DNA from: Thermophilibacter immobilis
GTDB taxonomy: Bacteria; Actinomycetota; Coriobacteriia; Coriobacteriales; Atopobiaceae
Length of the DNA: 64,000 nucleotides
Direction: 5' to 3'
Assembly: GCF_015277515.1 (NCBI RefSeq)
Contig: NZ_CP063767.1
Location: 558,001 to 622,000 of the forward strand
The notes beneath the pieces are model-generated. The model saw only the letters and a list, made by a program, of their open reading frames with translations, was not told the origin of the DNA and did not search any database. The position numbers and the translations under genes were made by a program. Every line of letters starts with the position of its first letter. Positions within the stretch are counted from its first letter, which is position 1. Of this stretch, positions 1-64,000 are shown piece by piece.

Positions 1-2007
1 GTGGGCGACCCCGTGGCGAGCCTTCCGATCTTCTCGGACGATCTGAAGACGGGCAGCGTCACCTTTACCAAGCTGGGTGACGGTGGCCAGCCGCTCGCCG
101 GTGCCGAGTTCACCCTGTGCGACACCGACGGCAATCCCGTCGAAGGCTTCGAGCCTCAGACGAGCGATGCGGATGGCAGGGTCACGTTTGCTGACGTGCC
201 CTATGGCGACTACCAGATCGTGGAGACCAAGGCGCCTGCTGGCTACGCGTCGCTCACGATCAGCGTCTCGCTCCACGACTCGAACGACGCGATCGTGTCC
301 GAGGGCACCACGCACGCGCTTGACCTGGGCGACCAGACGGATAGCGCTCAGGGTAGCCTGACCCTGACCAAGTACTCCGCTGAGTACGAGGGCGGCTCCA
401 CGGCCGTGATGTCTGACATAGAGTTCCAGGTACTTGATTTTGCGGGCAACGTCATGGACGCGCAGACGACCAACGCCGACGGAACAGCCACCTTTTCTGA
501 CCTCCCCCTGGGTAGCTACACGCTTCACGAGGTGTCAACGCCCGCAGACTATCAGACCTTTGCTGACGTCCCCTTTACGATCTCCGCCGAGCAAAGCGCG
601 GCGGAGCGCCAGGTTTTCCTTGCCGTCACGAACGTCAAGGAGTCGGGGACCATCCGGCTCACCAAGGTCAGCGCCAAGGATGACGCGCCGCTTGGGGGCG
701 CCACGTTCATGCTCTACGACGCCACGGGCACCAACGTCATCTCCAACGCGTCGGGCCCCCTGACGGCGATCTCCGACGCCTCCGGCATGGTCGAGCTGAG
801 TGACGTCCCCTACGGCGACTACGTCCTGCGTGAGACGACGCCCGCCTCCAACCACGAGGTCTGTGACGACATCGCCATCTCCCTTCGTGATGACAACGAT
901 GCAATCATCGAGGGCACGCTTGACCTGGGGAGCGTCATCGACGAGCCCTCCACCGGAACCGTGAGCTTTGTCAAGACCGACGGGGCCACGCCGCTCCGGG
1001 GCGCCGAGTTCTCCCTGGCCCGTGCCGACGGCGGCTTCATCGCGACGGCCACGTCTGACGCGGACGGCGTCGTGACGTTCGAGGGCGTTCCCTACTCGGA
1101 CTCCGCGTACACCCTCCGCGAGACAAAGACCCCCAACGACGACGTCTACTTCAAGGTCGACGACGTGACCTTCACGCTCAACGACAAAAACGCCGACGTG
1201 GTCACAGACGGCCAGACGCACGTCTTGACGCTCGCTGACCAGGTCGACGCTCCGTTTGGCAGCATCACCCTCCTCAAGACCGACGAGACGGGTACGGCAC
1301 CGCTCTCGGGCGCCACGTTCCAGCTCCTTGACGCCTCAGGACAGGTGGTCGCAACGGCGACGACCGGTGAGAACGGCATCACCTCGTTCTCCGAGCTACC
1401 GCTGAGTGCCACGGGTGAGACCACCTACACGCTCCATGAGACGTTCGCACCGGGAGACTATGCCCTGGCAGATGACGTCATCGTGACTCTTTCCAACTCC
1501 GATGCCGCCGGCGCGCGCGACGCCTCCGTCACCATCGCGGACGTGCTTAAGGTGGGCTCCATAACCCTCACCAAGGTCGACGCGGTCACGGGAGCCCCGC
1601 TCGCGGGCGCGACGTTCACCCTCTACGACCTCGATGGCAGCCTCGTCCTCGGCGCTAATGGCCTGCCGATCTCGGCGACCACCGGCACTGACGGAACCCT
1701 CACGATCCCCGACGTCACCTATGGTGACTACGAGCTTAGGGAGACGACGGTTCCCGAGGGCTACCAGGCGGCCGATCCGCTGGCCATCTCGCTGCACGAC
1801 GACAACGACCGTGTGTCTGACGGCGTGCTCTCGCTCGGCAAGGTGGCGGATGCTCCCGTCTCTGCTACTACCACCACCACTACCGTTAAGCCCAAGCTTC
1901 CTGGCACCGGCGACGCGAGCTTCACCGGCATGGGCGGCCTTCTCCTGGCCGCCGTGGCCTCACTCGGCGCGGCTAGCGCCATGCGTCGCTCGCACGGTAG
2001 AAAGTAA
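1..2007 (+). CDS. LPXTG-anchored surface protein with six CnaB (SpaA-like) domains, 5' partial
   Basis: C-terminal part of a cell-wall-anchored adhesin or pilin-like protein. The reading frame is open from base 1, so the true start, signal peptide and probably further repeats lie upstream. Six CnaB-type beta-sandwich repeats of about 95-100 residues can be counted, beginning near residues 19, 120, 217, 318, 418 and 518; each opens with a G-S/T-(V/I/L)-x-(F/L)-x-K strand and continues to a G-A-x-F segment and a Y-x-L-x-E-T/x strand. A Thr-rich linker leads to the sortase motif LPGTG at residues 633-637, a hydrophobic segment (about 642-661) and a short RRSHGRK tail, the classic sorting signal. 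CnaB domains often carry internal Lys-Asn isopeptide bonds; I have not assigned the residues. No sortase gene is visible next to it. A strong terminator follows the stop codon. Confidence 0.9.
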   Translation: MGDPVASLPIFSDDLKTGSVTFTKLGDGGQPLAGAEFTLCDTDGNPVEGFEPQTSDADGRVTFADVPYGDYQIVETKAPAGYASLTISVSLHDSNDAIVSEGTTHALDLGDQTDSAQGSLTLTKYSAEYEGGSTAVMSDIEFQVLDFAGNVMDAQTTNADGTATFSDLPLGSYTLHEVSTPADYQTFADVPFTISAEQSAAERQVFLAVTNVKESGTIRLTKVSAKDDAPLGGATFMLYDATGTNVISNASGPLTAISDASGMVELSDVPYGDYVLRETTPASNHEVCDDIAISLRDDNDAIIEGTLDLGSVIDEPSTGTVSFVKTDGATPLRGAEFSLARADGGFIATATSDADGVVTFEGVPYSDSAYTLRETKTPNDDVYFKVDDVTFTLNDKNADVVTDGQTHVLTLADQVDAPFGSITLLKTDETGTAPLSGATFQLLDASGQVVATATTGENGITSFSELPLSATGETTYTLHETFAPGDYALADDVIVTLSNSDAAGARDASVTIADVLKVGSITLTKVDAVTGAPLAGATFTLYDLDGSLVLGANGLPISATTGTDGTLTIPDVTYGDYELRETTVPEGYQAADPLAISLHDDNDRVSDGVLSLGKVADAPVSATTTTTTVKPKLPGTGDASFTGMGGLLLAAVASLGAASAMRRSHGRK

Positions 2008-2027
2008 GGCCTTCAGCTTTCCATGAG

Positions 2028-2069
2028 GGGGTCCGCAGCGACGTGCCACGGTCGTTGCGGACCCTTTTT
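2028..2069 (+). terminator. Rho-independent terminator of the LPXTG gene
   Basis: A 14-bp stem (2029-2042 paired with 2051-2064, one G-U pair) with an 8-nt loop is followed by five T residues. It starts 21 bp after the stop codon of the surface-protein gene. Confidence 0.85.
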
Positions 2070-2090
2070 CATGGCCTGCGGAAGGAAAAC

Positions 2091-2219
2091 GGGACTTGTC
2101 AATAGATTTGCGCGGAAAGGTCGACTAGCTCGGTCTTTCTTGGCAAAGAACTACCAGGTAGAAGGCTCGTCGTTTTGTCGGCTACTTGAGGGTATCACGC
2201 AAATCTATTGACAAGTCCC
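2091..2219 (-). repeat. 129-bp inverted-repeat-bounded element, copy A
   Basis: Bounded by perfect 19-bp inverted repeats, GGGACTTGTCAATAGATTT and its complement. Two more copies of exactly the same length lie at 10430 and 25303. Read on the minus strand, AAGTAG falls at element positions 33-38 as in the other two copies, and CGAGCCTT at element positions 51-58 matches copy B without gaps; the rest of the interior differs. No target duplication is evident. It lies between a terminator and the phosphate transporter promoter region. Confidence 0.8.
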
Positions 2220-2345
2220 CTTTGCCGGCCAAAGGGCCCCGTCGCACGTCGTTTGAGCCAGTGCTCTTGGGCAGCAGGCACGCCGACAAGGTAAGCTCAC
2301 GGTAACGCATGTCCAGTTGAGATGGGCGCGACCCTTTCTGGCTCT

Positions 2346-2374
2346 TTGACGTCGCGGTTTACGCTATCCTTATC
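2346..2374 (+). promoter_or_regulatory. Possible promoter of the phosphate transporter operon
   Basis: TTGACG at 2346-2351 is followed after 17 bp by CTTATC (2369-2374), with TATCCT just upstream as an alternative -10. It is about 80 bp upstream of the transporter start. The assignment rests on box similarity only. Confidence 0.35.
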
Positions 2375-2451
2375 CGGGCGTTAACAAAGCTGTGACATAG
2401 GGGCGGGGCAACGGGCTGCTTTTGGGGCTCGTTAGAGGAAGAGAGTGCCTG

Positions 2452-3501
2452 TTGATAAGCTTCGAGCAGTTCCTCGGCGCGTTGTCGAGCAATCCGTTTC
2501 TGCTAGTCGTCATGCTTCTGGTGCTGGGCACCATCTTTGTCAACGGGGCCACGGACGCCGCCAACGCCATCGCCGAGCCCGTGGGAACGCGCTCGATCGA
2601 CGTCGACGCGGCCATCCTCATGAGCGTCATCTGCAACTTCATCGGTCTTGTGGCCATGTCGTTCATCTCCACGGCCGTCGCGGACACTATGAGCGGCATG
2701 GTTGACTTTGGCGGAGACTCCCACGCTGCCCTTATCGCCCTGGCGGCTGCCACCGTGGGGATCGTGGCCTGGGGCCTGGGCGCCTGGGTCTTCGGCATCC
2801 CCACGAGCGAGAGCCACGCCCTTATCGCCGGGCTCACCGGAGCGGCCATCGCGGTCTCGGGTGGCGTCGGCGGCGTGAACTTCTCCGAGTGGGTCAAGGT
2901 CATCTATGGCCTCGTCCTGTCCACGGTCCTCGGGTTTTTGGCCGGCTGGGCCATCGCGAAGGTAATCCCCCATCTCTGCGCCAACGCAAGTCGCAAGCGC
3001 GCCAACAGCTTCTTCGGCCACATGCAGGTGATTGGCGCCGCTGGCGTGGCGCTCATGCACGGCGCCCAGGACGGGCAGAAATTCATGTCCACCGCCATGC
3101 TTGCGATTGCCCTCTCGCTCAACCTCACGATGGGCGACATGGGCAACTTCCCCCTCTGGATCGAGGTCATCTGCGCTGCGGTCATGGCGCTCGGCACGGC
3201 CGTGGGCGGCAAGAAGATCATCAAGAAGGTCGGCATGGAGATGGTGCGCCTCGACAAGTACCAGGGGTTCGCGGCCTCGGTGAGCGCCACCATAGCTCTG
3301 CTGATCGCCACCCTGACGGGTCTGCCGGTCTCCACCACGCACACCAAGACCGCTGCCATCATGGGGGCGGGTGCCGCCAAGGATCCCCGCTCGGTTCACT
3401 GGGGGGTGGCCAAGGAGATGGTCCTCACCTGGGTCTTCACGTTCCCCGGCTGCGGCATCATCGGGTTCGTCCTCGCCAAGCTGTTCCTGGTTCTGTTCTA
3501 G
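2452..3501 (+). CDS. pit: PiT-family inorganic phosphate transporter
   Basis: Integral membrane symporter that would import inorganic phosphate with a cation. At about 349 residues it is a compact member of the family. The two PiT signature repeats are visible: NGATDAANAIA at residues 31-41 and HGAQDGQK near 201-208, each preceding a long hydrophobic run. A third conserved stretch, GLPVSTTHTKT, lies near residue 290. I chose the TTG at 2452 because a purine-rich ribosome-binding site (aggaagagag) lies about 10 bp upstream; an in-frame TTG at 2422 is an alternative. It is followed 59 bp downstream by a DUF47/PhoU-like gene, the usual partner, and both appear to end at the hairpin at 4270. Confidence 0.9.
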   Translation: MISFEQFLGALSSNPFLLVVMLLVLGTIFVNGATDAANAIAEPVGTRSIDVDAAILMSVICNFIGLVAMSFISTAVADTMSGMVDFGGDSHAALIALAAATVGIVAWGLGAWVFGIPTSESHALIAGLTGAAIAVSGGVGGVNFSEWVKVIYGLVLSTVLGFLAGWAIAKVIPHLCANASRKRANSFFGHMQVIGAAGVALMHGAQDGQKFMSTAMLAIALSLNLTMGDMGNFPLWIEVICAAVMALGTAVGGKKIIKKVGMEMVRLDKYQGFAASVSATIALLIATLTGLPVSTTHTKTAAIMGAGAAKDPRSVHWGVAKEMVLTWVFTFPGCGIIGFVLAKLFLVLF

Positions 3502-3560
3502 GGCGTGCGTCTCTCGCGTCCCGCGCTCATCGTGTCTTGCCGCCAAGCAAAGGAGTTTCC

Positions 3561-4187
3561 ATGGCCCGTGCCAAGAAGGAAGACGTCTTCTACACCATGC
3601 TCAAGGACTTTGCCGCCCTCATCACCGAGACGGCAGAGGAGTACACGAATATCATCCACGACTTTCCCGACAGCATGAGCCGCATCCCGCAGATGAAGGT
3701 CTACGAGACCACCTGCGACGAGCGCGTGAAGGCCATCATGGAGAAGCTCTACGACTCGTTCATCACGCCGTTCGATCGTGAGGACATCAGTGACCTCGCG
3801 CTTGCGATGGATGACGTGACCGATGCCATGTACGGCGTGACCATGCGCCTCGACCTGTTCAACCTCCAGGACAGGCGCATCGAGGCCGAGCAGATCGCCG
3901 ACCTCACCCTGACGGCGGTCAGGGAGATGCAGGAGATGATCGGCCACCTCCCCAACTACCAGAAGGACGAGGTGGTCATGGAGAAGGCCATCAACGTGGG
4001 CAACATCGAGGACCAGGGCGACACCGTCTATCAGACCGCCCTGCGTCGCCTCTTCCACGAGGATGAGGGACTTGGCGGGAAGTATGCGGTCACCTGGCTG
4101 CGCATCTTCGACCGCATGGAGTACTGTCTCGACGCCTGTGACGACGTCTCCAAGATCGTGCGCGAGGTGGTCATGAAGAGCTGCTAG
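3561..4187 (+). CDS. DUF47 family PhoU-like protein (Pit accessory protein)
   Basis: A soluble all-helical protein of 208 residues, the usual length for the DUF47/PhoU-like family that is encoded next to PiT transporters and is thought to regulate phosphate uptake. Charged helices such as the segment around residues 30-60 (TAEEYTNIIHDF) and the stretch ITPFDREDISDLALAMDDVTD resemble PhoU metal-binding (E/D)xxxD-type helices. The start ATG at 3561 has a good AAGGAG site 5 bp upstream. The order pit-DUF47 supports co-transcription and a role in controlling or coupling phosphate transport. Confidence 0.88.
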   Translation: MARAKKEDVFYTMLKDFAALITETAEEYTNIIHDFPDSMSRIPQMKVYETTCDERVKAIMEKLYDSFITPFDREDISDLALAMDDVTDAMYGVTMRLDLFNLQDRRIEAEQIADLTLTAVREMQEMIGHLPNYQKDEVVMEKAINVGNIEDQGDTVYQTALRRLFHEDEGLGGKYAVTWLRIFDRMEYCLDACDDVSKIVREVVMKSC

Positions 4188-4269
4188 GGTCCGGACGCTA
4201 GGGGTTTCTGGTGCCAAGGACCTGGGGCCGCTTGCGACGGCGTCGCCCCGCTTGCCCCGCTGTCACCCG

Positions 4270-4340
4270 CTCCCCGTCTGGTTTTGTCAGTTTGAGGCGC
4301 TTTTCCCGCCTTGGATTGCCAAAACCAGACGGGGAGTTTT
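4270..4340 (+). terminator. Long hairpin terminator after the phosphate transporter operon
   Basis: A perfect 17-bp inverted repeat (4270-4286 with 4320-4336) encloses a 33-nt loop that can itself form a small GGCG/CGCC hairpin. TTTT follows at once. It lies 82 bp after the DUF47 stop codon. The long loop is unusual for a simple terminator, so a mobile palindromic element is an alternative. Confidence 0.65.
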
Positions 4341-4566
4341 CTGTGAGACGTCTCAATGACATTCTCTAGGCCTGTTATTCTGCGCAGCGCATCGACGCTC
4401 GGGTTATCGTCACGCGCAATGAAGGTGGCTTCGGGCGCTCCGTGATTCCCGTGCCGGGGGTGGAGGAGTTTTTTTGGATGGATAGAACGCCGGGCGTACG
4501 TCTCGTATGCCGAGGCGAGCGTCTAAAGGTATGCTCTAGGCTCGATGGCAAATGGAAGGGGAGTGC
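4341..4566. other. Intergenic stretch with no recognised gene
   Basis: No convincing gene is seen. A TATGCT near 4530-4535 could be the -10 box for the downstream phosphatase gene, but no matching -35 box was found. Confidence 0.4.
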
Positions 4567-5208
4567 ATGGAACGACCGAGGCGCATCGAGGCGGCGCTGT
4601 TCGACTTCGACGGGACTCTGTGCGACACGGAGGTACACAACACCGCGCTTTTGCGCGACATCTTCTACGGGATGGGCGTTCCCGTCACGGAGGAGGACCT
4701 TCTCGGGCTCGCCGGCGGCGATGACTACCTGACGGTCCCCCCGCTGCTCGAGCGCTACGACGCGCGCGGCACGCTCGAGGACTACATGCGCGAGCGCGAC
4801 GAGTGCTACCGCACGTATCACGAGGCCGACCTTGCTCCTGAGCCCGGGTCCCTGACGCTTTTGGAGGAGCTTCGCGGGCGTGGGGTGCGTGTGGGGCTCG
4901 TGTCCACGACCGTCTCTCGCTGCATCCTCACGGCGCTCAATCGCCTGGGCATGACGGGCTACTTCGACGCGGTAATCTGCGGGGACCTGGTCCGGCGGCG
5001 CAAGCCCGCGCCCGACCCGTACCTCGCGGCTCTGGACCTTCTGGACGCCAGCCCCTCCCGTGCGGTGGTCTTCGAGGACTCGCCCACGGGCATCGCCTCG
5101 GGCCGGGCCGCCGGCTGCTACGTCTTTGGGTATCGGGGCGGCTCGCTTGAGCAGAACGTGAGCAGCGCCGACGAGGTGCTCGACACGTTCGAGGGGCTCG
5201 AGCTCTAG
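4567..5208 (+). CDS. HAD-superfamily phosphatase, beta-phosphoglucomutase/Gph-like
   Basis: Cytosolic phosphohydrolase of 213 residues. Motif I, DFDGT, is at residues 13-17 with both catalytic aspartates; motif II is the VSTT stretch; motif III is the Lys in RRRKPAPDPY; motif IV is FEDSPTGI. The helical cap after motif I (C1 type) places it with the phosphatase/beta-phosphoglucomutase subgroup. The substrate cannot be told from sequence; sugar phosphates or nucleotides are typical. I placed the start at ATG 4567, preceded by AAGGGG; an ATG at 4552 would add five residues. It is convergent with the downstream threonine-aldolase-like gene. Confidence 0.85.
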   Translation: MERPRRIEAALFDFDGTLCDTEVHNTALLRDIFYGMGVPVTEEDLLGLAGGDDYLTVPPLLERYDARGTLEDYMRERDECYRTYHEADLAPEPGSLTLLEELRGRGVRVGLVSTTVSRCILTALNRLGMTGYFDAVICGDLVRRRKPAPDPYLAALDLLDASPSRAVVFEDSPTGIASGRAAGCYVFGYRGGSLEQNVSSADEVLDTFEGLEL

Positions 5209-5230
5209 GACGGGAGCGGCGCGGGCGGGT

Positions 5231-6289
5231 CTACGCGAGCGTTGCCGCGAGGGTGAGAAGCTCGTCGACGTCCGCGGCGCGCGTGGCCCACGAGGACACG
5301 AAGCGCACGACGAGCCTGCCGTCGCTTAGCGTGTAGAAGGTCTCGCAGCCGCAGGCAGCCTCAAGGGAGCGCGTGACCTCGGGGCTCACCACAAAGAACT
5401 GCTGGTTGGAGGCCGACTCGCCGTACGGCTCGAAGCCCAGGCTCACCAGGCCGTCGCGTAGGCGCAGGGCGCAGGCGTTGGCGTTTCTCGCCAGGCGCCA
5501 CCAGAGCGCCTCGTTGCCATCAGCCGGCTGCTCGAAGGCGGCCTCGAACTGCACGCCCAGAAGGCGCCCCTTGGCCAGGAGCCCCGCGCGCTCCTTGATG
5601 AGGTAGGGAAAAGCCCGCTTGAGCTTGGGGTCGGCGATGACAAGGGCCTCGCCGAAGAGCATGCCGTTCTTGGTCCCACCCAGGTAGAAGGCAGCGCAGC
5701 GCTCGGCGATGTGCTCGAGCGTGAGCCCCTCGGCAGCCGACGAGGTGAGCGCGGAGGCCAGGCGCGCCCCGTCCAGGAAGACCTTGAGGCCGCGTGCGTC
5801 GGCCCAGTCGCACAGGGCGTCGAAGCGCGCGAGGTCCCAGACGCCGCCGAGCTCGGTCGTGTCCGAGATGTAGACGGCGGCGGGGCGCGTCATGTGCCGG
5901 CCCGTCGAGGTCTGGAACTGCCAGACGCGCTCGGCGGCCTCTGGGGTGAGGAAGCCGTTCGCGTCGTCGGTGGGCAGGACGGTGCGGCCGCATGCGCCCA
6001 CGGCACCCGTCTCGTGCACGTTTATGTGGGCGTCTTTGGTGCAGATGACGCCCTCCCAGTCGTCGAGGAGCCCCGTTACGCCCACGACGTTGGCCGACGT
6101 CCCGCCGATGGCGAACTCCACGTCCACGTCGTCGCGTCCGCAGGCGGCGCGGATGAGCGCGCGGGCGTGGTCGCAGTGCTCGTCGCCCTCCTCGGTGTAG
6201 CCCGCGACCTGCTCGTCGTTGGTGCTGACGAGCGCCCGGAGAATCTCGGGGGCGGCTCCCTCGGAGTAGTCGCTGCGGAACATGCGCAT
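5231..6289 (-). CDS. Threonine aldolase family PLP-dependent enzyme
   Basis: Fold-type I PLP enzyme of 352 residues, related to low-specificity L-threonine aldolases (threonine to glycine plus acetaldehyde). The PLP lysine is K207 in the GGTKNG motif. Upstream lie the FAIGGTSAN phosphate-binding segment, HINVHETGA and the FLDGAR motif typical of the family. The start ATG at 6289 has a strong AGGAGG site 7 bp upstream. It is transcribed away from ilvE, with about 220 bp between the two starts. Other beta-eliminating lyases share the fold, so the exact substrate remains uncertain. Confidence 0.85.
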   Translation of the reverse strand: MRMFRSDYSEGAAPEILRALVSTNDEQVAGYTEEGDEHCDHARALIRAACGRDDVDVEFAIGGTSANVVGVTGLLDDWEGVICTKDAHINVHETGAVGACGRTVLPTDDANGFLTPEAAERVWQFQTSTGRHMTRPAAVYISDTTELGGVWDLARFDALCDWADARGLKVFLDGARLASALTSSAAEGLTLEHIAERCAAFYLGGTKNGMLFGEALVIADPKLKRAFPYLIKERAGLLAKGRLLGVQFEAAFEQPADGNEALWWRLARNANACALRLRDGLVSLGFEPYGESASNQQFFVVSPEVTRSLEAACGCETFYTLSDGRLVVRFVSSWATRAADVDELLTLAATLA

Positions 6290-6384
6290 GATGAGGCCTC
6301 CTGCTGGACGATGGATGAGCGCGCAGATTGTACACCCGGACCAAGGGACTCTTGACGGCCGGGGCCCCTCTGACGCGCTCTGGT

Positions 6385-6394
6385 AAAGCGCTTT
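6385..6394. promoter_or_regulatory. Perfect 10-bp palindrome AAAGCGCTTT, possible operator
   Basis: It lies in the space between the divergent threonine-aldolase-like gene and ilvE. The shape resembles LacI-type operators with a central CG, but no regulator gene is nearby, so the role is only suggested. Confidence 0.25.
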
Positions 6395-6511
6395 GTTAAA
6401 AACTCTGGACCTCTTGACGCCGGCGGCACAAGACGCCTTGAAAAGGGCCTACGGTAGCAAGACCACGCAGGTCAAGGCGGGGGCGTCGAGCCCCCAAAAG
6501 GGGATGAGCAC

Positions 6512-7552
6512 ATGGAGAAGAAGGACATCGACTGGGGCAACCTGGACTTTGCCTATCAGCCCACGGACTACAGTTACGTCTGCAACTGGAAGGGCGGCTC
6601 CTGGGACGAGGGCGGCCTCACGACCGACCACACCATCACGCTCTCCGAATGCGCGGGCATCTTCCACTACTGCCAGGAGGTCTTCGAGGGCCTCAAGGCC
6701 TACACGACGGCCTCGGGCGACATCGTGTGCTTCCGTCCCAACATGAACGCCAAGCGCATGTACGATTCCGCCGAGCGCCTGGTCATGCCCCCGTTTCCCG
6801 AGGACAGGTTCGTGGACGCCGTGCGTCAGGTCGTGGCCGCCAACGCTGCGTGGGTGCCGCCGTTTGGCTCGGGCGCCACGCTCTACGTGCGGCCGCTCAT
6901 GATCGGCTCCGGCGAGGTCATCGGCGTGGCACCGGCACCCGCCTACCAGTTCCGCATCCTCGTGACCCCCGTAGGACCCTACTTCAAGGGAGGCCTCAAG
7001 CCCATCAAGCTGCGCGTCTCCGAGTACGATCGCGCCGCCCCCCACGGAACCGGCAACATCAAGGCCGGCCTCAACTACGCCATGAGCCTCAAGGCCGGCA
7101 TGGAGGCCCACGCCGAGGGGTATGCCGAGAACCTCTACCTGGACTCCCAGACCCGCACCTACGTCGAGGAGACCGGCGGAGCCAACGTGCTCTTTGTCAA
7201 GGAGAACGGCACGCTCGTGGTGCCTCAGTCCCACACGGACTCGATTCTGCCGTCCATCACGCGCCGCTCGCTCGTGCAGGTGGCCAAGGACCTGGGCATG
7301 ACCATCGAGGAGCGCCCGGTCGCATGGGACGAGGTCATCGATGGCGCGTTCGTGGAGTGCGGCCTGTGCGGCACGGCGGCTGTCATCTCGCCGGTGGGGG
7401 AGATTCACGACGGCGAGCTCGTGGTCAGCTTCGCGGCCGGCCACGACGAGATGGGCCCCGTCATGAAGAAGCTCCGCGAGACCCTGACCGGCATCCAGTC
7501 CGGCGAGCTCGAGGACAAGCACGACTGGGTGTACAAGATCGACGTTGCGTAG
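6512..7552 (+). CDS. ilvE: Branched-chain amino acid aminotransferase
   Basis: Cytosolic fold-type IV PLP transaminase of 346 residues that interconverts valine, leucine and isoleucine with their keto acids, using glutamate/2-oxoglutarate. The PLP lysine is K184 in GTGNIKAGLNYA. Other family marks are FEGLKAY near residue 70, RPLMIG, the ETGGANV segment and GLCGTAAVISPV near the C-terminus. The length fits the bacterial large-type BCAT (about 340-360). A GGGGGC/GCCCCC hairpin (6479-6495) sits just before the start, which could influence translation. It stands alone; no other ilv genes are adjacent. Confidence 0.93.
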   Translation: MEKKDIDWGNLDFAYQPTDYSYVCNWKGGSWDEGGLTTDHTITLSECAGIFHYCQEVFEGLKAYTTASGDIVCFRPNMNAKRMYDSAERLVMPPFPEDRFVDAVRQVVAANAAWVPPFGSGATLYVRPLMIGSGEVIGVAPAPAYQFRILVTPVGPYFKGGLKPIKLRVSEYDRAAPHGTGNIKAGLNYAMSLKAGMEAHAEGYAENLYLDSQTRTYVEETGGANVLFVKENGTLVVPQSHTDSILPSITRRSLVQVAKDLGMTIEERPVAWDEVIDGAFVECGLCGTAAVISPVGEIHDGELVVSFAAGHDEMGPVMKKLRETLTGIQSGELEDKHDWVYKIDVA

Positions 7553-7603
7553 CCGCTAGTCGCGGTGCGGTGCGGAATTGCGAGGTTGCGGCAAGGCGCA
7601 TAC

Positions 7604-7630
7604 GGGCCGTCCTTCGGGGCGGCCCCTCTC
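7604..7630 (+). terminator. Possible terminator after ilvE
   Basis: A GC-rich hairpin (GGGCCGTCC with GGGGCGGCCC, 7604-7625) is followed by a pyrimidine-rich but not T-only tail. It starts about 50 bp after the ilvE stop codon. Confidence 0.4.
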
Positions 7631-7681
7631 GTCTCGCGGGCGCTTCTCCCCGGACGAGCGCCCCCCAGGAATTGGGGCACA

Positions 7682-7795
7682 CTCTTGATGTAAATCGCTG
7701 GCGCTCGCCGTTCTTCACGCCGCTCAACTGGAAAAACGTTTCACACGGCGTGTCGACGGGGGCTCGGGCATCAAAAGATTGCCTCAATTTCTCAT
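7682..7795. repeat. TTGAT/CAACTGG palindromic repeat family, copy 1
   Basis: It contains TTGAT at 7685-7689, CAACTGGAAAAACG at 7725-7738, ATCAA at 7770-7774 and then GCCTCAAT. The same boxes in the same order and strand occur at 18113 and 21304. The left and right ends are complementary (CTTGATGT against GCATCAAAAG). It fills much of the ilvE-hisS gap. Confidence 0.6.
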
Positions 7796-7853
7796 GCTGG
7801 CATGATGCTCCTTATACGCGCCCTGCCGGCGGCGTGTGGCTCGCCTGCCGCGC

Positions 7854-7859
7854 TATACT
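7854..7859 (+). promoter_or_regulatory. Possible -10 box (TATACT) for hisS
   Basis: TATACT lies 37 bp before the hisS start codon. No clear -35 box is seen. Confidence 0.35.
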
Positions 7860-7896
7860 GAATCATCAGCAGACTCGCACGGCAGAAGGGCACACG

Positions 7897-9210
7897 ATGG
7901 GACAGAAGGTTCAGGGCACCGAGGACCTCTACGGCAGCCACATGCGCGCCTGGCAGCGCATGCAGGACGTGGCGCGCGAGCTGTTTGGCGCGTACGGGTT
8001 CGACATGATCGAGACCCCGGCGCTCGAGCAGGTCGACACCTTCGTCCACGGTATCGGCGAGTCCACGGATGTGGTGCGCAAGGAGATGTTCCGCGCGTTC
8101 TCCGGCGCGCTTCTGGACGGTCTTCTCGCCAAGGGATCGGAGTCCGGCCTCAAGCCGCGCCAGCGCATGGCCCTGCGTCCCGAGGGCACGGCCGGCGTCG
8201 TGCGCGCCGCAGTGGAGAACAACTTCGTGCCGCAGGGAGCGGCCCCGGTCAAGCTCTGGTACGCCGAGCCGATGTTTCGCGGCGAGCGGCCGCAGAAGGG
8301 TCGCCTGCGCCAGTTTCACCAGGTGGGCGTCGAGTGGCTGGGCGCTCCCGATCCCGCCTCGGACGCCGAGTGCATCATCATGCTCATGGAGTACTTCAAG
8401 CGCCTGGGCTTCGACCCGGCTAGGCTCACCCTCTCTATCAACTCGATGGGGGACGCCGCCTGCCGCCCCGCTTACCGCGAGAAGGTCCGCTCCTTCATCC
8501 TCGACCATGCCGACGAGATGTGCGAGGAGTGCCTCGAGCGCGCCGAGGTCAACCCGCTGCGCGCCTTCGACTGCAAGAATGATTACTGCCGGGAGGTCAT
8601 GAAAGGCGCCCCCCTGGCACCCGAGAACCTCTGCGATGACTGTGCCGCCCACTACGCGCAGGTCAAGCGCTACCTTGACGCGGCTGGCGTGGCCTATGCG
8701 GAGGACTCCACCCTCGTGCGCGGCCTCGACTACTACACCCGTACGGTCTTCGAGGTGGAGGTCGCCGGCTCGGGCGTGGGCGCCATCGGCGGCGGCGGCC
8801 GCTACGATGGCCTCATGGAGCTCGAGGGAGGCAAGCCCACGCCGGGCCTGGGCTTTGCGGTTGGCTTCGAGCGCATCGTGCTTGCGCTGGCAGCACAGGG
8901 CGTCGAGCTGGCGGGGGAGGAGCCGAGCTGCGTCTACGTGGCCGGAACCTCGGCCGACGAGCGTCAGGCGGTCTTTGTGGCAACGTTGTCCCTGCGTCAG
9001 GCGGGCATTCGCGCAGAGGCAGACTACCAGGGACGCTCGCTCAAGAGCCAGTTCAAGCAAGCTGACAAGCTTCATGCGCTTCTTGCCGTGGTCCTTGGCC
9101 CCGACGAGGTGGCGGCGGGCATGGCCACGATTCGTGACATGTCCACGCACGAGCAGGTTCAGGTGCCCATGGCCGAGCTTGCCGAGGCCGTCGTCGCGCG
9201 CTTGAGCTAG
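7897..9210 (+). CDS. hisS: Histidyl-tRNA synthetase
   Basis: Class II aminoacyl-tRNA synthetase of 437 residues that charges tRNA-His. The N-terminus MGQKVQGTEDLYG matches the K-x-x-G-T-x-D start typical of HisRS. Motif 2 is in the YAEPMFRGERPQKGRLRQFHQ region, the histidine-A box is LVRGLDYYTRTVFE, and motif 3 is the GFAVGFERI stretch. A C-terminal anticodon-binding domain follows. The ATG at 7897 has an AGAAGGG site; the frame is open far upstream, but that part is only read-through of another frame. The aspS gene that often follows hisS in actinobacteria is absent here. Confidence 0.96.
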   Translation: MGQKVQGTEDLYGSHMRAWQRMQDVARELFGAYGFDMIETPALEQVDTFVHGIGESTDVVRKEMFRAFSGALLDGLLAKGSESGLKPRQRMALRPEGTAGVVRAAVENNFVPQGAAPVKLWYAEPMFRGERPQKGRLRQFHQVGVEWLGAPDPASDAECIIMLMEYFKRLGFDPARLTLSINSMGDAACRPAYREKVRSFILDHADEMCEECLERAEVNPLRAFDCKNDYCREVMKGAPLAPENLCDDCAAHYAQVKRYLDAAGVAYAEDSTLVRGLDYYTRTVFEVEVAGSGVGAIGGGGRYDGLMELEGGKPTPGLGFAVGFERIVLALAAQGVELAGEEPSCVYVAGTSADERQAVFVATLSLRQAGIRAEADYQGRSLKSQFKQADKLHALLAVVLGPDEVAAGMATIRDMSTHEQVQVPMAELAEAVVARLS

Positions 9211-9442
9211 GAGATTTTGAATTCATGCGAGGGCAAAGGGAATCTGCCCCATTGACGAGTCATGTTTGTTTTGTTGTGCCCAGCCGTTGCTATCGGGCTG
9301 AGCACATAGAATAATATGTTCTAGAAAATATAATTAAACTTGGTATATTATATAAATCTAGAACTACCGCGTAAGACTGGGGGAAGGTTCGGGGAAGGTC
9401 AGGTTGCTAAAGTGATGCTCACTCGACGAGAGGTGGGCAGGC
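9211..9442. other. AT-rich intergenic region before the orphan nuclease-fold gene
   Basis: The stretch around 9300-9365 is far richer in A and T than its surroundings, with many TATA-like steps. It probably holds the promoter of the gene at 9443 and may mark horizontally acquired DNA. No gene is seen. Confidence 0.4.
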
Positions 9443-10408
9443 ATGGGGCTTTTCATTGGTAACGAATCGGCAGTGCGCTACTGGCTTACTAAGACGGGGG
9501 ACGAGTGCGTTCCCGAAGTGGCGCCCGATCTGAGTCTCGCTCAGGCTGAGATAAACAGTGGACTCATCAAATCCCAGACGCTCTCCTTTGAGCACACAAA
9601 GGCTGACCCCCTCCATCTGCTCGTGGCCGAAAGAGGACTCTGCCGCGCGCTTAGCGGAGCTACGGCGCACGTATGGAGCGGGCCCGTGCCTCCCGGATCT
9701 TTCTATCTTCTGAGTGGTTCGACAAGAATTGCCTCCCCGGAGCTCACGTTTCTTCTGATGGCGGGACACCTTGAACTCAAGGAGATCATCGAGTTGGGAT
9801 GCTATCTCTGCGGGGCCTTTTCGATCGATGACAAGGGGTACGGATACACCGGCAAGCGGCAGCCTCTGACGACTCCCGAGGTCATCGGTGCCTTCTTGGA
9901 CAAGGTTCCGCACGCCTATGGGATGGCGCGGGCGCGGCGAGCCCTCAGGTACGTGGTGGCCAACACGGCCTCACCCATGGAGGTGCTCCTTGGCATGGAG
10001 TACGCGCTTCCCGTGAAGATGGGTGGATGGGCCCTGCCGCACATAGTGGCGAACCAGAGAATCGATGTGAGGCCTGAGCTGCGTCGCCTCGCTGGTGCCA
10101 GCTACTTTGTCGGGGATATTTTCATACCGGGCATTATGAGCAATTCAGAGTATGACAGTGCGGAGTTCCACACGGGAAAGTACCGCCTCGATCATACGCA
10201 GACGCGCAGGAACGTTCTTGAGGCCATGGAGGTGAAAACTGTCTCTGCAACATATAACCAGATTAGGACCGCCGACATATTTGATGATTACATGTGGATG
10301 GTGGAGGAGCGCTTTGACCTTTCCCATCGCGAGTTCACGCTCGAGCAGAAGATGGTTCAGCACGATTTGCACGACTTTCTCATTGCGCACACGAGAAAGC
10401 GGTTTTGA
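9443..10408 (+). CDS. Orphan protein with a C-terminal DUF559/PD-(D/E)XK-like segment
   Basis: A 321-residue soluble protein that I do not recognise by name. The N-terminal half (to about residue 130) has a pattern like AbiEi-type proteins, with a short helical domain and a GCYLCG stretch. Around residues 230-265 the segment SEYDSAEFHTGKYRLDHTQTRRN has the E-x-D...H...R spacing seen in DUF559/Vsr-like nuclease-fold proteins, followed by a V-x-T/S-x-T-x-x-Q strand. Similar proteins form large families in Coriobacteriia as I recall them, of unknown function. The base composition is less GC-rich than its neighbours, it is preceded by an AT-rich region and it is followed 21 bp later by a 129-bp palindromic element; all this suggests transfer. 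No partner toxin or methylase is adjacent. Confidence 0.7.
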   Translation: MGLFIGNESAVRYWLTKTGDECVPEVAPDLSLAQAEINSGLIKSQTLSFEHTKADPLHLLVAERGLCRALSGATAHVWSGPVPPGSFYLLSGSTRIASPELTFLLMAGHLELKEIIELGCYLCGAFSIDDKGYGYTGKRQPLTTPEVIGAFLDKVPHAYGMARARRALRYVVANTASPMEVLLGMEYALPVKMGGWALPHIVANQRIDVRPELRRLAGASYFVGDIFIPGIMSNSEYDSAEFHTGKYRLDHTQTRRNVLEAMEVKTVSATYNQIRTADIFDDYMWMVEERFDLSHREFTLEQKMVQHDLHDFLIAHTRKRF

Positions 10409-10429
10409 AGGCTTCCGTGAGACCCCAAG

Positions 10430-10558
10430 GGGACTTGTCAATAGATTTTGGAGAAGAGGCCAAGTAGCAGCTCTTCGAGCGAGCCTTTGACCAGTGCTTT
10501 TCCGAAGGGATGGTGCCGTGATACTCGGGAGGTCATCGGAAATCTATTGACAAGTCCC
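10430..10558 (+). repeat. 129-bp inverted-repeat-bounded element, copy B
   Basis: Same 19-bp perfect inverted ends and same 129-bp length as the copies at 2091 and 25303. In this orientation AAGTAG is at element positions 33-38 and CGAGCCTT at 51-58. It starts 21 bp after the stop of the orphan nuclease-fold gene. Confidence 0.8.
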
Positions 10559-10729
10559 AATTGGCCGGCGCATTTCCGTGCCGATGGAAAAGCCTATGCA
10601 TACGATATACAAACACAGCACCTATTATGCATTTTATTGAGTTGAGCAGAAATCTGGGAGTAGACCGTGCGCTCAGGCTCGCGATAATGACTTTCAGGTA
10701 GACGTTCGTGGGAGTCCGGAGGGGAAGAA

Positions 10730-12007
10730 GTGGCAATTCACATCATTGAGGAGGCCGATCGCTGCCTCAACTGCAAGCGGCCTCTGTGCCAGCTACGGGG
10801 TTGTCCTGTAGCCACTCACATCCCCGAGGTGATCAGCCTCTTCAAGGAGCGCCGCTTGGAGGAAGCGGGCGCGCTGCTCTTTGGAAACAACCCGATGAGC
10901 GCCGTCTGCGCCATCGTCTGCAACCACTCCAAACAGTGCGAGGGGGCCTGCGTGCGCGGGTGCAAGGGGACCCCGGTGCACTTCTCGAGCATAGAGAGCT
11001 ACATCTCTGGAACCTACCTCGACCGCATGGTCGTCAAGAGGCCCGAGCCCAATGGCAGGCGCGTGGCCGTGGTGGGGTCGGGGCCGGCAGGCATCACCGT
11101 GGCCCTCAGGCTCGCGCAGCGTGGCTGCGCCGTCACGATCTTCGAGCAGCGCACCGAGATCGGTGGCGTGCTCGAGTATGGCATTCCGGACTTTCGCCTG
11201 CCCAGGCAGCTCGTTCAGAAGTATCGTTCCATTCTGTGTGCCCTCGGCGTGCGGGTGCGCCCGTCCACCACGATCGGCGGGGCTCTGCGTCTGGACGACC
11301 TACTCGCTGACGGCTACGACAGCATATTCGTGGGCACGGGCACGTGGCGCGCCAAGAAGCTCGGCATCCCGGGCGAGTCGCGCGGAAATGTGATCTACGG
11401 TATCGACTACCTGGTCAACCCCCAGAGCTTCGCGGTCGGTGAGCGCGTGGCCGTCATCGGCGTGGGCAACGTGGCCATGGACGTGGCGCGCTCGGCCATC
11501 CGCGAGGGCGCGTGTGAGGTTACGCTCTACGCACGCTCCAGGCACGTCTCGGCGAGCTCCGACGAGATCGAGTACGCCGAGCTCGACGGAGCGCAGATTG
11601 TCTACGGTAAGGCCATCGAGGCGATAGACGAGAACGGTCCCGTGTTCAAGACGGCTATCTTCGGCGAGGAAGGCAAGGTCACGGGTTATGAGGACGCGCT
11701 CGACCACGTGGCGGCCGACACGGTGGTCATTGCGGCATCGCAGGCACCCAAGGACAAGCTCGTGCTCACGACCTCGGGTCTCGAGCCCAATGAGCGCGGC
11801 CTTCTAGTCGTAGACGATGCGTACCAGACCACGGTGCCGGGCATCTTTGCAGCTGGCGATGTGGTCACCGGTGCCAAGACCGTCGTGCACGCCGTGGCCG
11901 GTGCCAAGGAAGCGGCTGATGCCATGCTCGCCTACATGGGGCTTGCGGTGAACGAGGATGCGGCCGCGGAAGAGCGCACGACTGGCGAGAAGGTCACCGC
12001 ACGCTAG
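10730..12007 (+). CDS. GltD-like FAD/NAD(P)H-dependent oxidoreductase, stand-alone
   Basis: A 425-residue protein of the glutamate synthase small-subunit family. An N-terminal ferredoxin-like domain has cysteines in CLNCKRPLCQLRGC and CAIVCNHSKQCEGAC that would bind [4Fe-4S] clusters. The FAD Rossmann motif VAVVGSGPAGI is near residue 107, and the NAD(P)H motif AVIGVGNVAMD near residue 241; a final GDVVTGAKTVVHA segment closes the FAD site. Electron transfer between NAD(P)H and a partner is expected. No GltB or NfnA-type partner is next to it, so the partner is unknown. The GTG start at 10730 follows a GGAGGGG site. Confidence 0.85.
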   Translation: MAIHIIEEADRCLNCKRPLCQLRGCPVATHIPEVISLFKERRLEEAGALLFGNNPMSAVCAIVCNHSKQCEGACVRGCKGTPVHFSSIESYISGTYLDRMVVKRPEPNGRRVAVVGSGPAGITVALRLAQRGCAVTIFEQRTEIGGVLEYGIPDFRLPRQLVQKYRSILCALGVRVRPSTTIGGALRLDDLLADGYDSIFVGTGTWRAKKLGIPGESRGNVIYGIDYLVNPQSFAVGERVAVIGVGNVAMDVARSAIREGACEVTLYARSRHVSASSDEIEYAELDGAQIVYGKAIEAIDENGPVFKTAIFGEEGKVTGYEDALDHVAADTVVIAASQAPKDKLVLTTSGLEPNERGLLVVDDAYQTTVPGIFAAGDVVTGAKTVVHAVAGAKEAADAMLAYMGLAVNEDAAAEERTTGEKVTAR

Positions 12008-12027
12008 AGGCCAGGTGCCGCCCCCAC

Positions 12028-13262
12028 CTACTGGTATCGCAGCGACTCCACGGGGTCGAGTCTGGCGGCGCGGCGGGCGGGGTACCAGCCAAAGAGCACG
12101 CCGATGCCCACGCAAATGCCCGTCGCTATGGCCACGGCCTCCGGCGAGACGATGGGAACCAGGTTGTCGTAGCCGAGCGCCCCGCCGGCGACCCCTGCGA
12201 GCGCCCACGCGCCGCCATATCCCGCGGCGATGCCAAAGACGCCGCCCACCAGGCAGAGAAGGACGCTCTCGAGCAGGAACTGCTTGGTGACGTCGGCGCT
12301 CCGCGCACCAAGTGCCTTGCGCAGGCCGATCTCGCGGATGCGCTCGGTGACGTTGGTGAGCATCATGTTCATGATGCCGATGCCCCCCACGAGCAGCGAT
12401 ACGCTCGCTACGGCGAGCGCGAGCATCCTGAAGGACGCCATCGTCTGGTCGAGCTGGTCGATTGCCTCCTGGGCCGTCCGCACGTCGACGAAGCCCTCGT
12501 CGCTGTTGCCGCCCCCGTTGGGGTCCGCCTCGCCGATCTCGTAGCGCGTGCGCAGGTAGGAGTCGGTGTCGGCGGCCACGGCGTACATGTCCATCCCCTC
12601 GTGCGCGAAGCCGATGATGTCCCAGTAGGAGCCGACCTGCTGCCCGATGAGTCGGGTCGTGGCCGTCGTGGTGGGCAGGTAGGCGAGCGGGTTGTCCTGG
12701 TAGCCCATCGCGTCGGCGACGGTGCCGATGACGGTGTACCGGTCGTTTCCGATGCGCACGGTCTGTCCCACCGCGTCGGCGTCGGGCGAGCCAAAGAGGT
12801 TCTTCACGGAGCTCCCGCCCAGCACCACGACCATGCCCCCGTCCTCGACCTCGTCGGCCGAGAAGAGCCGGCCCCTCTCGGCCGTGATGCCCATTCCCGT
12901 GAAGTACTCCGGCCTGCAGGCGGTGACCTGCAGCATGTCGACGTCGGCGGTCGTCGAGGAGGCCGGCGATCCCGTGTACGTGTAGCCGGTCACGAACTCG
13001 TAGTCGCTCGCGAGGTCCTGCCCGATCTTCTCGATGTCGGCCTCGTCGAGGGGCTGGTTGCCCGGAGGCCAGCAGGTGATGGAGACCATGCGGCTCATGT
13101 TGAGGCCAAGCTGGCTCACGAGCTGCATCTTCATGCCGTCGATGAGCGAGGTGATCGCGATGACGGCACCGATGCCGATGACGATTCCCAGCACCGTGAG
13201 CAGGCTCCGCACGCGGTTCGCCGAGATGGCGGTGAAGGTCTCGTAGAGCAGGTCGCGGATTC

Positions 13263-13266
<4 letters not shown>
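12028..13266 (-). CDS. MacB/FtsX-type ABC transporter permease
   Basis: Membrane subunit of about 412 residues for a MacAB-like exporter. An N-terminal membrane helix (about residues 20-42, LLTVLGIVIGIGAVIAITSL) is followed by a large extracytoplasmic MacB_PCD-type domain. Three C-terminal helices form the FtsX domain, with the conserved LVGGIGIMNMMLTNVTERIREIGLRKALGA signature read in parts around residues 295-330. The ATG at 13266 overlaps the TGA of the ATPase gene by the ATGA arrangement, implying translational coupling. It probably exports peptides, antibiotics or a cell-envelope substrate; the substrate is not evident. Confidence 0.9.
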
Positions 13267-14005
<739 letters not shown>

Positions 14006-14009
<4 letters not shown>

Positions 14010-15472
14010 GCGGCCGCGCTGCCTTCGGCAGGGAAGTTTGCCTCGCCGGTCGGCGTGGCGTCGATGTCCGTGACCTCGGGCTCGCCGACGGTCGCCGCGC
14101 TGCCGTCGACGTCGGACGATGCCGTGCCCGTCCCGCTCACGGCGTACGGGTCCAGGACCACGAGGTCGCCCTCGGCCACGTCGCCCTCGATGGCGGCGGT
14201 CGTCGCGCTCTGCGCCACCACGCTGACCTCGCGGCGCTCGCACTCCTGGGTGGCGGGGTCGCTCATCACGTAGAGGTAGAAGGTCGCGCCGTCGTCGGTC
14301 GCGAGCGCGGAGGCGGGTACCGTGAGCGCGTCGGGCACGTTCTGCATGAGAATCTCCACGCTGGCCGTCATGCCGGGCTTGAGCTCGGCGGTGGGCTCGG
14401 GGATGAGCAGCTCCACGTCGTAGGTCACCACGCCGGAGTCGGAGTAGCCGTAGGGGTTCGCGGCGGCGTCGGAGGACGCCACGGTGGAGATGCGCGTGAC
14501 CTGGGCGTCGAGCACCGTGCCCGGGAGCGCCGAGAAGCTCACGCGCGCGGCCTGGCCCACGGAGATCTTGGAGATGTCCACCTCGTTGACCTGCACCTTG
14601 ACGCTCATCTGCGAGAGGTCGGCGATCTGGATGAGCGAGGAGGCGGAGGAGCTCGCGCCCGTGCTCGTGGCAGACTCCGCGCCCGACCCCACGGCGGCGC
14701 CAGAGACGGCGTTCATGACCACGACCGAGCCCGAAGACGGGGCGGTGACGGTACGCTTGGCGGTCGTCGAGACGGCCTGGTCGTAGGTCTGCTGGGCGGC
14801 CTCGAGCTGGAGGGAGGCGCTGTCGCGCTCTGCCTGCGCCTGCTGGACGTCGCCCGCGGTGACCTCCTCCACGGTGTAGTAGGCCGCATAGGTGGTCTCG
14901 TAGGTCTGCTGGGCCGAGGAGAGCGCGGCCTTGGTGGAGCGGACGTTGATCTCGGCCTCGCGGACCGCGCGATCGAGCTCGTCGTTCTTGATGGTGAGCA
15001 GCGTGTCGCCCTCTGAGACGGTCGAGCCCTCGGCGACGCTGACCTCGTCGATGATGCCGTCGACCTCGGGGGTCACCACGACCGAGGAAAGCGGCTGAGC
15101 GGTGCCCGTGGCCTGGACGGACTCCGAGAACTCGCCCCGTACAAGGGGCGTCGTCTGGAGCGTGGGCGCCTGCGCCTGCTGGCTGCCTATCGAGCCGACC
15201 ACGGCCCAGGCGACGCCGGCTACGAGGATGATGCCGCCCGCCACGCTCGCGGCGATGATCTTCTTGCGCCGACGGGCCTTGCGGTGTCGCGTGAGGCTCT
15301 CGTAGGCGAGGCGCGTCTCGACGTCCTCCTCGGACTCGGTGCCGGAGCCGGAGCCAAGATCGTCGGGGCCGGTCGTACCGATGACGCCGAGCGGCTCGAC
15401 GGCTGTGTCCTCGGTGGTCTCGTCCGTTGCGGGACTGGGGACTTTCTGGGGGTCGGGGGTTTCTCTTGTCAT
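14006..15472 (-). CDS. Membrane fusion protein (HlyD/MacA family) of an ABC efflux system
   Basis: A 488-residue periplasmic-adaptor-like subunit in a Gram-positive setting. An acidic, Pro/Glu-rich cytoplasmic N-terminus (about 70 residues) precedes one membrane helix near residues 71-92. A split lipoyl-like (biotinyl-lipoyl) domain surrounds a helical hairpin rich in Gln/Ala/Glu heptads, and beta-barrel segments follow. The C-terminus is Ala/Asp-rich. I chose ATG 15472, which has a TGGAGGA site 3 bp upstream; a start 18 bp upstream is less likely. It is the first gene of the operon with the ATPase and permease. Confidence 0.88.
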
Positions 15473-15603
15473 GGTTCCTCCAGGCTCCAAGCCTTGGTTT
15501 CAACAATCTGTTTTTGGGCTGAACTCACCGAGCGTAGACCACTCGCGCGCCCGGCAGTATCCTTGGACGGGGAAGGGCTCTGGTAGGAGGGGGAAAACGG
15601 CCG

Positions 15604-16323
15604 ATGAGCGGTGAACCTTACGATAATCTTATGCGTGACGCATCAGACGTCCATCTCCCTATCGTCTTTGAGGATGAGGTCCTGCTCGCCGTGGACAAGC
15701 CGGCGGGCCTCATCGTGCATGCAGACGGCACCGGGGCTCCCACGCTCACGGACCTCGTCGAGGACCACCTCGGTGCGTGCGGCCACACGAACGCGCGGGG
15801 GCAGGCCGTCCAGCGCCTGGACGCCCCGACCACGGGGCTCGTGCTCTTTTCGCTGGACAAGGCCACTCAGCCGCTCCTTGACGCGCAGGTGGCGGGCCAT
15901 ACGATGCGCAAGCGCTACCTCGCCGTGGTCGCGGGGCGCACTGCGTGGGAGAGCCGGGTCGTGGATGCTCCCATGGGCAGGGACCGTCACGACTCCCGGC
16001 GCATGCGCGTCTGCCGCCCGGGGCAGGGCAAGCCGGCCCAGACTCGCGTGCGCCGCCTCGCCGCCGCGGGAGGGCGCACGCTGCTCGTGGTGGAGCTGGG
16101 AAGCGGGCGGCGTCACCAGATTCGCGTGCACCTAGCCTCGCTGGGCTTTCCGATCGTGGGCGACGTCCTGTACGGCGGTGCTCGCTCGAAGGAGGGTCTG
16201 CTCCTGCACGCGTACGCGGAGGAGCTCGACCATCCCGTGTCCGGCGAGCGCCTGCGGCTGCATACCGTCTGGCCCGCGCGGCTCGGCTCGTGGCCGGGCG
16301 CCGAGAGGCTTCTCGGAAGCTGA
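15604..16323 (+). CDS. RluA-family RNA pseudouridine synthase
   Basis: A 239-residue enzyme that would convert uridine to pseudouridine in rRNA or tRNA. The catalytic aspartate is in VQRLDAPTTGLVLF (HRLD in most relatives; here Gln replaces His). Later family motifs are RYLAVVAGR and GRRHQIRVHLASLGFPIVGDVLYG. There is no N-terminal S4 domain, so it is the short catalytic-only form; the exact RNA target cannot be told. The start at 15604 follows an AGGAGG site. It is divergent from the efflux operon. Confidence 0.9.
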   Translation: MSGEPYDNLMRDASDVHLPIVFEDEVLLAVDKPAGLIVHADGTGAPTLTDLVEDHLGACGHTNARGQAVQRLDAPTTGLVLFSLDKATQPLLDAQVAGHTMRKRYLAVVAGRTAWESRVVDAPMGRDRHDSRRMRVCRPGQGKPAQTRVRRLAAAGGRTLLVVELGSGRRHQIRVHLASLGFPIVGDVLYGGARSKEGLLLHAYAEELDHPVSGERLRLHTVWPARLGSWPGAERLLGS

Positions 16324-16431
16324 GGCATTGCCCGCCCGCGCTCGCCATCCCTCTTTGCGCGATACTAGACACCTGAGAGCGCTCCTGAGGGGGGAGCGTC
16401 CGAGAGCTCAGCAAGCCGGAGAGGGGACCCG

Positions 16432-18084
16432 ATGGCCGACACCATGCGTGGCGTCTACACCAACCTGACCGAGATTCGTCGCAACGTCTTCGCCGAGGTG
16501 GCCAAGATCGCCTACGCGCAGGGCGCAGCCGCCAGGGTCGCCGAGGGCACGGAGCAGAGCGCGGCCGTCCACGCCGACGCCGCCCGCCAGATGGATGAGC
16601 TTCCCTACCAGATCATCCCCGGTGACGTGGCCACCTACCGCGAGAGCGTGTTTCTGGAGCGCGCCATCGTGGGCGAGCGCATCCGCCTGGCCATGGGCCT
16701 GCCGCTCCAGGGCGTCGACCGGCCCCAGAGCCTGGCCGACGGGCTGGAGTCGGCCTCGGTCGCCGAGACCTACTACCAGCCGCCCCTGGTGAACGTCATC
16801 AAGTTCGCCTGCAACGCGTGCGAGGACAACACCTATCGCGTATGCAACGCCTGCCAGGGCTGCCTCGCCCACCCCTGCCGCGAGATCTGCCCCAAGGGCG
16901 CGATCTCGTTCGTGGACAAGAAGGCCCATATCGACCAGGAGAAGTGCATCCACTGCGGCATGTGCGCGAAGGTCTGCCCCTATCGCGCGATCCTGCATCA
17001 CATGCGCCCCTGCGCCGAGGCCTGCGGCATGCACGCCATCGGCTCCGACAAGCAGGGCCGTGCCGAGATTGATTACGAGAAGTGCGTCTCCTGCGGGCAG
17101 TGCCTCATCAACTGCCCCTTTGGGGCCATTGCCGACAAGAGCCAGATCTACCAGGTCATCCAGGCCGTAAATGCCGGTGACGAGGTCATCGCCGAGGTCG
17201 CGCCCGCGTTCGTGGGACAGTTCGGCGGCAGGGGCAACGTGGACAAGCTGCGTCAGGCCTTCACCGGGCTCGGCTTCACGGGCATGGAGGAGGTGGCCAT
17301 AGGCGCCGACCTCTGCACCGTCCAGGAGGCTGACGACTTTCTCGCCGAGGTGCCCGATAAGATCCCGTTCATGGGCACGTCGTGCTGCCCCGCCTGGTCG
17401 GTCATGGCCAAGAAGGAGTTTCCCGACCAGGCCGACTGCATCTCGATGGCCCTCACGCCCATGACGCTCACCGCCCGCCTCATCCGCAGAAGCCACCCCC
17501 ATGCCAAGATCGTCTTTGTGGGACCCTGCTCGGCCAAGAAGCTCGAGGCCATGCGCAGCTCCGTGCGCTCCGAGGTCGACTTCGTCCTCACGTTCGAGGA
17601 GATGGCGGGTATGATGCGGGCGCGCGACATCGACTACGCCAAGCTGGCGGGGGAGGGCTCGAGCGACTTCGAGGTCGCCTCGGCTGCCGGGCGTGGCTTT
17701 GCGGTCTCGGGAGGGGTGGCCAGCGCGGTGGTCGGCGCGATCCACCGCAGCCAACCCGAGCTCGAGGTCAACGTGGTGAACGCGGAGGGCCTCGAGGAGT
17801 GCCGCAAGATGATGAAGGACGCCGTCAGGGGAAAGTACCCCGGCTACCTGCTTGAGGGCATGGCCTGTCCGGGCGGCTGCGTCGCGGGGGCGGGCACCCT
17901 ACAGTCCATCACCAAGACTGCGGCCGCCGTTAAGCGCTACGCCAAGAAGTCCTCGCGCGTCGACGCGACGGAGAACGCCTACCGCTCCCTGATTCCCGAG
18001 CTGGAACGCGACGCCGACGGCAGGAAGGCCATGGGCAAAAACGAGATCATCGAGGTCCGAGAGGCTATGTCCCCGAGGGAGTAA
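16432..18084 (+). CDS. [FeFe] hydrogenase, group B type, with ferredoxin-like domain
   Basis: A 550-residue iron hydrogenase for reversible proton reduction with ferredoxin-type electrons. Residues 126-233 hold many cysteines, including two CxxCxxC...CP [4Fe-4S] motifs (CIHCGMCAKVCP and CVSCGQCLINCP). The H-cluster motifs follow: L1 TSCCPAW at 316-322, L2 GPCSAKKLEA from 364, and L3 MACPGGC at 477-483. L1 carries Ala where most group A enzymes have Gly, and L2 begins with Gly instead of Met, as in the group B type. No HydE, HydF or HydG maturase gene is next to it, so maturation must be encoded elsewhere. The start follows a GGAGAGGGG site. Confidence 0.93.
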   Translation: MADTMRGVYTNLTEIRRNVFAEVAKIAYAQGAAARVAEGTEQSAAVHADAARQMDELPYQIIPGDVATYRESVFLERAIVGERIRLAMGLPLQGVDRPQSLADGLESASVAETYYQPPLVNVIKFACNACEDNTYRVCNACQGCLAHPCREICPKGAISFVDKKAHIDQEKCIHCGMCAKVCPYRAILHHMRPCAEACGMHAIGSDKQGRAEIDYEKCVSCGQCLINCPFGAIADKSQIYQVIQAVNAGDEVIAEVAPAFVGQFGGRGNVDKLRQAFTGLGFTGMEEVAIGADLCTVQEADDFLAEVPDKIPFMGTSCCPAWSVMAKKEFPDQADCISMALTPMTLTARLIRRSHPHAKIVFVGPCSAKKLEAMRSSVRSEVDFVLTFEEMAGMMRARDIDYAKLAGEGSSDFEVASAAGRGFAVSGGVASAVVGAIHRSQPELEVNVVNAEGLEECRKMMKDAVRGKYPGYLLEGMACPGGCVAGAGTLQSITKTAAAVKRYAKKSSRVDATENAYRSLIPELERDADGRKAMGKNEIIEVREAMSPRE

Positions 18085-18112
18085 GGCGGTGCGGGGTGCC
18101 CCGGGTTCTTCT

Positions 18113-18239
18113 CGCCTTTGATACGGGGCCGTCTCTAAAGGCTTCTGGAGGGGCCGCCAACAGGCAAAACGCCGAGACGAGAATGCCCTCGGGGCCTCGC
18201 CGGAGTCCGTTGCATCAAAGGCGCGCCCCAATCCTGTGG
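18113..18239. repeat. TTGAT/CAACTGG palindromic repeat family, copy 2
   Basis: It lies between the convergent hydrogenase and galT genes. The ends are inverted (CGCCTTTGATAC at 18113-18124; GCATCAAAGGCG at 18212-18223). The centre has CAACAGGCAAAACG (18158-18171) and the tail is CGCCCCAATCCTGTGG. The order and strand of the boxes equal those at 7682 and 21304. Confidence 0.65.
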
Positions 18240-18265
18240 TGTGCCGCCGCCGGAGTGCCGCCTCC

Positions 18266-19864
18266 CTAGAGCGTCGCCAGGAACCGGTCGAGCGCGGCGC
18301 GCCCGTCGTCGTTCCACTTGAAGACCCCGGCGTCCTCGAGGACGTGACCAAAGACCTGGCCCGTCTCGTCGCGCAGGATGGTCTGGGCGTTCTCCTCGGA
18401 GAGCTCGGGGTGCGCCGCGGCGACCTCGCGGGCCCAGGGGGCGTGCGAGGCGCAGAGCGGGTCGGACTCCAGGGCGTCGAGGTCGTCCGCGAGCAGGTGC
18501 GCACGTACGGCCGCGAGCTCGTCGACCAGGCGTGGCGGCAGGATGGCGAGGCCCATGACCTCGATGAGGCCGATGTTCTCCTTCTTGATGTGGTGCCACT
18601 GAGCGTGCGGGTGGAACACGCCGAGCGGGTGCTCCTCGCTCGTGATGTTGCAGCGCAGGGCCAGATAGGCCTCGTAGAGCTCGCCGCCCACGTGGCCCGC
18701 CTCGTCCACGCGACGGATCACGGGGGTCACGGTGTTGTGCGGCGTGCCGTCAGCGCTGTGGGCGCGAACCCCTGCAGCCTCGTCCGACCAGTCATGCCAC
18801 GCGTCGATCACGTGAACGCAGGCCTCGAGCAGGTCTTCTCGGCGTCCGCTCCTAAGACGTAGCACCGAGAGGGGCCACTGGAGCACGCAGGCCTCCACAT
18901 CGGGGAACCCCCCCAGCGAGAACCGCTCGGTCACCTTGGCGCGCATCACGGGAAACTCGTGGTCGCCACCCTGGAAGTGGTCGTGCGAGAGGATTGAGCC
19001 GCCCACGATGGGCAGGTCGGCGTTGGAGCCGATGAAGTAGTGGGGTAGGAGGTCCACGAAGTCGAAGAGGCAGGCGAGGCTCGCCCGGTCGATGTGCATG
19101 GGCCGGTGGTGCGCGCTCATGACGATGCAGTGCTCGTTGAAGTAGGCGTAGGGGCTGTACTGCAGGCCGTAGCGCTCGCCGTCGAGCTTCACGGGCACGA
19201 TGCGCAGGTTCTGACGTGCGGGATGCGCGCCTCCCGCCGCCGCGGCTCCGCGCCCGGGATAGCCCTCGTTCTCGATGCAGAGCTGGCAGGCGGGGTACCT
19301 CTCGCCAGCGTCGCGCGCCTGCCCGGCGGCCGCTATGTCGCGCGGGTCCTTCTCGGGCTTTGAGAGGTTGATGGTGATCTGGAGGTCTCCCCAGTGCGTG
19401 GGGGTGTTCCAGGCGATGTTTCTGGCGATGGCCGCGCGTCGCACGTAGCCAGCGTCGCAGCAGAGCCGATAGAACCAGCTCGTCGCCGCGCGCGGATCCT
19501 GCTCGCGGCAGAGCTCGTCGAAGCGCGCCGCCACCTGGGAGGGCCGCGGCGTGAGCACGCCCATCATGCGCATGGCCGCGCGGTCGCGCCCGCTCGCCGT
19601 GTCCTCGGCACGGCCCGCTTCCACGGACGCCTCGGCGAGGCGGGAGAGCGTGGCCTCGAGGTCGAGGGGAGCGCCGGCATCGACGCCGGCGGAGGCGTTC
19701 TTGTTGACATTCTCCGCAAGCACCCAGGAAGCGTCCGGCCCGGGCCCCGCGACGCCCACGGCCTCGAGCGCGGCGTTGTAGGCCCACAGGCGGTCGGACC
19801 AGTCGACGAGGCCCGCGCGCGCGGCGTAGTCCACGAGCGCGCAGAGGTCCTTCTCTAGAGCCAC
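18266..19864 (-). CDS. galT: UDP-glucose--hexose-1-phosphate uridylyltransferase, class II
   Basis: A 532-residue enzyme of the Leloir pathway that exchanges galactose-1-phosphate with UDP-glucose. The size and motifs match the long class II GalT (Firmicutes type), not the short HIT-like class I: CQLCIENEGYPGR, NLRIVPVKL, YSPYAYFNEHCIV, SHDHFQGGDHEFPV and the HAQWHHIKKENIGLIEVMG region. The start is GTG 19864, which overlaps the 3' end of galK by 10 bp, so translation is probably coupled. No galE or mutarotase gene is visible here. Confidence 0.92.
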   Translation of the reverse strand: MALEKDLCALVDYAARAGLVDWSDRLWAYNAALEAVGVAGPGPDASWVLAENVNKNASAGVDAGAPLDLEATLSRLAEASVEAGRAEDTASGRDRAAMRMMGVLTPRPSQVAARFDELCREQDPRAATSWFYRLCCDAGYVRRAAIARNIAWNTPTHWGDLQITINLSKPEKDPRDIAAAGQARDAGERYPACQLCIENEGYPGRGAAAAGGAHPARQNLRIVPVKLDGERYGLQYSPYAYFNEHCIVMSAHHRPMHIDRASLACLFDFVDLLPHYFIGSNADLPIVGGSILSHDHFQGGDHEFPVMRAKVTERFSLGGFPDVEACVLQWPLSVLRLRSGRREDLLEACVHVIDAWHDWSDEAAGVRAHSADGTPHNTVTPVIRRVDEAGHVGGELYEAYLALRCNITSEEHPLGVFHPHAQWHHIKKENIGLIEVMGLAILPPRLVDELAAVRAHLLADDLDALESDPLCASHAPWAREVAAAHPELSEENAQTILRDETGQVFGHVLEDAGVFKWNDDGRAALDRFLATL

Positions 19865-21069
19865 TGCGCCCACGCTCCCCGCTCCTCGATGCGATAGCCC
19901 CGGCACGCGCCCTCGCCGAGCCACGCGTTCATGCGCTCGCGGAACTCGTCCACGAGCTCGAGCGGGACGAAGCACTGGATGGATCCACCGAAGCCTCCGC
20001 CGTGGATGCGCGCGGCGCCGCGGCCCGTGAGCACGTGCTCCGCGAGCCCCAGCGCGATCATGGCCGGCTGGAAGGCGCCGCCGGCGGAGACGTTTTGCAG
20101 GAACATGCCCGAGCTCGCGCCCGAGTTGCGGGTGAGCCTGACAAACGCGTCGATGTCGGCCGCGTTGAGGGCGTCCCAGCGCTGGTCCACGAGGCCGTTC
20201 TCATACCAGTAGTGGATGGCGCGCAGGACCGCGCGGTCACCGAGCGTACGGCGCAGCTCGCCCACGCGCTCGTCGAAGGCCTTCTCGTCCACCTCGCAGA
20301 GGCGCTTCTTGCCAAACTGCTCGGCCACCTGCTGCATCTCGACGGGCATCAGGGCGTAGTCGGCCGTGAAGGGCGCGTGGTCGCAGCCCACGTCCACGAG
20401 GCACAGGGAGTAGCCGGCCGCGTCGAAGTCAAAGTCGAGCTTGGCCGTTTGCGGAAAGGCCGGGTCCTCGAAGTCCATGAACGCGAGGCCGCCCAGGCAG
20501 ATCGCGAGCTGGTCCATGAGGCCGCAGGGCTTGCCGAACCAGGTGTTCTCCGTGCGCTGGGACATCTGCGCAAGAGCGGTCGCGTCCACGGCCTCGCCGG
20601 GCCACAGCGCCTCCATCACGCGGCCGAGCAGGGCCTCCACGGCAGCGGAGGAGGAAAGCCCCCCACCTGCGGGGATGGTGCTCGTCGTGGCCAGGTCGAA
20701 GCCGGCGCTCACCCGCCCGGTCTGGGCCAGCTGGGCTGCCATGCCGCGGGCGAGCCCGGCGGTGCTCACGTGCTCGTCCTCGCGTGCGGAGAGGTCGTCG
20801 AGCGAGATCTCGAAGGCGGGGAAGTCCCTGTCCACCATGCGAATAAGGTTCGTGTTATTGGGGGAGGCGATGCCTGCGATGCCCACGTCAAGGGCCCCGG
20901 CGATGACATGGCCACCCTCGTGGTCGGTGTGGTTGCCGGCGATCTCCGAGCGCCCGGGCGCATGGGCCGCGAGCGCACGCCGGCCCTCGAGGGGTCCGTA
21001 GTGCTCCTCGAACAAGGCGCGGGCCTCGGCGAGCTGATCTGAGTAGAGTTCTGATGACGTAGTGCTCAT
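19855..21069 (-). CDS. galK: Galactokinase
   Basis: A 404-residue GHMP-family kinase that phosphorylates galactose at C1. The galactokinase signature near the N-terminus is APGRSEIAGNHTDHEGGHV, a variant of the usual GRVNLIGEHTDYNxG. The ATP-binding motif is PAGGGLSSSAA near residue 137, and the third GHMP motif is GRGAARIHGGGFGG. The gene precedes galT in a two-gene operon. A TATACT on the minus strand (21113-21108) may be its -10 box. It is divergent from the nucleoid-associated protein gene. Confidence 0.93.
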   Translation of the reverse strand: MSTTSSELYSDQLAEARALFEEHYGPLEGRRALAAHAPGRSEIAGNHTDHEGGHVIAGALDVGIAGIASPNNTNLIRMVDRDFPAFEISLDDLSAREDEHVSTAGLARGMAAQLAQTGRVSAGFDLATTSTIPAGGGLSSSAAVEALLGRVMEALWPGEAVDATALAQMSQRTENTWFGKPCGLMDQLAICLGGLAFMDFEDPAFPQTAKLDFDFDAAGYSLCLVDVGCDHAPFTADYALMPVEMQQVAEQFGKKRLCEVDEKAFDERVGELRRTLGDRAVLRAIHYWYENGLVDQRWDALNAADIDAFVRLTRNSGASSGMFLQNVSAGGAFQPAMIALGLAEHVLTGRGAARIHGGGFGGSIQCFVPLELVDEFRERMNAWLGEGACRGYRIEERGAWAQWL

Positions 21070-21303
21070 GACCTGTCCCTATCCCCGTGGGCGGATTGTT
21101 CGCGTTCAGTATAGACGTGGACGCGACGTGATTCCTATCAGAACAGAAACGAATCGAGTCAGGCGAGAATTGCGGGCGCTCGGGGTCGAAGGCGAGTGGC
21201 CAAAGACTTGGGCAGGCTCGAATGAGTGAGGAGGTCGCACCTGTATGGTCCCCTGCCCTCCTCGTCTCCGACCTCGCCTCGGTTTTGCCTTCACGATCGA
21301 GGC
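21070..21303. other. Intergenic region upstream of galK
   Basis: It holds a possible galK -10 box (TATACT on the minus strand near 21108-21113). The rest has no recognised gene. The repeat-family copy starts at its right edge. Confidence 0.4.
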
Positions 21304-21430
21304 GAGTTTTTGATGCTCTTCTCGTCTGAGGCGATGGCCAACTGGAAAAACGCTGCAACGAGAAGCCCTGGGGATGCCCTATGAGGCGATTTTCTCGCAT
21401 CTGTATCAAAAATGCGCCCCAATCATGTGG
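21304..21430. repeat. TTGAT/CAACTGG palindromic repeat family, copy 3
   Basis: Boxes are TTGAT at 21311-21315, CAACTGGAAAAACG at 21340-21353, ATCAA at 21405-21409 and the tail CGCCCCAATCATGTGG, nearly identical to the tail of copy 2. It lies between divergent galK and the nucleoid-associated gene. Confidence 0.65.
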
Positions 21431-21570
21431 AGAGGAGCAGAGCAGACCGGAGCACGGCGCACCGGAGCACAACGGAGGCCGCCCCGTCACCTTCCGCCGC
21501 GCGCCGCCGATCGCCTGTGGGGTAAGCTATGCACCCGTCTACCGTTTGCCCGCGCGAGAAAAGGGAGCCT

Positions 21571-22629
21571 ATGCTCAGGGTCAGCCAGGCCATCCTGCAC
21601 GTCTTCGACTTTGAGGCGGGCTCCACGTTCTTCTCGGAGCGTCCGCTGGACCTGTCGGAGCGCCCTACGCGCTCCTACGTCCAGCGCCACCTGCGCAAGA
21701 TCTCCTCCAACGCCGAGAGCCGGCACGGCTCCTTCGCCCCTGGCTCCAACTTCGCGACCGAGCTCGCGAGCTACTTCGCCGGCGTCCGCGAGTTCGTGGA
21801 GTTCTCGGTCGAGATCGCGCAGTGGTTCTGGGAGGAGCTCAGGCGCACCGAGGACCTCGAGCAGTGCGACCTTCTGATCGCGGACTTCACGGACACCGAC
21901 GAGGGGGCGTCCGACGCCTCCTCCACCAAGGACGAGCTCGACGCGGTCTTCGACGGTCCGGTCGGCCGACGCTTCTTCGCCATCCTCCTTCTGCCGCGCA
22001 AGCAGACCTTCGCGCACGAGGTGGACGGGGAGGCCAACGACATCTGCCGCCAGGACTCCACGCTGCCCAACCCCTCCCAGAAGGTCGACTCCTACGTGCT
22101 CGTGGACGCCGAGACCCGCGCGATCGACTTTCACGACAAGGAACGCTCCCTGGGCGGCACCAAGACGATGGTGATTCCCGAGAAGTTCCTCCAGTGCAGC
22201 TCCGAGGCGTCGAGCCACGAGGTGATCGACGAGGTCAACGTCATCGTCCGCGACGTGGCCGAGGAGTATGGCCTCACGCCGGCCGTCGAGGTCTCGCGCG
22301 CCAAGGCGGTTGTGGCCCGGCACGCCGACGTCGATGAGGCGTTCGCGCCGGTCGAGGTGGGCCACGAGGTCTTCCGCGACCGCCCCGACGTCCAGCGGCG
22401 CTACGAGGAGCGCGTCCATGCCGCGGCCCTGCCCGAGGAGGCCCCCGTGCGCCGCGGCGTGGCCAACCGCCTGGCCAGGAGCCACCGCATCCGCACGGAC
22501 ACGGGTATCGAGATCACGTTTCCCTCGGAGCTTGCCGAGAAGCCCGGCTATCTCGACTTTGAGACCGGCGCGGACGGCCGCATCTCCATCACCATCGGAA
22601 ACGTCGCCAAGATCGAGAACCGCTCGTAG
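21571..22629 (+). CDS. Nucleoid-associated protein (NdpA/YejK-like)
   Basis: A 352-residue soluble protein resembling the 37-kDa nucleoid-associated family. The opening L-x-x-S-x-A-I-L-H-V-F-D stretch, the central FAILLLPRKQTFAHEV segment and the C-terminal FPSELAEKPGYLDFE with ISITIGNVAKIE follow the family pattern. In E. coli, YejK associates with DNA and topoisomerase IV; in Gram-positives the role is little known. The start ATG 21571 follows an AAAAGGGA site. It seems monocistronic and is followed by an inverted repeat at 22673. Confidence 0.7.
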   Translation: MLRVSQAILHVFDFEAGSTFFSERPLDLSERPTRSYVQRHLRKISSNAESRHGSFAPGSNFATELASYFAGVREFVEFSVEIAQWFWEELRRTEDLEQCDLLIADFTDTDEGASDASSTKDELDAVFDGPVGRRFFAILLLPRKQTFAHEVDGEANDICRQDSTLPNPSQKVDSYVLVDAETRAIDFHDKERSLGGTKTMVIPEKFLQCSSEASSHEVIDEVNVIVRDVAEEYGLTPAVEVSRAKAVVARHADVDEAFAPVEVGHEVFRDRPDVQRRYEERVHAAALPEEAPVRRGVANRLARSHRIRTDTGIEITFPSELAEKPGYLDFETGADGRISITIGNVAKIENRS

Positions 22630-22672
22630 AACGGCGACGGCGGCCGGGGTGCTGCTCGCATGGTTCTTCTCG

Positions 22673-22738
22673 CGAGCCTGCCGTGGCGCACAAAAAGAAC
22701 TTTCCTTTGAAGGCAAACCGTGCACCATGGCAGGCTCG
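22673..22738. repeat. 19-bp inverted repeat with 28-nt loop
   Basis: CGAGCCTGCC...GCAC at 22673-22691 pairs with 22720-22738 with two mismatches, both G-U in RNA. It lies 43 bp after the nucleoid-associated gene. It has no T-run, so a palindromic element or RNA hairpin is more likely than a simple terminator. Confidence 0.55.
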
Positions 22739-22896
22739 GCAGCGGGCGAGGCCTTTGTCGCAGCCCCTACGAGCGCGTCTTCGTGCTTGCGCCCGCCGCT
22801 CGCCCTTTCATGGACGTGTTCATCTCGTGGCAGCGGGCTTTTCAAGCTAGAATCAGGCATGCGTGTCCGCACCCTAATCGTACCCAAGGAGATGCC

Positions 22897-24123
22897 ATGT
22901 CCCAGAAGCACGTTCTTTTGAGTGATGCCGGGATGTCGCCGCGAGGCGTCACGCGCCGTGACGCTCTGAGACTCTTCATCGGCGCCGGGATCTGTGCCAC
23001 GTTCTTCCCCTCCGTGGCCCTGGCAACGAGCACCCAGGAGCAGCTCGACGCCGCTCAGATGAGCTATGACGAGGCGCAGGCCGCCCTCGACCAGATCAAC
23101 CAGGAGTACGCCACGATCGCCGGGCAGCTCTCGCAGACGCAGGCCCAGGTGGTCGACGTCTCGGGTCAGATTGACCAGAAGCAGGCCGACATCGACGACA
23201 AGCAGGCCGAGATCGACACCAAGCAGGCCGAGATCGACACCAAGCAGGAGGTCCTCGGCGAGCGCATGAGCTCGGCCTACAAGTCCGGCCCCCAGTCGAC
23301 CCTCGACATGATCCTCTCCTCGGCCACCTTCGAGGAGCTCACGAGCAACATCTACTACCTCGACAAGGTCAGCGAGTCCGACCGCCAGATGATCGACGAG
23401 GTCAGGACCCTCAAGGCCCAGCTCGAGGACGAGAAGTCCGCCCTCGAGGACGAGAAGTCCGCCCTCGAGTCCCAGAAGTCCGACCTTGAGACCCTCCAGA
23501 CGCAGCAGCAGGACCAGCTCTCCCAGTCTCAGTCCAAGCAGATCGAGGCCGAGACCCTCGTGGGCGGCCTGTCCTCAGACGTCCAGGAGCTCATGGGCCA
23601 GCGCGACGCCGAGCTGGCCGCCGCGCAGCAGGCCGCCGAGGAGGCGCGCCAGCAGGCGAGGGCGAACAGCAACTCCGGCGGTGGCTCGGGGGGCGGCTCT
23701 AACGCGGGGGGCGGCTCCGGCTCGGGAGGCGGAAGCACGCCCACGGGTTCGGGCTCCCTGTCGGCCATGGTCAGCGCCGCGTACTCCACGTCGTCCCCGG
23801 GCTCGGGCCTGTGTGCCGCCTGGGTCACCAACGTCTTCCGCAACGCCGGGGTGGGCTACTTTGGCGGCAACGCCTGCGACATGTACTACTCGTGGTGTGG
23901 TACCTCGACGGGAAATATCCAGCCTGGCATGATCATCGCCGTACCCACCGCACCGTTCAGCCCAGCGGCCATACTCTATGGTCACGTGGGCATCTACCTG
24001 GGCGGCGGCACGGTGCGCGAGAACCTGAGCGGAACCGTTCAGAGCGTGAGCCTGGGCAGCTGGGTCAGTCGCTACAGTGCTACGTCGCTCTGCGGCTGGC
24101 TGGGCGGCGTCGCCCTCTCGTAG
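22897..24123 (+). CDS. Secreted coiled-coil protein with C-terminal CHAP/NlpC-like cysteine peptidase domain
   Basis: A 408-residue exported protein. The N-terminus has a twin-arginine-like motif (VTRRDALRLFIG) and a hydrophobic stretch ending in ALA near residue 45. Residues 48-270 form a long Gln/Asp/Glu-rich coiled coil with short tandem repeats (DIDDKQAEIDTKQAEIDTKQ and a doubled LEDEKSA), like PcsB/CwlO. A Gly/Ser-rich linker follows. The C-terminal domain has Cys306 in GLCAAWV and His363 in GHVGIYLG, in keeping with a CHAP-type catalytic pair. It probably cuts peptidoglycan during cell separation. A purine-rich AAGGAGA precedes the start. Confidence 0.82.
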   Translation: MSQKHVLLSDAGMSPRGVTRRDALRLFIGAGICATFFPSVALATSTQEQLDAAQMSYDEAQAALDQINQEYATIAGQLSQTQAQVVDVSGQIDQKQADIDDKQAEIDTKQAEIDTKQEVLGERMSSAYKSGPQSTLDMILSSATFEELTSNIYYLDKVSESDRQMIDEVRTLKAQLEDEKSALEDEKSALESQKSDLETLQTQQQDQLSQSQSKQIEAETLVGGLSSDVQELMGQRDAELAAAQQAAEEARQQARANSNSGGGSGGGSNAGGGSGSGGGSTPTGSGSLSAMVSAAYSTSSPGSGLCAAWVTNVFRNAGVGYFGGNACDMYYSWCGTSTGNIQPGMIIAVPTAPFSPAAILYGHVGIYLGGGTVRENLSGTVQSVSLGSWVSRYSATSLCGWLGGVALS

Positions 24124-24149
24124 CTCCCGGTCAACCAAGCGTCTCAGGG

Positions 24150-24184
24150 GACCCGCCGAGCCTGTGCCCGGCGGGTCTCTTTTG
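24150..24184 (+). terminator. Rho-independent terminator
   Basis: GACCCGCC (24150-24157) pairs with GGCGGGTC (24170-24177), followed by TCTCTTTT. It lies 26 bp after the hydrolase gene. Confidence 0.8.
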
Positions 24185-24288
24185 GCCTTACAGTAGCGTT
24201 AGGCTTCCTTTCGAAACCCCGTGCGTCAGAGCGCCGCGAGCTGCCGTACAATGTCAGCAGGGCTTCAGATATCGGGTGTGGGCCTCAG

Positions 24289-25224
24289 ATGAGGGTGCGA
24301 AGAGTGGAACAGCTAAACGGACAGCGTCCAAGTGCACATGACCAGCAGCATCGCGCTCGTGGTCTGATTATCGCCGCGGCGGTGCTCGTCGTGGCGCTTT
24401 TGGGAGGCGCGGGTCTCCTGTGGTCCCTGGTCGCGCATGCGAGTGGCTCTGCGGCACCGTCCGACGACTCCGACACGCCCACCCTGCTCGACGCGGACGC
24501 GCCCGCTGAGCCCGAGCTTCCGGCCAACGACGAGCGCGCGGCCGAGTTGGCGTACGACCCCGATCGCCAGACGGACTGGTCCTATCAGAGCAACGGTCAG
24601 AAGGTCGTCTACCTCACCTTTGACGACGGCCCCTCCGAGAACACCGAGAAGGTCCTCGACATCCTGGACCAGTACGGGATCAACGCCACCTTCTTCGTGA
24701 CGGGCAACGACCCTGACTATCGCGGCTCGATCAGGGACGCCTACGAGCGCGGCAACACGATCGGCATGCACACGATGACGCACGACTACAAGACGGTCTA
24801 TGCCTCCGAGGACGCTTATTTCTCGGACCTCGACCAGGTCGCCCAGGTGGTGAAGGACGAAATTGGCTACGTGCCGTACCTCGTGCGCTTTCCCGGTGGC
24901 TCGTCCAACACGGTCTCGGCCAACTACAGCCCCGGTCTCATGACGACGCTTTCCGAGGACGTTCCTGCGCGCGGCTACCAGTACTACGACTGGAACGTGA
25001 GCTCGGGCGACGCCGCCGGCAACAACGTGGCCGTCGACACGATCGTGAACTCGTCGTGCGTGGAGGGCTACACCAACATCATGCTGCTCTGCCACGACTC
25101 GAACACCAAGGCGACCACGGCCGAGGCGCTGCCGCGCATCATCCAGTACTACCTGGACAACGGCTACACCTTCGCGCCCATCGACCGCAGTTCGTTCGTG
25201 GTCCATCACAAGGTGGGCAACTAG
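24289..25224 (+). CDS. Membrane-anchored polysaccharide deacetylase (NodB domain)
   Basis: A 311-residue carbohydrate esterase family 4 protein. A basic N-terminus leads to one membrane helix (residues 25-50), then a Pro/Asp-rich linker and the catalytic NodB domain. The metal-binding and catalytic motifs are present: TFDDGPS with Asp112-Asp113, the HTMTHDY motif (H-x3-H), and RFPGGSSN. It would remove acetyl groups from peptidoglycan or another surface polymer, giving lysozyme resistance in relatives. The neighbouring peptidoglycan hydrolase gene supports a role in the cell wall. An alternative GTG start lies 15 bp downstream. Confidence 0.9.
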   Translation: MRVRRVEQLNGQRPSAHDQQHRARGLIIAAAVLVVALLGGAGLLWSLVAHASGSAAPSDDSDTPTLLDADAPAEPELPANDERAAELAYDPDRQTDWSYQSNGQKVVYLTFDDGPSENTEKVLDILDQYGINATFFVTGNDPDYRGSIRDAYERGNTIGMHTMTHDYKTVYASEDAYFSDLDQVAQVVKDEIGYVPYLVRFPGGSSNTVSANYSPGLMTTLSEDVPARGYQYYDWNVSSGDAAGNNVAVDTIVNSSCVEGYTNIMLLCHDSNTKATTAEALPRIIQYYLDNGYTFAPIDRSSFVVHHKVGN

Positions 25225-25302
25225 CTCGAGCACGGGCTGGCGCGCGTCGTTCATGAGGCGAGGGCCCCTGAGGGGCCGAACAAGGCGCTTTTGGACCAAA
25301 GA

Positions 25303-25431
25303 GGGACTTGTCAATAGATTTTCTCGAACAGGTTGAGTAGTAGAAATTTCCGCAAGCTCTCTAGCTGGTCCTTTGTCACTCGCAAGACGCTCACTACTTG
25401 GCCTGCTCGCAGAAATCTATTGACAAGTCCC
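25303..25431 (-). repeat. 129-bp inverted-repeat-bounded element, copy C
   Basis: Perfect 19-bp inverted ends as in the copies at 2091 and 10430, and the same length. On the minus strand AGGCCAAGTAG at element positions 28-38 is identical to copy B. The interior can extend the terminal stem (CGAGCAGG with CCTGTTCG and AGTAG with CTACT). It lies between the deacetylase gene and the convergent ABC exporter operon. Confidence 0.8.
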
Positions 25432-25545
25432 CTTTCGTCTTCTGAGTCCCGTTTTCCGCCTCGTACGGGTGCGTTTTGCCGCCAGCAAGACGCCCCCGAC
25501 GGCTGCAAGGCCGCTGGGGGCGTCATCGTGCGAGGAGCGCCGCTC

Positions 25546-27354
25546 CTACGCCACGGCGTCCTCGTCGAACTGCGAGTTGTAGAGCTCCGCGTAGAAGCCG
25601 CCCGTGGCCAGGAGCTCCTCGTGCGTGCCCTTCTCGACGATGTCGCCGTCACGCAGCACCAAGATCACGTCGGCGTTTCTGATGGTGGAGAGCCGGTGCG
25701 CGATGACGAAGCTCGTGCGGCCGACCATGAGCGCGTCCATGGCTCGCTGGATGAGCTCCTCGGTGCGCGTGTCCACGTTGGAGGTGGCCTCGTCGAGGAT
25801 GAGCGCCGGACGGTCGGCCAGCACGGCGCGCGCGATGGTCACGAGCTGGCGCTGCCCCTGGGAGAGGTTGGTCCCCTCCTCGTTGATCATGAAGTCGTAG
25901 CCGCCGGCCAGGGTGTGGATGAAGTGGTCACAGCGTGCCGCCTTGGCCGCGGCCTCGACCTCCTCGTCGGTGGCGTCGGGACGACCGTAGCGGATGTTCT
26001 CGCGGATCGTGTCGTTGAAGAGCCACGTGTCCTGGAGCACCATGGCGAACTCTGCGCGCAGCTCGGTTCGGTCCCAGTCGCGCACGTCGATGTCGTCGAC
26101 CCTGATCGAGCCGGCGTCCACGTCGTAGAAGCGCTGGATCAGCTTGATGAGCGTGGTCTTTCCGGCGCCGGTGGGGCCCACGATGGCCACGGTCTGGCCC
26201 GGCTCGGCCACGCACGAGAAATCGTGAATGATGGTCTTGTCGGGCAGGTAGCCAAAGCGCACGTGGTCAAACTCCACGTGGCCCTCGCGCACGGCGGGAA
26301 GCTGCGGCGTGGCGGTCTCCTCCTCCTCGGGCGCGGCGAGAAACTCGAAGACGCGCTCGGTGGCGGCCGCCATGGACTGCATCGTGTTGGAGACGTTGGA
26401 GAGCTGCTGGATGGGCTGCGTGAAGTTGCGGACGTACTGGATGAAGCTCTGGATGTCGCCGGGGGTGGCCGCGCCGGCCAGCGCGAGCTGGGCCCCCACG
26501 ACGATGACGCCCACGTAGCCCATGTTGCCCACGAGGCTCATGAGCGGCATCATCAGCCCCGAGAGGAACTGGCTTTTCCATCCGCTCGTGAAGAGGCGGT
26601 CGTTTTGGGCCTCGAAGGCGGCGACGGCGGCCTCGGAGCGATCGAAGACCTGGATGACGCCCTGCCCGGCGAAGTCCTCCTCGACGATGCCGTTGACCGT
26701 GCCCAGAACCTGCTGCTGCTCGCGGAAGTACTTCTGCGAGAAGCGCACCACGACGAGCACGATGACCACCGAGACGGGCAGGGTGAGCACGGTGACGCCC
26801 GTGAGCGTCAGGCTGATGGAGAGCATCATCACGAGCACGCCGACGAGCTGCGTGACGGAGGTGATGAGCTGCGTGATCGACTGATTGAGCGACTGCCCGA
26901 GCGTGTCCACGTCGTTGGTGATGCGGCTGAGCACGTCGCCCTTGCTGTGTCCGTTGAAGTAAGAGAGCGGGATGACGGCGATCTTCTCGGAGATCTCCTG
27001 GCGCATCTGGAAGCAGATCTTCTGCGTGACGCCGGTCATGAGCCAGCCCTGGATGAGATTGCACGCGGAGCTGGCAAGGTAGAGGCCCAGAAGGCCCAGG
27101 AGCGTGGCCCCGATCCAAGCGAAGTCGACCGTGCCGGTGCCCGCGACCGTGGCCACGAGCCCCTCGTAGAGCTTCGTGGTGACCGAGCCCAGGACCTTGG
27201 GTCCCACGATGTTGAAGATGACCGAGCAGATGGCGAAGGCGATGCCAAAGAACACCGCGACCTTGTGCTGTCCCACATAGCCGAGGAGCCTCACCATGGT
27301 GCCCTTGAAGTCCTTGGCCTTCTCGGTGGAACGCTTGCCCCTTGGTCCTGGCAT
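25546..27354 (-). CDS. ABC exporter, half-transporter with canonical ATPase site
   Basis: A 602-residue fusion of a six-helix exporter membrane domain (about residues 30-330) and an ATPase domain. Walker A is GPTGAGKTT and Walker B ends in LILDEATSNVD with the catalytic Glu. The signature is LSQGQRQ in place of LSGGQ. The start ATG 27354 shares one base with the TGA stop of the upstream half-transporter. The two form a heterodimer of the LmrCD/TM287-288 type, likely a multidrug or lipid/peptide exporter. MarR control is implied by the first gene of the operon. Confidence 0.92.
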   Translation of the reverse strand: MPGPRGKRSTEKAKDFKGTMVRLLGYVGQHKVAVFFGIAFAICSVIFNIVGPKVLGSVTTKLYEGLVATVAGTGTVDFAWIGATLLGLLGLYLASSACNLIQGWLMTGVTQKICFQMRQEISEKIAVIPLSYFNGHSKGDVLSRITNDVDTLGQSLNQSITQLITSVTQLVGVLVMMLSISLTLTGVTVLTLPVSVVIVLVVVRFSQKYFREQQQVLGTVNGIVEEDFAGQGVIQVFDRSEAAVAAFEAQNDRLFTSGWKSQFLSGLMMPLMSLVGNMGYVGVIVVGAQLALAGAATPGDIQSFIQYVRNFTQPIQQLSNVSNTMQSMAAATERVFEFLAAPEEEETATPQLPAVREGHVEFDHVRFGYLPDKTIIHDFSCVAEPGQTVAIVGPTGAGKTTLIKLIQRFYDVDAGSIRVDDIDVRDWDRTELRAEFAMVLQDTWLFNDTIRENIRYGRPDATDEEVEAAAKAARCDHFIHTLAGGYDFMINEEGTNLSQGQRQLVTIARAVLADRPALILDEATSNVDTRTEELIQRAMDALMVGRTSFVIAHRLSTIRNADVILVLRDGDIVEKGTHEELLATGGFYAELYNSQFDEDAVA

Positions 27355-29576
27355 CAGCGCTCACCTCCCTTCTCGGTCGCCGCAATCTCTTCTTCGGTGA
27401 GACCGAGCTCGGCGGCGGAGAGCTGGCTCTGGGCGATCTCGAGGTAGGTCGGGCAGTGGCGCAGCAGCTCCTCGTGCGTGCCGCGTCCCACGACCGCGCC
27501 CTCGTCGAGCACGAGGATCTCGTCGGCGTGCATGATCGTGGCGATGCGCTGGGCCACCACGACGAGCGCGGCGTCGGTTACGCTGCGGGCCAGCTCCTCG
27601 CGCAGGCGGGCGTCGGTAGCGTAGTCGAGCGCGGAGAAGGAGTCGTCAAAGACGATGACCTCGGGGTGCTTGGCAAGGGCACGGGCGATCGCGAGGCGCT
27701 GGCGCTGGCCTCCGGAGACGTTGGAGCCGCCCTGGCTAATGGGGGAGGCGTACGCGCCGTCGCGCTCCTCGATGAAGTCTGTGGCCTGGGCGACGCGCGC
27801 GGCCTCGCGCATGGTGTCATCGGTGATGTCGTCTCCGGCGAACTTGAGGTTGGACTCGACGGTGCCCGAGAAGAGCATGCCCTGCTGCGGGATGTAGCCG
27901 ACGCGCCGACGCAGCTCCGAGAGCCGCATGTCGCGCACGTCGACGCCGTCGAGCTGGACGGAGCCTCCCGTGGCGTCGTAGAGGCGCGGAATGAGCTGGA
28001 CGAGCGTGGACTTGCCGGAGCCGGTCGAGCCGATGATGCCGAGCATCTGACCGGCGTGCGTGGTGAACGAGACGTCAGAGATCACGTCCTCGCTGGCGTC
28101 GGGGTACTGGAAGCCTACGCCCCTGAAGCTGAGCTCGCCCCTCGGGGCGTCTGTGGCCGGGAGCTTGGGGCGCTCCGGGTCGCGCACGGAGATCGGGCAG
28201 GTAATGACCTCTTCGATGCGCTCGGCGGCCACCTCGGCGCGCGGGAGCATGACCGAGACCATCGTGAGGATCATGAAGGCCATGACGATCTGCATCGTGT
28301 AGGAGATGAAGGCCATCATGTCGCCGACCTGCATCACGCCGTCGCTCACGCCATGGGCCCCGAACCACACGATCAGAACCGTGACGCTGTTCATGACGAG
28401 CATCATGAGCGGCATCATGAAGGACATCGCACGGTTGGTGAAGAGCTGCGTCTGCATGAGGTCGCGGCTCGCGTCGCCGAAGCGCTCGAGCTCGTGGTCC
28501 TGGCGGCCAAAGGCGCGAATCGGCATGATGCCGTCGAGCATCTCGCGGGCCACGAGGTTCACGCGGTCCACGTAGCGCTGCATGCGCTTGAACTTGGGCA
28601 TGGTGAGGCCCATGAGCACGCCCACGACGATGCTGACCGCCACGACGGCCACGCCGATGGTCCACTCGAGGCCCGTCGAGGTGGCGACCACGCGCGTGAC
28701 GGCGACCACGCCCGTGATCGGCGCCATGAGAACCATGCGCATGAAAAGGGTCGTGGCCATCTGGACCTGCTGAATGTCATTGGTGCAACGGGTGATGAGC
28801 GACGCCTGGCTGAACTTGTTGATCTCGGCCGGCGAGAACTGCATGACGCGCTCGAACGCGTCATGGCGCAGGTCACGAGCTATGCCGGAGGCGGTGCGGG
28901 AGGCGATGGCCCCCACGGTCACGGTGGCGACCAGGCTCACCAGGCACAGGCTGAACATGAGGGTCGCCATGGAGCCGAGGTAGGCGTTCTGCACGTTCGC
29001 GAGGTCGATGCCCTGGGCCTCGTACTCCTGGCTCACGTAGCTCACGGCGCGCTGCTCGACGAGCGAGCCGCCCATGGAGCCCATCTGATCGCTCATGGAC
29101 TGCGCGGAGCTCACGAGCTGGTCGGAGGACACGAGGCCGGAGGACACGGCCGCGCGCACGTCGTCGAGGTCGAGGGTGCCGGACATGCCATTGCCGAGCG
29201 TGGAGGCGTCGACGCCCTGATCGAGCGCGAGCACGACGGTCTCCGGCAGGCTTAGGGCGCCGGCGAGCGCGCCGCCTTTGACCCTCTCGTCGGCGGTGCC
29301 CTGGTAGGAGCGCACGCCGTTCGCATTGGCCGCTCCGAAGTGGCTCTCCACGAGGGCGGCGTCGGAGCCGCTCATGAAGAGCTCGAGGTCAGCCAGGGAG
29401 GTCGCGCGAATCGTGTCGGGGACGGGCGAGGCGATGCCGCCCTGCTGAATGCCTACGTCCACGATCTCGCTCATGTAGGTGGGGAGCGCGAGGTCGGCGT
29501 TGGACTGCACGATGAGCAGCACCAGGACGGCGAGAAGTGCGACGAGGTGGTTCTTGAAGAGCCTTATTATTTTCAT
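27354..29576 (-). CDS. ABC exporter, half-transporter with degenerate ATPase site
   Basis: A 740-residue partner of the next gene. After the first membrane helix there is an extracytoplasmic insertion of about 140 residues (about 45-190), which explains the extra length. In the ATPase domain Walker A is GSTGSGKST and the signature is VSGGQRQR, but Walker B reads IVFDDSFSALD, with Asp in place of the catalytic Glu. This is the usual asymmetry of heterodimeric exporters, in which one composite site barely hydrolyses ATP. The ATG at 29576 overlaps the MarR stop as ATGA. Confidence 0.92.
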   Translation of the reverse strand: MKIIRLFKNHLVALLAVLVLLIVQSNADLALPTYMSEIVDVGIQQGGIASPVPDTIRATSLADLELFMSGSDAALVESHFGAANANGVRSYQGTADERVKGGALAGALSLPETVVLALDQGVDASTLGNGMSGTLDLDDVRAAVSSGLVSSDQLVSSAQSMSDQMGSMGGSLVEQRAVSYVSQEYEAQGIDLANVQNAYLGSMATLMFSLCLVSLVATVTVGAIASRTASGIARDLRHDAFERVMQFSPAEINKFSQASLITRCTNDIQQVQMATTLFMRMVLMAPITGVVAVTRVVATSTGLEWTIGVAVVAVSIVVGVLMGLTMPKFKRMQRYVDRVNLVAREMLDGIMPIRAFGRQDHELERFGDASRDLMQTQLFTNRAMSFMMPLMMLVMNSVTVLIVWFGAHGVSDGVMQVGDMMAFISYTMQIVMAFMILTMVSVMLPRAEVAAERIEEVITCPISVRDPERPKLPATDAPRGELSFRGVGFQYPDASEDVISDVSFTTHAGQMLGIIGSTGSGKSTLVQLIPRLYDATGGSVQLDGVDVRDMRLSELRRRVGYIPQQGMLFSGTVESNLKFAGDDITDDTMREAARVAQATDFIEERDGAYASPISQGGSNVSGGQRQRLAIARALAKHPEVIVFDDSFSALDYATDARLREELARSVTDAALVVVAQRIATIMHADEILVLDEGAVVGRGTHEELLRHCPTYLEIAQSQLSAAELGLTEEEIAATEKGGER

Positions 29577-30028
29577 ATGACCTGGGTTTCCTTCTGCTCG
29601 CGAGCCCCGATGATGGTGCACGATTTGCGTAGGATGCGGACGAGCTCCCTCGAGTCCTCTTTTCCGAGCTTGCTAAGAAAGCTGATAAGGAGCTGGTTAC
29701 GTTGGGCCTCGCGCTGCTGGCAGATGTCCTCGCCCTTCTCTGTGAGGCTGACCGTGACACGCCGCCGGTCGATGAGGGAGTGCTGGCGGGTGACCCAGTG
29801 CTTCTTCTCGAGGGAGCGCAGGATGTTGGCGACCCGTGCGCTCGAGACGTGCAACGTCGCAGCGAGCTCACTGGGCATCAGGGAGCCCCCGGCTCTGCTG
29901 AGGGTCCACATCACGGCCGTCTCCCCATGTAAGGAGTTGCGCGCCACGGGCGTGAGGCGGTGGCCGAGGCGATCGAGGCTCTCGAAGAGCTCGTGGGCAA
30001 GGGTTGCGTAGGGTTCGGCATCCTCCAT
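29573..30028 (-). CDS. MarR-family transcriptional regulator
   Basis: A 151-residue winged-helix repressor. The recognition helix region is LAATLHVSSARVANILRSLEKKHWVTRQ, and the wing contains DRRRVTVSLTEKG, the family signature. As the first gene of an operon with the heterodimeric ABC exporter (ATGA overlap), it very probably represses that operon and responds to a toxic ligand. An inverted repeat in its own promoter region (30037-30065) is a likely operator. Confidence 0.9.
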   Translation of the reverse strand: MEDAEPYATLAHELFESLDRLGHRLTPVARNSLHGETAVMWTLSRAGGSLMPSELAATLHVSSARVANILRSLEKKHWVTRQHSLIDRRRVTVSLTEKGEDICQQREAQRNQLLISFLSKLGKEDSRELVRILRKSCTIIGAREQKETQVI

Positions 30029-30036
30029 TAGATTCC

Positions 30037-30065
30037 CTAACAGTAGAAGCTATTTACCATGTTAG
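30037..30065. promoter_or_regulatory. Putative MarR operator upstream of the exporter operon
   Basis: CTAACA (30037-30042) and TGTTAG (30060-30065) form an inverted repeat 9-37 bp upstream of the MarR start codon, in a locally AT-rich stretch. Confidence 0.45.
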
Positions 30066-30205
30066 ATAGTTTCCCACTGCGCGGCGTCCCAAACCGAGCT
30101 GTCCGCACTTTTCACCGAGCGTGCGCAATTGGATACGTCAAAAGGAGGATGGTCCAGGTGTTACGGTGAGTTTACTTTTCAGCGGCACGAGACTATGCTC
30201 AGTAT

Positions 30206-30220
30206 AGTAATGCTGTTACT
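30206..30220. promoter_or_regulatory. Putative TetR operator, AGTAA-N5-TTACT
   Basis: A perfect 5-bp inverted repeat with a 5-bp spacer lies 30 bp before the TetR-family gene and overlaps TATAGT, a possible -10 box. A related GTTA-CT-TAAC occurs near 31081-31090, just before the ABC ATPase gene, which suggests that both promoters are controlled. Confidence 0.45.
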
Positions 30221-30249
30221 TAGGTGAGACGCGGCATCGAGGTGATCAG

Positions 30250-31032
30250 GTGACGAGAAGGGCCGGCGCGAATGCCGACGAGACCAGGGTGCGTCTGACG
30301 CACGCCGCCTCGTCCGAGTTTCTCGACCGTGGCTTCGAGGGGTCGTCCCTGCGACGCATCTGTGCTGCGGCGGGCGTGACCACCGGTGCCCTGTACTGCT
30401 TCTTTGAGAGCAAGGAGGACCTGTTCAACAAGGTCGTTGGCCCGACCATGGAGCTCATTCGCTCTGTCATCGACGCCCACTACGCCAAGGAGCGCAGCTT
30501 GATGGCCTTTGAGCGCAGCGTGCGCATCGGCGAGGAGATTCCCTCCACCCAGGCGAACGTGAACCTCTACGACGACGACCTCGACGCCATCCGGAGCATG
30601 GTCCGCATCATGTTCGAGCATCGCGAGGTCGTCCGCCTCGTGCTGGCCAGCCGAGAGAGGCCGCTCGTGGCCACGTTCTTCGGGGAGCTCGCCAGCCTCA
30701 TCGAGGGCCAGACCGTCTGCCTCCTTGACTTCTGGGACCCACGCCTGCGCACTACAAGGGCCTTTGGGCCGTCGGTCGTCCGCTGGTCCTCCCTCCAGCA
30801 GGTGAACATGGTGCTGTATGTCTTCGACAGCGCCACCGAGGCCGGCGAGGCCACCGAGCTCGCGGTGCAGCTCGCCACCGCCATCGAGGCCTCGTTCTAT
30901 ACTCTGCTCGATCGCGCGTGCCGGGAGATTGGCATCGAGGGGAGCCCCGAGCAGGCCTTCATGGAGGTGCGGGCGCAGTGGCCCGGCGGGACGGGCCTTC
31001 CACCGATCTACGAGGATCTTGCCACGACATAG
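30250..31032 (+). CDS. TetR/AcrR-family transcriptional regulator
   Basis: A 260-residue repressor. The N-terminal HTH follows the TetR pattern: FLDRGFEGSSLRRICAAAGVTTGALYCFFESKEDLF at about residues 20-58. The C-terminal ligand-binding domain is longer than usual and lacks a name I can assign. The gene starts with GTG and is followed by a terminator, then by an ABC ATPase and permease on the same strand, which are its probable targets. Putative operators flank it. Confidence 0.9.
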   Translation: MTRRAGANADETRVRLTHAASSEFLDRGFEGSSLRRICAAAGVTTGALYCFFESKEDLFNKVVGPTMELIRSVIDAHYAKERSLMAFERSVRIGEEIPSTQANVNLYDDDLDAIRSMVRIMFEHREVVRLVLASRERPLVATFFGELASLIEGQTVCLLDFWDPRLRTTRAFGPSVVRWSSLQQVNMVLYVFDSATEAGEATELAVQLATAIEASFYTLLDRACREIGIEGSPEQAFMEVRAQWPGGTGLPPIYEDLATT

Positions 31033-31037
31033 ACAAC

Positions 31038-31060
31038 AAAGGACCCTCGGGTCCTTTTTT
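31038..31060 (+). terminator. Rho-independent terminator after the TetR gene
   Basis: GGACCC-TC-GGGTCC (31041-31054) is flanked by AAA and followed by six T residues. The downstream ABC genes therefore probably have their own promoter. Confidence 0.8.
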
Positions 31061-31109
31061 AATAGCAAACAAATAACAACGTTACTTAACAAGGAGAAGA
31101 GGAGACCAG

Positions 31110-31778
31110 ATGCCAGAGATGGAACAGGCCACGCAGGGCACCGCATTCGTGAAGGTACAGGACGTGAAGAAGGTCTACGGGGCAGGCGGGGCGCTCACCC
31201 AGGCCCTGCGCGGGGCGACCCTCGAGGTGCCCCAGGGCGAGGTCTGCGTGATCTTGGGGGCTTCGGGGTCGGGCAAGTCCACGCTGCTCAACATCATCGG
31301 CGGCCTGGAGCCGGCCGATGCCGGGGGCGTGTCCGTGGGGGAGTGGGACCTCACCGACAAGGGCCAGCGCGAGCTCGTGGAGTACCGCCGCAGCATGCTC
31401 GGCTTCGTGTTCCAGAGCTACAACCTCATCGGCAACCTGACGGTGCGCGAGAACGTCGCGGTCTGCCGCTACCTCTCCGCTGACCCGCTCGACGAGGGGG
31501 CGCTGCTCGACGCCTGCGGCCTCGCGGGGCTCGAGCGCCGCTATCCCCCGCAGCTCTCCGGCGGCCAGCAGCAGCGCGTCTCCATCGCGCGGGCGCTCAT
31601 CAAGAACCCGCCGCTCCTGCTCTGCGACGAGCCCACCGGCGCGCTCGACTCAACCACGGCCAAGGACGTGCTCGCGCTCATCGAGCGGGTGAACCGGCGC
31701 TGGGGCACCACGGTGCTCATGGTCACGCACAACGAGGACATCGCGCGGATGGCCCATCTGGTCGCCCGGCTGTGGTAG
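31110..31778 (+). CDS. ABC transporter ATP-binding protein (FtsX-permease type)
   Basis: A 222-residue ATPase with Walker A GASGSGKST, Q-loop FVFQSYNLIGNLTV, signature LSGGQQQRVSIARAL, Walker B LLLCDEPTGALD and switch VTHN. It ends right after the MAHLVARLW segment, slightly shorter than relatives that continue with an L-x-D-G-x-V strand. The stop codon is almost in contact with the permease gene, whose ribosome-binding site overlaps it. A GTTACTTAAC element 20 bp upstream may be a TetR operator. Confidence 0.92.
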   Translation: MPEMEQATQGTAFVKVQDVKKVYGAGGALTQALRGATLEVPQGEVCVILGASGSGKSTLLNIIGGLEPADAGGVSVGEWDLTDKGQRELVEYRRSMLGFVFQSYNLIGNLTVRENVAVCRYLSADPLDEGALLDACGLAGLERRYPPQLSGGQQQRVSIARALIKNPPLLLCDEPTGALDSTTAKDVLALIERVNRRWGTTVLMVTHNEDIARMAHLVARLW

Positions 31779-31787
31779 GTGGTCGCG

Positions 31788-34103
31788 ATGCAGGCGATCC
31801 TTCTCCGTCACGCCCTGCGCGAGCTGCGCGCGCACGCCGCGCGCTACGTCTCGCTGCCGGCGCTGACGATCCTCGCCACCTACCTGGTGGTGTCCATCCT
31901 GGCGGCGGCGCAGTCCGTCATCGCCACCACCACGGGCGCAGCGGCGAGAAACGCCCTCGAGGACGGCCAGTTCACCCTCGCGCGCACGCTCACGGACGAG
32001 GAGCGAGACGAGCTCGTGGACGCCGGCGTGAGCGTGGAGGCCGAGCCCTCACTCGACTTCACGGTGAGAAACGCTGCCGGCACCGACGCCACCTTGCGCC
32101 TGCTCGCCAACCGCACGGACATCGACCGGGTGGACGTGGCGGCCGGCCGCGCGGCCCAGGGCGCGGACGAGGCGCTCGTCGAGCGACGCTACGCCGAGGT
32201 CAACGGCATCAACGCGGGCGACACGCTCGAGCTGGGCGGCCGCACGCTCACGGTCGTGGGTATTGGCATCTCTCCCGACTACGAGCTGTGCGTGCGCGAG
32301 CCCTCCGACGCCTACGCGGAGGCCTCCGCCTTTGGCACCATCTTCGTGACGAGCCAGACCTACGACGAGCTGCGCGACGCGGGCGCGGCCAGCACCGCCG
32401 AGACGCTCACCTACGCCTACCGCTTCGATGCGAGCGAGGCGACGCTACCCGCCCGCGACCAGGTCACGACCAATGCGGACCTGCGCGTCTGGCTGCGCGA
32501 CCACGTGGGTGCCGCGCTCAGCGGGTTCATGACCGCCCAGGACAACCCGCGCGTCCTCGCGGCGGCCGACGACGTCTCCATCAACGTTCGCGTGAGCCTC
32601 TTCGCGGGCGTGATCGTGTTCGCCCTCGTTGCCTACGCAGTCTCGGTGTTCGTGGCGCACACGGTGGAGTCCGAGAGGCGCTCGATCGGAACGCTGCGCG
32701 CCCTCGGCGTGAGCTCCGCGCAGCTCGTGGTGGCCTACGCGCTTCTCGCCACGCTGATGTGCCTGGCGGGCGGTATCATCGGCACGGCTCTGGGCTACTC
32801 GGGACCCGGCATGTCGATGACGACGGACTCGACCACGGGGTACTACTCGGTTCCCAACCTCCAGACGGCCTACGTGCCCTGGGTCGTCGCCCATGGCCTG
32901 GCGATGCCGCCGGCCATCGCGCTCGTGGTGAACGTCATCGCCCTGAGGCGGCTCCTGAGCCCGCCGGTGCTGGCACTTCTGGGCGACGGCCCCGCGCGTG
33001 CGGGCGAGGGGTCGTCTCGTCGCCGCGCCCCGCGCGGGCGCGCGGACCGGATCGAGCGCGCGGGATTCTTCCGCGCCTTCCAGCTGGCCCAGCTCTCCCG
33101 TGACCGGCGCGGCGTCCTGGCCGTCCTGGGGGGACTCTTCGTGAGCCTGCTCGTCCTCGTGCTCTCCCTCGACTGCCTCGTGCTGGCGAGCAGCGCCAAG
33201 ACCATCACCGCGGACACGATCACCTACGAGCGGATGTACCTGCTGAGCGACAGCTCCGCGAAGCTGCCGGACGACGCCGAGCCCGCCTTTGTCCGGGGCT
33301 TCACCACGACGGTGGACGGCTACTCGATGGACGTTTCCGTGATCGGCATCGAGGACGCAAACCCCTACTTCCCGGCCGTGGACGACCTGCACGCCGACGA
33401 GGTGAACGTGGGCAGCATCACGGCGCAGAAGCTCGGGCTCGCCCCCGGGGACGACTTCTACCTCACCGACGCGGCGACCGGCTCGAGCTACCGCCTCACG
33501 GTGCGCGACGTGGTGGACTACGACTCCGGTCTCGTCTGCTTCATGGGCGCCGCGGGCATGCGTGAGCTCTTTGGAATGCCCGCGGGCTATGCCAACGTGG
33601 CCTACGCCGCGCACCCGCTCGACCTTGACGCGGACGCGGTCTTCTCGACCACCACCCGGGACAACCTGCTCTCTGCCGTTGACGCCGTCTCCGAACAGAT
33701 GGGGCCCATGGTCGCGACCCTCATGAGCGCCTCGGTGGCCATCGCCCTCGTGGTGCTCTACCAGATGACCAAGGTCATGGTGGACCGCTCGAGTCAGGGG
33801 ATCGCCCTGATGCGCGTCTTTGGGTACCGCGCCCGCGAGGTGCGCCGCCTCTACCTCAACGGCTCGCTCGCCCTCGTGGCGCTGACCACGCCCGTGCTCA
33901 TCGTGGCCGCCAAGGCCGTGATCGACGCGGCCTACCCGAGCTTCATCGCCAACGTGGTCATACCGTTCAACGTGGCGTGGCCAGCATGGCTCTACGCGGT
34001 CGTCTACGCAGGCGTGCTCGTGGCGTACCTGCTCGTGCGCACCCTGCTCGTGCGGCACGTGAACAGCGTGTCCCCGCGCGAGGTGCTGGGCGCGGACGCG
34101 TAG
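31788..34103 (+). CDS. ABC transporter permease with two FtsX domains
   Basis: A 771-residue membrane protein. One N-terminal helix (residues 20-45) precedes a large extracytoplasmic domain. A first block of three helices (about 265-395) contains the VESERRSIGTLRALGVSSAQL segment, and a second block with helices near 430, 640-665, 690-715 and 735-755 repeats this plan (QGIALMRVFGYRAREVRRLY). Such proteins export lipids or peptides, or act in antimicrobial-peptide resistance. I chose ATG 31788 (site AGGTGG); GTG 31779 is possible. It is paired with the ATPase upstream and probably controlled by the TetR protein. Confidence 0.88.
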   Translation: MQAILLRHALRELRAHAARYVSLPALTILATYLVVSILAAAQSVIATTTGAAARNALEDGQFTLARTLTDEERDELVDAGVSVEAEPSLDFTVRNAAGTDATLRLLANRTDIDRVDVAAGRAAQGADEALVERRYAEVNGINAGDTLELGGRTLTVVGIGISPDYELCVREPSDAYAEASAFGTIFVTSQTYDELRDAGAASTAETLTYAYRFDASEATLPARDQVTTNADLRVWLRDHVGAALSGFMTAQDNPRVLAAADDVSINVRVSLFAGVIVFALVAYAVSVFVAHTVESERRSIGTLRALGVSSAQLVVAYALLATLMCLAGGIIGTALGYSGPGMSMTTDSTTGYYSVPNLQTAYVPWVVAHGLAMPPAIALVVNVIALRRLLSPPVLALLGDGPARAGEGSSRRRAPRGRADRIERAGFFRAFQLAQLSRDRRGVLAVLGGLFVSLLVLVLSLDCLVLASSAKTITADTITYERMYLLSDSSAKLPDDAEPAFVRGFTTTVDGYSMDVSVIGIEDANPYFPAVDDLHADEVNVGSITAQKLGLAPGDDFYLTDAATGSSYRLTVRDVVDYDSGLVCFMGAAGMRELFGMPAGYANVAYAAHPLDLDADAVFSTTTRDNLLSAVDAVSEQMGPMVATLMSASVAIALVVLYQMTKVMVDRSSQGIALMRVFGYRAREVRRLYLNGSLALVALTTPVLIVAAKAVIDAAYPSFIANVVIPFNVAWPAWLYAVVYAGVLVAYLLVRTLLVRHVNSVSPREVLGADA

Positions 34104-34134
34104 GAGGGGCGAGGTGCGACGACGACCCTTGGCG

Positions 34135-34243
34135 CTCACGAATAGGGAGCCATGGCGGGGCCGAGGGGCAAAATGCGCAAGAATCACGGCCTACGGCACG
34201 TGGCGTGAAGCCCCCACGTGCCGTAGCGCTCTATCCGTGAGCA
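34135..34243. repeat. Nested inverted repeat, 109 bp
   Basis: The outer arms, GCTCACGAATAGGGAGC at 34135 and its near-complement ending at 34243, have about three mismatches. Inside lies a perfect 13-bp hairpin, CTACGGCACGTGG (34191-34203) with 34214-34226. There is no T-run. It lies 31 bp after the ABC permease gene. Confidence 0.5.
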
Positions 34244-34480
34244 CTAGTGCGTGCCTGTTTTGTGTCCCACAACAGCGCGCTTCAGATCCGCGGCTGCCAA
34301 CAGCGTGCACGCGACGGCTGTGAATACATCCCGGCTCGTCTCGTAGTCGAAGAGGGCGGAGGAAAGGGAGAGGGCCGTGATCGCGGCAAGCCACACCAGG
34401 AAGCATGCCGTCAGCGCGCACAGTATGCGGTGTGAGCTGCTGCCGGCAGCGAGCGCGAAGACCCCCGGAGGGGTCTGACG
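34244..34480 (-). pseudogene. Possible remnant of a membrane protein gene
   Basis: On the minus strand one frame stays open from the TAA near 34485 to the TAG at 34246-34244. It reads as a hydrophobic stretch (ILCALTACFLVWLAAITALS) followed by a DYETSRDVF segment. There is no usable start codon with a ribosome-binding site. It could be a decayed gene or a chance open frame in GC-rich DNA. Confidence 0.2.
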
Positions 34481-34485
34481 TTTTT
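34459..34485 (+). terminator. Possible terminator hairpin
   Basis: AGACCCC-CGGA-GGGGTCT (34459-34476) is followed by GACGTTTTTA. It is more than 350 bp from the ABC permease gene, so the link to it is weak. Confidence 0.4.
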
Positions 34486-34594
34486 ATGTATGGGCCGAGA
34501 CACGCATAATTTTTTCTCGATTATGAGAATTTCTCGTGACCTGCGGTTTTGTAGAAGAATTACTTATTTATGTAGGTCTCGACCCATACATAAA
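34483..34594. repeat. 112-bp AT-rich element with 19-bp inverted ends
   Basis: TTTATGTATGGGCCGAGAC (34483-34501) and 34576-34594 are inverted repeats with one mismatch. The interior is markedly AT-rich against the surrounding DNA and has a TTCTC-GATTAT-GAGAA hairpin. It ends 3 bp before the stop codon of the M20 peptidase gene. A MITE-like element or a bidirectional terminator are both possible. Confidence 0.55.
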
Positions 34595-34596
34595 TC

Positions 34597-35814
34597 CTAG
34601 AAGCAGGTCGTGAGCGCGAGGTCCGTGAGCACGGCCTGGGCGCGGCGGACGTCGGCGTGGGGGACGTACTCGTTGGGCTTGTGCGCGAGCGCCAGCGAGC
34701 CGGGCCCGTAGGACAGGCAGGTGCGGTTGCCGGTCTTTCCGGCGATGACGGCCGTGTCGGTGTAGCCGGTGAAGACGCTCACCTCGGCCGGGCTTCCGCA
34801 GACGCGCCCGGTGGCGGCCACGAGGGCGGCGAGAAGCGGCGAGTCCGGGTCGCGCTCGATGGCGGGGCGGTCGCCAGTGATGACGTAGGAGCCCCGGGCC
34901 CCGGGCACCGCAGCCTCGGCCGCCGCGATGGCGTCTTCGACGATGCGCGTGGCCGCCTTCGTGTCGCAGGGCGGCACGAGCCTGAGGTCGATCCACACCT
35001 TGCAGGAGTCGGGCACCACGTAGGGGCGGTAGCCGCCCTCGATCTGCCCAAAGGTCACGGTCGAGCGCCCGAGCTCGTCGTGGACGGGCTGGTCCTCGAT
35101 GGCGCGACGGATATGGCTCACGGCCTCGGCCATGGCCGCAATGGCGTCGGCGCCCTTCCACGGCTGGCTCGCGTGTGCCGTGACGCCGTCCATCGTGAGC
35201 TCGAACCAGGTGCGGCCCTTATGGGCCACCTGGATCTGCGCGTCGGTGGGTTCGGTGTCGAGGACCCACTCGTTGCGGCCGACCCAGCCGGCGTCGAGCG
35301 CGGCCTCGATGCCGCGCATGAAGTCCTCCTCGTCGACCGAGCACAGAAGGGAGAGGCCGCGCCGAGGCAGCCCGGCCCGCCGCCCGACCTCCTCGAGCAC
35401 GCGCGAGAAGGCCACCAGCGAGCTGGCAAGGCCGCTCTTCATGTCGCAGGAGCCGCGACCGTAGAGCCGCGCGTCGCGCACAATGCCGCCGAGAGGATCG
35501 AGGCCGGGGCCCCAGCCGTCGCCGAGCGTCACGGTGTCCATATGGCAGCTGTAGACGAGGCACGGCTCGGCGAAGGTCCCGGGGATGCTCGCCATGAGGT
35601 CGCGCCGGCCAGGCAGCACCTCGAGCTCCTGGATGCGGACCTTCTCGGCAAGCTCCTGGGGCAGGCGTGCGACGCGCTCCTCGAGCCAGGCCTTGACGAA
35701 CCGCTCGATCTGGTCCTCGTAGGCCCCCGGGTCTGAGCTGTCGATGCGCACCAGCTCGGCCGTCAGCCGCCAGGCCTCGTCCTCGTTCTTGTCCGTTCGC
35801 GCCGTTACCGTCAT
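34597..35814 (-). CDS. M20-family metallopeptidase (ArgE/DapE/ACY1-like)
   Basis: A 405-residue cytosolic amidohydrolase. Metal ligands and catalytic residues follow the family: SCHMDTV (His, Asp), GRGSCDMKSG (bridging Asp), SVDEEDF (general-base Glu then second Glu), and a late His in the VPHADVR segment. The dimerisation lid lies in the middle (HKGRTWFELTMDGVTAHASQPWKGADAI). It is probably an N-acyl-amino-acid or dipeptide hydrolase; the substrate cannot be fixed. It stands alone, with a long gap downstream. Confidence 0.88.
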   Translation of the reverse strand: MTVTARTDKNEDEAWRLTAELVRIDSSDPGAYEDQIERFVKAWLEERVARLPQELAEKVRIQELEVLPGRRDLMASIPGTFAEPCLVYSCHMDTVTLGDGWGPGLDPLGGIVRDARLYGRGSCDMKSGLASSLVAFSRVLEEVGRRAGLPRRGLSLLCSVDEEDFMRGIEAALDAGWVGRNEWVLDTEPTDAQIQVAHKGRTWFELTMDGVTAHASQPWKGADAIAAMAEAVSHIRRAIEDQPVHDELGRSTVTFGQIEGGYRPYVVPDSCKVWIDLRLVPPCDTKAATRIVEDAIAAAEAAVPGARGSYVITGDRPAIERDPDSPLLAALVAATGRVCGSPAEVSVFTGYTDTAVIAGKTGNRTCLSYGPGSLALAHKPNEYVPHADVRRAQAVLTDLALTTCF

Positions 35815-35914
35815 GTGAGCCTCCCTTGTCCCTGTGTGCGCCCATCATAGCCTGGGTCAGACAATAAGTTAGCCCGTGCTACTTTTCGTTCTGCCAGCGG
35901 TCAGCGGTTAGCGG

Positions 35915-37495
35915 TCAGGCGTCGGCGCCGAGCGCCTGGCGCACGTCGTCGCAGTAGTCCTCTATGACGCGGGGGGCGCCGTCGGGGCCAAACTCGAGGG
36001 CCGTGTCGCCGAGCAGGTCAAAGAGCTTCTCGTTGATGGCGTCGACCATGAGGTCGGCCGAGCCGGCGGCGGCTGGGGCCTGGCCGTCGAGCAGCGCGCG
36101 GAGAAACGCAAGCTCCTCGGGGGCAAGGCCGAGGAGCGCCTTGTCGGCGGACAGCGCCGCAAGTTCGCCCATCGGCTCCTCGACCGGAGCGGCCGCTGCC
36201 TCTTCCAGGTCCTGCGCCTCACGCTCCTCGTCCACAAGGAGGCTCTCGCAGGTCACCGCTGCCGTCGCGCGAATCTTCGACAACTGGGAGAGGTCGATCT
36301 GCACGTGGCGCGGGGCGTGCGCGCGCTTCCACTCCAGGTAGTCCCCTACCTCTCGGTCGATGAGCCTCACGAGGTACTTGGGGTCCCCGCGCTCCTTGAG
36401 CGCGTGGGGATAGTCCAGCGCGGCGCGCAGCTGTCGGTCCGTTGCGCGCAGGACCTGGCCGAGCTTGGAGCTGCGCCCGCCCCCGTCATGGAGCCCGTCG
36501 CAGGTCCAGATGCCCCCGCGGCACTCGTAGTGGCGGGTCTCGTCGAGCTCGTAGACGCAGTCCTCGTGGCGTGCGCCCGGATAGAACAGGGCCGACGCGA
36601 ACATGAGGTGGGGCATGGGGTGGCGCGTGCCAAAGAGGCTCTCCACGAGGCCCTGCGTGCGGCTGCTGCGATAGTAGCGCGTCAGGCGATCGAAGACGGC
36701 GCAGCTCACGCGCATCAGGTCTTCGGGCGCGTCCTTGAAGAGGCGCGACTCTTGGGGCCGATAGGTGGAGAGCGCGTCAAGCGCGGCAAAGAGCTCGTCG
36801 TCTGCGGCGGGGTCCGTTCCGTAGGCGCGCTCGGCGTGGCGGCGCCCCTTCGCGGGCGGCTCGGCGAGCGCGCGCCGAGCCGCCCGAGCGAGGACAAAGA
36901 CGGCGCGGTCATGCGCGGCGTCCATGTAGGCGGCGGCCAGTCGGGCGTCGAGCCCGTGGTAGACCACGTAGTCGACGAGCCAGGGGCGCGCGTAGCGGTC
37001 CAGGGAGGGCTCGACTTCCCGATAGCTCTTCCAGAAGGACTCGAGCGCGGCGAAGGCCGGCTCGCCGGGCTCCACGCCGACGCCGTTGATGAGCTCGTAG
37101 AGGCGGACGTAGGCAAACGCCGCCGAGGTCTTCTCCACGCGACCGTGGCGCACGTGCGTCCGCCACGTGAAGTAGCCGCGCAGCTGCGGGTCGCTCATGG
37201 CGTCGTAGGTGGGGAAGTAGCTCGAGAAGGTGCCGTGATAGGGGAAGTCGTCCTCGTAGCCGGCCACGAGGCGCGCCTGCTCCACGAAGAGCCGCGCGCT
37301 CGACCAGGCGCGGGCCTGCGGCGTGCGTGCGAGGGCGCGCATCTGTTGGCAGGGCTTGGGCAGGTAGTTGGGCATCTGCGAGCCGCGACGGATGAGGGGC
37401 TCGTCCTGGTAGACCCGGGGGCTCGAGAAGGCGCCTCCGCCTCGGCTTCTGCTGGCGGCGAGGATCTGCTCTATGAGCGCGTCTATGTCGGCCAC
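35915..37495 (-). CDS. TerB-N / TerB-C domain protein
   Basis: A 526-residue soluble protein. Residues about 80-300 match the TerB-N domain: YFPTYDAMSDPQLRGYFTWRTHVRHG, then YVRLYELINGVGV and WLVDYVVYHGL. Residues about 380-526 fit the TerB-C domain (LSQLSKIRATAAVTCESLLVDEE and a helical C-terminus). In TerB-linked systems these domains flank helicases or metal-binding TerB modules in stress or phage response; here no TerB core, helicase or TerD gene is adjacent. The GTG start at 37495 has a GGGAGGAGG site. The gap to yaaA is 129 bp. Confidence 0.8.
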   Translation of the reverse strand: MADIDALIEQILAASRSRGGGAFSSPRVYQDEPLIRRGSQMPNYLPKPCQQMRALARTPQARAWSSARLFVEQARLVAGYEDDFPYHGTFSSYFPTYDAMSDPQLRGYFTWRTHVRHGRVEKTSAAFAYVRLYELINGVGVEPGEPAFAALESFWKSYREVEPSLDRYARPWLVDYVVYHGLDARLAAAYMDAAHDRAVFVLARAARRALAEPPAKGRRHAERAYGTDPAADDELFAALDALSTYRPQESRLFKDAPEDLMRVSCAVFDRLTRYYRSSRTQGLVESLFGTRHPMPHLMFASALFYPGARHEDCVYELDETRHYECRGGIWTCDGLHDGGGRSSKLGQVLRATDRQLRAALDYPHALKERGDPKYLVRLIDREVGDYLEWKRAHAPRHVQIDLSQLSKIRATAAVTCESLLVDEEREAQDLEEAAAAPVEEPMGELAALSADKALLGLAPEELAFLRALLDGQAPAAAGSADLMVDAINEKLFDLLGDTALEFGPDGAPRVIEDYCDDVRQALGADA

Positions 37496-37624
37496 GGTGC
37501 CTCCTCCCGCCTTCGCCTGGCCCCTCATCATACGCGCCCGCCGCGACGATGCCGGGACGGCGGGGCGCCGTCGCGCTCAGGCGGGCCATGTCGTGCGTCG
37601 AAGGCCCAAACTGTACCGAGACTC

Positions 37625-38395
37625 TCACCGAGAGGATGTCGCACGCACGAAGACGAGGGCCCCCTCGTCGGAGAGGTTCCGGTCGAGCGCATAGCCACGC
37701 TGGTCGAACTCCTCGAGCTCTGCCGGGTCCTGCGCGCCGCGCTCGGCGCACCAGCGAATGAAGGTGCCGCGCGCGGTCTTGGCCTCGGTGGCGCACTGTC
37801 TCAGGCGTCCCTCGCGCATGGTGCCAAAGAGGCAGGTCAGGACCTGCGGTCCGTCGGGTCGCACCCAGCGCGTGACGGCGCGGGCGTACTCGACGGAGGC
37901 CACGTTGACCACGAGGTCGCACTCCCGGGCCAGGGCCTCGTAGAGCGCGTCTCCCCAGAACGCGTAGAGGTCGCGCGCGTCGCCCACGGAAAGGCGCGCC
38001 TGCATTTCCAGGCGATAGGGGACCACGCCGTCGAGGGGGCGCAGCATACCGTAGAGCCCCGAGAGGATGCGCAGGTGGGTGTCGAGCCAGGCGAGCTCCC
38101 GCTCGTCCATTACCCCGGCGGCCAGATGCTGGTACTGGATGCCCTCATAGGCCACGGCGGCCGCGGTGACGCCGCGCGTGAGGTCCATGCCTCGCAGCCG
38201 CTCGTAGTTGAGAACGGCAAGGCGGTCGCTGCAGCGCCAGAGCCCCTGCGCCTCCGGAAGCGTCAGGCCTCGCAGGGCGCAGGCGAGCTCCTCCGACCGG
38301 CCCAGAAACGCCGCCTCGCGCACCGGCCAGGGCGGTGCGTCCTGGACCCGCATCTTCTTTGCGGGAGAGGCGATGATGCGCAGCGTCTGGGACAT
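37625..38395 (-). CDS. yaaA: YaaA-family peroxide stress protein (UPF0246)
   Basis: A 256-residue cytosolic protein. The N-terminus IIASPAKKM, the QGLWRCSDRLAVLNYERL region and the SGLYGMLRPLDGVVPYRLEM signature are typical. E. coli YaaA lowers intracellular free iron under hydrogen peroxide stress. The C-terminal segment with ARGTFIRWCAE and FDQRGYALDR also fits. It is preceded by a small DUF554-like gene with only a 9-bp gap, so they may be co-transcribed. Confidence 0.92.
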   Translation of the reverse strand: MSQTLRIIASPAKKMRVQDAPPWPVREAAFLGRSEELACALRGLTLPEAQGLWRCSDRLAVLNYERLRGMDLTRGVTAAAVAYEGIQYQHLAAGVMDERELAWLDTHLRILSGLYGMLRPLDGVVPYRLEMQARLSVGDARDLYAFWGDALYEALARECDLVVNVASVEYARAVTRWVRPDGPQVLTCLFGTMREGRLRQCATEAKTARGTFIRWCAERGAQDPAELEEFDQRGYALDRNLSDEGALVFVRATSSR

Positions 38396-38404
38396 GCGCG
38401 ACCC

Positions 38405-38701
38405 CTAGCCCACGAAGGCGGGCGCCGTGGCCACGACCACGGCGGGCAGCATGTTGGCCGGCTTGAAGGTGCGTGGCCACGCGAGATTCACGCCTACGCA
38501 GAAGATGAGTATCGATCCCACGAGCGAGAGGTTGCCCAGCACCGCGGCCGTCATGACCGGCTCGAGCAGGTGGGCGAGGGCCGTGAAGGACCCCTGGAGG
38601 ACCGCCACGGGCAGCGCCGCGAGGAGGCAGCCGCGCCCGAGGAGCCCCACGAGCCCTCCCGCAACGATGCAGGCCACGTTGATGATGGTGCCCAACCCCA
38701 T
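38405..38701 (-). CDS. Shortened DUF554-like membrane protein
   Basis: A 98-residue hydrophobic protein. The first 24 residues (GTIINVACIVAGGLVGLLGRG) match the N-terminus of DUF554 proteins, and residues 28-98 (LPVAVLQGSFTALAHLLEP...LPAVVVA) match their C-terminus, which also carries QG, a GSILI-like strand and ANMLPA. Full-length relatives have about 230 residues, so some 130 central residues appear to be deleted in frame. The start ATG 38701 has a good GGGAGGA site. It may be a decayed gene or a mini-protein; function unknown. Confidence 0.7.
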   Translation of the reverse strand: MGLGTIINVACIVAGGLVGLLGRGCLLAALPVAVLQGSFTALAHLLEPVMTAAVLGNLSLVGSILIFCVGVNLAWPRTFKPANMLPAVVVATAPAFVG

Positions 38702-38771
38702 AGTTCCTCCCTTTGCAAAGGCACATACTAGCAAGGTGTCAGCGCTGCTCGTCGGTCGAGGGGAGCCACTC

Positions 38772-39629
38772 GTGCCCAATGGAAACAGACGTCGCCTCGC
38801 CGCCCTCGTCGCGGGCGTCGTGGCCGCGGCCGCCCTCGCTCGGCGCGCGCTCGTCTTGGACGCGCACCTCCTGCGCACGATGGCGGGACCGGCCCTCGTC
38901 TACACGACGCGCGACGCGGACGGAGCGCCCCTGCGGGTCCTGCGCACCGGGGACGTCTACCAGTCGGCCACCTACCTTGGCGAGCGGCGCATGGAGCCGC
39001 CCTTTGCCTACCATCGCTCGTTCGCCCGGGCCTTCGACCTCGTGCCCGACGCGCGTCGGCTCCTCGTGATCGGGGGAGGCGGCTTTGCGTTTCCCAAGCT
39101 CGTGGCCACCGAGCATCCCCGCGTGCGCACGGACGCCGTGGAGGTGGACCCCGCCGTGGTCGAGGCCGCGCGCCGCTGGTTCTTCCTGGACGAGGCCATA
39201 GCGACGCAGCGCGCGGGCGGCGGGGAGCTCAGCGTCATCGTGGACGACGGGCGTCGCTTCCTGGACCGCGCGACTGCGGGAAGCTACGACGTCATGGTCG
39301 TGGACGCCTTCGTGGGCTCCGAGCCCGTGGCCTCGCTGGCCACGGCCGAGGCCGCCGCGAGCGCCCGGCGCGCCCTCGGCCCCAAGGGAGTCTACCTGGC
39401 CAATGTGGTCTCGCGTGAGGGCGGCGCAGACGTGGGCTTTCTGCGCGGAGCCGTGGCGACTCTGGCCACGGCCTTCGCCCACGTGAGCGTGGTCTGTGCC
39501 ACGGACGAGGCCCGGGCGGGCGAGGACAACTACCTCGTCATCGCCTCCGCCGCCGCGCTCGACCTCCCCGACGCCATAGCCTACGATGCCGACTTCCTGG
39601 GTCCCGTCCTACGTGACGCTGACTTGTGA
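38772..39629 (+). CDS. Spermidine-synthase-like methyltransferase-fold protein
   Basis: A 285-residue protein with one N-terminal hydrophobic segment (about residues 9-24) and a Rossmann-type domain. The SAM-binding motif I is LLVIGGGGFAFPK, followed by the acidic VEVDPAVVEAAR and the DDGRRFL segment, in the spermidine synthase (SpeE) order. It lacks clear polyamine-pocket residues that I can verify, and no speD or speA gene is adjacent; such lone SpeE-like proteins often have unknown substrates. I chose GTG 38772 with an AGGGGAG site; the frame is open further upstream, but that part overlaps the divergent gene. Confidence 0.75.
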   Translation: MPNGNRRRLAALVAGVVAAAALARRALVLDAHLLRTMAGPALVYTTRDADGAPLRVLRTGDVYQSATYLGERRMEPPFAYHRSFARAFDLVPDARRLLVIGGGGFAFPKLVATEHPRVRTDAVEVDPAVVEAARRWFFLDEAIATQRAGGGELSVIVDDGRRFLDRATAGSYDVMVVDAFVGSEPVASLATAEAAASARRALGPKGVYLANVVSREGGADVGFLRGAVATLATAFAHVSVVCATDEARAGEDNYLVIASAAALDLPDAIAYDADFLGPVLRDADL

Positions 39630-39683
39630 GTCCGCGTCGCTCAGCCGCGCTTCTCGCGGAGCACGTAAATCTAAGCGCTCGTG

Positions 39684-39700
39684 GCTGAGGTTTTCTCAGC
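39684..39700. promoter_or_regulatory. Palindrome GCTGAG-N5-CTCAGC upstream of htpG
   Basis: A perfect 6-bp inverted repeat 73 bp before the htpG start codon. No CIRCE-like element was seen, so this is a candidate site for heat-shock control or a short hairpin. Confidence 0.3.
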
Positions 39701-39773
39701 GTCTCGCATAGCGGTCGCGCGAAACGGGTAAACTGCTCCACGTTGAATAGGCACCGCGAAAGGGGAGCGCACC

Positions 39774-41798
39774 ATGCGCAAGTTCAAGACGGAGAGCAAG
39801 AAGCTTCTGGACCTCATGATCAACTCGATCTACACCAACCACGAGATCTTCCTGCGCGAGCTCGTCTCCAACGCGTCGGACGCGATCGACAAGCTCTACC
39901 TCAAGAGCCTGACCGACTCCTCCGTCCAGGTCGACCAGGCCAACCTCGCCATCAACGTGGCCTTTGACAAGGACGCCCGCACCATCACCGTCTCGGACAA
40001 CGGCATCGGCATGACCTCCGACGAGCTCGAGAAGAACCTCGGCACCATCGCCCACTCCGGCTCCGAGGAGTTCAAGGCGGAAAACGCCCAGAGCCAGGGC
40101 GACGCGGTAGACATCATCGGCCGCTTCGGCGTGGGCTTCTACTCCGCCTTCATGGTGGCCAAGGAGGTCAGCGTGACCACGCGCGCCTACGGCTCCGACG
40201 AGTGCTTCCGTTGGACCTCGGATGGCATCGAGGGTTACACGATCTCGCCGGTCACCGCGGACGATCCAATATATAGGGCCCAGAGCGGCTCGGACATCGT
40301 CTTGACCCTCAAGGACAACACCGACGACGTCAGCTACGACGAGTTCCTCTCCGAGTACAAGCTCAAGGACCTCATCACCCGTTACAGCAACTACGTGCGC
40401 TACCCCGTCAAGATGCTCGTCACCAAGAGCCGCCAGAAGGATAAGCCGGCCGATGCGGGCGACGACTACAAGCCCGAGTGGGAGGACTACACCGAGCTCG
40501 ACACCGTGAACTCGATGACCCCCATCTGGAAGAAGCGCGCCGCCGACGTCACCAAAGAGGAGTACGCGGAGTTCTACAAGTCCACCTTCCACGACTGGGC
40601 CGACCCGGCGCGCACCTTCAGCCTGCACGCCGAGGGCGCGCTCGAGTACGACGCGCTGCTGTTCATCCCCGGCCAGGCCCCCTTCGACCTCTACAGCCGC
40701 GACTACGAGAAGGGCCTCGAGCTCTACAGCTCCAACGTCCTCATCATGGAAAAGTGCGCCGACCTCGTGCCTGACTACTACAATTTCGTGCGCGGCGTGG
40801 TCGACTCCTCGGACGTCTCGCTCAACATCTCGCGCGAGACCCTCCAGCAGACCCGCCAGCTCCAGGCCATGTCCCGCAGGATCGAGAAGAAGATCACCTC
40901 AGAGCTGGGGGCCCTGCGCGACGATGACCGCGAGGCCTACGAGAAGTTCTTCGAGAACTTCGGGCGCGGTCTCAAGTACGGCCTCTACCAGAGCTACGGC
41001 TCAAAGAAGGACGAGCTCGCGGACCTCTTGCTGTTCTGGAGCGCCCGCGAGGAGAAGATGGTGACGCTGGCCGAGTACGCCGCCGCCATGCCGGACGGCC
41101 AGGCCGCGATCTACTACGCCGCCGGCGACGACCGTGAGCGCCTGGCCAAGATGCCGGTGGTCAAGGCCGTGCTCGCCAAGGGCTACGACGTGCTGCTCTG
41201 CACCGCTGACGTGGACGAGTTCTGCTTCCAGGCCATGCGAGACTTCGAGGCCAAGGGCCTGCCCAAGGCCTACGAGTCTGACGAGGCCCGCGAGGCGGCT
41301 GCCCAGGCCGTGGCCGACGGCGCTGAGCCCGAGCTCGAGGACCGCACGCTCGAGCTCAAGAACGTCTCCGCAGGCGACCTCGACCTGGCCACGGACGAGG
41401 AGAAGTCCGCCGCCCAGGAGGCCACCAAGGCCAACGAGGACCTGTTCAACGCCATGAAGGAGGCGTTGGGCGACAAGGTCGAGAAGGTCGCGGTCTCCAC
41501 GCGCCTCGCCGGCGACGACGCGCCGGCCGTGATTACCTCCGAGGGCCCGGTCTCCCTGGGCATGGAGAAGGTCCTTTCGGCCGGCCCCGAGTCCGGCGAG
41601 GCCCCCAAGGCCACGCGCGTGCTCGAGGTCAACGCCGCCCACCCGGTCTTCGAGAAGCTCAGGGCCGCCCAGGACTCGGGCGACAAGGAGCGCCTCTCGT
41701 TGTACGCGGGGCTCCTCTACGACCAGGCGCTTCTCGTCGAGGGCATCATGCCCACCGACCCCGTGGCCTTTGCCTCCCAGGTCTGCAAGCTCATGTAG
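39774..41798 (+). CDS. htpG: Chaperone HtpG (Hsp90)
   Basis: A 674-residue cytosolic Hsp90 homologue. The N-terminal ATPase domain has the Bergerat motifs: ELVSNASDAIDKL, DNGIGMT, and GRFGVGFYSAFMVA. Middle-domain signatures are RGVVDSSDVSLNISRE and the FENFGRGLKYG region, and a full C-terminal dimerisation domain follows. It is slightly longer than the E. coli protein (624). It appears monocistronic and has a strong terminator. Confidence 0.96.
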   Translation: MRKFKTESKKLLDLMINSIYTNHEIFLRELVSNASDAIDKLYLKSLTDSSVQVDQANLAINVAFDKDARTITVSDNGIGMTSDELEKNLGTIAHSGSEEFKAENAQSQGDAVDIIGRFGVGFYSAFMVAKEVSVTTRAYGSDECFRWTSDGIEGYTISPVTADDPIYRAQSGSDIVLTLKDNTDDVSYDEFLSEYKLKDLITRYSNYVRYPVKMLVTKSRQKDKPADAGDDYKPEWEDYTELDTVNSMTPIWKKRAADVTKEEYAEFYKSTFHDWADPARTFSLHAEGALEYDALLFIPGQAPFDLYSRDYEKGLELYSSNVLIMEKCADLVPDYYNFVRGVVDSSDVSLNISRETLQQTRQLQAMSRRIEKKITSELGALRDDDREAYEKFFENFGRGLKYGLYQSYGSKKDELADLLLFWSAREEKMVTLAEYAAAMPDGQAAIYYAAGDDRERLAKMPVVKAVLAKGYDVLLCTADVDEFCFQAMRDFEAKGLPKAYESDEAREAAAQAVADGAEPELEDRTLELKNVSAGDLDLATDEEKSAAQEATKANEDLFNAMKEALGDKVEKVAVSTRLAGDDAPAVITSEGPVSLGMEKVLSAGPESGEAPKATRVLEVNAAHPVFEKLRAAQDSGDKERLSLYAGLLYDQALLVEGIMPTDPVAFASQVCKLM

Positions 41799-41834
41799 AG
41801 CTCGCTCCCGCGCCTCTTCGCGACAGTGTCTTCG

Positions 41835-41866
41835 AGCGCGCCCCCGGCTTCGGGGGCGCGCTTTTT
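41835..41866 (+). terminator. Rho-independent terminator of htpG
   Basis: An 11-bp GC-rich stem (41835-41845 with 41852-41862) is followed by a run of T residues. It lies 36 bp after the stop codon. Confidence 0.85.
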
Positions 41867-41979
41867 GTCGCGCCTGCTCTCGACGCCTGCCGTCTGCCGT
41901 CGCACCCGGTCCCTCGCGCCCCCGAATTGCTATCCTTAGAGGTCCGTCACGTCCGCAGGAAGCGTTGATCGGGGGAGAC

Positions 41980-43302
41980 ATGGTCAAGATGCTGGTTCTT
42001 GTTCGGCACGGCGTGCCCGAGGCGGTCTCCGCCTCTGGCTCGGACTTCGATCGCCGCCTCACGCCCTCGGGCGTCCGCGCCCTCGAGCAGGCCTATCCGC
42101 GCACGTTCGGCCTGCTCGCAGACGGCCTCGAGGCCGCGCTCTGGAGCAGCCCGGCCGTGCGTGCCCTCGAGACGGCCCAGGTCGTGGCCGACGTCGTGGA
42201 CGCCCCCGGCATCGAGGCGCGCGACTCCCTCTACGCGCAGGACCTGCCGGCGTTTCTCGGCGAGCTCGAGGCTGCGGACGCTGAGACCGTCGTGGCCGTG
42301 GGCCACGCGCCGTTCGTGGACCTTGCCGCCACGCGTCTCGTGGGCACGGCACCCACGTTCGACAAGGGCGGCGTTGCCGCGATCGAGCTGCCCGAGGGGC
42401 CGCACGCGCCCGGTCGCCTGCGCTGGTTCGTGGCCGGACCCGACGCCGCCGTCTGGGAGGAGCTCGCGGTGGTGGAGCGCGCCGTCGCGGGGGCCGCCGC
42501 CGACCTCGTGGGCCTCGCGCGGGAGTTCCTCGCCACGCCCGAGGACGCGGAGGCGCTGCGCTCCTTCAGGGTCGCGCTGCGGCGCGTCCGCTCACTTCTG
42601 CAGTTCCTCGGATCCTGGCAGTCCAAGAAGCAGAACCGCCGCTCGGAGCATGCGCTCAAGGAGCTCCAGACGGCCTCCGGGCGCCTGCGCTCCCTCGACA
42701 TCCTCGCACAGACCGTCGCCGACCTCGTGGAGGGCGGCGAGCTTGCCGAGAATAGCCTCCTGCCCCTTGCGACGGCGAAGGAGCGTGCGCTCGAGTGCTC
42801 CTCGCTTCTGGAGTTCATGCGCGCGCAGCACTCGGGCAAGGGGCTGTCCCGCCTGTCCGATGACCTCGCTGACCTGAGCTGGAAGTCTCGCGTCCTTGTG
42901 AGCGGCCTTACCGAGCAGGACTTCCAGGCGCGCTTCGACGAGGAGCTCGCGGCGGTCGACGATGACCTCTTCGGCCTCGACCTGCGCGACGAGGACGCGG
43001 TCTTCTCCGCGCGCCGCGACGCCAAGGAGATGCACTACGTGGCCGAGCGCCTGGGCGCCGTCTTGGGCCCCGAGCGTGCGCAGATGAGCGAGTACATGGA
43101 CGAGATCCAGGTCGAGCTGGGTGCCCTGTCCGACGCGCGCAGAAACCAGCGCCTCGCCGAGGAGTGCGCGCGCAGCCCGCGCTTCGGCGGCGTTCGCGCC
43201 GACCTGGGCGTCGTTGCGCGCGACCAGTCCGAAGTCGTCTCGGCGATCACCTCGGGCCTCGAGCGCCTCGAGGTCGGCGGTCGCCCGGGGAAGGACCACT
43301 AG
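41980..43302 (+). CDS. SixA-like histidine phosphatase fused to a CHAD domain
   Basis: A 440-residue two-domain protein. Residues 1-165 form a SixA/phosphoglycerate-mutase-like phosphatase: RHG with His10 and the second catalytic GHAP with His109. Residues about 185-430 form a CHAD domain, an alpha-helical module with many conserved Arg and His residues (SFRVALRRVRSLLQFLG) that binds polyphosphate in other proteins. The pairing suggests a phosphatase directed to polyphosphate granules or to phosphohistidine on a bound partner. The ATG 41980 has a GGGGGAG site. The fumC start follows within 2 bp of the stop, implying co-transcription. Confidence 0.85.
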   Translation: MVKMLVLVRHGVPEAVSASGSDFDRRLTPSGVRALEQAYPRTFGLLADGLEAALWSSPAVRALETAQVVADVVDAPGIEARDSLYAQDLPAFLGELEAADAETVVAVGHAPFVDLAATRLVGTAPTFDKGGVAAIELPEGPHAPGRLRWFVAGPDAAVWEELAVVERAVAGAAADLVGLAREFLATPEDAEALRSFRVALRRVRSLLQFLGSWQSKKQNRRSEHALKELQTASGRLRSLDILAQTVADLVEGGELAENSLLPLATAKERALECSSLLEFMRAQHSGKGLSRLSDDLADLSWKSRVLVSGLTEQDFQARFDEELAAVDDDLFGLDLRDEDAVFSARRDAKEMHYVAERLGAVLGPERAQMSEYMDEIQVELGALSDARRNQRLAEECARSPRFGGVRADLGVVARDQSEVVSAITSGLERLEVGGRPGKDH

Positions 43303-43303
43303 C

Positions 43304-44716
43304 GTGGGCGAAGACGCAGGCGCTGCAGCGCGGGACGCGGGCGTAGACGCGGCAGCCTTCCGCGTCGAGCGCGACTCGATGGGGGAGATGCGCGTGCCGC
43401 CCGGAGCCCTCTGGGGTGCCCAGACCGAGCGCAGTCACGAGAACTTTCCCATAGGCACGGAACGCATGCCCGTCGAGGTTGTGCGCGCCCTCGCGCTGGT
43501 CAAGAAGGCAGCGGCGCGGGCCAACTGCGCGCTGGGGCAGCTCGACGCCACCGACGCCGGTCTTATCTGCGCCGCTGCCGACGAGGTCCTCGCCGGTGAC
43601 CACGACGAGGACTTCCCGCTCTTGGTCTGGCAGACAGGCTCGGGCACGCAATCCAACATGAACATGAACGAGGTGCTCGCCAACAGGGGCAACCAGATTG
43701 CGGGAGCCCGGAGGCTGCATCCCAACGACACCGTGAACATGAGCCAGTCGTCCAACGACACCTTCCCCACGGCCATGCACGTGGCCGCCGCACGCGCGCT
43801 GACGGGGCGGCTGCTGCCGGCGATCGACGGCCTCGTGGCCACCTTCCGCGACCTGGAGGCCGCAAGCGCGGGCGTGGTCAAGAGCGGGCGCACGCACCTG
43901 CAGGACGCGGTGCCCATCTCCTTCTCCCAGGAGGTCTCGGGCTGGCGCGGGCTTCTCGAGTCCTCGCGCGACCAGCTCGAGGCCAGCCTCGACCCCCTCA
44001 TGCGCCTGGCGCTCGGAGGCACGGCGGTGGGCACCGGGCTCAACGCCCCCGAGGGCTTCGGCGACGCGGCCGCCGCCGAGCTCGCGCTCCTCACGGGGCT
44101 GCCCTTCGTGGGCGACCCCAACAAGTTTCGCGCGCTCACGGGCAAGGACTCCCTGGTCTTCAGCCACGGGGCCGTCAAGGGGCTCGCCGCCAACATGATG
44201 AAGATCGCCAACGACGTGCGCTGGCTCGCGTCCGGGCCGCGCCTGGGCCTGGGCGAGATCTCCATCCCGGCCAACGAGCCGGGCAGCTCCATCATGCCGG
44301 GCAAGGTCAACCCCACCCAGTGCGAGGCGGTCACCATGGTGGCTGCCCAGGTCATGGGCAACGACTGCGCCATTGGCATCGCGGCCTCGCAGGGCAACTT
44401 CGAGCTTAACGTCTTCATGCCCGTGATTGCCTACGACTACCTGCAGTCCGTGCGCCTGCTCGCCGACGCGATTCGCTCGTTCGACGAGCGCTGCGCCTCG
44501 GGGATCGTGGCCAACCGCGCGCGGATGCGCCATAACCTGCATGACTCGCTCATGCTCGTGACGTGCCTCAACCCCTGCATCGGCTACGACAACGCGGCGC
44601 GCGTGGCCAAGAAGGCCTTCGCCGAGGGCACGTCCCTGCGCGCGGCGTGCGTCTCGCTGGGGCTGCTCACGCCCGAGCGCTTCGACGAGGTGTTCAAACC
44701 AGAGGAGATGGTCTAG
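43304..44716 (+). CDS. fumC: Class II fumarate hydratase
   Basis: A 470-residue homotetrameric enzyme that interconverts fumarate and malate. The superfamily signature GSSIMPGKVNPTQCE is present, together with TGSGTQSNMNMNEV, the SSNDTFPTAMH stretch and SGRTHLQDA. The GTG start at 43304 fits the usual length (about 465) and an AAGGA site; an ATG 75 bp downstream would make it short. It starts 2 bp after the SixA-CHAD gene and abuts metY, so an operon of three functionally unlike genes is likely. Confidence 0.95.
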   Translation: MGEDAGAAARDAGVDAAAFRVERDSMGEMRVPPGALWGAQTERSHENFPIGTERMPVEVVRALALVKKAAARANCALGQLDATDAGLICAAADEVLAGDHDEDFPLLVWQTGSGTQSNMNMNEVLANRGNQIAGARRLHPNDTVNMSQSSNDTFPTAMHVAAARALTGRLLPAIDGLVATFRDLEAASAGVVKSGRTHLQDAVPISFSQEVSGWRGLLESSRDQLEASLDPLMRLALGGTAVGTGLNAPEGFGDAAAAELALLTGLPFVGDPNKFRALTGKDSLVFSHGAVKGLAANMMKIANDVRWLASGPRLGLGEISIPANEPGSSIMPGKVNPTQCEAVTMVAAQVMGNDCAIGIAASQGNFELNVFMPVIAYDYLQSVRLLADAIRSFDERCASGIVANRARMRHNLHDSLMLVTCLNPCIGYDNAARVAKKAFAEGTSLRAACVSLGLLTPERFDEVFKPEEMV

Positions 44717-46057
44717 ATGCCCCAGAACCAGAGCGATGCCAAGGGCTCAAGCCCCGATCCAAACCCGAAAGGGAGTCCAAGTCCGAGCATTGACACCCGC
44801 TGCGTGCAGGCGGGCTACACGCCCGGTGACGGCGAGCCGCGTCAGGTGCCCATCGTGCAGTCCACGACGTTCAGGTACGACACGTCCGAGCACATGGGTC
44901 AGCTCTTCGACCTGGAGGCCCAGGGCTACTTCTACACGCGCCTGCAGAACCCCACCAACGACGCCGTGGCAGCCAAGATCTGCGCGCTCGAGGGTGCGGC
45001 GGCGGGCATGCTCACGAGCTCGGGGCAGGCGGCGAACTTCTTCGCGCTGTTCAACATCTGCGAGCAGGGCTCGCACGTGGTGTCGAGCTCGGCCGTCTAC
45101 GGCGGCACGTTCAACCTGCTCGCGCACACCATGGCAAAGATGGGCATCGAGAGCACGTTCGTCTCGCCAGACTGCACCGACGAGGAGCTCGCGGCGGCCT
45201 TCAGGCCCAACACGCGCGCCGTCTTCGGCGAGACGATCGCCAACCCCGCGCTGGCCGTGCTCGACATAGAGCGCTTCGCCACGGCCGCACACGACCACGG
45301 TGTGCCCCTGATCGTGGACAACACCTTCCCCACGCCTGTCATGTGCCGGCCCATCGAGTGGGGGACGGACATCGTGACCCACTCCACGACCAAGTACATG
45401 GACGGCCACGGCGCCGCGGTGGGGGGCGCGATCGTGGACTCCGGCAACTTCGACTGGATGGCGCACGCGCAGAAGTTCCCCGGCCTCACCGCTCCCGACG
45501 AGTCCTATCACGGCATCGTCTATGCGGAGAAGTTCGGTCAGGCAGGTGCCTTCATCACCAAGGCGACCTCCCAGCTCATGCGCGACTTTGGCTCCATCCA
45601 GAGCCCGCAGCACGCGTTTTTGCTCAACCTGGGCCTCGAGAGCCTACACGTGCGCATGCCGCAGCACTTCAAGAACGGACTGGCCGTGGCCGAGCACCTC
45701 GCCCAGAGCCCGCTCGTCTCCTCGGTCCGCTTCCCGCACCTGCCGGGCGACCCCTACTTCGACCTGGCGCAGAAGTACATGCCCCACGGGGGCAGCGGCG
45801 TGGTCTCCTTCGAGCTCGCGGGCGGTCGTGCGGCTGCCGAGAAGTTCATGGCCGCGCTGCGCCTGGCCTCGATCGAGACGCACGTGGCCGACGCGCGCAC
45901 CTGCTGTTTGCACCCGGCCTCCTCGACGCATCGCCAGATGAACGACGAGGAGCTCGCCGCCGCGGGCATCTCGGCGTCCATGGTGCGCTTCTCGTGCGGC
46001 CTCGAGGGCACCGAGGACCTTATCGCTGACATCGACCAGGCCCTCGCCGCGATCTAG
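44717..46057 (+). CDS. metY: O-acetylhomoserine (thiol)-lyase, MetY-type
   Basis: A 446-residue cystathionine-gamma-synthase-family PLP enzyme. It would make homocysteine or methionine from O-acetylhomoserine and sulfide or methanethiol. The PLP lysine is K226 in HSTTKYMDGHG. Other motifs are YFYTRLQNPTNDAVAAKI, SSGQAANFFALFN and the C-terminal SMVRFSCGLEGTEDLI. The long middle insertion (about residues 240-275) is typical of MetY and not of MetB. Residues 1-20 form a Ser/Pro-rich extension that is not conserved. The start codon abuts the fumC stop. Confidence 0.92.
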   Translation: MPQNQSDAKGSSPDPNPKGSPSPSIDTRCVQAGYTPGDGEPRQVPIVQSTTFRYDTSEHMGQLFDLEAQGYFYTRLQNPTNDAVAAKICALEGAAAGMLTSSGQAANFFALFNICEQGSHVVSSSAVYGGTFNLLAHTMAKMGIESTFVSPDCTDEELAAAFRPNTRAVFGETIANPALAVLDIERFATAAHDHGVPLIVDNTFPTPVMCRPIEWGTDIVTHSTTKYMDGHGAAVGGAIVDSGNFDWMAHAQKFPGLTAPDESYHGIVYAEKFGQAGAFITKATSQLMRDFGSIQSPQHAFLLNLGLESLHVRMPQHFKNGLAVAEHLAQSPLVSSVRFPHLPGDPYFDLAQKYMPHGGSGVVSFELAGGRAAAEKFMAALRLASIETHVADARTCCLHPASSTHRQMNDEELAAAGISASMVRFSCGLEGTEDLIADIDQALAAI

Positions 46058-46085
46058 CGCGCCGGCTGCGGGGCTCGCTCGAAGT

Positions 46086-46318
46086 GCCGCACGTGCCCTG
46101 CGGTGCCAGGAGCTTCACGCTTCCGCGGGCCCCTTGCGGCGTTTGAAAGTTGATAAAATCCGCAAGTGCCCCGCACGGATAGACAAACTACGGCTCTGCG
46201 GGGCGAATGTGGCGCCTGAGAGCCGATAAAAGCCGCATGTGCCCCGCAGAGCCAAACGGGTGCAGCCCCGCGGGCCCTTGCGGCGTTTCAGCAGGCACAT
46301 GTGACGCATGTGCTCCGC
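46086..46318. repeat. 73-bp tandem hairpin repeat array, four degenerate units
   Basis: The motif (G/T)CCGCAxGTGCCCCGC begins at 46086, 46159, 46232 and 46303, i.e. every 73, 73 and 71 bp. Units end in GATAAAA or a variant, and each can fold as an imperfect hairpin; the best is 46192-46213 paired with 46232-46253 (three mismatches in 22). It lies between the convergent metY and FKBP genes. No coding role is seen. Confidence 0.7.
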
Positions 46319-46337
46319 AAGCCCTTCGCAGACAAGA

Positions 46338-46364
46338 GCGCCCCCGTCACTGCGACGGGGGCGC
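46338..46364 (-). terminator. Probable terminator of the FKBP gene
   Basis: GCGCCCCCGTC (46338-46348) pairs with 46354-46364 around a 5-nt loop. On the minus strand it lies 25 bp after the FKBP stop. T residues after it are few; it may act for both convergent genes. Confidence 0.55.
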
Positions 46365-46388
46365 GTGAATCAGCTTTCTGCGAGCTGC

Positions 46389-46814
46389 CTACTCGACCCC
46401 GAGGAGCTCGATGTTGAAGTTGAGCGCCTGACCGGCGAGCTCGTGGTTCATGTCAAAGGTGATGCTGCCCTCCCCGAGGGCGGCCACCGTGGCCGGGAAG
46501 GGCTGGCCGTCCGGCGAGGAGAGCATGACGTGGGCGCCCACCTCGAGCTCCTCGGCACCGGGCAGCGCGCTCAGGGGGATGGTCTGGACGAGCTCGTCAC
46601 GCTTCAGACCGTAGGCCTCTTCAGCTGGGATGTGCACGTCGCGCACCTCGCCTACGCTCATCTCGCGCACGGCGGCGTCGAAGCCCTTGATCATCTGGCC
46701 GGCCATGCAGGTGAAGGCGAGCGGCTCGTCGCGGTCGCGCGAGGAGTCGAACTTCGTGCCGTCGTCGAGGGTGCCCACGTAATGGACCTTGACCTTCTTG
46801 CCGTCGTTGCTCAT
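46389..46814 (-). CDS. FKBP-type peptidyl-prolyl isomerase (SlyD-like)
   Basis: A 141-residue cytosolic folding enzyme. The start KVKVHYVGTLDDGTKFDSSRDR matches the FKBP opening, and PLAFTCMAGQMIKGFDAAVREMSVGEVRDVHIPAEEAYG is the core of the SlyD-type domain with its IF (insert-in-flap) region following. It lacks the His-rich metal-binding tail of E. coli SlyD. It is the left neighbour of the island that starts at about 46,901. Confidence 0.9.
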   Translation of the reverse strand: MSNDGKKVKVHYVGTLDDGTKFDSSRDRDEPLAFTCMAGQMIKGFDAAVREMSVGEVRDVHIPAEEAYGLKRDELVQTIPLSALPGAEELEVGAHVMLSSPDGQPFPATVAALGEGSITFDMNHELAGQALNFNIELLGVE

Positions 46815-46900
46815 GGGAAGGCTCCCGTTTCTGTCGTCTCCTTCGCAGGGCGCGATTCGCCCTGCGCGTCAGGCCATGGTAGCAGGGTGACCGCGTGGGA

Positions 46901-46918
46901 CCCGCCCGCTTTGTCAAG
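46901..46918 (+). repeat. 18-bp direct repeat, left border of the island
   Basis: CCCGCCCGCTTTGTCAAG here is identical to 59499-59516. The bases on either side differ between the two copies. See the island entry. Confidence 0.6.
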
Positions 46919-48275
46919 AATCTTTCGCAAAAAGAGCGAGCATCCAAGGTACGCCGTCGGCTCTGTGCTGGCTTCTCTTCAGGCCTCCGATCCTTCCAAC
47001 ATGGACACGTCCAGGTAGCGTCTCGTTCCCCAGTCCGATTCGGCGACGTACTTGCATCTGGCGGCGACCAGCATCAACGCTGCATGACCGTCGGGAAACG
47101 TACCCACCACACGGGTTCGGCGCCTGATCTCGCGATTGAGCCTCTCGATGGCGTTGTTCGTGCGTATTCGTGTCCAATGCTGCATGGGAAAGTTCGTATA
47201 GGGCAGCGTCTCTGCGACTCCTTCCCCGACGGTCTTGGCCGCAGTGGGCAGTCGCATGTTCCTAAGCTCGGCGACCACCTCTCCAACCTTCCCCATCGAT
47301 GCCTCGAAGCTCTCCTGGGCATGAATTGCTTTGAGCATCTTGGCAACGTAGGGCCTCTTGTTCTTGGGAACCTTGGAAAAGACATTGCGATAGAAATGTA
47401 CGGTCCACCGCTGGCGCCTCGCTTGAGGAAATACTTCCTCGATAGCTCCCGGCATCCCGAGCGATTTGTCACCGGTGAGCATGCGTACGCCCCTGAGGCC
47501 GCGATCTTTCAACCAGGCCAGGAACTCTTTCCATGAATCCTTGGTCTCGGTGAGGCCCTCGGCGCAGCCGATGATCTCACGGTATCCGTCTGCGTTGACG
47601 CCGATGGCGACCATCACCGCGACGTTCTCGTACGATCCTCCCCAGCTGCGCTTGAGATAAATGCCATCGATGTAGACGTAGGGGTATTCGCCCTCCAGAG
47701 GACGGAGGCGCCATTTCTCGACACTTCCAAATGCCTTCTCGTTGAGATTCGATACCGTGGTGGCGGATACCTTGGAGCCCCTCAGTATCTCGCTCACGTC
47801 CTCGATTCTTCTGGTCGAGACCCCAGCCAGACGCATCTCCATCATGGCTTCCTCGACGCTGGTCTCACGACAACGGTATCGTTCGATGACCGCGGTCTCG
47901 AAACGCATGCCCTGCAGCTTAGGCACGCTCAGCTCGATCTCGCCGGAAGCGGTCGTGAGCTTGCGCTTGTAATGGCCAGAACGGTAGGCATCGCGTTCGG
48001 CCGTGCGCTCGTAGCGCTCCGCGCCCACGAGGTCTTCGGCCTCTTCGTCGAGCATCGCATTGATGGCTTCCCGCACCGTTGTTTTGACAAGTTCTCTCAG
48101 GTCGCTCTTTATCGCTTCCTCGTCGACTGATACGATTTGCTCGGATATGGTTCGTCGCTCCCCTCGGGATGTTTGTTTGCGTGGTCGCTGCAAATCATGC
48201 CGGCGGTGTTCGGACCGTGTCCATTTCCTTGCCTGGATGTATTCAGCTCTCAATTTGCGAAAGAAATTCTACGTT
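46914..48275 (-). mobile_element. IS256-family element 1 (borders approximate)
   Basis: The transposase gene is flanked by imperfect inverted repeats with the core CTTTCGCAAA at 46922-46931 and, inverted, at 48254-48263, each followed inwards by a GAG-x-AGC segment. I could not find a target duplication, so the outer ends are not certain. The left end merges with the 18-bp border repeat of the island. Confidence 0.6.
46979..48253 (-). CDS. IS256-family transposase 1
   Basis: A Mutator/IS256-type DDE transposase. The core (about residue 40 on) shows DLVGAERYERTAERDAYRSGHYKRKL, VSTRRIEDVSEIL, YVYIDGIYLKRSWGG with the first catalytic Asp, the TGDKSLGMPGAIEEVFPQARRQRWTVHFYRN region with the second Asp, and NAIERLNREIRRRTRVVGTFP with the catalytic Glu. 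Relatives usually begin near SEQIVSVDEEAIK, but here the expected initiator codon at 48148 is ATA. The frame is open upstream to a TTG at 48253 within the inverted repeat; I give this longer form. The gene may be silent or poorly expressed. Confidence 0.8.
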   Translation of the reverse strand: MRAEYIQARKWTRSEHRRHDLQRPRKQTSRGERRTISEQIVSVDEEAIKSDLRELVKTTVREAINAMLDEEAEDLVGAERYERTAERDAYRSGHYKRKLTTASGEIELSVPKLQGMRFETAVIERYRCRETSVEEAMMEMRLAGVSTRRIEDVSEILRGSKVSATTVSNLNEKAFGSVEKWRLRPLEGEYPYVYIDGIYLKRSWGGSYENVAVMVAIGVNADGYREIIGCAEGLTETKDSWKEFLAWLKDRGLRGVRMLTGDKSLGMPGAIEEVFPQARRQRWTVHFYRNVFSKVPKNKRPYVAKMLKAIHAQESFEASMGKVGEVVAELRNMRLPTAAKTVGEGVAETLPYTNFPMQHWTRIRTNNAIERLNREIRRRTRVVGTFPDGHAALMLVAARCKYVAESDWGTRRYLDVSMLEGSEA

Positions 48276-48384
48276 ACCGTATGACTGGTGGCTTCAAGGA
48301 TGGGGTCGACGCTGTCTTAGGTGCCATATTCGAGCTAGCGTACGACGGCTGGGGACATACCCAAGAACAGCGGGTTACGTCATG

Positions 48385-49380
48385 TTACGTCCGTGTCGTC
48401 TTCTGGTATTCCTTCGGTCCCATCTTGAAGTAGTCTCGGAATTGCCTGTAGAAGTAACTCATGTTGCATATCCCGACTTTCTCGGCTGTCTCGCCAATGG
48501 TTAGAGAGGTATTCAGAAGCAGATAGGCTGCTTCGCTCATCTGCTGACTTACTTTGATTTGGCTGAAGGTTTTTCCCGTCTTGCTTTTCAGCAGGTTTCC
48601 TAGGTAGTTGGTGCTGTATCCATACTTTGCCGCGGTTGACGTGAGTGTGCATGACTTGTAATTCCGTTCGATGTGGTCAAGTATGTCCACGATCTTGTCA
48701 CCCGGAGCAGGGACCCTTCCCGATGCTTCCCCTCGGTACGTAAGCCCCCTTATGAGCTCGAGCATGATTGATGTGACATAGCTGGCTTGTAGATGGGAAC
48801 TATATCGGTCCGGGAAGAAGTATTCCTCGCAGAGTAGTCGCATGAGGTCGTCCATGTTGCCAGCGTATTTTGCTGGAACCAGAAGGAACTTATCGTGTCG
48901 CCGTCGTTTGGAGATGTACTCGAAGAGGAAGTTGGTCAGGATTCCCCCGCCTGGCAGACGGCTGAGAAACATCGAGTCGAAGAACTCTTTACGAAAAACC
49001 ATCGAGATGACGATGTCATTCGCCGTCTTATAGCTGGGAGACGAACGTATGACGTCTGTGTCGAAGATGATGACGTCCCCACGCGAGAGCGAGATTCGTT
49101 TTCGGTTTACGAGAAAGCTACAGGTCCCATCATAGACGTAGCTCAACTCCATATCGTGGTTCACATGGGGTGGGATGGTGGTGAAGCGAGTTTCCTTCAC
49201 AAGGGCGATGCTCCGCTCGAGCAAGGTGTTCTTCCAGTCAAACAGCATTACCTCCTGACCTTCCACATTGACGGTGGGAGTCGTCTGGTAGACGGGGCTC
49301 GGCTTTCCAGGATGCTGAATATGCCAGGTCTCGGAATTGGTCATCTGTTGGAGATATGAGTCGAGCTTGACTTCGTCCAA
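48385..49380 (-). CDS. AraC-family regulator with cupin-like sensor domain
   Basis: A regulator of about 331 residues. The N-terminal half has an AraC-type cupin pattern (PPHVNHDMELSYVYDGTCSFLVNRKRISLSRGDVIIFD). The C-terminal 100 residues hold two HTH motifs: TSTAAKYGYSTNYLGNLLKSKTGKTFSQ and IGETAEKVGICNMSYFYRQFRDYFKMGPKEYQK. It is divergent from the GH1 gene and most likely controls the phospho-beta-glucosidase/EIIBC pair. I chose TTG 49380, which has a GAGGAAAG site; ATG 49416 in a promoter-like AT-rich stretch is an alternative. Confidence 0.85.
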   Translation of the reverse strand: MDEVKLDSYLQQMTNSETWHIQHPGKPSPVYQTTPTVNVEGQEVMLFDWKNTLLERSIALVKETRFTTIPPHVNHDMELSYVYDGTCSFLVNRKRISLSRGDVIIFDTDVIRSSPSYKTANDIVISMVFRKEFFDSMFLSRLPGGGILTNFLFEYISKRRRHDKFLLVPAKYAGNMDDLMRLLCEEYFFPDRYSSHLQASYVTSIMLELIRGLTYRGEASGRVPAPGDKIVDILDHIERNYKSCTLTSTAAKYGYSTNYLGNLLKSKTGKTFSQIKVSQQMSEAAYLLLNTSLTIGETAEKVGICNMSYFYRQFRDYFKMGPKEYQKTTRT

Positions 49381-49435
49381 AGCAGTTCTTTCCTCAAGAA
49401 TAGATGAATATATCATAAACAATATAAGTATATGA

Positions 49436-51001
<1,566 letters not shown>

Positions 51002-51047
51002 CTCCCAAGCGATGGGAAGTGCAGGCAAAGAAGAGAAGGGATGCATC

Positions 51048-52457
51048 ATGGTTGGCAAGAGCAAGAGAGAGCTCGCGGAGAGGATCCTCGAGCTCGTCGG
51101 TGGGGCGGACAACGTCGTCATGGCGACGCATTGCATCACGAGACTACGTCTTAATCTCAGAGATGATTCGAAGGTCGATCTTGAGGCGCTTAAAGGTCTC
51201 GAGGGAACGCTGGGGGCACAGGTCAAGGATGGGCAGTGGCAGGTCATCATCGGGCCACAGGTCGAGAGCGTCTACCGCGAGCTCGAACCGCTGCTTGGGA
51301 GTATGAAGCTCAGGGGAGAGGTCGGAGTCGATGATGACCAACCCGAACTCAAGAAGAGTGGCAGGGTTCAGATATTCGACATCATCTCTGGAATCTTCTC
51401 GCCAATCATCCCCGCCTTGGTCGCGGGTGGCATCATCAAGGGCATCCTAGCGGTCTTTGCGGGCTTCGGCATGGACACCTCTGCCGGGGACTGGGCAATC
51501 TTCAGCATGATCTCCGACATCCCGTTCTACTTCCTACCGTTCCTTCTGGCAGTGAGTTGTGCGGACAAGTTCAAGGTAAACCGTTCACTGGCGTTGTGCG
51601 TGGCGGGGTCGCTCATGTATCCCACGATCGTCAATGCTATCGGCACGGGAGAGACGCCTCTTACGCTGTTCGGTTTCGCGCTCCCGATCTTCACCTATGC
51701 GGACTCCGTCTTCCCGGTCATCTTCGGAGTCGCCGGGCTCGCCCTCGTGTATCACGCAATTGACAAGCTCGTACCCGACCTGTTCAAGCTCGTCGTTGTT
51801 CCAGCCGTCTCCCTCGCGATTGTCATCCCGCTGAACCTTCTCGTCCTGGCTCCGATCGGAGCATGGTGTGGCATCGGTCTCGCAAATGGCATCGTGTGGC
51901 TCTTCAGCACTCTCGGCCCCATCGCTGGATTTCTATTGGGCTTCTTCATGCCGCTTATTGTTCTCTTTGGCATGCACCAGTCAACGAGTCCCATCCAAAT
52001 CTCGAACATCGCGACCCTTGGTTACGACTATCTGCTTCCCGTCTCGTTCTGCCATAATCTTGCCGAATCGGGTGCAGCCTTTGGAGCGGCCCTGCGCATG
52101 AAGGACGAGAAGCTCAAGTCCGCCGCCTTCACCTGTGCGTTCTCCGCATTTATGGGAATCTCCGAGCCAGCTCTCTTTACCGTGCAGGTTCCCAATCGCA
52201 CCCCGCTCTACTCCGCGATGATTGCAAACGGAATCGGCGGGGCGCTTACCGTGGTTCTTGGCGTGAAGTGCTTCGGCTTCGTCATGCCCGGAATCACCTC
52301 GCTTCCCGTCTACATGGACCCCTCGGGCAATGCGTGGAACATCATCGCCATCGTGATATGCATTGCCCTGACGTGGGTGATTGCCATGGCATGCTCCTTC
52401 GTACTGTGGGGCAAGAGCAAGGGCAGCCTGAAAGCCAAGAGCGAGGTGGCCGCATAG
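51048..52457 (+). CDS. PTS beta-glucoside transporter EIIBC, lacking an EIIA domain
   Basis: A 469-residue membrane permease of the glucose/beta-glucoside PTS superfamily. The N-terminal EIIB domain has the phosphorylated Cys29 in THCITRLRL. The EIIC part (from about residue 105, IFDIISGIFSPIIPALVAGGIIKG) has about ten helices and the GISEPALF motif near residue 370. Relatives such as BglP have a C-terminal EIIA domain that is missing here; a separate EIIA must supply phosphate. The start at 51048 follows an AGAGAAGGG site; transcription with the GH1 gene is likely and ends at the 52518 hairpin. Confidence 0.92.
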   Translation: MVGKSKRELAERILELVGGADNVVMATHCITRLRLNLRDDSKVDLEALKGLEGTLGAQVKDGQWQVIIGPQVESVYRELEPLLGSMKLRGEVGVDDDQPELKKSGRVQIFDIISGIFSPIIPALVAGGIIKGILAVFAGFGMDTSAGDWAIFSMISDIPFYFLPFLLAVSCADKFKVNRSLALCVAGSLMYPTIVNAIGTGETPLTLFGFALPIFTYADSVFPVIFGVAGLALVYHAIDKLVPDLFKLVVVPAVSLAIVIPLNLLVLAPIGAWCGIGLANGIVWLFSTLGPIAGFLLGFFMPLIVLFGMHQSTSPIQISNIATLGYDYLLPVSFCHNLAESGAAFGAALRMKDEKLKSAAFTCAFSAFMGISEPALFTVQVPNRTPLYSAMIANGIGGALTVVLGVKCFGFVMPGITSLPVYMDPSGNAWNIIAIVICIALTWVIAMACSFVLWGKSKGSLKAKSEVAA

Positions 52458-52517
52458 CGCAGGCTGCGAGTCCGAGGCGTTCTGCGACCTTGAGCTATGT
52501 AAGTAGAGCGGTACCGA

Positions 52518-52554
52518 ATAGCCCACCATCTTCGTTGGATGGTGGGCTATTTCG
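52518..52554 (+). terminator. Rho-independent terminator of the GH1-EIIBC operon
   Basis: A perfect 13-bp stem (52518-52530 with 52538-52550) and 7-nt loop, 60 bp after the EIIBC stop. The tail is short (TTC). Confidence 0.7.
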
Positions 52555-52589
52555 TGCAGGAATATGATCGCTGGTTCAGTTACGACGAA

Positions 52590-52598
52590 CGTCCATCG
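52590..52598 (+). repeat. 9-bp target site duplication of IS256 element 2, left
   Basis: CGTCCATCG here equals 54075-54083, directly flanking the element. Confidence 0.75.
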
Positions 52599-54074
52599 GT
52601 AGTGTCTCAAAAGTTGGTGTAAGCGGTGCCTTCGCCCGTGAACCCGCTTCCTCCTAACGCATCCTATGCCGCCCTCCTCCTCGAGTCAACGCCGTCCGCC
52701 TTCACCAGCCGGATGATGGCGGCGGCATGCTCGGCCGCGGTTCCCTCGTACGTCGGTGCCGGCGCTGGCGTACGCTGGGAGTCCTCCTCGTAGGCCTCCT
52801 GGATGGACCCTGCGGAGAACCAGCGTCTCGACTGCCAGGCCTCGTCCATCTCCGAGAGAGCGGCACCGACGTACCTGAGGAGGCTCCTCCTCGAGGGGAA
52901 GACCTGCACGACGCGGCTCCTGCGCTTGATCTCCCGGTTGGTGCGCTCCTGGATGTTGTTGGTCCTGAGCCTGATGTGGTGCTCGTAGGGGAAGTCGAGG
53001 TAGGCGAGCGCGTCAGCCTCGGTCTCCTCCAGGAGCTCGCCCGCCGCGGGGCAGATGGCGCCAACCTCGTCGATCGCCAGGTGGTAGAGCTCCCTGACGA
53101 GGTCCGGGTCACGCTCCGCGAACACGGCCGAGAGCACCTGCCCCACGAGGGCGCGCTGGCGCCTTGTCCTGGCGAGCGAGCAGCAGTTCCTCTCGAGGTG
53201 GACGATGCAGCGCTGCCAGGCGGCGCCCGGGAAGGTCTCCTCGATGGCACGCCTCAGCCCCTCGTGGGCGTCGGAGACGACGCAGATGACGTCCGCCACG
53301 CCACGGTCGCGCAGGCCCCTCAGGAACCCGAGCCAGGACGCGTAGGACTCCGTGTCGACCGCGTCGACGCCGACGAGGTAGCGGTGGCCGTCATCGGCGG
53401 CCGCTATCGCCGTCACCACGGCCACGGAGCCGACGTGCCCGCCCTCCCGGGCCTTGATGTAGGTGGCGTCGAGCCACAGGTAGGGGAAACGCAGGTCGCG
53501 GAAGACGCGCCCCTGCAGGTCTGCGACCGTCTCGTCGAGCGTGGCGCACATCCGGGAGACGGCATCCTTGCCGAGCCTGTCGGCACCGAGCGTGTGGGCC
53601 ACGCGCTCGACCTTCCTCGTCGAGACCCCACAGGTGACCATCTCGGCCACGGCCGCCACGATCGCGCGGTCGGTCCTGGAGTATCGCTCCACCAGGTCCT
53701 CGGGGAAGAAGGACCCGCGCCTGAGCTTGGGTATGCGGAGGGTGATCGTGCCGACGCTCGTGAGCAGCGAGCGCTCCCGGTAGCCGTTCCTCTGGTTGCC
53801 GCCCTCGCACTCGAGGTCGGCCTCGACGCTCATCACCTCGTTGACGACGGACTCGGCGAGCACCCTCGCCAGCTCGCCCACGTTCACCATCCCGTCGTCG
53901 AACCGGGGCAGCCCCGGTGTCACACCGTCCTGCCCATCGCCTATGATTGCCATAGCGGTCATCGCCTCTCCTAGTCCCGATACGTCGCTGTTCGGGATTC
54001 TAGGGCGATGGCCGTTCCCCTCAGGCCTTCAGGCCTGAGGGGAACGTGCTTACACCAACTTTCGCGACACGATC
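52599..54074 (-). mobile_element. Intact IS256-family element 2
   Basis: A 1,476-bp element with one transposase gene. 23-bp inverted repeats (52602-52624 and 54048-54070, two mismatches, core AAAGTTGGTGTAAGC) lie 3-4 bp inside the ends. A 9-bp direct repeat, CGTCCATCG, flanks it on both sides; 8-9 bp is the usual IS256 duplication. It sits in the gap between the beta-glucoside operon and the mannose-family PTS operon, so it interrupts no gene. Confidence 0.88.
52664..53962 (-). CDS. IS256-family transposase 2
   Basis: A 432-residue Mutator/IS256-type transposase. Key parts are CEGGNQRNGYRERSLLTSVGTITLRIPKLR, VSTRKVERVAHTLGAD, LWLDATYIKAREGG (first Asp), VVSDAHEGLRRAIEETFPGAAWQRCIVHLERN (second Asp) and NNIQERTNREIKRRSRVVQVFPS (Glu). 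The C-terminal 60 residues are Pro/Ala-rich. It differs clearly from the transposase at 46979, so two separate IS types are present. It is GC-rich compared with the surrounding island genes and may have arrived from a more GC-rich source. Confidence 0.93.
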   Translation of the reverse strand: MTAMAIIGDGQDGVTPGLPRFDDGMVNVGELARVLAESVVNEVMSVEADLECEGGNQRNGYRERSLLTSVGTITLRIPKLRRGSFFPEDLVERYSRTDRAIVAAVAEMVTCGVSTRKVERVAHTLGADRLGKDAVSRMCATLDETVADLQGRVFRDLRFPYLWLDATYIKAREGGHVGSVAVVTAIAAADDGHRYLVGVDAVDTESYASWLGFLRGLRDRGVADVICVVSDAHEGLRRAIEETFPGAAWQRCIVHLERNCCSLARTRRQRALVGQVLSAVFAERDPDLVRELYHLAIDEVGAICPAAGELLEETEADALAYLDFPYEHHIRLRTNNIQERTNREIKRRSRVVQVFPSRRSLLRYVGAALSEMDEAWQSRRWFSAGSIQEAYEEDSQRTPAPAPTYEGTAAEHAAAIIRLVKADGVDSRRRAA

Positions 54075-54083
54075 CGTCCATCG
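54075..54083 (+). repeat. 9-bp target site duplication of IS256 element 2, right
   Basis: Second copy of CGTCCATCG, the pair to 52590-52598. Confidence 0.75.
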
Positions 54084-54331
54084 TGTCTGTGAGTGCAACT
54101 TCTGTCTGAAACAGACCTACCTAGGGCTGAGGTGATAGCGCCTTCGAGACATGTGCAGGGTGGCAAATGCATAGGCGTTGCGAGAGGGTTGACCTGCGCT
54201 GATTCCATAGCCTTGCTGAAGTGATTTGTTTGCCCTGTCGGATCATTCGTCACACTTCACCCCTTCACCGTCATTATTCATCCATTCGGCGATTATTCTC
54301 GCGCCCTCAGTATTCTGCCCCAAATCGCATG

Positions 54332-54345
54332 CTAATATATACTAA
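54332..54345. promoter_or_regulatory. Possible GntR/HutC operator and promoter of the PTS operon
   Basis: CTAATATATACTAA is a partial palindrome (10 of 14 positions symmetric) within an AT-rich run about 95 bp upstream of the IIC gene. HutC-subfamily regulators often bind TATA-centred sites, and such a regulator ends this operon. The remaining spacer from 54084 has no gene. Confidence 0.4.
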
Positions 54346-54439
54346 TAACATAATGTAATAACAAATGAGAGGAGCAGAAGGGAACTACGAGAGCGAGATG
54401 GAACTCGAAGGTAATCGACTTCAAGTAGGGGGTTGAGTG

Positions 54440-55231
54440 ATGGTATCTCTGATACAAGCGATTCTAATTGCGCTGGTTGCGGCCCTGACCTGGCTTGATG
54501 GTGCCTGGCTTGGCGAGATGAAGTTTCGTGAGCCCATCGTGACGGGCTTTCTTGTCGGGCTTATCCTCGGCGACGTGAAGAGCGGGGTAATGATTGGCGC
54601 GCAGCTCCAGCTCATCTGGATGGGAGCGGTGAACATCGGGCCGACCGCGCAGCTTGACATAGGAACGGGCGGTACAATCGGTGCGGCCGTCGCCATTGCG
54701 ACCGGCACGGGTGCCGAGACCGCAATACTGTTCGGTCTGCCCATCTCGGTGCTCATGCAGTTCGTCAATACGCTGCTCATGAGTGCCTATTCTGGTGCGA
54801 TGCTGGTCGCCGATCGAAAGATTGACGAGCTGAGCCTCGGTGGGGTCAACGGGGTCCATTACCTATGCGGCATCATCTCGTTTCTTGCATACTTCCTCTT
54901 CACGTTCCTTCTCATGTACTTTGGCGGTGACTTCATGGGAGGCATCGTCGATGGCTTGCCCGCGTGGGCGTCGACCGGTCTGAACGGCGTTGCCGCCATA
55001 CTGCCGGCCCTCGGGTTTGCGCTGCTCATGAGTATCATCATGGACAAGTCCCTCATTCCATACTTCGTCATCGGGTTTATCCCGATGGCCTTCATCGGGC
55101 ATGACATGTCCATGGTGGGAATCGTTGCGATTGCGACTTCCATTGCCGCCATCATCTTCATGCTTCGCAACGTCAACCAGGATGCCGTCGTCAAGCAGGC
55201 CTCTGACGTCGACGACGAGTGGGAGGACTAG
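54440..55231 (+). CDS. PTS mannose/fructose/sorbose-family EIIC
   Basis: A 263-residue membrane subunit. It has about seven hydrophobic segments and the family stretches MKFREPIVTGFLVGLILGD and GAQLQLIWMGAVNIGPTAQLDIGTGG, with the G-A-Q-L-Q motif typical of mannose-class EIIC. ATG 54440 has an AGTAGGGGG site. It is the first gene of the run IIC-IID-IIB-SIS-IIA-GntR, whose order and close spacing imply one transcript. The sugar is unknown; see the SIS gene. Confidence 0.92.
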   Translation: MVSLIQAILIALVAALTWLDGAWLGEMKFREPIVTGFLVGLILGDVKSGVMIGAQLQLIWMGAVNIGPTAQLDIGTGGTIGAAVAIATGTGAETAILFGLPISVLMQFVNTLLMSAYSGAMLVADRKIDELSLGGVNGVHYLCGIISFLAYFLFTFLLMYFGGDFMGGIVDGLPAWASTGLNGVAAILPALGFALLMSIIMDKSLIPYFVIGFIPMAFIGHDMSMVGIVAIATSIAAIIFMLRNVNQDAVVKQASDVDDEWED

Positions 55232-55235
55232 AGCC

Positions 55236-56174
55236 ATGGTAGAGATAAAGGACATCGATATTGTCTCATCCGATGACGATGCCTCGAGCGTATCGGGAGC
55301 GTTCGGGCAGTCTGGCCCCGCGAGCCAGCCCGAACACGGCAAGAGGGACATCCTCTCCTCGGACGAGTTTGGTTTGACCAAAGGTGACTTCACGAAGATC
55401 TTCTGGCGGAGCTTCACCCTGCTCGGGTCTTTCAACTACGAGAGGATGGAAGGCCTCGGCTTCCTCTACTCGATCATGCCTGCGCTTCGCAAGATCTACA
55501 AGGATGACTCCGAGGGTCTCAAGGCCGCCATGCACCGGCACATTGCCGCCTTCAACATGACGGTCGCGCCGTCCCCGTTCGTCATGGGCCTCACCATCGC
55601 CATGGAGGAGAATGCGAAGAAGGATGCCTCGATGGACCCAGCTTCCATCAACGCGATGAAGGTCTCGCTCATGGGACCGCTCTCCGGCATCGGCGACACC
55701 TTCTTCTGGGGGATCTTCCGCATCCTGGCTTGCTCGCTCGCATTGGGCTTCGCGACGCAGGGCAACCCGGTCGCACCGCTCGTCCTCCTTGTCGTCTTCA
55801 ACCTTCCGAACTTCCTGACGAGGTGGTTTGGTCTCAGGATCGGCTATACGAAGGGGAGCTCATTGCTCGCCTCGCTCGAGAAGAGTGGTCACATGAAGCT
55901 CTTCACGCACTGCGCGGGCATAGTGGGGGCGGTGTCGATCGGTGCCATGATTGCGACGCTCGTCGTGATCAGCTGCCCGCTCACATTCAACGTTGCTGGC
56001 CAGGACATCCTCATGCAGGACTACCTCGATCAGATCCTGCCCGGTCTACTGCCCCTGGTTGCGACCCTGTGCATCTTCTTCTCAATCAAGAGGGGCATCA
56101 AGACCCCAGTTATCATCCTTGGAATCATCGTGGTCGGTTTCGCGCTGGGCGTCCTTGGCGTCATAGCGCTGTAA
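55236..56174 (+). CDS. PTS mannose/fructose/sorbose-family EIID
   Basis: A 312-residue membrane subunit that pairs with EIIC. The first 45 residues are acidic and Ser-rich, a poorly conserved extension. Then comes the family opening LTKGDFTKIFWRSFTLLGSFNYERMEGLGFLYSIMPAL, with HIAAFNMTVAPSPFVMGL and SLMGPLSGIGDTFFWG as further marks. Hydrophobic helices follow at the C-terminal end. It starts 4 bp after the IIC stop. Confidence 0.93.
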   Translation: MVEIKDIDIVSSDDDASSVSGAFGQSGPASQPEHGKRDILSSDEFGLTKGDFTKIFWRSFTLLGSFNYERMEGLGFLYSIMPALRKIYKDDSEGLKAAMHRHIAAFNMTVAPSPFVMGLTIAMEENAKKDASMDPASINAMKVSLMGPLSGIGDTFFWGIFRILACSLALGFATQGNPVAPLVLLVVFNLPNFLTRWFGLRIGYTKGSSLLASLEKSGHMKLFTHCAGIVGAVSIGAMIATLVVISCPLTFNVAGQDILMQDYLDQILPGLLPLVATLCIFFSIKRGIKTPVIILGIIVVGFALGVLGVIAL

Positions 56175-56183
56175 GGAGGAGAC

Positions 56184-56672
56184 GTGGCAATCGTAGACGT
56201 ACGAATCGACGATCGGCTCGTGCATGGGCAGGTCTGCAGCAACTGGATCCCCTACTACTCGCTTGACCGCATCGTGATCGTTGATGACGAGATCTCCCAG
56301 GACGAGCAGCGCAAGGCCATCCTCAAGCTCGGTTGTGCGGGACGCTGCAAGCTCTCCGTCTTTGATGCCGTCAAGGCTGCCGACAAGTTCTCGCGGGGGA
56401 TTGACGAGGGAATCAGGGTGATGATTCTCTGCAACCGTCCCAGACCTCTCGTGCAGATGATGGGGAGCGGCTTCAAGGTCGACCACGTAACCGTGGGCAA
56501 CATGTCGACGAAGCAGGACGCGCGGCAGATCCACAACAACACGTTCGTCTCCCCGGACGAGGCGCGTGACTTCGGGGAGCTGGTCGCGCAGGGCGTCCCC
56601 ATCTGGTCGTGGATCGTGCCCACGGAGACGCGGAAGGACATCACCAGCCTATTCGAAGCGAGGGAAGGGTAG
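56184..56672 (+). CDS. PTS mannose/fructose/sorbose-family EIIB
   Basis: A 162-residue cytosolic phosphocarrier. The phosphorylated His14 is in RIDDRLVHGQVCSNW. The rest follows the IIB-man fold, with IVIVDDEISQDEQRK and the VTVGNMSTKQDARQIHNNTFVSPDEARDFGELVAQGV stretch. It starts with GTG after a GGAGGAG site, 9 bp after the IID gene. Confidence 0.93.
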   Translation: MAIVDVRIDDRLVHGQVCSNWIPYYSLDRIVIVDDEISQDEQRKAILKLGCAGRCKLSVFDAVKAADKFSRGIDEGIRVMILCNRPRPLVQMMGSGFKVDHVTVGNMSTKQDARQIHNNTFVSPDEARDFGELVAQGVPIWSWIVPTETRKDITSLFEAREG

Positions 56673-56677
56673 CAGAA

Positions 56678-57772
56678 ATGCAGCAGACCGTATTGGACAA
56701 CATCAACAACCAGCCCGTGGTTCTGCGACGCGTCTTGGACGAGAGAGGGACCTTCGTTGACCCCTTTGTCGCGAAGTTGCATGAGCACCAGATAGAGAAG
56801 GTCATCTTCCTGGGTTCTGGGACCTCGTACAACGTGTCGACCATAGCCTCGTACTACTTCAAGCACCTTGTTGGGATGCCCGCCGAGGCATACTACCCGA
56901 CCGTCTTCAAGAACCACGAGAGTCCCGACTGGACGGGGCTCGTCGACCATGCGCGCATCCTCTGCGTCGGCGTGAGCCAGTCGGGAACGTCCGTGTCCAC
57001 CTGTGAGGCCATGGAGCACGCTCGCTCGCTCGGCTGCAGGACCCTTGCAATTACGGGAGACCTTGAGAGCGAGATAACGCGACATGTCGACGTGACGACC
57101 CACCTTCTTGTGGGAGAGGAGCTCACCCCTCCCGAGACGAAGGGCTACACCGTCTCCGTGCTGAGCGTCCTGCTGTGGGCGGTCGAGGCTGGTCGTGAGA
57201 GGGGATCCCTGTCCCAGGAGGAGGCAGACGGGCTCATTCGAGAGACGCAGGGCGTGGTCGACGGATTCCAGGATGTGTTGGACGAGGGGCTAGGCTGGTA
57301 CGAGCGAAACAAGACGTCAATCGTGAGCAGCGATAGGCTCTACGTCCTGGGCTATGGCGTGGACTACGGCTCCATGCTCGAGGGGATGCTCAAGGTGGGC
57401 GAGATGCTGCGCGTCCCGACAATCGGCTATGAGATGGAGGAATACTCCCATGGTCCCACGATGGCCCTCAAGCCCAACCAGACCATCCTCATGATCGGTA
57501 CCGATGACGTCGAGTTCGAACGTCTCCTCACCTTCCGCAAGACGTACCGGAAGTATACGGACAGGGTCCACGTGATAACGTGCCGCGATCTTCCCGACGC
57601 GGACGGCCGGGACCTCGTGTTCAGCCTGAAGGCAAGCAAGTACCTGGCACCCCTTCTATACACCGTTCCCTTCCAGTACCTTGCCGCAAGGGGCGCTGCT
57701 GACATCTATATCGACACGAACGTCGACCCTTGTGCCGAACCGCTCTCGCACTACCCGACGGAACGGGTGTGA
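56678..57772 (+). CDS. SIS-domain sugar isomerase/deglycase, GlmS-isomerase-like
   Basis: A 364-residue cytosolic protein with two SIS domains. The start (NINNQPVVLRRVL) resembles the linker before the isomerase half of GlmS. The first SIS domain has FLGSGTSYNVSTIASYYF and VGVSQSGTSVSTCEAMEHA; the second has LYVLGYGVDYGSMLEGMLKVGEML and EEYSHGPTMAL with a likely catalytic Glu/His. GlmS-like proteins without glutaminase include fructoselysine- and glucoselysine-6-phosphate deglycases and amino-sugar isomerases. Its position between IIB and IIA of a mannose-family PTS, as in gfr-type operons, makes an Amadori-product or amino-sugar substrate likely. Confidence 0.8.
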   Translation: MQQTVLDNINNQPVVLRRVLDERGTFVDPFVAKLHEHQIEKVIFLGSGTSYNVSTIASYYFKHLVGMPAEAYYPTVFKNHESPDWTGLVDHARILCVGVSQSGTSVSTCEAMEHARSLGCRTLAITGDLESEITRHVDVTTHLLVGEELTPPETKGYTVSVLSVLLWAVEAGRERGSLSQEEADGLIRETQGVVDGFQDVLDEGLGWYERNKTSIVSSDRLYVLGYGVDYGSMLEGMLKVGEMLRVPTIGYEMEEYSHGPTMALKPNQTILMIGTDDVEFERLLTFRKTYRKYTDRVHVITCRDLPDADGRDLVFSLKASKYLAPLLYTVPFQYLAARGAADIYIDTNVDPCAEPLSHYPTERV

Positions 57773-57776
57773 CGAG

Positions 57777-58199
57777 ATGGTCAGATTCGTCGTCGCAAGC
57801 CATGCGAGCCTTGCACGTGGTCTGGTCAGTGCCGTGGAGCTCATCTTGGGACTCCAGAGGGATTTTGCGGTGGTTGAGTTGCTTCCCGGCGAGACGAACA
57901 CGGAGCTTTGCGCAAAGGTCGACGCCACCCTGGGGGAAGCGAACGAGTCGGACGGAACCATGGTGTTCTGCGACCTTCTCGGTGGGTCTCCGTTCCAGGC
58001 TTTCGCAATCTGCTCGCTCGGACGGGAGGACATGAGGGTCGTCTATGGCACGAACCTCGGCATGTTGCTCGAGATGACCGTCCTCAGAAACGACGGTGCC
58101 TCTCTTGACGAGATTGCGTCCAAGGTGGAAGAGGTCGGCAGGGCGCAGATCGGTGTGCTTGTGGACCAGTTTGACCCCTTGGACGATGACGACTTCTAA
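57777..58199 (+). CDS. PTS mannose/fructose-family EIIA
   Basis: A 140-residue cytosolic phosphocarrier. The phosphorylated His9 is in VVASHASLA. FCDLLGGSPFQAF, a typical stretch of IIA-man, follows at residues 63-75, and the chain ends in an acidic tail. It starts 4 bp after the SIS gene. It completes the IIABCD set. Confidence 0.92.
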   Translation: MVRFVVASHASLARGLVSAVELILGLQRDFAVVELLPGETNTELCAKVDATLGEANESDGTMVFCDLLGGSPFQAFAICSLGREDMRVVYGTNLGMLLEMTVLRNDGASLDEIASKVEEVGRAQIGVLVDQFDPLDDDDF

Positions 58200-58329
58200 A
58201 GACCGGGAGCCTTATCGTAAGATGGCATGGCGGAGGACCTTCCGTTCCTCTGCCATGCCATCGAGACGCGGAATGGGCGAAGGTCTGCCTCGTCTTGTGA
58301 GGGGGATAGCACAAGTGGGATTGGATGCC

Positions 58330-59076
58330 ATGAATCTCGATTACATCGTCATAGATCGTACGTCTACCGTTCCGCTCTATGAGCAGCTTCGCGTCTGTAT
58401 ATCCGATGCGATACGTCGGGGGGTCCTGAAGGCGAGCATGCAGCTCCCGACCGAGAACGAGATCATCGAGAGCTGTGGTGTGTCGCGTCAGGTGGTGCGA
58501 CAGGCCTACGGTGCCCTCGTGCAGAACGGTCAGGTGATACGCGAGAGAGGTCGCGGCACCTTCGTCAAGGCCGAGAACTACGGTGTGTTCATGAACAAGC
58601 TGATGAGCTACCAAGAGGAGCTTGCGCTGAGCGGAAAGGTCCCCAAGACGGAGGTGCTGGCTGCCTGCCGACGGAGCACGCCCGAGGAACTGTCCGGTCC
58701 ATCCGACCTGGGTGATTCCGAGTGCTTCTATCTGGAGAGACTGAGAAGCGCCGACGGGAAGGCCTCGGTCCACATCCAGACCTATCTTCCGTACTCGCGG
58801 TTCCCTGGAATCGAGAGGTTCGACTTCGCGGCCCTCTCTCTCTATCACACACTGGCAAAGGAGTACGGCGTCCACCTGCGCGACGCGAAGAGGTCGTTGA
58901 GTGCCGAGAATGCCTCCGACAGGGAGGCCGGGCTGCTTGGCGTCGAGACCGGTAAGGCGCTGCTCCTTCTTGAAAGCCATACCTTCGACCGCAATGGGGG
59001 CCTGGTGGAAGTGAGCTTCGAGCACTTCGCAGGCGACACGTGTCATTACGAGTTCGAGGTTGCCGCCGGAAGGTAA
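58330..59076 (+). CDS. GntR-family regulator of the HutC/UTRA subgroup
   Basis: A 248-residue repressor. The N-terminal winged helix shows VPLYEQLRVCISDAIRRGVL, LPTENEIIESCGVSRQVVRQAYGALVQNGQVIRERGRGTFV. The C-terminal UTRA ligand-binding domain covers about residues 85-245. Its place as the last gene of the PTS operon, after 130 bp, suggests that it senses the phosphorylated sugar and represses the operon. The ATG at 58330 has a weak ribosome-binding site; TTG 58321 is an alternative. Confidence 0.9.
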   Translation: MNLDYIVIDRTSTVPLYEQLRVCISDAIRRGVLKASMQLPTENEIIESCGVSRQVVRQAYGALVQNGQVIRERGRGTFVKAENYGVFMNKLMSYQEELALSGKVPKTEVLAACRRSTPEELSGPSDLGDSECFYLERLRSADGKASVHIQTYLPYSRFPGIERFDFAALSLYHTLAKEYGVHLRDAKRSLSAENASDREAGLLGVETGKALLLLESHTFDRNGGLVEVSFEHFAGDTCHYEFEVAAGR

Positions 59077-59148
59077 TCCCGGCGGGCGAATGAGCTGCTC
59101 GCGTTGACCGTGACCATTCCCCAGGCAACGTCCTCGGCAGACGGGACC

Positions 59149-59496
59149 CTACGCGTTGAACACGTACCTGTCCAGTCGGTCGAACGCCTCGACCACGCGG
59201 GAGTACGGCAGCGCCAGGTTCATACGGATGTGGCACGGCCCGTGGAAGGGGCGGCCGTCCTGCCAGAGGACCCCGACCTCCATGCCGGCCCTCTGCAGCT
59301 TGTCGATCGTCTTGCCGTGCTCGGCGCACCATTCGGTGCAGTCGAGGAACAGCATGTAGGTACCCTCGGGCCTTGCCACCTCGACGCCGTGGAACCTCTT
59401 CTGGATGAAGTCGACGGCATAATCGACGTTGCCCTTGAGGACCTGGCACAGCTCATCGACCCACTCGTGGCCCTCCGGTCCGTACGCACCGATCAA
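59149..59496 (-). pseudogene. 3' fragment of a MalY/PatB-type PLP aminotransferase gene
   Basis: About 115 C-terminal residues of a cystathionine beta-lyase-like aminotransferase. GAYGPEGHEWVDELCQVLKG and the late PEGTYMLFLDCTEW, with the final HIRMNLALPYSRVVEAFDRL, are the C-terminal domain of that family, whose members have about 390 residues. The first 270 or so residues, including the PLP lysine, are absent. The break coincides with the 18-bp repeat that marks the right border of the island. No ribosome-binding site precedes the remaining open frame. Confidence 0.8.
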
Positions 59497-59498
59497 CG

Positions 59499-59516
59499 CC
59501 CGCCCGCTTTGTCAAG
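59499..59516 (+). repeat. 18-bp direct repeat, right border of the island
   Basis: Identical to 46901-46918. The truncated MalY/PatB fragment ends 2 bp to its left and murI starts about 100 bp to its right. Confidence 0.6.
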
Positions 59517-59564
59517 CCACATGCCAGCCCCATGCCCGGCGGGCACGCCCCCGACGTCATGCGC

Positions 59565-59570
59565 TATGCT
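59565..59570 (+). promoter_or_regulatory. Possible -10 box (TATGCT) for murI
   Basis: It lies 44 bp before the murI start codon; no clear -35 box. Confidence 0.3.
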
Positions 59571-59614
59571 GGTTCGTACCACGTGGGGGCAAAGGGGCAA
59601 GGGGGCAGGCGAGG

Positions 59615-60397
59615 ATGGGCAAGCGTTCGGCAGACGGCTTCGTGGGGGTCTTCGACTCCGGCGTCGGAGGCATCAGCGTGCTGCGCGCGCTCGTCCGCGA
59701 GCTGCCCCACGAGGACTTCCGCTACTTCGGCGACTCCGCCCACGCCCCCTATGGCGAGAAGTCCGAGGACGAGGTGCTCGACCTCTCTCGCGCCATCGTG
59801 GGGCGCCTGTGCGACGAGGGCGCCAAGGCCATCGTGGTCGCGTGCAACACAGCGACCTCCGTCGCGGCTCCCACGCTGCGCCGAGAGCGCCCCGGCCTGC
59901 CGATCGTGGGCATCGAGCCGGCGCTCAAGCCTGCGACGGAGGCCACGAACCACGGGCGCATCCTCGTCATGGCCACGCCCGTCACGTTGCGCCTCGACAA
60001 GTACCACGAGCTCGCGCAGACGTACGGTGCGCACTCGGAGGTCGTCTCGGTCCCGTGCCCGGGCCTCGCGTCGCGCATCGAACGCGGCAACCTCGACGCC
60101 CCCGACCTCGCCCGGCTGATCGAGGGACTCGTGGGCCGCTACGCGGATAATGCGCGCTCCGTGGTCCTGGGCTGTACCCACTACCCCTTCGTGCGCGCGC
60201 AGATCGACCGTGCCCTGGGCGGGGGCGTCTCCTTCTTTGACGGCGGTGCCGGGACGGCCCGCCGGCTCAGGTGCCGCCTGGAGGAGACCGAGCTCGTCTC
60301 CGGGCGCGCGCGACCTGGCCGCATCGAGCTCGCCTCGAGCGAGGACACCCCCGCCCAGCTGGCGCTCTATCGCGAGTTTCTCACGCTTCCGCTCTAG
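59615..60397 (+). CDS. murI: Glutamate racemase
   Basis: A 260-residue cytosolic enzyme that makes D-glutamate for peptidoglycan. The two catalytic cysteines are Cys77 in VACNTAT and Cys187 in LGCTHYP. GVFDSGVGGISVLRAL near the N-terminus and YFGDSAHAPYG are typical. ATG 59615 lies after a GGCGAGG stretch; the frame is open upstream, but that part crosses the island border. It is convergent with degV. Confidence 0.94.
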   Translation: MGKRSADGFVGVFDSGVGGISVLRALVRELPHEDFRYFGDSAHAPYGEKSEDEVLDLSRAIVGRLCDEGAKAIVVACNTATSVAAPTLRRERPGLPIVGIEPALKPATEATNHGRILVMATPVTLRLDKYHELAQTYGAHSEVVSVPCPGLASRIERGNLDAPDLARLIEGLVGRYADNARSVVLGCTHYPFVRAQIDRALGGGVSFFDGGAGTARRLRCRLEETELVSGRARPGRIELASSEDTPAQLALYREFLTLPL

Positions 60398-60433
60398 GCG
60401 GCCGGGCGGGGGCGGCGCCGGGCAGCCGGAATC

Positions 60434-61324
60434 CTACTGCTGCGTGCGCGGCTTGCCCCAGAAGAACAGCGCCACGGTGCCGGGGCCGGTATGGCAGCCG
60501 ATCGTGGCGCCGATGGGAAAGATCTCGACCCTGCCGTCGAGCTTGGGGAACTTCTCCTCGACGCGGCGCGCGAGCTCGCGGGCGTCGTCGAGGCACTCGG
60601 ACTGGCAGATGAAGCACTTCTGGTCGTAGTCCAGGCCGCCCTCGGCGAGCTGCTCCATGAGCTCCAGGTCGCGCGCGATCGCGCGGGCCTTGGTGCGGAT
60701 CTTCTCTTTGACCCTGAGCGAGCCGTCGGGCGCCACGTCCATGACGGGGCAGATCTTGAGCAGGCCGCCCATGACGCCGGCTGCCCTGGAGATGCGCCCG
60801 CCCCGCACGAAGAAGGTGAGGTCGGACGAGAAGAACCAGTGGTTGACCTTTTCGCGGTGCTCCGTGGCCCAGGTTGCGAGCTCCTCGACGCCCATGCCCT
60901 CGTCGCGCAGGTCGGCGAGCTTGTCCATGAGAAGGCCGTAGCCCGAGGAGGCGGCCAGCGAGTCCACGACGAGGACCTTGCGCTCGGGGTACTTCCTGGA
61001 GAGCTCCTCGGCGGCGGAGCAGGCCGAACCGTAGGTCCCCGAGATGCCGGTGGAGAGGCACACGTGCAGGACGTCTTGCCCCTGCTTGAGGAAGCGCTCG
61101 AAGTGCTCGAGGTACTCGCCGGCGCTTATCTGCGAGGTCTTGACGCCCTCGCCGGCGAGCATCTTGGCGTAGAGCTGGGCGGGGGGAGTGGTGACGCCGA
61201 AGTCGTCCTTGTGGGTCTTGTCGCCGAGCTGGTAGTTGAAGCAAAGGTAGGTGATGTTGCGTCGCCCAAGCCACTCGTGCGTGAGGTCCACGGTTGAGCA
61301 GCAGCTAAGAACGTAGCCGGCCAT
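60434..61324 (-). CDS. DegV-family fatty-acid-binding protein
   Basis: A 296-residue cytosolic two-domain protein. The family stretches VLHVCLSTGISGTYGSA (lipid head-group binding) and FFVRGGRISRAAGVMGGLLKICPVM are present, and the chain ends with GCHTGPGTVALFF. Members bind fatty acids, and FakB-type members hand them to the kinase FakA; no fakA gene is visible here. The start has a good AAAGGAG site. Confidence 0.9.
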   Translation of the reverse strand: MAGYVLSCCSTVDLTHEWLGRRNITYLCFNYQLGDKTHKDDFGVTTPPAQLYAKMLAGEGVKTSQISAGEYLEHFERFLKQGQDVLHVCLSTGISGTYGSACSAAEELSRKYPERKVLVVDSLAASSGYGLLMDKLADLRDEGMGVEELATWATEHREKVNHWFFSSDLTFFVRGGRISRAAGVMGGLLKICPVMDVAPDGSLRVKEKIRTKARAIARDLELMEQLAEGGLDYDQKCFICQSECLDDARELARRVEEKFPKLDGRVEIFPIGATIGCHTGPGTVALFFWGKPRTQQ

Positions 61325-61396
61325 GAGGCTCCTTTCGTTGGAAACAACGCTCAGGATACCCCATGCCGGCCGCGTTTTAGATTCGCAGGGGGCCCT

Positions 61397-62077
61397 TTAC
61401 AGGCCCATGTCCCTCTTCAGGCGCGCGAGCTCGTCATCGACCGCCGCGCCGTCCGCCGCGCTCGCGTACTTGGCCTCGAGGCCCACCGTCGCGTCGACGG
61501 GCTGCTCGTTGAGCTCGCTCATGGCGTCGGCGGTGTCGAGCATGCGGTCGGCCTTCTCCTCCATGCGGTTGAACGCCTCGAGGGCGCTCTCCGCGCGGTC
61601 GGACTGGGACGTGAAGCCCGCGACCTTCTCCTGCGTCTTGGCGACCGCGACCTTGGCCTTGATGGTGTCGCGGCGGCTCTTGAGCCCCTCGATGTCGCTC
61701 ACGAGCTTGTCGTGCATCTGACGCATCTTGGTCGCGTTGGCGTGGGCGGCCTCGTAGGCCTTCTGGAGCTCGGCCCCCTTGGTGTCGAACTGCTGCTTCT
61801 TGGCCAGAAACGCGCGGGCGTCGTCCTCGTTGCCGGCGGCGAGCGCCTTGCGCGCGAGCGACTCCATGCGCGTCACCTGCGCGACGTTGTCGTCCACGAG
61901 GCGCTTGGCGCGGGCCTCCTCGGCCATGACGCCGGCGGTCTCGCGCTTGACCTCGGCCAGCGAGTCGGTGAGCTCGATCAGGTACTGGTCGACCATCTTG
62001 GCGGGGTCCTCCGCCTTGTCGAGCAGGTCGTTGATGTTGGCCTTGATGATGGTGGTGAAGCGGTCCAGGATGCCCAT
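61397..62077 (-). CDS. pspA: PspA/IM30-family protein
   Basis: A 226-residue coiled-coil membrane-associated protein that protects the cell envelope under stress. The N-terminal amphipathic helix MGILDRFTTIIKANINDLLDKAEDP and the PAKMVDQYLIELTDSLAEVKRET region match PspA/Vipp1. Four long helices with heptads follow. It lies 27 bp downstream of the TPM-domain gene, so both are likely to be one operon. Confidence 0.93.
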   Translation of the reverse strand: MGILDRFTTIIKANINDLLDKAEDPAKMVDQYLIELTDSLAEVKRETAGVMAEEARAKRLVDDNVAQVTRMESLARKALAAGNEDDARAFLAKKQQFDTKGAELQKAYEAAHANATKMRQMHDKLVSDIEGLKSRRDTIKAKVAVAKTQEKVAGFTSQSDRAESALEAFNRMEEKADRMLDTADAMSELNEQPVDATVGLEAKYASAADGAAVDDELARLKRDMGL

Positions 62078-62103
62078 GGTGTTGCCCTTCTGTTGGCTTG
62101 CTG

Positions 62104-63273
62104 CTACTGGGACGGCGTTTCGCCGGTAGTGCCCTTGTCCTCGTACTTGGAGGCGAGGTCCTCCAGGTCCTTGTCCCCAAACTTCTCGAGGGGCGTGCTC
62201 AGAATTTCCTCCACCTGCTCTTCATGCGCCTTCTCGCGCGCCCTGCGCTCGAGCTCGTCCTGCTGCTTCTTCTGGCGATGGCGCTGCCACAGGAGCACCC
62301 CCACCACCGATCCGGAGACGATCATCATCACCACGGCGACGGTGGTGCCCGTGGACGTGGTGGCCATGATGGTCGAGGCGGTCCGGGAGAAGGATTGCGA
62401 GAAGATCTCCTCCTCGCTGAGCGAGTAGTCGTCGTAGGCATCCTCGAGGTTGTCGAAGAACGTGCTCAGGGCCTCAGAGTCCATGACCGTGGTCGCCTGG
62501 GAGCCCACGACGTAGCCGTAGTTGTATGCCCCGTCGCCGTCGTCGCAGAAGACGAGAAGGACGTGGCCCTCGTCCTGGAAGAGCTCGTCGTAGAGCGTCT
62601 GGGCGCGGCTCGTGAGCTCGCTCGTCGAGGTGGTCGTGGCGTTGGGCAGGATGTAGACGTACGGCTGGACGCCCGTCTTCTCGTAGAACTCCTTGAGGCC
62701 CGCCTCGAGCGTGCTTGCGCTGTGGATCCAGTTCCCGTCCTCGTCGGTGTAGTAGGCCGTCTGGGTGACGGCTCCGGAGGCCAGGGGGGTGCGTACGTCG
62801 GCGCTCGTGGCCGAGCAGCTGTTCAGCCCAAAGATGATCGCGCCTAGGGCAAAGACGACGACCATGAGCCAGAAGAGGAAGGTGAGACACCCGACGCCGG
62901 ACCGCCGGCCCCCGCGGCCCGACGTCGGTGGGATGGAGTCACCGCCCGGATGCGGGTTTGACGCGTCCGAGCCGTAGCGCGGCGCGTTTATGATGACGGG
63001 GCGCGCGGGGATGCCCCAGAAGAGCGGGCGCCACGGGGACCGCGAGGGCCCCCAATAGGGGTCGCGACGCGGGCCGGGCCCGCCGAAGCCGCCGAACCCA
63101 AAGCCGCCCGACCCACCGTAGCCGCCGGAGCGGCCTCCCGAGGAGCCCCAGCCGCTCGAGCTGCGACCTCCGCCCCCGCCGTGCCCGCCGCCCGAGCTCC
63201 TGCCGCCGCCGAAGCCGCCGCCCGAGCTGCGACCTCCGCCTCCGCCACCAGATGATGAGCCTGACCTACCCAC
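62104..63273 (-). CDS. TPM-domain membrane protein with Gly/Ser-rich N-terminus
   Basis: A 389-residue protein. The first 70 residues are almost wholly Gly, Ser, Arg and Phe repeats. A Pro-rich stretch with the segment PARPVIINAP follows, then a membrane helix (about 130-150) ending near GLNSCSA. The TPM-like domain (about 175-290; LKEFYEKTGVQPYVYILPNATTTSTSELTSRAQTLYDELFQDEGHVLLVFCDD) lies outside, and a second helix near 310-330 leads to a charged cytoplasmic tail. TPM proteins are linked with PspA in membrane-stress systems, and pspA follows here. Confidence 0.82.
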   Translation of the reverse strand: MGRSGSSSGGGGGGRSSGGGFGGGRSSGGGHGGGGGRSSSGWGSSGGRSGGYGGSGGFGFGGFGGPGPRRDPYWGPSRSPWRPLFWGIPARPVIINAPRYGSDASNPHPGGDSIPPTSGRGGRRSGVGCLTFLFWLMVVVFALGAIIFGLNSCSATSADVRTPLASGAVTQTAYYTDEDGNWIHSASTLEAGLKEFYEKTGVQPYVYILPNATTTSTSELTSRAQTLYDELFQDEGHVLLVFCDDGDGAYNYGYVVGSQATTVMDSEALSTFFDNLEDAYDDYSLSEEEIFSQSFSRTASTIMATTSTGTTVAVVMMIVSGSVVGVLLWQRHRQKKQQDELERRAREKAHEEQVEEILSTPLEKFGDKDLEDLASKYEDKGTTGETPSQ

Positions 63274-63376
63274 GCGATGCCCCTCTCGATGGCGCCGAGG
63301 CGCGACTTAGCTTGTGGGGATTATCCCCCGAGCTCGGCCCGGAAGTCGAGGCACTCTGAGAAGGGGTCCGTGGCCA

Positions 63377-64000
63377 CTACTCCTCCACGACGAGGTTGGC
63401 CGTGCGCTCCTGGTCCACGAGGGAGTCGATGCGCCGGCGCTGCGTGAGGCCGATCACGAGAGGCATCGCGAGCACCAGCAGGCTCGCGGCCACGAGCGTC
63501 CCCTGGACGCCAAAGGTCCGCGCCAGGGCGGGCGCGCACACGAGCGGCACCAGCCCGGCCACGTTGTTGCCAAAGCCCATGACCGCGTTCACGCTTCCGA
63601 GCACGTCAAGCGGGGCGTGGGTCTGCACGAGGGTGGTGAGCAGCGGCATCATCATGCCAAAGGCGACGCCGATGAGAATCTGGCCCACGAGGGCCACGGC
63701 CACGGAGCCCGTGCCCACGTAGACGAGGCAGGAGGCGCCCTCGGCGCTGAGCGTGGCAAGAAGCGTCCGCACGGTGACGTGGCGCGTGGGTATGCGCAGC
63801 ACGACGAGGGCCCCCACGATGCCGCCCACGCCCGAGGCCGCCGAGAGCCAGCCCATCCACTCGACGCCCACCTTGAGGACGTCGCGGTAGTAGAGCGACT
63901 CGACGGGGTCGAAGGCCCCGTAGCCCAGAAACGAGAAGAAGCAGCTCCAGAAGAGCAGCGTGAGGGCGGGAAGCGAGAAGACCGCGGAGAACCCCCGCCG
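63377..64000 (-). CDS. MFS transporter, 5' partial at window end
   Basis: C-terminal part (208 residues) of a major facilitator permease; the frame remains open through base 64000, so its start lies outside. About six hydrophobic helices are visible. The segment FDPVESLYYRDVLKVGVEWMGWLSAASGVGGIVGALVVLRIP and VLGSVNAVMGFGNNVAGLVPLVCAPALARTFG resemble MFS-3/enterobactin-exporter-like drug transporters. The substrate is unknown. Confidence 0.82.
   Translation of the reverse strand, partial: RRGFSAVFSLPALTLLFWSCFFSFLGYGAFDPVESLYYRDVLKVGVEWMGWLSAASGVGGIVGALVVLRIPTRHVTVRTLLATLSAEGASCLVYVGTGSVAVALVGQILIGVAFGMMMPLLTTLVQTHAPLDVLGSVNAVMGFGNNVAGLVPLVCAPALARTFGVQGTLVAASLLVLAMPLVIGLTQRRRIDSLVDQERTANLVVEE

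Follow-up and report, generated by a model that had tools for sequence, protein, structure and literature searches.

Fixed-length intergenic palindromes of Thermophilibacter immobilis and a candidate partner, a predicted AbiEi-Vsr fusion nuclease

Introduction

MITEs, ERIC and Correia-type repeats are short intergenic palindromes of about 100–150 bp, which are dispersed and have no coding capacity. In Tn7, the PD-(D/E)XK nuclease TnsA is used at the element ends. With regard to REPIN-RAYT systems, the REPIN spacer is reported to be constrained mainly in length (PMC3116915), and E. coli genomes without a RAYT are reported to keep REPINs, though fewer (PMC8049555). AbiEi is reported to bind inverted repeats (PMC7319586).

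Here, we analyzed a window of T. immobilis DNA, that is, the whole stretch of 64,000 nucleotides, together with its genome (G000, closed, 2,163,714 bp) and the genomes of relatives. In searches of the open-licence literature, none of the titles and opening abstract lines listed described the palindromes reported below or their pairing with an enzyme, and a term search in PMC3733652 and PMC12306157 gave no mention of the genera or families sought.

Results

Three family 1 palindromes in the window

Three palindromes of 129 bp were assigned to family 1 by the covariance model R1: element A (2091..2219, minus strand, 113 bits), element B (10430..10558, plus strand, 114 bits) and element C (25303..25431, plus strand, 109 bits). 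An earlier note on this DNA had given exactly these three intervals. It had also described perfect 19-bp inverted ends, which is right for B and C, whereas those of A extend to 22 bp. AAGTAG does lie at element positions 33-38 in all three, and CGAGCCTT is common to A (reversed) and B (forward) at 51-58, as had been noticed. The boxes were located at 2182-2187 and 2123-2128 in A, at 10462-10467 and 10521-10526 in B, whose core spans 10480-10495, and at 25335-25340 and 25394-25399 in C. The orientation first given to C was, however, reversed: the asymmetric core places A on the minus strand but B and C on the plus strand, an error that escaped attention because the mirrored boxes hid the true orientation.

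The end sequence of A, B and C, at up to three mismatches, has six matches in the window, with a maximum of 0 in 100 shuffles. Element B follows the putative nuclease gene described below, 22 bp past its stop codon. The ORFs flanking element C converge. In G002, the matching site lacks an element; the gene on one side of it is 90% identical and that on the other 78%. The ORF preceding element A (window 1-2007) ends in an LPGTG-type wall anchor, indicative of a surface protein.

The region of element C is perhaps a recurrent insertion spot. In or beside the matching intergenic region of three relatives (L123 in G020, L126 in G010 and L127 in G016) there are RAYT-like Y1_Tnp genes; in L123 and L127, they are accompanied by GGGAC-type palindromes. 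Close to the same site, L130 (G011) and L131 (G021) hold GAGGGTATGTACAC palindromes with a GCGCAGGTAGATAAG-type core, a class that also adjoins the paralogues L376 and L391.

Family 1 in the whole genome

Genome-wide, the end sequence has 30 matches at up to three mismatches (16 forward, 14 reverse), all of which fall in 16 copies of 127-129 bp or in a 58-bp short form. Thirteen of these well-matched copies are 129 bp long, two 128 bp and one 127 bp, and R1 adds three more diverged copies (129, 129 and 125 bp), giving 19 palindromes plus the short form. The search for inverted end pairs that the earlier note had suggested returned near-constant lengths (127–129 bp) and one 58-bp form. Further, a full-length copy with a transposase and the same ends, which it had envisaged, was absent from the 30 matches, all of them short elements.

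In the 13 copies of 129 bp, the interiors are 39-60% identical (median 48%) when oriented alike, compared to 24-42% in opposite orientation, and are therefore homologous but far drifted. An alignment of 16 copies displayed the ends, a core near CAAGCCTCTGACCTGC and mirrored GAGTAG/CTACTC boxes, in agreement with the mirror-image GAGTAG-like box reported earlier. As judged by sequence, length, box spacing and ends are constrained, while the remainder drifts. The earlier argument against plain copying, which was built on equal length, constant ends and divergent interiors, was upheld. The flanks of the copies showed partial extension of the palindrome, and no target duplication was evident by eye. 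No excision product was seen.

The 58-bp short form (own genome 2075614; L096 11615-11672) consists of the left arm and one box fused to an inverted end, as if the remainder had been deleted.

A rigid framework with variable ends among relatives

Following the earlier suggestion of a covariance model and a search of related genomes, R1 detected relatives in 56 of the 140 genomes of the family and in nine of its 35 genera. Across species, a framework made up of a GAGTA box, an asymmetric TCTACCTGCGG core and a TACTC box is rigid while the ends vary; some end classes are common to several species, and that of T. immobilis is nearly confined to its own genome, with one match elsewhere among 30 congeners (up to two mismatches). 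Box positions were recorded in 123 distinct elements: 52 have a left box that starts 31 nt from the element start, 60 have the right box 31 nt from the element end, and 85 have a core-to-right-box distance of 35 nt.

A strict framework pattern was found in 32 of the 297 genomes of the order, in two families only, with 0 matches for the reversed control. When one genome per prokaryote species was scanned with the framework, at least 120 stretches matched. Among the 80 matches listed, 75 were from Coriobacteriales (Olsenella, Thermophilibacter, Tractidigestivibacter, Collinsella, Enorma, Atopobium and uncultured relatives), three from 'Jeddahella massiliensis', one from Acidobacteriaceae and one from a Cyanobacteria MAG.

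Close copies at separate places in Tractidigestivibacter and Collinsella argue that copies are spreading still. The Coriobacteriaceae stretches L239 (G268) and L226 (G162) show signs of recent amplification, with elements at distances of 165-270 bp and with several close copies. A different arrangement was observed in some classes, in L063 (G004), L066 (G012) and L210 (G030), where the inner box runs on into an inverted copy of the end and each arm forms a hairpin, which suggests template switching within the palindrome.

Shared sites with homologous interiors and different ends

A flank comparison of 127 elements revealed many element sites common to several species. At one of them (G008_L206, G011_L201 and G021_L198), the interiors align clearly and the right ends match their left counterparts, which are TTGTGTGTGG, TTGTAGGCAG and TTGTGTGCAG, respectively. 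These ends were compared with other elements of the same genomes: all five elements fetched from G011 are of the TTGTAGGCAG class, and in G021 TTGTGTG is present at both ends of six of seven elements and at one end of the seventh. For G008, one of two other elements agrees in end class and the gene-adjacent one disagrees. At a shared site, the interior can remain homologous while both ends differ, following the end class of the species. At five shared sites, the orientation was opposite between some species, e.g., in G003_L185 vs. G028_L177.

This comparison indicates that ends tend to change jointly across a genome and that interiors descend by site, a combination that simple copying leaves unexplained.

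The candidate partner gene

One recurrent neighbor in the flank matches of the elements is the gene at 9443..10408 (plus strand), the 321-aa product of which is proposed as the candidate trans-acting partner of family 1. The protein has a predicted AbiEi-like N-terminal half (residues 1-172) and a predicted Vsr-type nuclease domain (residues 175-294, approximately). It gave no match at E ≤ 10 in Pfam, NCBIfam, PHROGs or PADLOC, and PF04480 (DUF559) was above cut-off in one paralogue, L382, but not in the protein itself. Homologues were present in 22 of the 23 genomes tested, 19 of which hold 5-16 copies. A close subgroup, with 46-52% identity to the gene of the window, comprises 14 loci in 10 genomes, the own genome included. 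G160, S177, P178, E180, P190, G194, G195, N204, D225, E236 and H243 were invariant in 25 sequences.

The structure model of the 321-aa protein (pLDDT 90.7, pTM 0.90) retrieved nothing at E ≤ 0.001 with Foldseek. In the realignment, among the structures listed, residues 175-294 matched the I-Bth0305I catalytic domain with Z 8.9 (96 aligned residues, 2.8 Å), 3hrl with Z 8.2 and Vsr with Z 7.3 and 7.0, and residues 1-172 matched the AbiEi antitoxin with Z 7.3 (120 aligned residues, 3.8 Å). The second paralogue of the own genome yielded Z values of 10.2 (I-Bth0305I), 9.4 (3hrl), 8.8 (Vsr) and 5.4 (AbiEi). These fold scores are moderate; on the nuclease part, a Toxoplasma mitochondrial ribosome protein scored Z 7.4, level with Vsr, and over the two query proteins Toxoplasma and Tetrahymena mitochondrial ribosome proteins scored Z 5.8-9.2 against the nuclease domain. 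The C-terminal part combines a predicted Vsr/DUF559-like PD-(D/E)XK fold (Z 7-10) with a conserved acidic motif (D225, E236, H243), and a sequence-recognizing half joined to a putative nuclease half would be the natural reading of the model.

Palindromes adjoin most members of the nuclease family

Adjacency was assessed in a model-free way, employing palindromes with a stem of at least 13 and 60-230 bp within 350 bp of the gene, and ORF calls as neighboring genes. Such a palindrome was found beside 41 of 50 gene loci. Among control genes, the count was 20 of 77 (7 of 45 within the window alone), some of the controls coming from stretches chosen for their elements, a bias that runs against the contrast. 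Without two duplicates, the values were 39 of 48 vs. 20 of 77 (Fisher p 1.4e-9), with the caveat that loci of related genomes are not independent observations. All 14 genes of the close subgroup had a downstream palindrome, which began 8-48 nt past the stop codon, and 25 of the 34 distant paralogues had an adjacent one (p 5.6e-6). Nine of the 50 loci had no adjacent palindrome, and as 26% of the control genes (20/77) also carry one, adjacency alone is not unique.

R1 was applied to 29 of 30 gene loci, L386 being omitted, and gave a match at E ≤ 1 in 15. Elements at E < 1e-4 or better were present on both sides in seven of the 29 (L366, L367, L368, L369, L370, L372 and L387), and L394 had two weak flanking matches. 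Of the members of this putative nuclease family that were examined in Coriobacteriales, most adjoin a long palindrome. The ends of these palindromes differ from gene to gene, and distant paralogues have other palindromes. We regard the gene–palindrome pairing as strong.

Dispersed ends follow the gene-adjacent class

In G000 (ACTTGTCAATAG), G011 (TTGTAGGCAG) and G021 (TTGTGTGCAG), the gene-adjacent ends equal those of most dispersed copies in the same genome. G118 has two close genes with ACGGTTGGTGGCAG and TCGACATTGACGG ends, G003 two with TTTTAGGCAG and GGTTGGGTAC ends, and both classes are dispersed in each case. We then compared 45 dispersed elements from eight genomes, leaving out eight gene-adjacent copies. 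Their end cores agreed with that of the own-genome gene in 8.40 of 10 positions vs. 6.11 for genes of other genomes, where the automatic end parsing is crude for the TTTTAGGCAG class and the gene-flanking G018_L089 is counted as dispersed; the own-genome sum was reached in 0 of 20,000 label permutations. For 34 of the 45 elements, no gene of another genome gives a better match than their own. The 11 exceptions, which match the gene of another genome better, are both elements of G008, both of G018, one of G003, one of G028 and five of the 18 of G000, the latter mostly of a GCAG subclass closer to the gene of G008. Dispersed copies mostly carry the end sequence of the gene-adjacent copy of their own genome. 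Protein identity and end similarity correlated over 91 gene pairs (Spearman 0.33), with 24 of 5,000 permutations as high.

The second own paralogue (near 1826542) has CGACCATACCCGAACGC palindromes on both sides, and this end was predicted to recur in the same genome. It has 25 matches there at up to two mismatches, which form about eleven 65-bp palindromes (ends 94%, interiors 48% alike), and 0-3 matches in each congener. One of the 25, at 509071 (CCATCATACCCGAACGC), recurs once in most congeners; it resembles the family 2 end and probably belongs to a conserved gene, perhaps an rRNA.

A survey for palindrome families covered 864 kb of the own genome, made up of the window and 40 stretches of 20 kb, some of which were selected because of known copies and paralogues. 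It revealed eight families with at least two sites each, and in six of these a copy adjoins one of the seven putative nuclease genes of the surveyed sequence. The reverse prediction, from palindromes to gene, was also borne out: the gene at 745282-746496, the seventh paralogue, was discovered through the matching palindrome pair at 745111 and 746599 that flanks it. One of the seven paralogues (1253070) has no adjacent palindrome, the paralogue at 982629-983297 is truncated, and two 2-site families with stems of 12-14 bp have no nuclease gene alongside.

Several genomes hold elements and no close-subgroup gene, namely G002 (17 distinct R1 matches) and G120, G090 and G126 (22, 14 and 9 R1 matches, both strands counted). 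The one further paralogue examined in each (L380, L381, L383 and L379) has no palindrome of its genome's element class. These genomes have therefore lost the close gene, or else a different protein acts as the partner; the E. coli genomes that keep REPINs without a RAYT are a precedent for orphan populations such as that of G002.

An autonomous element between two G002 copies (L046 and L135) was considered and rejected, as the enclosed DUF262-like gene sits in a direct duplication and is not the partner. At L088 2069-4305 (G002:C10), a DUF262-like gene for a 574-aa protein, beside a pyruvate kinase-like gene, is enclosed by a pair of nearly identical elements that have about 80 bp of flank in common, a direct duplication around a possible defense gene.

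Discussion

We lean towards the view that the putative nuclease encoded at 9443-10408 has a palindrome as its cognate DNA, of which A, B and C are non-autonomous copies at dispersed sites. In such a scheme, the AbiEi-like half, probably dimeric and with a fixed spacing, would bind the pair of inverted ends, and the Vsr-like half would nick or cut at the ends or at an extruded hairpin. Repair from another copy would occasionally seed a new site and would more often rewrite the ends only. Such end-rewriting would lead to ends that are uniform in each genome and change together with the enzyme, to a fixed length and to free interiors; movement and end-rewriting by conversion are both what we infer.

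More tentatively, and at slightly less than even chances, these would be parts of an undescribed genome-resident system of Coriobacteriales. It would consist of multi-paralogue AbiEi-Vsr fusion nucleases, each with its own fixed-length palindrome class, in which the enzyme spreads copies and rewrites old ends, so that ends evolve in concert while interiors drift.

Among the options of the earlier note, a protein-binding or mobile palindrome is the best fit. A palindrome bound by a protein could also belong to a host regulon, in which a domesticated AbiEi-like DNA-binding protein uses sites near gene ends (transcript ends, nucleoid) that are selected by the host and neither moved nor converted. 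Conserved ends in each drifted copy, copies at the same site across species and the modeled resemblance of the N-terminal half to AbiEi are in line with this possibility. We nevertheless judge it unlikely, since in seven loci the gene itself has palindromes both before and after it, the copy number and presence of the palindromes vary (the site of C being empty in G002), recent-looking close copies exist in Tractidigestivibacter and Collinsella, and the acidic nuclease residues are conserved. An old, decayed MITE family of a known transposase class, its ends kept by chance or recent activity, is improbable. It would account for dispersed, intergenic, palindromic elements of 129 bp with short ends; no transposase-sized copy is found among the 30 own-genome end matches, however, the interior boxes and their spacing are conserved over nine genera while ends differ, and the interiors are too divergent for ends so constant. 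The old MITE with a DDE transposase that the earlier note had allowed for leaves the nuclease gene, the species-specific ends and the fixed inner boxes unexplained. For a REPIN population moved by a Y1 (HUH) RAYT transposase, the chances are slimmest of all, although REPINs likewise have conserved inverted ends, a length-constrained spacer and a linked enzyme, as reported in PMC3116915. Y1 genes do occur in 28 of the 31 genomes of the genus, but Y1_Tnp (PF01797) is absent from the own genome even at E ≤ 10, for which a RAYT/Y1 transposase was rejected as the partner, and from G002 and G013, which have 24 and 11 R1 matches, at E ≤ 0.001. Of the 10 Y1 loci checked, one, IS200-like in appearance, had an element nearby.

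Two further explanations have very little probability, to a similar degree. That the elements are small RNAs or 3' ends of a structured RNA family with a conserved loop could be argued from the rigid spacing, the conserved TCTACCTGCGG core, a small CACC....GGTG hairpin in some subfamilies and a few column pairs above expectation. In the 16-copy alignment, by contrast, RNAalifold supported pairing of the ends only, with three pairs showing double-sided changes; left and right ends agreed above shuffled partners at columns 12, 13 and 16, and interior columns 23, 34, 39 and 45 were nominally above shuffles, most others being at shuffle level. Mutual information in 129 copies was weak and partly due to subfamilies, and elements occur in either orientation at shared sites. 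No Rfam family reached its gathering score, the sub-threshold matches being NsiR1 (E 0.17) and, on a long palindrome, MIR1861 (E 0.004, 30.8 bits vs. 88 needed), and the structured RNA listed in the earlier note is not supported by these results. An invertible switch, with the ends as recombination sites, an option of the earlier note, and a flipping interior, would agree with opposite same-site orientations at five sites across species (e.g., G003 vs. G028), yet the elements might have inserted separately or recombined on rare occasions, and C lies between converging ORFs, where a flipping promoter lacks obvious use.

Should the nuclease–palindrome reading be right, the RAYT-REPIN way of life would have arisen a second time from an unrelated nuclease, and general rules on enzymes with populations of tiny non-coding passengers would become testable. 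It would offer an answer to how dozens of repeats keep near-identical ends and a near-exact length amid interior drift. The nuclease family would supply many natural enzyme/target pairs with a framework in common, as material for deriving rules of recognition, and a gene family with up to 16 copies per genome, the tested core members of which have no Pfam or NCBIfam match, would be given a name.

With regard to known systems, the elements share shortness, intergenic dispersal and a non-coding palindrome form with MITEs, ERIC and Correia-type repeats. They differ from these in the linked nuclease gene with matching palindromes, the species-specific ends and the fixed spacing, and no transposase-sized copy was found in the own genome. 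The C-terminal part of the protein resembles the PD-(D/E)XK enzymes I-Bth0305I and Vsr in predicted fold (Z 8.9 and 7.3; 10.2 and 8.8 for the second paralogue), but it is fused to an AbiEi-like half, the palindromes paired with it lie outside the gene, and no intron or intein was seen. TnsA of Tn7 is a weak fold match (Z 4.7, and 6.7 for the second paralogue). The N-terminal half is similar in predicted fold to the AbiEi antitoxin of type IV toxin-antitoxin systems (Z 7.3 and 5.4), which, unlike this protein, has no putative nuclease domain attached.

The closest likeness is to REPIN-RAYT, which, as described in PMC3116915 and PMC8049555, also has an enzyme gene beside its palindromes, one palindrome class per enzyme and long persistence, together with dispersed extragenic copies, conserved inverted ends and a length-constrained spacer. 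In T. immobilis, dispersed extragenic elements with an inverted pair of conserved ends and a fixed-length spacer were found, as well as palindromes of matching class beside the enzyme gene, with exceptions and with a different enzyme. This enzyme is a predicted AbiEi-like/Vsr-like nuclease and not an HUH/Y1 protein, for which the genome has no gene; inner boxes and an asymmetric core are conserved across genera, and the copy number is about 10-25 in the two large families of the own genome. By analogy, we read the locus as a putative nuclease to which a population of non-autonomous palindromes belongs, a pair that would work like RAYT and REPINs with an unrelated enzyme.
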